Shown here in pieces: positions 1-19,411 of a stretch of 19,411 bases of DNA; the stretch's first letter is position 1, and every line of letters starts with the position of its first letter. The translations under genes and the position numbers were made by a program. The stretch covers positions 1 through 19,411 of the forward strand of contig JAJRSX010000038.1 of assembly GCA_024278555.1 (NCBI GenBank), read 5' to 3'. Source of the DNA: a bacterium (GTDB taxonomy: Bacteria; CG2-30-53-67; CG2-30-70-394). Below the pieces are notes generated by a model, which worked only from the letters and a program-made list of their open reading frames with translations, searched no databases and was not told the DNA's origin.

Positions 1-298
1 AGGCGCCCTCAGGGAGCCTTTCGGTCCCCTCCGAGGCCACGGTTGGGGTGGTCGAAACGGGCGGGGTAGGCATGTTTATGTCTGCATGAAATGTATCTAT
101 AGTCAATAAAAACATTGAGATATTTCCGCTGACCCTCTCCGTGTGCTGCCGTGGTTTCCGTGGCCCATTCCCTGCCGGGCCGCAGGGGATCCGGCGGCGA
201 TGCGATTGCCACCGCCGCCCTTCTCCACCGCGCCGTGGCCCCGTACGATCCTCGCCCCAACGGGCCGCCCACCGGCGGCGCAGCAAAAGGAGTGAGCA
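1..298. other. Gene-free region with AT-rich island upstream of the OsmC gene
   Basis: I see no convincing gene here. The open frames crossing it are GC-driven and have low-complexity Arg/Gly/Ala-rich translations with no family signature. Bases about 72-135 are strikingly AT-rich against the rest of the window, as expected of a promoter or regulatory region. A 6-bp hairpin (CCCTGC at 170-175, GCAGGG at 182-187) lies between the island and the OsmC start and could be part of a 5' leader. Confidence 0.5.
75..103 (+). promoter_or_regulatory. Weak sigma70-like promoter candidate
   Basis: TATAGT at 98-103 resembles a -10 box. It has TTTATG at 75-80 at a 17-base spacing, which matches the -35 consensus poorly. 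It lies in the AT-rich island about 200 bases before the OsmC-family start, which would leave a long leader. This is a pattern match only. Confidence 0.2.
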
Positions 299-718
299 AT
301 GGAGTGTCGGGTGAAGTGGGTGGAGAAGATGTGTTTCCTGGCGGAGACCGGTAGCGGCCACGCGGTGGTGATGGACACCAGCCCCGACTACGGCGGCACC
401 AACCTCGGGGTACGCCCCATGGAGCTGCTCCTCGCCGGGATGGGCGGCTGCACCTCGGTGGACATGATCTCCATCCTGAAGAAGGGGCGCCTCGACGTGG
501 TCGCCTGCGAGGTGGAGGTCAAGGGCACCCGTGCCGCCGAGCCCCCGAAGGTCTACACGAAGATCCACGTCCACTACCGGATCACCGGCCGCAACATCCC
601 CACCGACCGCATCGAGCGCGCCATCGAGCTCTCCAGCGAAAAGCTCTGCTCCGCCTCGATCATGCTCGGCAAGGCCGCCCAGGTGACCCACGACTACGAG
701 TACATCGAGGTCGGGTAG
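299..718 (+). CDS. OsmC/YhfA family protein
   Basis: This 139-residue protein has the usual OsmC-superfamily length. OsmC and Ohr proteins are cytoplasmic dimers that reduce organic peroxides through two cysteines; the YhfA-like branch is less well characterised. Both expected cysteines are present: Cys51 in the GGCTS motif at the head of the central helix, and Cys117 in the SEKLCSAS segment. The RPMELLLAGMGGC stretch (39-51) is the family hallmark. The ATG start is fixed by a good Shine-Dalgarno sequence (AAGGAGTGA) a few bases upstream. The gene stands alone on the plus strand, convergent with the toxin gene that follows. I infer a thiol-based peroxide or electrophile role. The YhfA-type assignment rests on its short length and on the absence of an obvious Ohr-type N-terminus. 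Confidence 0.9.
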   Translation: MECRVKWVEKMCFLAETGSGHAVVMDTSPDYGGTNLGVRPMELLLAGMGGCTSVDMISILKKGRLDVVACEVEVKGTRAAEPPKVYTKIHVHYRITGRNIPTDRIERAIELSSEKLCSASIMLGKAAQVTHDYEYIEVG

Positions 719-726
719 GGCTGCAC

Positions 727-745
727 CCTCCCCGATGCAGGGAGG
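727..745. terminator. Candidate hairpin terminator between convergent genes
   Basis: CCTCCC (727-732) and GGGAGG (740-745) form a 6-bp stem with a 7-base loop, 8 bases after the OsmC stop and 30 bases after the end of the convergent toxin gene. There is no T-tract on either strand, so intrinsic termination is only suggested by position. Confidence 0.3.
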
Positions 746-775
746 CCGGTTGGCGACGGGGTGCCTTCGGCCGCT

Positions 776-1168
776 TCACCAGAGGGTGGTCAGGTGGGGA
801 TAGGCGAGGAGCAGCCGGTCACCGGTGACCACCGTGAGGCGGTGGATGCGGGCGGTGGCGGTGATGAGGCGGTCGGCGGGGTCGGGGAGGAAGGGCTCCG
901 GCAGGGAGTAGGCCTCCTCCACTACCTCCAGGTCAGCGGCCAGGGGGCGCCAGCCGTTCACCTCCAGGGCGCGGCGGAGCCACGGCTTCCAGTGGAGGTC
1001 AAGCTCAATCCGGCCGCGGGCCTGGGCGCAGGCGATCTCCGCCGCGGTGATGGCGGCGATGGAGATCTCCGCCGCCGGGTCGGTGAGGGCAGCGGTCGCC
1101 GGCGGCGATAGCCGCTCGGGCGCCAGCCCGGCCCAGAGGACGACGCAGGTGTCGAGGAGCAGCCTCAC
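776..1168 (-). CDS. vapC: PIN-domain toxin, VapC family
   Basis: This 130-residue protein is a PIN-fold endoribonuclease, the toxin of a type II toxin-antitoxin pair. VapC toxins cleave tRNA or rRNA using an acidic Mg2+ site. The expected residues are visible: Asp6 in the N-terminal LLLDTC strand, Glu44 in ITAAEIA, and Asp96/Asp99 in the LPDPADRLI motif, with Asp117 near VTGDRLL. The usual DTH after the first strand reads DTC here, which does not remove a catalytic acid. The gene begins with GTG, and its start overlaps the antitoxin stop by 4 bases (GTGA), giving translational coupling in the normal antitoxin-first order. The C-terminus runs through the final strand, so it looks full-length and probably active. 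The RNA target cannot be read from sequence. Confidence 0.88.
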   Translation of the reverse strand: MRLLLDTCVVLWAGLAPERLSPPATAALTDPAAEISIAAITAAEIACAQARGRIELDLHWKPWLRRALEVNGWRPLAADLEVVEEAYSLPEPFLPDPADRLITATARIHRLTVVTGDRLLLAYPHLTTLW

Positions 1169-1413
1169 CCGCCGCTTCCACCCAACATGCGCCAGCCATC
1201 TTCGGGGATGAAGGGGCCCTGGAGGTCGTCGTGGATGGCGCCTTCGCCCTTGGCCCAGCCGAGGCGAGTTCGGTTCTCCGACACCGACTCCACCGCTACC
1301 AGGCGCGCCACCGGGACATTGCGCCGGCAGATCACCACCTCCTCACCACCGCTCGCGGCCTCCACAAAGGCGGAGAGGCGATCTTTCACCTCGTTGATGT
1401 TGGCTACCTTCAT
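1165..1413 (-). CDS. vapB: Antitoxin of the Phd/YefM family, partner of the PIN toxin
   Basis: This protein has 82 residues from the chosen ATG. The N-terminal half (MKVANINEVKDRLSAFVEAA) matches the Phd/YefM DNA-binding fold, followed by GGEEVVICRRNVPVARLVAVE. The C-terminal part should wrap around and inhibit the toxin. Such antitoxins repress their own operon and are protease-labile. The start is uncertain. In-frame ATGs at 1413, 1419, 1425 and 1437 and a GTG at 1443 would add up to ten residues (MAMIVAMLMA), which lie outside the family's conserved N-terminus. I took the innermost ATG because family members begin just before the MKVANINE-type motif. None of the candidate starts has a strong Shine-Dalgarno sequence. 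It overlaps the toxin start by 4 bases. Confidence 0.85.
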   Translation of the reverse strand: MKVANINEVKDRLSAFVEAASGGEEVVICRRNVPVARLVAVESVSENRTRLGWAKGEGAIHDDLQGPFIPEDGWRMLGGSGG

Positions 1414-1443
1414 GGCCATCAACATAGCCACAATCATAGCCAC
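1411..1443 (-). repeat. Short 12-base-period repeat at the antitoxin start
   Basis: Read on the minus strand, GTGGCTATG occurs at 1443-1435 and again at 1431-1423, exactly 12 bases apart. A third, degenerate copy (ATGGCCATG, itself palindromic) lies at 1419-1411 on the start codon. It could be an autorepression site for the antitoxin, or an N-terminal extension coding for alternating Met, Ala and hydrophobic residues. Confidence 0.4.
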
Positions 1444-1498
1444 CTACAACCCGGGCGGTCGGCGGTGGTGGGAGCAAAGTCGCTGGCTTGGTAGATCG

Positions 1499-1515
1499 GA
1501 CTTAGTTCGTAAGTC
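1499..1515. promoter_or_regulatory. Palindrome in the divergent antitoxin intergenic region (operator candidate)
   Basis: GACTTA (1499-1504) and TAAGTC (1510-1515) form a perfect 6-bp inverted repeat around GTTCG. It lies 26 bases upstream of the plus-strand antitoxin ATG, in the 97-base gap between two divergent antitoxin genes. Phd-family antitoxins bind short palindromes overlapping their own promoters, so the position fits autoregulation. This has not been tested. Confidence 0.35.
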
Positions 1516-1540
1516 TAGTCATCTCTTCCGTGGAGGCCCT

Positions 1541-1759
1541 ATGCATCGTGTCACCATTCATGAAGCGAAGACCCACCTGTCGCGCCTGATCCAGGAGGTG
1601 CTGGTCGGCGAGGAGGTGGTCATCGCCCGCGGGAACCGGCCGGTGGCCCGGCTGGTCGCCCTCCCCGAGGCGCGGCGGCAGCGGCGGTTGGGGAGCGCCA
1701 AGGGGCGGATCCGGATCGCCGACGACTTCGACACCTTTGGCGTCGAACGCATCTGGTAG
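1541..1759 (+). CDS. Phd/YefM-family antitoxin without a toxin gene (orphan)
   Basis: This 72-residue protein opens MHRVTIHEAKTHLSRLIQEV, the classic Phd/YefM N-terminus, and continues with GEEVVIARGNRPVARLVAL, close to the same segment of the antitoxin encoded at 1165-1413. The rest (LGSAKGRIRIADDFD) matches the usual C-terminal toxin-binding region. The ATG is supported by GGAGG 5 bases upstream (GTGGAGGCCCT), even though the frame stays open further upstream. A toxin gene would normally begin at or within a few bases of the stop. Instead a hairpin follows the stop directly, and pmbA enters from the other strand 52 bases later. It is therefore either a remnant of a second vapBC operon or a stand-alone antitoxin that may act against other toxins. 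Confidence 0.8.
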   Translation: MHRVTIHEAKTHLSRLIQEVLVGEEVVIARGNRPVARLVALPEARRQRRLGSAKGRIRIADDFDTFGVERIW

Positions 1760-1777
1760 CCGCGGACTCCCCGCGGC
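1759..1777 (+). terminator. Hairpin directly after the orphan antitoxin stop
   Basis: GCCGCGG (1759-1765) pairs with CCGCGGC (1771-1777) around a 5-base loop. The 7-bp all-GC stem begins at the last base of the antitoxin stop codon. There is no T-tract. It would suit an end of transcription with no downstream toxin gene. Confidence 0.35.
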
Positions 1778-1797
1778 GCCGCCGCTGGCGGTGCCCC

Positions 1798-1818
1798 TTC
1801 GTGAGTACCGCTCACGAA
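1798..1818. terminator. Perfect 8-bp hairpin over the pmbA stop codon
   Basis: TTCGTGAG (1798-1805) and CTCACGAA (1811-1818) are perfect complements around the loop TACCG. The pmbA stop codon (1814-1812 on the minus strand) lies inside the right arm. The symmetrical arms and convergent genes suggest a bidirectional terminator, though neither side has a T-run. Confidence 0.4.
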
Positions 1819-3152
1819 CCGGCAAGGGTCATCTCTTCGATGAGCACCGACGGGGAGCAGCAGGCGGAGTCGAAGCGCAGGTCGCTGCCCACCGCCACCA
1901 TCCGGCCGAAGATGTCGCGTAGGTTGGCGGCGAGGGTGACCTCGTGGATCGGAAAGGCGATCTCCCCCCCCTCGACCCAAAAGCCGGCGGCGCCGCGCGA
2001 GTAGTCGCCGGTGATCAGGTTCACCCCCTGGCCCATGAGGTCGGTGACCAACAGCCCGGTGTCCATCCGGCGCAGGAGCGTGGCGAGGTCGTCGTCACCG
2101 GGCCGCAGAAAGAGGTTGTGGGGGCCGCCGGCGTTGCCGGTGGTGGGGAGGTCGAGCTTGCGGCCGGCGTAGGTGTCGAGGAGGTAGCCGGCCACCACCC
2201 CGGCGTCGATCAGCGACCGGTCGCGGGTCGCCACCCCCTCGCCGTCAAAGGGGGAGGAGCCGAGCCCCGACATCCGGCGCCCCTCGTCGCGCACGGTGAC
2301 GAAGGGAGGAAAGAGGGTCTCGCCGATGGCGCCGGCGAGGAAGCTGGTGCGGCGATAGAGCGCGGTCCCCGAGAGTCCGCCGGCGAGGTGGCCGAGGAGG
2401 GTCGCGGCGACGTCGTGCTCGAAGCAGACCGGCGCCTTGCGGGTGGTGAGCTGGCGACCGCCCAGCCGCCGGGTGGTGCGCTCGCCGGCGATCCGACCGA
2501 CCGCCTCCGGGGGCTCCACCGCCGCCGGGTCGCGTGCCACCGACCCCCAGCCGTCACGCTCCTTTGCGCCATCCCCCTCGGCGACCACCACGCACCCCAC
2601 CGACTTGCGCGACGCCGGATAGCCCACCAGCAGGCCGAGCGAGTTGCCGAGGACCACGTCGCCGGTGTTGAGCGACACGGTCGCCCCCTCGGAGTTGGTG
2701 ATCCGCCGGTCCACCGCCATCGCCGCCGCCTCGCAGGCGGTCGCCTCGTCCAGGGCCGCCTGTGGGTCGAGCTGCACCGGAAAGGCGAGGGCAAGATCGT
2801 CCACCCGCTCCACCAGCGCCTCTCTCTCCGGCAGGCCGGCGGCCGGGTCGTCGTCGGCCAGGCGGGCCAGGGTGACCGCCTGGTGGGCGGTCTCGGCGAG
2901 GGCAGCGGATGACATGTCGGTGGTGGTACAGGAGGCGGTGCGCATCCCCGCCTCGCCCTTCACGTAGACGGTGAGGGAGATGGAGCGGCCCCGGCGGTGC
3001 TCGATCCGCTCGGCCTTCCCGAGACGGACGGTGACCGACAGGCCGCGGCCGCTCTGCGCCGCGGCCTGCGCCTGGTCGGCGCCGGCGTCGGCGGCGACGG
3101 CGAGGAGCTGCTCCACCGCCGCGGCGAGGGCGGCGTCGGGGGTCGGGCTCAT
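1812..3152 (-). CDS. pmbA: TldE/PmbA subunit of the TldD/E metalloprotease
   Basis: This 446-residue protein, the usual PmbA/TldE length, is the non-metal partner in the TldD/TldE heterodimer. In E. coli that protease matures microcin B17 and trims unfolded peptides and the CcdA antitoxin. Diagnostic segments are SSPFDGEGVATRD and the C-terminal MGQGVNLITGDYSRGAAGFW block followed by GGEIAFPIHEVTLAANL. No HEXXXH motif is present, as expected for this subunit. The ATG at 3152 overlaps the tldD stop by 4 bases (ATGA); the frame is open for 26 more codons, but that stretch lies within tldD coding sequence. The overlap points to coupled, equimolar synthesis. The protein is cytoplasmic. In E. coli the two genes are unlinked, so this adjacency is an informative arrangement. 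Confidence 0.95.
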   Translation of the reverse strand: MSPTPDAALAAAVEQLLAVAADAGADQAQAAAQSGRGLSVTVRLGKAERIEHRRGRSISLTVYVKGEAGMRTASCTTTDMSSAALAETAHQAVTLARLADDDPAAGLPEREALVERVDDLALAFPVQLDPQAALDEATACEAAAMAVDRRITNSEGATVSLNTGDVVLGNSLGLLVGYPASRKSVGCVVVAEGDGAKERDGWGSVARDPAAVEPPEAVGRIAGERTTRRLGGRQLTTRKAPVCFEHDVAATLLGHLAGGLSGTALYRRTSFLAGAIGETLFPPFVTVRDEGRRMSGLGSSPFDGEGVATRDRSLIDAGVVAGYLLDTYAGRKLDLPTTGNAGGPHNLFLRPGDDDLATLLRRMDTGLLVTDLMGQGVNLITGDYSRGAAGFWVEGGEIAFPIHEVTLAANLRDIFGRMVAVGSDLRFDSACCSPSVLIEEMTLAGS

Positions 3153-4585
3153 CCGGCGGTCCCCCCCACGGTGAGGGCGGAGAGCTTCACCGTCGGCAGC
3201 CCCACCCCCACCGGCACCGACTGGCCGCACTTGCCGCAGGTACCGATGCCGAGGTCGAGCGCCAGGTCGTTGCCCACCATGGTGACCTTGGTGAGGCAGT
3301 CGGGGCCGTCGCCGATCAGGGTCGCGTCGCGCACCGGCTCGGCGATCTTGCCGTCGCGGATCCGGTACGCCTCGGAGGCGGCGAAGACGAACTTGCCGGA
3401 GGTGATGTCCACCTGGCCGCCGGAGAACTGCACCGCGTAGAGGCCGTCCTTCACCGACGCGAGGACCTCTTCCGGGTCGGTCTCGCCGGGCCGCATGAAG
3501 GTGTTGGTCATCCGTGGGATCGGCAGGTGGGCGAAGGACTGGCGGCGACCGTTGCCGGTGGGGGCCTGGCCCATGAGGCGGCCGTTTTGGCGGTCCTGGA
3601 GGTAGGCGGCGAGGATGCCGTCGTCGATGAGCACCGTCTCCTGCGGCGGGCTCCCCTCGTCGTCCACGGTAAGGGAGCCGCGGCGGCCGGTGAGCGTGCC
3701 GTCGTCCACCACCGTCACCCCGGGGGCGGCGACCCGCTGGCCGAGGCGACCGGCAAAGGCCGAGGTCCCCTTGCGGTTGAAGTCACCCTCCAGGCCGTGG
3801 CCGATGGCCTCGTGCAGAAGAATCCCGGGCCAGCCCGGGCCGAGGACCACCTCCATGGTGCCGGCCGGCGCCGCCACCGCCTCCAGGTTGATGACCGCCT
3901 GGCGCGCCGCCGCGCGGGCGAGGGACTCCGGGTCGAGGTTGCCGGTGAAGAGGTCAAAGGGGCCGCGGCCACCGCCGCCGCTGCTGCCCCGGCCGCGCGC
4001 CTCACCGTCGCGTGCGACCACCGAGATCGACAGGCGGACCAGGGGCCGGCTGTCGGCGACCAGGTCGCCGTCGTGGGTCGCCACCACGACCACCTCGTGG
4101 CTCGCGGCAATGGTCGCCACCACCTGATCGACGCGCGGGTCCACGGCGCGGGCGGCCCGGTCGACCCGCTCCAGCAGGCGCACCTTGTCCGCGTCCGCGA
4201 GCGAACCGATCGGGTCATCCGCCGGGTAGAGGGGGGGGGCGGTGCGCCGGGTCAGGGCCACCGCGCCGCTCGCCCCGTGGCCGGCGATGGTGGAGGCGGT
4301 GCGTGCCGCCTCGCCGATCGTCGCGTTGCCGATCTCCTCGCCATAGGCAAAGCCGGTCGCCTCGCCGGCCACCGCCCGCACCCCGAAGCCGGAGGCGATC
4401 GCGTGGGAGCCGGAGCGCACCCGCCCCTCCTCCAGGTGGAAGGCCTGCTGGCGACTGTGCTCCAGGTAGAGGTCGGCGAGCTCCACCGACGGCCCGGCCG
4501 CCTCCGCCACCAGGGCGGCGAGGCGCCGGGCGTCGAGGCCGGCGGGGGCGAGGAGCAGCGCCTCGGCCAGGTCCATGGGGTCCAT
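3149..4585 (-). CDS. tldD: Zinc metalloprotease subunit TldD
   Basis: This is the catalytic subunit of the TldD/TldE protease, 478 residues from the chosen ATG (E. coli TldD is about 480). The metal-binding HEXXXH motif is plainly visible as HEAIGHGLEGDFNRKGTSAF. The C-terminal GTCGKCGQSVPVGVGLPTVK segment, which supplies a Cys metal ligand in TldD proteins, is intact. The frame continues upstream for 67 codons, but that Arg/Gly-rich stretch is not TldD-like and crosses a strong RNA hairpin. I therefore start at MDPMDLAEALLLAP, where family similarity begins. The Shine-Dalgarno is poor, and ATG 4576 three codons in is an alternative start. The gene is followed by overlapping pmbA. The closest upstream gene on the same strand is a chemoreceptor, 197 bases away. 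Confidence 0.95.
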   Translation of the reverse strand: MDPMDLAEALLLAPAGLDARRLAALVAEAAGPSVELADLYLEHSRQQAFHLEEGRVRSGSHAIASGFGVRAVAGEATGFAYGEEIGNATIGEAARTASTIAGHGASGAVALTRRTAPPLYPADDPIGSLADADKVRLLERVDRAARAVDPRVDQVVATIAASHEVVVVATHDGDLVADSRPLVRLSISVVARDGEARGRGSSGGGGRGPFDLFTGNLDPESLARAAARQAVINLEAVAAPAGTMEVVLGPGWPGILLHEAIGHGLEGDFNRKGTSAFAGRLGQRVAAPGVTVVDDGTLTGRRGSLTVDDEGSPPQETVLIDDGILAAYLQDRQNGRLMGQAPTGNGRRQSFAHLPIPRMTNTFMRPGETDPEEVLASVKDGLYAVQFSGGQVDITSGKFVFAASEAYRIRDGKIAEPVRDATLIGDGPDCLTKVTMVGNDLALDLGIGTCGKCGQSVPVGVGLPTVKLSALTVGGTAG

Positions 4586-4709
4586 GGCCGGTGAGTATCG
4601 GGTTCCTGTCCCGAGAAGGCCACGGCGATGCCGCCTTACCATCGCGGATCCGGAGCACACCGGTGGTTGGCCGAGGATACGTGTGGCGGCGACGCCCCGG
4701 GTGGAACAG

Positions 4710-4752
4710 CGACAGCCCGTCCACGATCGGGGACGGCCGGGCCCCGCTGTCG
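4710..4752 (-). ncRNA. Nested stem-loop between the chemoreceptor and tldD
   Basis: An outer 7-bp stem (CGACAGC 4710-4716 with GCTGTCG 4746-4752) is stacked directly on an inner 6-bp stem (CCGTCC 4717-4722 with GGACGG 4731-4736). A 9-base bulge (4737-4745) interrupts one side. It lies 31 bases past the chemoreceptor stop and about 125 bases before the tldD ATG. It could be the chemoreceptor terminator (no T-run follows), an mRNA stability element or a tldD leader. Calling it a structured RNA is inference from base pairing. Confidence 0.35.
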
Positions 4753-4782
4753 GAAAGAACGCCGAGGCGCCCCTCCGGGGGA

Positions 4783-6579
4783 TCACACAAGGGCCGCCAG
4801 ACGGGCCACCTCCGACTCCACCGACTGTGCCTGTTCGACGAGGGACTCGCTCGCCGCGGCCGACTCCTCGGCGACCGCGGCGCTGCGTTGGGTCACCTCA
4901 TCGATCTGGGTAACCCCGTGGTGGACGTGGGCGACGCCGCGGGTCTGCTCTTCGCTGGCGGAACGGATTTCGCCCATGATGGTGGCGATCCGTTCGATGG
5001 TCTCGACGATCTCCATGATCCCCTTCTCCGCCGACTGGGCGACGTTCTGCCCCTCCTCGGCGCGCCCCACCGACCCCTCGATGCGCTCGGAGATCTCCTT
5101 GGCCGCCTCTGCCGACCGGGTGGCCAGGGCGCGCACTTCGTCGGCGACCACCGCAAAGCCGCGACCGTGCTCGCCCGCCCGCGCAGCCTCCACCGCCGCG
5201 TTGAGCGCCAGGAGGTTGGTCTGAAAGGCGATTTCGTCGATCACCCGGATGATCCCGGCGATCTCCCTGGAGGCGGAGGCGATGCCGTCCATCGACCCGA
5301 CCATCGCCGCCATCGCGTCGCGCGCCATGGCGCTCGCCTCCTGAGCGGAACGCGCGAGGTCGTCTCCGGCCGCCACCCCCTCGGCATTGCGTGTCGCCAT
5401 GGTCGAGGTCTCTTCGAGCGCGGCGGCTACCTCCTCGACACTCGCCGCCTGGGTCATCGCCCCTTCGGCGAGTTGGTGCGATGAGGCGGTCATCTGGGCC
5501 GAAGTCTCGTTCAGTCTGTGGGTGCTGACCCGGAGGCCGTCGACCGCCTGCCGGATCACCCGACCGATCCCGCGACTCATCCAGGTACCGACAACCAGTC
5601 CCAGGAGGGTGGCAAGGACGAGGGCCGACCAGATGGTGAGATAGGCGGCCGTGGCCGTGTGCTCGGCATGTTCGGCGATGTCGTGAACCTCGTCATCGGT
5701 TGCCGCATCGATCCGCCCCATGGCCGCGGTGGCCGCGGCCGCCTGGATGTTGAACTCCTCCTGCGCCGCGTTGCGTCGCTTCACGACGTCGAAGAGGTGG
5801 GCCTGTTCGGCGAGATACTCCCTTGCCAAGGCCTCAACCCTACCGGCCATCTCCTCGTCTCCGAGGCCGGTAGCCAGGTTGCGCGCGAGGATCCGGTGGA
5901 TCCTGTCCGCCGCTCCCTCCACTACCTTGCGGGCATCCTCGTTCCCTTCCAGTACCTGATCTGTCGCGGCGATCACCTGCCCCGCCTCGATCGCCACCGC
6001 CATCGCCGTCTGCCCGGCGGCCCAGGTGTCGGAGAGGGTATGGAGCTGCCCGGAGCTCAGACGGGTCCCCGGCCGCATTTGCGGCAGAATAACCGTCTCC
6101 AGCAGGTCGTCCGCCAACGACTGATACTCATTCACCGCCTCCCCCCACTCCCCGGCGATATCGGCGAGGGAGCCGGACCGCTCGACAAAGTCGCTCTGCA
6201 GTGTGGTGAATTCGACCGCCGTATCGCGCAGCTTCGCCTGGGCCGCTGCAAAGGCGTCGAGGTCGGCGGTGGAGGCCAGGTTCGACTTCGCCAGCCGCGC
6301 CATCGACTCCTTCCCATGTCTCACCGCCTGCACAAACTGCACCTCGCCGTCCACCTCGCCCCGGGCCATCTTGCCGACGGCGATCACCTGCGCCTGGGTG
6401 CCGATGGTCGTCTCCATCGCCCCGCCTGCAGCCTCCCACGCCGTCTCCATCAGGTAGCCGATAGTGGAACGGAGGTGGCCGATCGCCACCACGCCGATCA
6501 CCCCGGCCACCAAACCGAGGAGGAGCACGGTACCAGTGGCTGCGAAGATGCGCCTCTTGATGGTCCAGATCATGGACAT
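4783..6579 (-). CDS. Methyl-accepting chemotaxis protein with helical periplasmic sensor
   Basis: This is a 598-residue transmembrane chemoreceptor. Membrane segments lie at about 13-34 and 312-333. The 277-residue periplasmic region between them is Ala/Glu-rich and looks wholly helical, in the size range of helical-bundle sensors such as HBM; that subtype is inferred. Only about 15 residues ([15 protein letters not shown]) separate TM2 from the helical adaptor, and I see no complete HAMP domain or its DL signature. The signalling tip [20 protein letters not shown] (448-467) and the following [18 protein letters not shown] are canonical. There is no C-terminal CheR-binding pentapeptide. A start at either of two ATGs (6579 or 6573) is possible; neither has a clear Shine-Dalgarno. 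It follows the larger chemoreceptor by 29 bases and is probably co-transcribed. The ligand is unknown. Confidence 0.93.
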
Positions 6580-6608
6580 TCACGGCGTCGTGCGCCGCGC
6601 CCGGTGCA

Positions 6609-8939
6609 CTAGAAGTCGACCCAGTCGTCGTCCTCGTTTGCCGAGGTCTCGGTCGCGACCGGAGCCGAAGGGGGTTCCGCCGGGGGCCCCGACACGGAAG
6701 CGAGGACCGCGCCTGCCGCCGGGACGGCCCCCGCCTCACGCCCCGCCACCTGGAACCTCCCCACCTCCGCTCGCATCCTCCGCGACTGGTCACTGAGGCC
6801 GTCGGCAGACGCCGCCACCTCCTCGACCAGGGCGGCGTTCTGTTGGGTCATGCCGTTCACCTGCGACAGGGTATCGGCCACGCCGTCGATCGACGCCGCC
6901 TGATCGTGGGCGGTCTCGGCGATCTCCCTGACGATCGCCGAGACCTCCCCGACCGCGGTGACGATCTCCTCGAGGCTCGTCCCGGAGGCGTTCACCAGCT
7001 CGGTCCCCGCCTCCACCTTGGAGACCGTGTCGTGGATCAACCCCTTGATCTCATCCGCCGCCTTGGCCGCGCGACGGGCGAGGTTTCTCACCTCCGCGGC
7101 GACCACCGCGAAGCCGCGCCCCTGCTCCCCGGCCCGTGCCGCCTCCACCGCCGCGTTGAGCGACAGGAGGTTGGTCTGGAAGGCGATCTCGTCGATCGCC
7201 TCGATGATGTCGCGGATCCGCCCCGACGCCTGCTCGATCTCGCCCATGGCGGAGACCGCCTGGTCGACCACCCGGCCGCCGCGCTCCGCCACCTCACAGG
7301 CGGTCGCCGCCAGGGTGTCGGCGCGGTTGGCGTCGTCAGCGCTCTGCTTCACCGCCCTGGCCATCTCCGCCATGGAGGAGGCGCTGCTCTCCAGCGACGC
7401 CGCCTGCTCCTCGGTACGGCTCGCCAGGTCCTGGTTGCCCGCGGCGATCTCGCCGGAGCTCAAGGCCACCTGGTCGGCGGCGGTGGCGATCGAGCTGATC
7501 GCCCGCTCCGACGCCTCCACCGCCCCGTTCACCGCCTCCTTGATGCGCGCGTGGTCACCGCGGTAGTCACCCTCCATCCGCACCGTGAGGTCGCCGTCGG
7601 CGACTTGGCTGAGGACCGTGGCCGCCTCGTTGATCGGCCCGGTCGCCGCGTCGAGGGTGTCGTTCATCCCCTGCACCAGGGCGCGGTAGCCGCCTGCGAA
7701 GGCGCTCGCGTCGCCGCGCACCGTGAGCTCGCCATCACGCGCCGCGGTGGTCAGACGGCCGGTCTCCTCCACCAGCCGCTCCAGGGTGTCAAAGAGGTCG
7801 GAACAGGCGGTGCCGAGGACGTCGTGCTCGGAATGGGGCGCGACCCGCGCCGAGAGGTCCCCCTGGGCGAGACCGCGGGCCGACGCCGCCGCCTCGCCGA
7901 GGTAACGGATGAGACCGCGGAAGGCGTCGGCGAGCTTGCCGAGCTCATCATTGGACCGGTGGCTCACCTCCTGGTCGATCTCCCCCTCACTGATCCGCCG
8001 CGCCGCCCCCACCACCTGCTCCAGGGGGGTGACCAGGCGGCGGCTGAAGCCGAGGGTGAAGAGGAGGCCGCCGGCGAGGCCGAGGAGGCCGAGAAGGACC
8101 GAGGTCCACGCCAGCCGCCGCACATCGGCCAACGCCGCCGCCCGCGGCATTACCACCACCGTCCGCCACTCCGGGCCCCCGGCGGGGCGGCCGGCGGCGG
8201 CGGCGAAGATGTAGGCGTCACTGGATCCGACCCCGGCCGGCGTCCCGCCCTCTGTGGCGACCCCGAGGCGGGGGGCGGCCGGTTCACCCACCGGCCACCC
8301 GTCCGGGTCGGTGGTCTGGAGGATCCGATCGGACGCGTCGGTGATCAGCACCCTCTCCTCGCCCGCCGGGTCGACCGTCTGGCTCAACCCCTGCCAGTCG
8401 AGGTGAATGACGAGAAAGCCGAGGGTCTCCTTGGCGTCCCAGCCGGCGGCCACCCGCACCACCAGGGGCACCACGCGGCGGCCCGGCTGCAGCGGATCCA
8501 CGGCCACCGGTGACACCCCGAGCCGACCGGAAACGATCGCGTCGGCCACCCACGGCAGCGTGTCCTGGACCCGCTTCCCCATCCACGCGCGGTCGGTGGC
8601 CGCCACGACGGTGCCATCGGGCATGGTGGCCGCGAGGTCGGCGATCTCCGGGTACTCCTCCTTCATCTGGCCGAGGAAGGTGGCGATCTGGCTGTCCGGG
8701 TCGCGATCCACCAGGAGCTGCATCAACTCCAGGGTCGACCACACCTGGGCGTTGCGCCGCACCGTCTCGACCCGCTCCACCAGCGCCGCGACCCGCTGCT
8801 GTGCCTCCCGTTCGACGCTCTTGCCGACGCGCTGGGTGACCTGCTGCCGCCCCTGGAGGAAGGTCACCGTGCCCGAGACGGCGATTGTTCCCGTGAGGAT
8901 GAGACCGAAGGTGAGAGGGATCTTCCAGCGCAGTTGCAT
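6609..8939 (-). CDS. Methyl-accepting chemotaxis protein with Cache-like sensor, several HAMP units and C-terminal pentapeptide
   Basis: This is a 776-residue chemoreceptor. TM1 is about 8-28 and TM2 about 277-299. The roughly 245-residue periplasmic region (MPDGTVVAATDRAWMGKRV, ITDASDRILQTTDPDGW) resembles a Cache/PAS-type small-molecule sensor. After TM2 come at least two and probably three HAMP-like units: RISEGEIDQEV about 316, LAQGDLSARV about 357, VADGDLTVRM about 446. The signalling tip [20 protein letters not shown] spans 582-601. A Pro/Ala linker leads to the final residues DWVDF, an exact match to the aromatic-x-x-aromatic CheR-docking pentapeptide known from Tar and Tsr. I start at MQLRWKIPL (weak GGTGAT upstream) rather than ten codons earlier, because this places the Arg/Lys pair just before TM1. 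It lies after a porin and a PstS-like gene, which may hint at the ligand. Confidence 0.94.
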   Translation of the reverse strand: MQLRWKIPLTFGLILTGTIAVSGTVTFLQGRQQVTQRVGKSVEREAQQRVAALVERVETVRRNAQVWSTLELMQLLVDRDPDSQIATFLGQMKEEYPEIADLAATMPDGTVVAATDRAWMGKRVQDTLPWVADAIVSGRLGVSPVAVDPLQPGRRVVPLVVRVAAGWDAKETLGFLVIHLDWQGLSQTVDPAGEERVLITDASDRILQTTDPDGWPVGEPAAPRLGVATEGGTPAGVGSSDAYIFAAAAGRPAGGPEWRTVVVMPRAAALADVRRLAWTSVLLGLLGLAGGLLFTLGFSRRLVTPLEQVVGAARRISEGEIDQEVSHRSNDELGKLADAFRGLIRYLGEAAASARGLAQGDLSARVAPHSEHDVLGTACSDLFDTLERLVEETGRLTTAARDGELTVRGDASAFAGGYRALVQGMNDTLDAATGPINEAATVLSQVADGDLTVRMEGDYRGDHARIKEAVNGAVEASERAISSIATAADQVALSSGEIAAGNQDLASRTEEQAASLESSASSMAEMARAVKQSADDANRADTLAATACEVAERGGRVVDQAVSAMGEIEQASGRIRDIIEAIDEIAFQTNLLSLNAAVEAARAGEQGRGFAVVAAEVRNLARRAAKAADEIKGLIHDTVSKVEAGTELVNASGTSLEEIVTAVGEVSAIVREIAETAHDQAASIDGVADTLSQVNGMTQQNAALVEEVAASADGLSDQSRRMRAEVGRFQVAGREAGAVPAAGAVLASVSGPPAEPPSAPVATETSANEDDDWVDF

Positions 8940-8971
8940 GGGATCACCATTGCGCCACATGGCGCGCAAGG

Positions 8972-9001
8972 GGGGGACGGCGGCCCTCGCCGCCGTCCCC
9001 C
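8972..9001 (-). terminator. Perfect 13-bp GC-rich hairpin between the PstS-like and chemoreceptor genes
   Basis: GGGGGACGGCGGC (8972-8984) and GCCGCCGTCCCCC (8989-9001) are perfect complements around a 4-base loop. The hairpin begins 15 bases past the stop of the PstS-like gene and ends 33 bases before the chemoreceptor ATG. On the minus strand it is followed by CTTGCGC, not a T-tract. It may terminate or attenuate transcription, so that the porin/PstS-like messages exceed receptor message, or it may protect the upstream mRNA 3' end. Confidence 0.55.
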
Positions 9002-9015
9002 TGTTGGCGATGGAG

Positions 9016-9447
9016 CTACAGGCCGCTCACCTGCACGACCTTGACCGTATCGTCCACCTGATCCTCCGCCAGGTAACCGATCGCCCCCGGCGTCCGGGCG
9101 ACGAACTTCTTCACCAGGGTGGGCGAGCGGAAGACCTTGGGGCCGGTGAGTCCTCCGGTCATCTTCTTGTTGATCCAGAAGTTCTGCACCTCGGCGACGG
9201 TGGAGCCGAGGATCTCCTTCGAGAAGGCGGCCCGCACCGGGCTGCTCGCCGACTGGTCGAAGGGGATGATGGCGCCGTCCCCGGACCACTCGGTCTTCTC
9301 CTTCTGGTAGATCCGCTTGAGGTCGTCCTTTGTCAGGGTAGAGACCTTGACGCCGGGGTTGACCACGACGACGAAGTCGGCGGCGAGGGTAGGCATCGCC
9401 CACAGCATCCCCGCCACCAACACGATCCATTTTGCTGTATTCCTCAT
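9016..9447 (-). CDS. Small periplasmic PstS-like (phosphate-binding-superfamily) protein
   Basis: This 143-residue secreted protein has a clear signal peptide (Arg/Lys start, hydrophobic 8-17, likely cleavage after TLAA at about 23). The mature part resembles one lobe of the PstS-type periplasmic binding fold. It shows VVNPGVKVSTLTKDDLKRIY near the start, then IIPFDQSASSPVRAAFSKEI (SSPVR being like the anion-binding Ser/Arg region), WINKKMTGGL, and the family-typical TPGAIGYLAEDQ. At about 120 mature residues it is far shorter than PstS (about 320), so it belongs to the short PBP-like family often found near porins and sensory proteins rather than being a full transport receptor. AGGAGTACGACA before the ATG is a strong Shine-Dalgarno. 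It follows the porin by 30 bases and precedes a chemoreceptor. Phosphate or another oxyanion as ligand is inference. Confidence 0.8.
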   Translation of the reverse strand: MRNTAKWIVLVAGMLWAMPTLAADFVVVVNPGVKVSTLTKDDLKRIYQKEKTEWSGDGAIIPFDQSASSPVRAAFSKEILGSTVAEVQNFWINKKMTGGLTGPKVFRSPTLVKKFVARTPGAIGYLAEDQVDDTVKVVQVSGL

Positions 9448-9477
9448 TGTCGTACTCCTGTATCGGATAGGCTGGGG

Positions 9478-10545
9478 TTAGAAGAAGAGGGCGATGCACG
9501 CCGCCAGCGCCTCGAAGCTGTCGGTGTCGTCGCTGAAGTCGTTGGTGTTGACCTCCAGCTTGAGGGCGATGTCGGGCCTCGGCCGGACGTTCACCCCGAT
9601 GGTGTGTCGCTCGTGCTTCGGCCCGTCGCTCGGGTCGACAGAGCCGTACCGGTAGAAGCAGCGGACTTCACGCCAGACCCGCACCGACGGCTGGACGTAG
9701 AGCCCCTCGCTGCTCACGTCGCTGGTCCGCGAGGCGTACTCGGCGAGAAGCTCAAAGCGACCGGCGTTGACCTGGGTGTCCACCCCCCAGACGTCGAACT
9801 GCCCCCCCTCCGAGGGGGCGTTCTCGGTATAGCCGGCCGCGCCGACGTCGAGGCGCGAGACCCCGTCGAACAGGTGGCCGAAGTGGAGGGTGAGGTGGCC
9901 GCCCACCGCCTTCCCCTCGTTGTCGTCCTCTTTGCTGGAGTTGGGTGACTGGCCGTTGCCGTAATAAACGTTATAGGTAGCGCCTATCGAGCCCGCGTAG
10001 GCGACCCCGTACGCCATCACCCCGTTTGTATCCGTGGGAAAGACGTTGCGCACCATCAAGGGGCGGTTCGTGGAGAGGACCGTGTTCGGGTAGTGGTTCA
10101 CGTTCCAGTACTCGGGGAGGAGGAACTTGCCGCCGCGCACATGGAGCCAGTCGGCATGGAGGTACTCGGCCCACGCCGACTCCACGGAGACCGCACCGGC
10201 TCCGTCGACCGCCTCACCGTCTCCATCGTGGGCCCGGAAGTCTTCGAACTCGACCTCGGTGAAGAAGCGCCACTGCCTCCACGTCCGGGTCACGAACAGC
10301 GACACGTGGTGCTGGCGGAAGCCGCTGTTCGACGCGTCGTTCGCGGCGTTGTACTCGAAGTCGTAATAGCCCGAGAGGCCGGCGCGCTCTTCAAGCCGGG
10401 CGGCGAGGTCGGAGACGCTCTCGCCCAGCACCTCCTGATTCAGGGCTACGTCGTCGAGGCTGGCCGCCGAGGCCGGCGGCCCCCACGACACGATGATCAG
10501 TGCAGCCGTGGCGACTGCCATCCAACGAAGAGATGTCCTGTCCAT
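9478..10545 (-). CDS. Outer-membrane beta-barrel porin-like protein
   Basis: This 355-residue protein has a signal peptide (charged MDRTSLR, hydrophobic 8-19, cleavage near PASA-A at about 27). After it come alternating hydrophobic/aromatic strands and Asp/Gly/Asn-rich turns, ending in Phe-Phe as the outer-membrane BAM complex prefers. Segments such as VESAWAEYLH, VRGGKFLLPEYWNVNHYP and VYYGNGQSPN resemble the phosphate-selective/oligomeric porin superfamily (OprO/OprP-like), but I would not assign substrate selectivity. I chose the ATG at 10545 because it gives a proper signal peptide and has GGAGA 6 bases upstream; the open frame runs 21 codons further up without such support. It is the first gene of a probable porin/PstS-like/chemoreceptor/chemoreceptor unit. 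The LigB-AMMECR1 gene diverges from it. Confidence 0.82.
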   Translation of the reverse strand: MDRTSLRWMAVATAALIIVSWGPPASAASLDDVALNQEVLGESVSDLAARLEERAGLSGYYDFEYNAANDASNSGFRQHHVSLFVTRTWRQWRFFTEVEFEDFRAHDGDGEAVDGAGAVSVESAWAEYLHADWLHVRGGKFLLPEYWNVNHYPNTVLSTNRPLMVRNVFPTDTNGVMAYGVAYAGSIGATYNVYYGNGQSPNSSKEDDNEGKAVGGHLTLHFGHLFDGVSRLDVGAAGYTENAPSEGGQFDVWGVDTQVNAGRFELLAEYASRTSDVSSEGLYVQPSVRVWREVRCFYRYGSVDPSDGPKHERHTIGVNVRPRPDIALKLEVNTNDFSDDTDSFEALAACIALFF

Positions 10546-10724
10546 GGGATTCTCCGGGGAAGGTGGGTAGTGATGGATAAACCATATCGGTGTTCCCTGA
10601 CCCACCATGAGCCGCGAGCGACATCGCGCACCCTGTGGAGGAGAGGCCGGTGGTCGACGCCACCACCACGCAACCGGGAGGGGGTGCGCTACATTCCATA
10701 CACACCCTCCTCACGAGATCGACC
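10546..10724. promoter_or_regulatory. Divergent intergenic region between porin and LigB-AMMECR1 genes
   Basis: This 179-base gap must carry the promoters of both flanking units. The 10570-10590 part (TGGATAAACCATATCGG) is locally AT-richer and could supply a -10 for the porin direction; TACATTCCATACAC at 10690-10703 could do so for the plus direction. Neither has a convincing -35. A small stem (GTGG/CCAC) lies near 10650. An in-frame GTG at 10635 could extend the plus-strand protein by 30 codons, but the sequence there is not family-like. Confidence 0.4.
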
Positions 10725-12065
10725 ATGGCCTCTCCGGTCGTAGTTGCCGCCCTCCTCCCCCACGCCCCCATCATCTGCCCGGCCGTAGCCGGACCGCGGG
10801 CGGAGGCGGTGGCGGCGACCACCGCCGCCTGTGCGGAGGCCGGAAGGGAGGTAGTCGCCGCCGCCCCCGACGTGGTGGTGACCACCGCCCCCCACGGCGC
10901 CCGCCACCCGACCGACCTCACCCTCCACACCGCCGACCGCCTGGCGGGCGATCTGGGCCGCTTCGGCGCACCGGAGGTCCGCGTCGACCTCCCCGGCGCG
11001 GTGGAGCTGGCCGAGGGAATCATCGAGGCGGGGATCGCCGGGATGGTGGTTCGCCCGCTGGACAGCGGCGGCCTGGAGTACTCCACCGTCGTCCCCCTCT
11101 CCTTTCTCTGCAGAGCCGGCTGGCGCGGCCCCACCCTGGTGGTGGGCCTCCCCTACCCGGGAGAGGGCGACCCCGCCGCCATCGGCGCGGCCGTTGCCGC
11201 CGCCGCCGGCCGCCTCGGCCTGCACATCGGGGTGATCGCCAGCGGGGACATGAGCCACCGCCTCACCGCCGATGCCCCGGCCGGCTTCGACCCGGACGGT
11301 GCGCGCTTCGACGCCAAGGTGACAGCCCTCCTGCGCGCCCACGATTTTCAGGCCCTCCGCCACCTCGACCCCGACCTCCTCGCCCGTGCCGGTGAGGACT
11401 GCCTCGACTCCCTCCTCTTCGCCGCCGGCTGCCTCGGCTTCGAGGCCCACGCGCCGCGCCTCCTCTCCTACGAGGGCCCCTTCGGCGTCGGCTACGGGGT
11501 GGCGATCCTGACCTCCCCGCCGGGCGGCCACCGTGGGGAGCCCTCTCTCCCCGAGCTCGCCCGCGACGCCATCCGCGCCTACGTGGCAGAGGGCCGGGTC
11601 TACACCCCGGACGTTGCCATGCCGGCCGAATGGCAGGAGCGGGCACCGGTCTTCGTCACCCTCCACACCCCGGCAGGCGAGCTGCGCGGCTGCATCGGCA
11701 GCCTGGAGCCGACCACCGCCAACGTCGCCAGCGAGACCGTCGACCGTGCGATGGCCGCCGCCACCGCCGACCCGCGCTTCGCCCCGGTACGGCCCGAGGA
11801 GGTGGAGGGGCTCGACGTGGAGGTCTCCATCCTCTCCCCCCTGGAGGCGGTCGACTCCGTCGCCGACCTCGACCCGGCCCGCTACGGGGTGGTGGTGGAG
11901 GCGGGGGGCCGCCGCGGCGTGCTCCTGCCGGCGATCCCCGGCATCGACGACGCCGAGGCCCAGGTGGCGATCGCCCGCCGCAAGGCGGGGCTGGGGCCGG
12001 ACACGCCGGTGCGCCTCTACCGCTTCACCGTGGACAAGATCGCCTCTCCCGGGAGGCAGCGGTGA
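10725..12065 (+). CDS. LigB/Memo-like domain fused to AMMECR1 (AmmeMemoRadiSam system protein)
   Basis: This 446-residue two-domain protein carries, at residues about 1-262, a class III extradiol-dioxygenase LigB/Memo-type fold: LLPHAPIICP with His13, TTAPHG with His57, and SGDMSH with His178 as probable metal or active-site residues. Residues about 273-446 form an AMMECR1 domain with the invariant LRGCIG at 320-325 in GELRGCIGSLEPT, and VSILSPLE further on. AMMECR1, Memo-like and radical SAM proteins co-occur in bacteria and archaea as the AmmeMemoRadiSam group; the reaction is not established to my knowledge. I start at MASPVVVAALLPHAP because LigB-like proteins begin just before the PHxP motif. 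The Shine-Dalgarno there is weak. It overlaps the radical SAM gene by 4 bases, so the two proteins probably act together. Confidence 0.9.
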   Translation: MASPVVVAALLPHAPIICPAVAGPRAEAVAATTAACAEAGREVVAAAPDVVVTTAPHGARHPTDLTLHTADRLAGDLGRFGAPEVRVDLPGAVELAEGIIEAGIAGMVVRPLDSGGLEYSTVVPLSFLCRAGWRGPTLVVGLPYPGEGDPAAIGAAVAAAAGRLGLHIGVIASGDMSHRLTADAPAGFDPDGARFDAKVTALLRAHDFQALRHLDPDLLARAGEDCLDSLLFAAGCLGFEAHAPRLLSYEGPFGVGYGVAILTSPPGGHRGEPSLPELARDAIRAYVAEGRVYTPDVAMPAEWQERAPVFVTLHTPAGELRGCIGSLEPTTANVASETVDRAMAAATADPRFAPVRPEEVEGLDVEVSILSPLEAVDSVADLDPARYGVVVEAGGRRGVLLPAIPGIDDAEAQVAIARRKAGLGPDTPVRLYRFTVDKIASPGRQR

Positions 12066-13144
12066 GCCACCCCGCCCGCTGGGGGAGCCGCCTCGCCGAC
12101 GGTCGCATCCGCTGTCTCCTCTGCCCGCGCGACTGCTGCCTCAAGGAGGGGCAGCGCGGCCACTGCTTCGTCCGCGCCAACGAGGGGGGCGAGCTGGTCC
12201 TCACCACCTACGGTCGCTCCTCCGGCTTCTGCGTCGACCCGATCGAGAAGAAACCCCTCAACCACTTTCACCCCGGCTCCGCGACGCTCTCCTTCGGCAC
12301 TGCCGGCTGCAACCTCGCCTGCCGCTTCTGCCAGAACTGGGACATCTCCAAGTCCCGCGACACCGACACCCTCGCCGCTGAGGCCACCCCGGAGGAGATC
12401 GCCGCCCGCGCCGCGGAGCTGAACTGCGGCTCGGTCGCCTTCACCTACAACGACCCGGTGATCTTCGCCGAGTACGCCATCGACACCGCCGAGGCGTGCC
12501 ACGCGCAGGGGATCGAGACGGTGGCGGTGACCGCCGGCTACATCCACCCGACCCCGCGGGCCGAGCTCTTCGCCCACATGGACGCGGCGAACGTCGATCT
12601 CAAGGGGTTTTCCGACGCCTTCTACCAGAAGCTCGCCCGCGGCCACCTGGAGCCGGTCCTCGACACCCTCCGCTACCTCGTCCACGAGACCGACTGCTGG
12701 GTCGAGATCACCACCCTGCTCATCCCCGGGTGGAACGACTCGGAGGCCGAGGTCCGCGCCGAGGCCGAGTGGATCCGCGACCAGCTCACCCCCACCGTGC
12801 CGCTGCACTTCACCGCCTTCCACCCGGCGTGGCGGATGCTCGACACCCCGGCCACGCCGCCCGCCACCGTGCGGCGGGCGCGGGAGATCGCCCGCGAGGT
12901 CGGCCTCGCCTTCGTCTACACCGGCAACATCCACGACCCCGAGGGGGGCACCACCTACTGCCCGGGCTGCAACAGCCCGCTCATCGAGCGCGACGGCTAC
13001 CAGCTCCTCGCCTACCGTCTCACCGACGGGCGATGCACCGCCTGCCACACCCCCCTCCCCGGCCGCCTCGACCCCACTCCCGGCCCCGGCCCCGGCCACC
13101 GGGGAGCGAGATGTATGGGCGTCCGCTTCGACCGGGCGGTGTAA
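12062..13144 (+). CDS. amrS: Radical SAM enzyme of the AmmeMemoRadiSam system
   Basis: This 360-residue protein starts at a GTG overlapping the previous stop (GTGA), with GGGAGG 4 bases upstream. The radical SAM CxxxCxxC cluster motif is at 83-90 (CNLACRFC, followed by QNW), binding a [4Fe-4S] cluster and S-adenosylmethionine. It resembles pyruvate formate-lyase activating enzymes. Extra cysteines lie before it (Cys18, Cys21, Cys25, Cys26, Cys35 in CLLCPRDCCLKEGQRGHC) and near the end (Cys300, Cys303, Cys325, Cys328 in CPGC and CTAC pairs), suggesting added metal sites. The core carries TAGYIHPTPRAELF, ANVDLKGF, and the C-terminal YTGNIHDPEGGTTYCPGC that typifies this branch. Coupling to the LigB-AMMECR1 gene supports a joint modification pathway; the substrate is unknown. 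The symbol is by family analogy. Confidence 0.92.
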   Translation: MSHPARWGSRLADGRIRCLLCPRDCCLKEGQRGHCFVRANEGGELVLTTYGRSSGFCVDPIEKKPLNHFHPGSATLSFGTAGCNLACRFCQNWDISKSRDTDTLAAEATPEEIAARAAELNCGSVAFTYNDPVIFAEYAIDTAEACHAQGIETVAVTAGYIHPTPRAELFAHMDAANVDLKGFSDAFYQKLARGHLEPVLDTLRYLVHETDCWVEITTLLIPGWNDSEAEVRAEAEWIRDQLTPTVPLHFTAFHPAWRMLDTPATPPATVRRAREIAREVGLAFVYTGNIHDPEGGTTYCPGCNSPLIERDGYQLLAYRLTDGRCTACHTPLPGRLDPTPGPGPGHRGARCMGVRFDRAV

Positions 13145-13473
13145 AGGGGAGAAGAATGTGGATTGACCCACAGTCCGTAAGACGTGGCGAAGAGGGTCAA
13201 CAGAAATAGCCCTGAGGGTTCCGCCAACCGTCACACCGCTGGAACACGAAAACTCGGAAACACCGGATTTCTGGACAGTCATGATTTCCGCTGATCCGCG
13301 AAGGGCCGGTACCGGTTCGGCCGCCCATCACCACCGGAAATTGCCGCCGATCGACGATGAGGCGCGGCAGTTAGAGGTCTTGGTCGGACGGTTGCGGGAG
13401 GTCACCGGCTGCCGCGCCGGCTGAGCGGGCACTGCGCTCCGAAGGGTGGGATGCCCTCCCCGCGCGACCGGCC
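13145..13473. other. Convergent intergenic region of 329 bases without a convincing gene
   Basis: This lies between two convergent units. Its first half (to about 13290) is lower in G+C than the flanks. One plus-strand frame stays open from 13167 to the TGA at 13422-13424 (85 codons). Its only ATG, at 13281, would give 47 residues ending RLREVTGCRAG with no Shine-Dalgarno; I recognise no family and do not call it. Short GC stems occur at 13157-13172 (TGTGG/CCACA), 13405-13420 (CCGGC/GCCGG) and 13423-13439 (GAGCG/CGCTC). Any of them might help end transcription, but none has a T-tract. Confidence 0.5.
13163..13200. repeat. Inverted repeat TTGACCC/GGGTCAA
   Basis: TTGACCC (13163-13169) and GGGTCAA (13194-13200) are perfect 7-base inverted repeats 24 bases apart, just past the radical SAM stop. 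They might form the base of a long stem or a spaced binding site. Chance occurrence is possible at this length. Confidence 0.25.
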
Positions 13474-14310
13474 TCACCCCGCGGTGGTCGCCCCGGCGAC
13501 AACGAAGCCGGCGGCGACCGCCTCCACGTCGAGGAGGGAGACGATGTGCGAACCGTCACCGCTGTGGGCCACGGAGACGACCATGGGGTCGCCCGCCTCC
13601 TCGTCGGCGGCGATGTCGCCCTCGGTGGGGGCGGGGGTGAGCCACTCGACGCCGGTGACCTCATCCACCGCCACCGCGTAGGGACCGGAGGGGGCGTCGA
13701 CCACCACGGTGATGGTGCGGCACGTCTCCCGCAGGAGGCGCCGGAGGTCGGCGAACAGCTCGATCATGTGCGCCAGGGTGGTGTCGCGGGTCGTCCCGAT
13801 GAGCTCCTTCGCGCCGTCCAGGTTACCCTCGGTGGTTCGCCGGAGGCACTCGGCGGCGATCGCGTGGATCTGTTTGTGGGGGGCGTCGAACCGCTTCATG
13901 TGGTTGGCGAGGACGAGGTTGTCGGTAGAGAAGGTGTCGTACCATTTGCCGAAGGCGCACTTGTGCGGGTCGGTGGCGAGCTTGAACTCCTCCCCCTCGG
14001 TGACCGCCCGTTCCAGGGCGGTGAGCCAGTTGCGGTGGTCCTGTTCGCGCTGGTCGAGCATCTCGATCAACCCCTCTACCTCCGCCTCCGCCGAGGTCAG
14101 CCCGAGGCGGTGGCGCAGATCGACCACCGGGATCACCTTGCCGCGCAGGTTCATCACCCCACGCACGTGGTCCTCTACATGCGGCAGGTCGGTCACCGCG
14201 CCCATGGAGACCATCTCCCGGACCAGCCCGATGGGGAGGCCGAAGTAGCGATCCTCCACCCGGACAATAACCTGCTGGGTAGCCTCTTGCTCGGTGGTCG
14301 CGGTTGCCAT
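13474..14310 (-). CDS. CheW-like coupling protein with an inserted CZB zinc-binding domain
   Basis: This protein has 278 residues, far longer than CheW (about 150-170). Residues about 12-75 match the first CheW sub-barrel (VEDRYFGLPIGLVREMV, then GVMNLRGKVIPVVDLRHRLG). The second half of the barrel resumes at about 198 (TITVVVDAPSGPYAVAVDEV) and ends near 268. Between them, about 80-195, lies a CZB (chemoreceptor zinc-binding) helical domain: His92 (DHRNW), Cys118 in the signature CAFGKW, His145 and His149 (HKQIH). The Cys-His-His spacing of 27 and 4 equals that of the zinc site I recall from E. coli DgcZ. CZB domains bind zinc tightly and can sense zinc or hypochlorous acid. The ATG has a strong AGAGAGGAG upstream. 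It is the last gene of the che operon, 43 bases after cheB. A zinc- or redox-dependent array coupler is my inference. Confidence 0.9.
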   Translation of the reverse strand: MATATTEQEATQQVIVRVEDRYFGLPIGLVREMVSMGAVTDLPHVEDHVRGVMNLRGKVIPVVDLRHRLGLTSAEAEVEGLIEMLDQREQDHRNWLTALERAVTEGEEFKLATDPHKCAFGKWYDTFSTDNLVLANHMKRFDAPHKQIHAIAAECLRRTTEGNLDGAKELIGTTRDTTLAHMIELFADLRRLLRETCRTITVVVDAPSGPYAVAVDEVTGVEWLTPAPTEGDIAADEEAGDPMVVSVAHSGDGSHIVSLLDVEAVAAGFVVAGATTAG

Positions 14311-14353
14311 GGGGTGCTCCTCTCTGTGTTTCCTGGTTGCCGATGGATGCCGC

Positions 14354-15881
<1,528 letters not shown>

Positions 15882-15931
15882 GATGGTTGCTCCGGGTGGT
15901 GTCCGGGTGGTCCGCCGGCGCCGGCGGGAGG

Positions 15932-16342
15932 TCAGAAATCTCCCCCCTCATCGGCCACCGCCATGGCCATCCCCAGGTACGGGGCGATGACCGGCGCCAG
16001 CTCCTCCGGGCGAAACGGCTTCTGGATGAAGCCGACCACCCCGAGGGAGAGGACCTTGTCGATCACCTCGCGGCTCCCCTCGGTGGAGATGACCACGCAC
16101 GGGATGGAACACAGCAGGGGGTCGTTTTTCACCGCCTCGATGAGCTCGATGCCGTTCATCTCCGGCATGTTGATGTCGGTGATGATCAGGCGCGGGGTGG
16201 TGTCGGCGAGGAGCTCCAGGGCATGGCGGCCGTGGTGCGCCTCCAGGAAGTCGTCGATGGCGAAGCCGGCCTGCTTGACCACCCGCCGCACCACTTTGCG
16301 GACCGTGGCGGAGTCGTCGACGATGAGGATGGTGGTGTCCAT
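15932..16342 (-). CDS. cheY: CheY-like single-domain response regulator
   Basis: This 136-residue protein is a receiver domain with no output domain. The conserved residues are all present: Asp9/Asp10 (ILIVDDS), phosphoacceptor Asp56 (LIITDINMP), Ser86/Thr87 (VVISTEG) and Lys108 (IQKPF). When phosphorylated by CheA, CheY binds the flagellar switch. Position 107 and its surroundings (GFIQKPF) fit a motility or adaptation-type regulator, and the short C-terminal tail is ordinary. The start has a strong AAGGGAG. The gene follows the HDOD gene by 18 bases and precedes the CheX-like phosphatase. Flagellar target versus internal phosphate sink cannot be told apart from sequence. Confidence 0.9.
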   Translation of the reverse strand: MDTTILIVDDSATVRKVVRRVVKQAGFAIDDFLEAHHGRHALELLADTTPRLIITDINMPEMNGIELIEAVKNDPLLCSIPCVVISTEGSREVIDKVLSLGVVGFIQKPFRPEELAPVIAPYLGMAMAVADEGGDF

Positions 16343-16360
16343 GGGGACTCCCTTACGGGG

Positions 16361-17209
16361 CTAGGGGGTGATGCTCTCGCTCGCGAGGCTGTCGATCTCC
16401 ACCAAACGCATGGCGAGGTCGACGGAGAGGTCGCCGACCTCGTTGGAGGAGATGCCGAGGTTCGCCAGGAGGTGGTCGGGGACCTGGTAGGCGAGGCCGT
16501 CGGCGCCGCAACCGATCCCCTGCATGAGGCAGAGGAGGTCGCAGAGCTGGACGATGCGCGCGACGGTGGGGTCGGCGGCGCGCTCGGGGTGGTGGTGGCA
16601 GGCGATCGCCTCCACCAGGGGGGCGGGGAAGGCCCAGCTCTCGGCGAGCCAGCCGCCGGCGGTGGCGTGGTCGATGCCGAAGGCGAGCTGCTCCGCCTCG
16701 GGGAAGGGGATGTCGTCGTCGATCAGCTCGTGGAGCGCCTCGCCGCGCTCCGCCACCCATGCGTCGAGGGCGATCTTGCCGATGTCCTGGAGGAGGCAGG
16801 CGGAGTAGACGAGGCCGGGATTGGCGATCGTGAGCCGGCCGACCACCAGCTCGCTGGCGACTGCCGCCGCCAGGCCGTGGCGGAAGAGGTCACACCGCTC
16901 CAGCCGGTAGCCGTCGCCGCCGCCCTGGAGGGTGTCGCCGGCGCAGGCGGTGACCACCAGCTTGGTGAGCGCCCGGCGGCCGAGCAGGGCGATGGCGCGC
17001 TCGACCGAGTCGATGGTGTGGCGCACCCCCATGAGGGGCGAGTTGGCCACCCGCAGGCAGGCGGCGTCGAGGAGCGGATCCTGGCGGATCAGGGAGGCGA
17101 GGCTGTCGACGGTCGTGTCATCGCGATCGACCGCTCCGAGGACGCGCACCGCCACCTCGGGCAGTGGGTGGATCTTGTCGAAGATGGGGGTCAGCTCATC
17201 GCGGGTCAT
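16361..17209 (-). CDS. HDOD domain protein
   Basis: This 282-residue protein is made almost wholly of the HDOD fold, a helical relative of HD phosphohydrolases found in signalling proteins and common inside chemotaxis operons. N-terminal features IHPLPEVAVRVLGAVD, SLIRQDPLLDAACLRVANSP and HTIDSVERAIALLGRRAL are typical of HDOD. The former HD dyad position reads LLQDIGKIAL (Gln141-Asp142 where HD enzymes have His-Asp), so the metal site is probably lost and the role is likely regulatory binding rather than catalysis. The CHHHPER segment (204-210) is the equivalent of a later HD motif. The ATG has AGGAGGGAG upstream and overlaps the cheD stop by 4 bases. Its function in this operon is unknown. 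Confidence 0.9.
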   Translation of the reverse strand: MTRDELTPIFDKIHPLPEVAVRVLGAVDRDDTTVDSLASLIRQDPLLDAACLRVANSPLMGVRHTIDSVERAIALLGRRALTKLVVTACAGDTLQGGGDGYRLERCDLFRHGLAAAVASELVVGRLTIANPGLVYSACLLQDIGKIALDAWVAERGEALHELIDDDIPFPEAEQLAFGIDHATAGGWLAESWAFPAPLVEAIACHHHPERAADPTVARIVQLCDLLCLMQGIGCGADGLAYQVPDHLLANLGISSNEVGDLSVDLAMRLVEIDSLASESITP

Positions 17210-17712
17210 GTCAGCTCCCTCCTGGGCTCTCCGGGTGAGGTGACAAAGAGGCGGCCGGTGGCCATCTCCAGCTCCACGGTGCGGCTCACCGCACCCCCGA
17301 CATCCTCGGCGGTGAGGGTGACGCCGTTCTTCCACATCAGCTTGCGGGCGAGGAGGAAGTTGCGCTTGCCGACGTTGAAGAGACCGGCGCCGTCGATCAG
17401 CGACGCGCCGCCGGCGATCTTGACGATGGTGCGCTGCTTCACCGCCCCGAGGGCATAGGCCGCCTTGAAGAGGCGGGGGATCCCCAGGTCGCCGAAGATC
17501 AGGGGGGTCGCCGCCGCCTTCTCCGGGTGCTCGCGCCCCTCCGGGAGCATGTAGTGCAGGAGGCCGCCCACGCGGGCGACGGGATCGAAGATGGCCACGC
17601 CGATGCACGAGCCGAGGCCGTGGGTGATGATCGAGGCGGCGGGGTCGGCGGTGACCTCCATCGCTCCGATGCCGACGACGAGCCGGTTGGCGGTTGCGGT
17701 GGCGAGGGTCAT
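17206..17712 (-). CDS. cheD: CheD, chemoreceptor glutamine deamidase
   Basis: This 168-residue protein hydrolyses specific receptor glutamines to glutamates, making them methylatable, and is a known partner of CheC-type phosphatases. The family catalytic residues are present at the right spacing: Thr30 and Cys36 in THGLGSC, and His53 in GGLLHYMLP. KIAGGASLIDG and FNVGKRNFLLARKLM also match. The start overlaps the cheR stop by 4 bases and its own stop overlaps the HDOD start by 4 bases, so the three genes are translationally coupled. The CheX-like protein of the same operon is a possible but unproven partner. Confidence 0.96.
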   Translation of the reverse strand: MTLATATANRLVVGIGAMEVTADPAASIITHGLGSCIGVAIFDPVARVGGLLHYMLPEGREHPEKAAATPLIFGDLGIPRLFKAAYALGAVKQRTIVKIAGGASLIDGAGLFNVGKRNFLLARKLMWKNGVTLTAEDVGGAVSRTVELEMATGRLFVTSPGEPRRELT

Positions 17713-18545
17713 CGGGCGGCCTCCGCCGGCCGGCGGTGGATCCCCGGCCCCTCGGTGCAGTATGGGTGGTGTACCCGAGTAAGGGATTCGGAGAGGCCGA
17801 CAAAGAGGTAGCCGTCCGGCTCGAGGAGGGTGGCGAAGCGGTTGACCAGCCGCTCCTGGGTGGGGGCGTCGAAGTAGATCATCACGTTGCGGCAGAAGAT
17901 CGCCTGCACCGGGCCGCGCAGGGGCCAGTGGTCGGAGATGAGGTTGAGGCGGCGGAAGACCAACCGCTCGCGGACCACCGGCGCCACCACCACCCGGCCG
18001 TCACCGGCGGGGAGGAAGAGGGCGCGGTAGGCGGGGTCGAGGTCGGCCACCTGCTTCGTCGCATAGGTGGCGGCTTGTGCCGTGGCCAGCGCCCGGGTGG
18101 AGATGTCGGTGGCGAGGATGCGGACGTCCCACCCCTCGGCGCGCGGCAGCAGCGTCTCCATGAGGATGGCGAGGGTGTACGGCTCCTCCCCGGTGGCCGC
18201 GGCGGCACACCAGATGCGCACCGCCCGGTTGCCGGTGGCGGCGGCGCGCCGCTTCCAGGCGGGAACCAGGCGGTCGCGGAGGAAGTCGAAGTGGGCCGGC
18301 TCGCGGAAGAAGCGGGTGTAGTTGGTGGTCAGGCAGTCGAGGAGGTGGACCCACTCCGCCTCACCCTCGGGGCCGTCGAGGAGGTGAAGGTACGGCTCGA
18401 AGCCGTCGAGGCCGAGGGCGCGCAGCCGCTTCATCACCCGCCCCTGGACCATCTCCCGCTTCTCCGGCGGCAGACTGATCCCGGCACGCCCGTAGGCGCC
18501 GGCACGGATCTGCTCGAAGGCGCGGGTGGAGAGGGTGGCGGCCAT
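17709..18545 (-). CDS. cheR: CheR, receptor glutamate methyltransferase
   Basis: This 278-residue SAM-dependent methyltransferase modifies receptor glutamates. An N-terminal helical domain (about 1-75) precedes the catalytic domain. Family motifs are present: TTNYTRFFRE (73-82), WCAAAATGEEPYTLAI (112-127; the SAM-binding loop reads CAAAATGEEP), ILATDIS (143-149), IFCRNVMIYFD (216-226) and GYLFVGLSESL (245-255). It is followed by cheD with a 4-base overlap. The ATG lies 105 bases after the upstream chemoreceptor and has no clear Shine-Dalgarno; GTG and ATG alternatives are not better. Whether it has the extended beta-subdomain of pentapeptide-binding CheRs I cannot decide by eye. Confidence 0.96.
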   Translation of the reverse strand: MAATLSTRAFEQIRAGAYGRAGISLPPEKREMVQGRVMKRLRALGLDGFEPYLHLLDGPEGEAEWVHLLDCLTTNYTRFFREPAHFDFLRDRLVPAWKRRAAATGNRAVRIWCAAAATGEEPYTLAILMETLLPRAEGWDVRILATDISTRALATAQAATYATKQVADLDPAYRALFLPAGDGRVVVAPVVRERLVFRRLNLISDHWPLRGPVQAIFCRNVMIYFDAPTQERLVNRFATLLEPDGYLFVGLSESLTRVHHPYCTEGPGIHRRPAEAAR

Positions 18546-18611
18546 ATGGGGTGCGGTTGGATGCTCGATCGGACGGTGCGGGGGCGGCGGTGATCAGGGT
18601 GGTGGGGTGGA

Positions 18612-18634
18612 CTCCCCCGCCATCGGGAGGGGAG
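18612..18634 (-). terminator. Weak hairpin between chemoreceptor and cheR
   Basis: CTCCCC (18612-18617) can pair with GGGGAG (18629-18634), or a 5-bp alternative can form with GGGAG at 18625-18629. It lies 17 bases past the receptor stop. There is no T-tract. It could partly terminate receptor transcription or separate receptor and cheR translation. Confidence 0.25.
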
Positions 18635-18650
18635 CGTTGATGGGTCTCCG

Positions 18651-19411
18651 CTAGAACCCCTCCACATACTCCTCCTCCTCACCCTCCTCCATGAGGGGGA
18701 AGAGTGCTTCCGCCGTGGTGGTTGGCGCCGCTGGCGGTGCGGGGGGCGAGGCAGAGAGCGGCGCGGGCACCGGGGGAGGTGGTTGTTGCGGGACGACCCG
18801 GGGCGTGGCCGGCATGGCGGTGGCGCTCGGGACCGCGGCGCCACCCCCAAAGAGGAGGTTCCGGATCCCCCCGAGGGACTCCCGGATCGCCTCGGTGTGG
18901 GCGCGCAGCCGCCCGTAGTTGTCTCCTGCCTGGCCCGCCTGGGCGGCGTTGGACTGGGTGATGCGGTCGATCTGGGTGACCGCGGCGTTGAGCTGCGAGA
19001 CCCCCTGGGCCTGCTCCTTGGAGGCGAGGGCGATCTCCTCGGTGATCTGCGACAACCGTTCGATGTTGCCGACCATCTGGCCGAGGGCGTGGCTGGTCTC
19101 GCCGGCGAGCTCCTGGCCGCGGCGTGCCTTGGCGAGGGAGTCATCGATGAGGGCGGAGGTGTCCTTGGCGGCGGCGGCGGAGCGGGTGGCGAGGTTGCGC
19201 ACCTCCTCGGCGACCACCGCGAACCCCTTGCCGTGCTCCCCGGCGCGTGCCGCCTCCACCGCCGCGTTGAGGGCCAGGAGGTTGGTCTGGAAGGCGATCT
19301 CGTCGATCAGTTTGATCACCCCGGCGATCTTCTGCGACGCCTCGGTGATCTCTCCCATCGCCGCCACCATCTCCTGCATGGAGTGCTCGGATTGCTCGGT
19401 GATCTTCCGGG
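18651..19411 (-). CDS. Methyl-accepting chemotaxis protein, C-terminal part (cut by window edge)
   Basis: The reading frame is open to the last base of the window, so the gene starts beyond 19411; about 252 C-terminal residues are visible. They contain the signalling tip ([20 protein letters not shown], then [20 protein letters not shown]) and the second helical arm down to [15 protein letters not shown] Pro/Ala-rich linker of about 45 residues follows, then an acidic stretch and EEEEYVEGF at the C-terminus. A flexible linker plus acidic aromatic tail resembles tethered CheR/CheB-docking tails, but the aromatic spacing (Y-x-x-x-F) differs from the usual aromatic-x-x-aromatic. It is the first visible gene of the che operon and probably this pathway's own receptor. 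Membrane location and sensor cannot be seen. Confidence 0.93.

Follow-up and report, generated by a model that had tools for sequence, protein, structure and literature searches.

Introduction

CheW is usually seen as passive glue. Its combination with a zinc-binding CZB domain has already been published, and so has the proposal that cells could sense through it. According to the accessible text of a 2021 mBio study, CheW-CZB is one of seven CZB subgroups, makes up 1.4% of 10,140 CZB sequences and is most abundant in Clostridia; the residue after the zinc cysteine is poorly conserved or alanine in the CheW-CZB, periplasmic and CZB-only groups (PMC8262984). In 2023, CheW proteins with fused sensors, CZB named among them, were proposed to act as a sensory hub or input (PMC10653840). 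CZB domains elsewhere bind zinc through three histidines and one cysteine and respond to HOCl or to zinc depletion (PMC8262984, accessible text; PMC13370339; PMC12871147).

Here we describe a CheW-CZB protein of 278 residues encoded in a 19,411-nucleotide stretch of bacterial DNA, referred to below as the window. Like the published subgroup, it carries CheW and CZB in one protein, and its motif CAFGKW has alanine at the second position. Its CZB lies inside the CheW fold. The text we found on the subgroup is silent on position, and in the published literature, figures, supplements and subscription papers aside, we found no statement that the CZB sits within CheW.

The comparison extends to other described systems. 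The CZB of DgcZ (PDB 3t9o) is a five-helix zinc-binding domain with the same four ligands, but it is N-terminal to a GGDEF enzyme, whereas the CZB studied here is tied to CheW at both ends. The soluble chemoreceptors TlpD and McpA link a CZB to a chemotaxis signal, as the window protein would by its presumed role; their CZB, however, is C-terminal on a receptor rather than part of the coupling protein. CheWS (CheW-CheRlike) of Treponema denticola, which goes with the "hub" model, also fuses CheW to a ligand-binding input domain, but its CheR-like SAM-binding domain is C-terminal, not inserted (PMC10653840). CheV is likewise a CheW with an added regulatory domain, in its case a C-terminal receiver with no zinc domain; Pfam found no receiver (Response_reg) in the 278-residue protein.

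Results

A CZB domain interrupts the CheW fold

The reading frame of cheW-CZB is open and stop-free throughout (Table 1). The Pfam CheW profile matches the protein in two stretches, at 95.7 bits against a cut-off of 23.5, and the CZB profile (PF13682) matches between them at 51.4 bits against a cut-off of 29.4. Because the second CheW stretch resumes the profile where the first one ends, the profile is complete and cut at a single point. A profile search against the PDB placed the flanks on residues 14-77 and 82-153 of E. coli CheW and the insert on DgcZ (3t9o, E 1e-4). The join is therefore exact, the CZB insert standing for about four loop residues, 78-81 of E. coli CheW.

An AlphaFold2 model built from a 31-sequence alignment (pLDDT 91.4, pTM 0.83) shows a single CheW fold interrupted by a CZB bundle. 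Its ten main strands, five on each side of the insert, make up one CheW beta fold of two subdomains, which the insert joins between the strand-helix unit 58-68 and strand 200-206. Residues 8-270 align with CheW chains at Z 16.8 and an rmsd of 2.1-2.4 Å over 136-137 residues; for CheW and CheA-P5 chains together, the rmsd is 2.0-2.4 Å over 122-137 residues of the model. This alignment extends into the C-terminal 80 or so residues, which the original prediction had singled out as the part that might leave the barrel incomplete, and on this point the model does not refute the reading.

The insert is modeled as a five-helix bundle (74-105, 119-126, 132-139, 142-160 and 164-196), and both outer helices run straight into CheW. 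It superposes on the DgcZ CZB with Z 13.0 and an rmsd of 2.3 Å over 116 aligned residues; because unrelated four-helix bundles reach Z of about 12.6, this fold match is weak by itself and needs the sequence match beside it. The same layout was modeled for a divergent member from Anaerotignum, with 27% identity in the alignment (CheW, Z 18.8, rmsd 1.7; CZB, Z 11.4). The claimed order of a CheW half, a complete CZB and another CheW half is thus borne out by Pfam, by the PDB profile search and by the model, confirming that a CZB domain is inserted within the CheW fold.

Table 1. Positions of the cheW-CZB gene, its domains and predicted ligands, the neighboring che genes, and the triple-CheW loci (window coordinates unless a locus is named)
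Feature	Residues	Position	Strand	Basis
cheW-CZB ORF, 278 aa, ATG start at 14310		13474..14310	-	ORF list, Pfam, AF2 model
CheW first half (Pfam profile 3-69)	14-80	14071..14271	-	Pfam, model, alignment, PDB profile
CheW second half (Pfam profile 68-134)		13513..13719	-	Pfam, model, PDB profile
CZB core, between the CheW halves	92-155	13846..14037	-	Pfam
Full helical insert	74-196	13723-14091	-	AF2 model
CheW first-half strands	11-18, 21-26, 30-35, 49-55, 58-64			AF2 model
CheW second-half strands	200-206, 209-215, 217-224, 244-249, 256-260			AF2 model
His92, predicted zinc ligand (DgcZ H22)	92	14035..14037	-	Alignment
Cys118 in CAFGKW, predicted zinc ligand/redox Cys (DgcZ C52)	118	13957..13959	-	Alignment
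His145, predicted zinc ligand (DgcZ H79)	145	13876..13878	-	Alignment
His149, predicted zinc ligand (DgcZ H83)	149	13864..13866	-	Alignment
cheB (receiver + methylesterase), immediately upstream of cheW-CZB		14354..15388	-	Pfam
cheX phosphatase		15414..15881	-	Pfam
cheY-like receiver		15932..16342	-	Pfam
HDOD protein		16361..17200	-	Pfam
cheD		17206..17712	-	Pfam
cheR		17709..18545	-	Pfam
MCP signaling domain, gene cut by contig end		18651..19411	-	Pfam; continues on contig C39
Triple-CheW CZB loci		L160:480-2423; L161; L162:561-2519; L163		

The predicted zinc ligands are invariant

The four residues proposed from the sequence as a CZB ligand set, His92, Cys118, His145 and His149, each align with a ligand of E. 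coli DgcZ. All four are invariant in the 31 aligned members (the window protein and 30 relatives), where the other invariant positions include G51, W95 and G121. Our genome scan used short peptides, and HKCAFGKW and FDAPHKQI cover C118 and H145, not H92 or H149; the invariance of the first two is therefore partly selected. The full set is also present in 20 of 20 further members, including four triple-CheW proteins, that were found by family or whole-protein searches independent of CZB motif strings. Given retention in 31 of 31 and 20 of 20 proteins, the pattern is not due to chance.

Conservation in the CheW part is less even. V36, E38, G57 and R62 of E. coli CheW, which we take to be conserved contact residues for receptors and CheA, correspond to V30, E32, G51 and R56 of the window protein. 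Across the family, the G57-equivalent is kept in 31 of 31 members and the R62-equivalent in 29 of 31, while the E38-equivalent is gone in most. Mean identity is 38% for the CZB, with search-motif columns left out, but only 31% for one CheW half and 23% for the other, so the CZB is the better conserved part. The CheW core of CheW-CZB proteins has a mean identity of 26% versus 42% for plain CheW, in samples that were chosen differently.

The internal arrangement is widespread

Scanning 84,980 species genomes with the window protein identified 31 loci that share its internal arrangement, one of which (L062) ends at a contig edge before the second CheW half. This search for CZB-split CheW, which had been suggested as a way to view phyletic spread, thus yielded 31 relatives, spread over 11 named phyla: Thermodesulfobacteriota, Acidobacteriota, Raymondbacteria, Bdellovibrionota, Nitrospinota, Planctomycetota, Bacillota, Ignavibacteriota, Omnitrophota, Krumholzibacteria and Pseudomonadota. 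The original prediction had correctly stated that CheW-CZB combinations had been noted before, as the CZB subgroup in the accessible text of PMC8262984 attests, and had doubted whether the internal arrangement was common. That doubt is now answered, as the arrangement is widespread, with one conserved site in at least 11 named phyla.

Genome samples gave the same layout. In an even sample of the class of Anaerotignum, CZB occurs in 45 of 391 genomes, and the six CheW-CZB proteins found among 30 loci of this sample, the Anaerotignum one included, are all internal. Of 395 sampled Desulfobacterota genomes, 13 match the single-CheW form over a long stretch, and the 12 of these that were inspected as loci are all internal. 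An end-to-end fusion of CheW and CZB was seen at none of the 30 loci of the 391-genome sample and nowhere else in our searches, including genome samples drawn without the CZB motif. A tblastn search of plasmids returned plain CheW and CZB receptors only and no CheW-CZB.

Several divergent members are matched by Pfam in the first CheW half alone, yet profiles built from the family recover the other half downstream of the CZB. Because Pfam often misses that second half, databases display a simple end-to-end fusion, a view of the class that the internal layout corrects. For the same reason, the published class is probably this internal arrangement seen as "CheW then CZB." The window protein belongs to this widespread, already named class; its phylum is small and sparsely sampled, and its gene belongs to a che operon.

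A CheA dimerization domain was found in 29 of 30 genomes with CheW-CZB, whereas any CheW-like match was found in about half of a family-diverse genome sample (Fisher p 1e-7, a rough value, as the markers differ). One Magnetococcales genome carries two tandem cheW-CZB genes (L061:6909-8789), and in a Magnetococcales genome a receptor with a C-terminal CZB (L063:13472-16222) lies a few kilobases from cheW-CZB. Many receptors of Planctomycetota, Bacteroidota and Desulfobacterota (L078-L108) bear one to three tandem N-terminal, probably periplasmic, CZB domains.

Origin of CheW-CZB and the triple-CheW proteins

Every protein we found with both CheW and CZB has the internal arrangement, and the single-CheW ones, all but one, fall in one CZB clade. 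CheW-borne CZBs form one clade on the CZB tree (support 99/96). On a wider tree, 47 of 48 group together (99/98), the 48th being a very long branch of unsure placement. Together with the conserved insertion point, this clade points to one insertion event that later spread widely.

The nearest relatives of the window protein on the CZB tree come from other phyla. Among eight genomes of the window phylum, the congener and three others lack CZB, two carry CZB-GGDEF proteins, one encodes a receptor whose CZB is C-terminal, and there is no second CheW-CZB copy. Given relatives in other phyla and a congener without the gene, it is plausible that cheW-CZB reached the window lineage by transfer; other lineages may have lost it. 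Its absence from the congener and other phylum members also indicates that the protein is not essential to the pathway.

Four Desulfobacterota genomes encode proteins of about 645 residues (641-653 aa) in which CheW is repeated three times and the middle repeat contains a CZB, placed at the loop used in the single-CheW form and with all four ligands intact. The middle core clusters with its own protein's first repeat (97/92) and the CZB with receptor CZBs (96/92), which suggests a second insertion. In AU tests of one versus two insertions, the trees lean to two, but one insertion is not rejected (p = 0.26 and 0.15). On these trees, the CZB of the triple-CheW proteins may have entered this loop independently.

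A broader reading would combine these observations: the published class would be one insertion kept across at least 11 phyla, making CheW itself a zinc/redox input of arrays, and a second CZB would have entered the same loop independently in the triple-CheW middle repeat. We offer this only tentatively and think the odds somewhat against it. If true, this CheW loop would offer allosteric input a privileged route to the CheA/CheW ring.

The window gene closes a che operon

The end of the window shares a 137-base exact overlap with contig C39, with no other full-length match, and C39 carries plain cheW and cheA upstream of the MCP gene (Pfam). Joining the two gives the operon cheA, cheW, mcp, cheR, cheD, HDOD, cheY, cheX, cheB, cheW-CZB. 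The cheW-CZB gene is therefore the last gene of a complete che operon, in which plain CheW is encoded as well. The genome further encodes FlhA of the flagellar export apparatus, 10 MCP signaling-domain matches and CheW domains of several CheA/CheW proteins; no other CZB protein was found in its 211 contigs. No sigma-70-type promoter was found near cheW-CZB, and one terminator-like site, against 0.7 expected, is unconvincing. With CheX as the query, no intact match turned up in other phylum members; the congener gave a single weak, stop-interrupted one.

Most relatives have the cheW-CZB gene away from che genes. The exceptions are L059, beside plain cheW/flgN; L074 and L055, with an MCP neighbor; and L058, in a cheR-mcp-cheW cluster.

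Proposed function and alternatives

We propose, with a probability of roughly 0.6, that CheW-CZB is an auxiliary CheW subunit of the array with a built-in zinc/redox sensor that tunes CheA coupling. The CheW part would dock in the CheA-P5/CheW ring and on receptor tips, beside or instead of plain CheW, and the CZB would bind cytosolic Zn(II). Oxidation of Cys118, chelation or a fall in free zinc could cost the domain its zinc. The helices that lead into CheW might then shift in order or register, altering the fit of CheW in the ring and, through it, CheA activity or cooperativity. In this way, the internal zinc/redox state could tune the whole array without a dedicated CZB receptor. In favor of this proposal are the domain order and fold, the invariant ligands, the retained G57- and R62-equivalents, the CheA domain in 29 of 30 genomes, the full che operon in a genome with FlhA, and the lack of any other CZB protein there. 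The original prediction had zinc or oxidants act at the CheA-receptor junction, which would agree with the anatomy; its wording that this happens independent of any receptor goes too far, since a CheW depends on receptors and CheA to work.

Related proteins provide precedents for single steps. HOCl releases zinc from CZB, and in modeling of DgcZ, zinc loss alters the dynamics of the alpha1/alpha5 termini joined to the regulated domain (PMC8262984, accessible text). McpA mediates zinc-depletion taxis (PMC13370339). None of the papers we found reports zinc binding, array incorporation or an effect on CheA measured for any CheW-CZB. Loss of the E38-equivalent and the fast divergence of the CheW core suggest that docking is perhaps weakened or altered in some members. 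With the G57- and R62-equivalents kept, this pattern is in keeping with an auxiliary subunit that accompanies plain CheW and does not replace it.

The domain might instead be mainly structural, a scaffold in which a permanent, fold-stabilizing zinc positions or dimerizes CheW in the array without sensing. The subfemtomolar zinc affinity reported for DgcZ (PMC8262984, accessible text) and the packing of its CZB domains as a homodimer (PMC12871147) would suit such a role. However, the CZBs of DgcZ, TlpD and McpA are zinc- or oxidant-responsive regulators, and the redox cysteine is invariant in CheW-CZB members, so we judge a mainly structural role unlikely. Less likely still is that the protein titrates receptors or CheA outside the array according to its zinc state, or serves a non-taxis output in an operon with HDOD, CheX and CheD. 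The fast-evolving CheW core, the orphan location of the gene in most genomes and the E38-equivalent missing from most members could be read that way, whereas the window gene belongs to a complete che operon that includes MCP, CheA and plain CheW, and its genome encodes flagellar FlhA.

A misjoining of adjacent cheW and CZB genes by assembly or gene calling would be conceivable in a genome fragmented into 211 contigs. Nevertheless, the frame is stop-free, and the same join occurs at the same residue in 31 independent genomes, among them a complete isolate chromosome, that of Anaerotignum sp. MB30-C6 (L067, 3.1 Mb). Recurrence across genomes refutes the artefact, to which we assign a negligible chance. 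The array subunit with a built-in sensor is the reading we prefer. A zinc/oxidant sensor built into a loop of CheW, and joined to it by both output helices, would offer a direct test of whether CheW conformation can gate CheA; its interest is modest and would be greater should allosteric signals turn out to enter through that loop.

Other genes in the window

Two further tandem chemoreceptor genes (4783-8969, minus strand) are parted from the che operon by opposite-strand genes. On the plus strand, a LigB/MEMO-like domain fused to AMMECR1 is followed by a radical SAM gene (10635-13144), the AmmeMemoRadiSam set. A TldD/PmbA pair occupies 1812-4786 on the minus strand; its mechanical starts overlap by about 80 bases, and one start probably lies further in. 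A PIN-domain toxin gene and a Phd/YefM-type antitoxin gene, overlapping by 4 bases, are found at 776-1443 on the minus strand.
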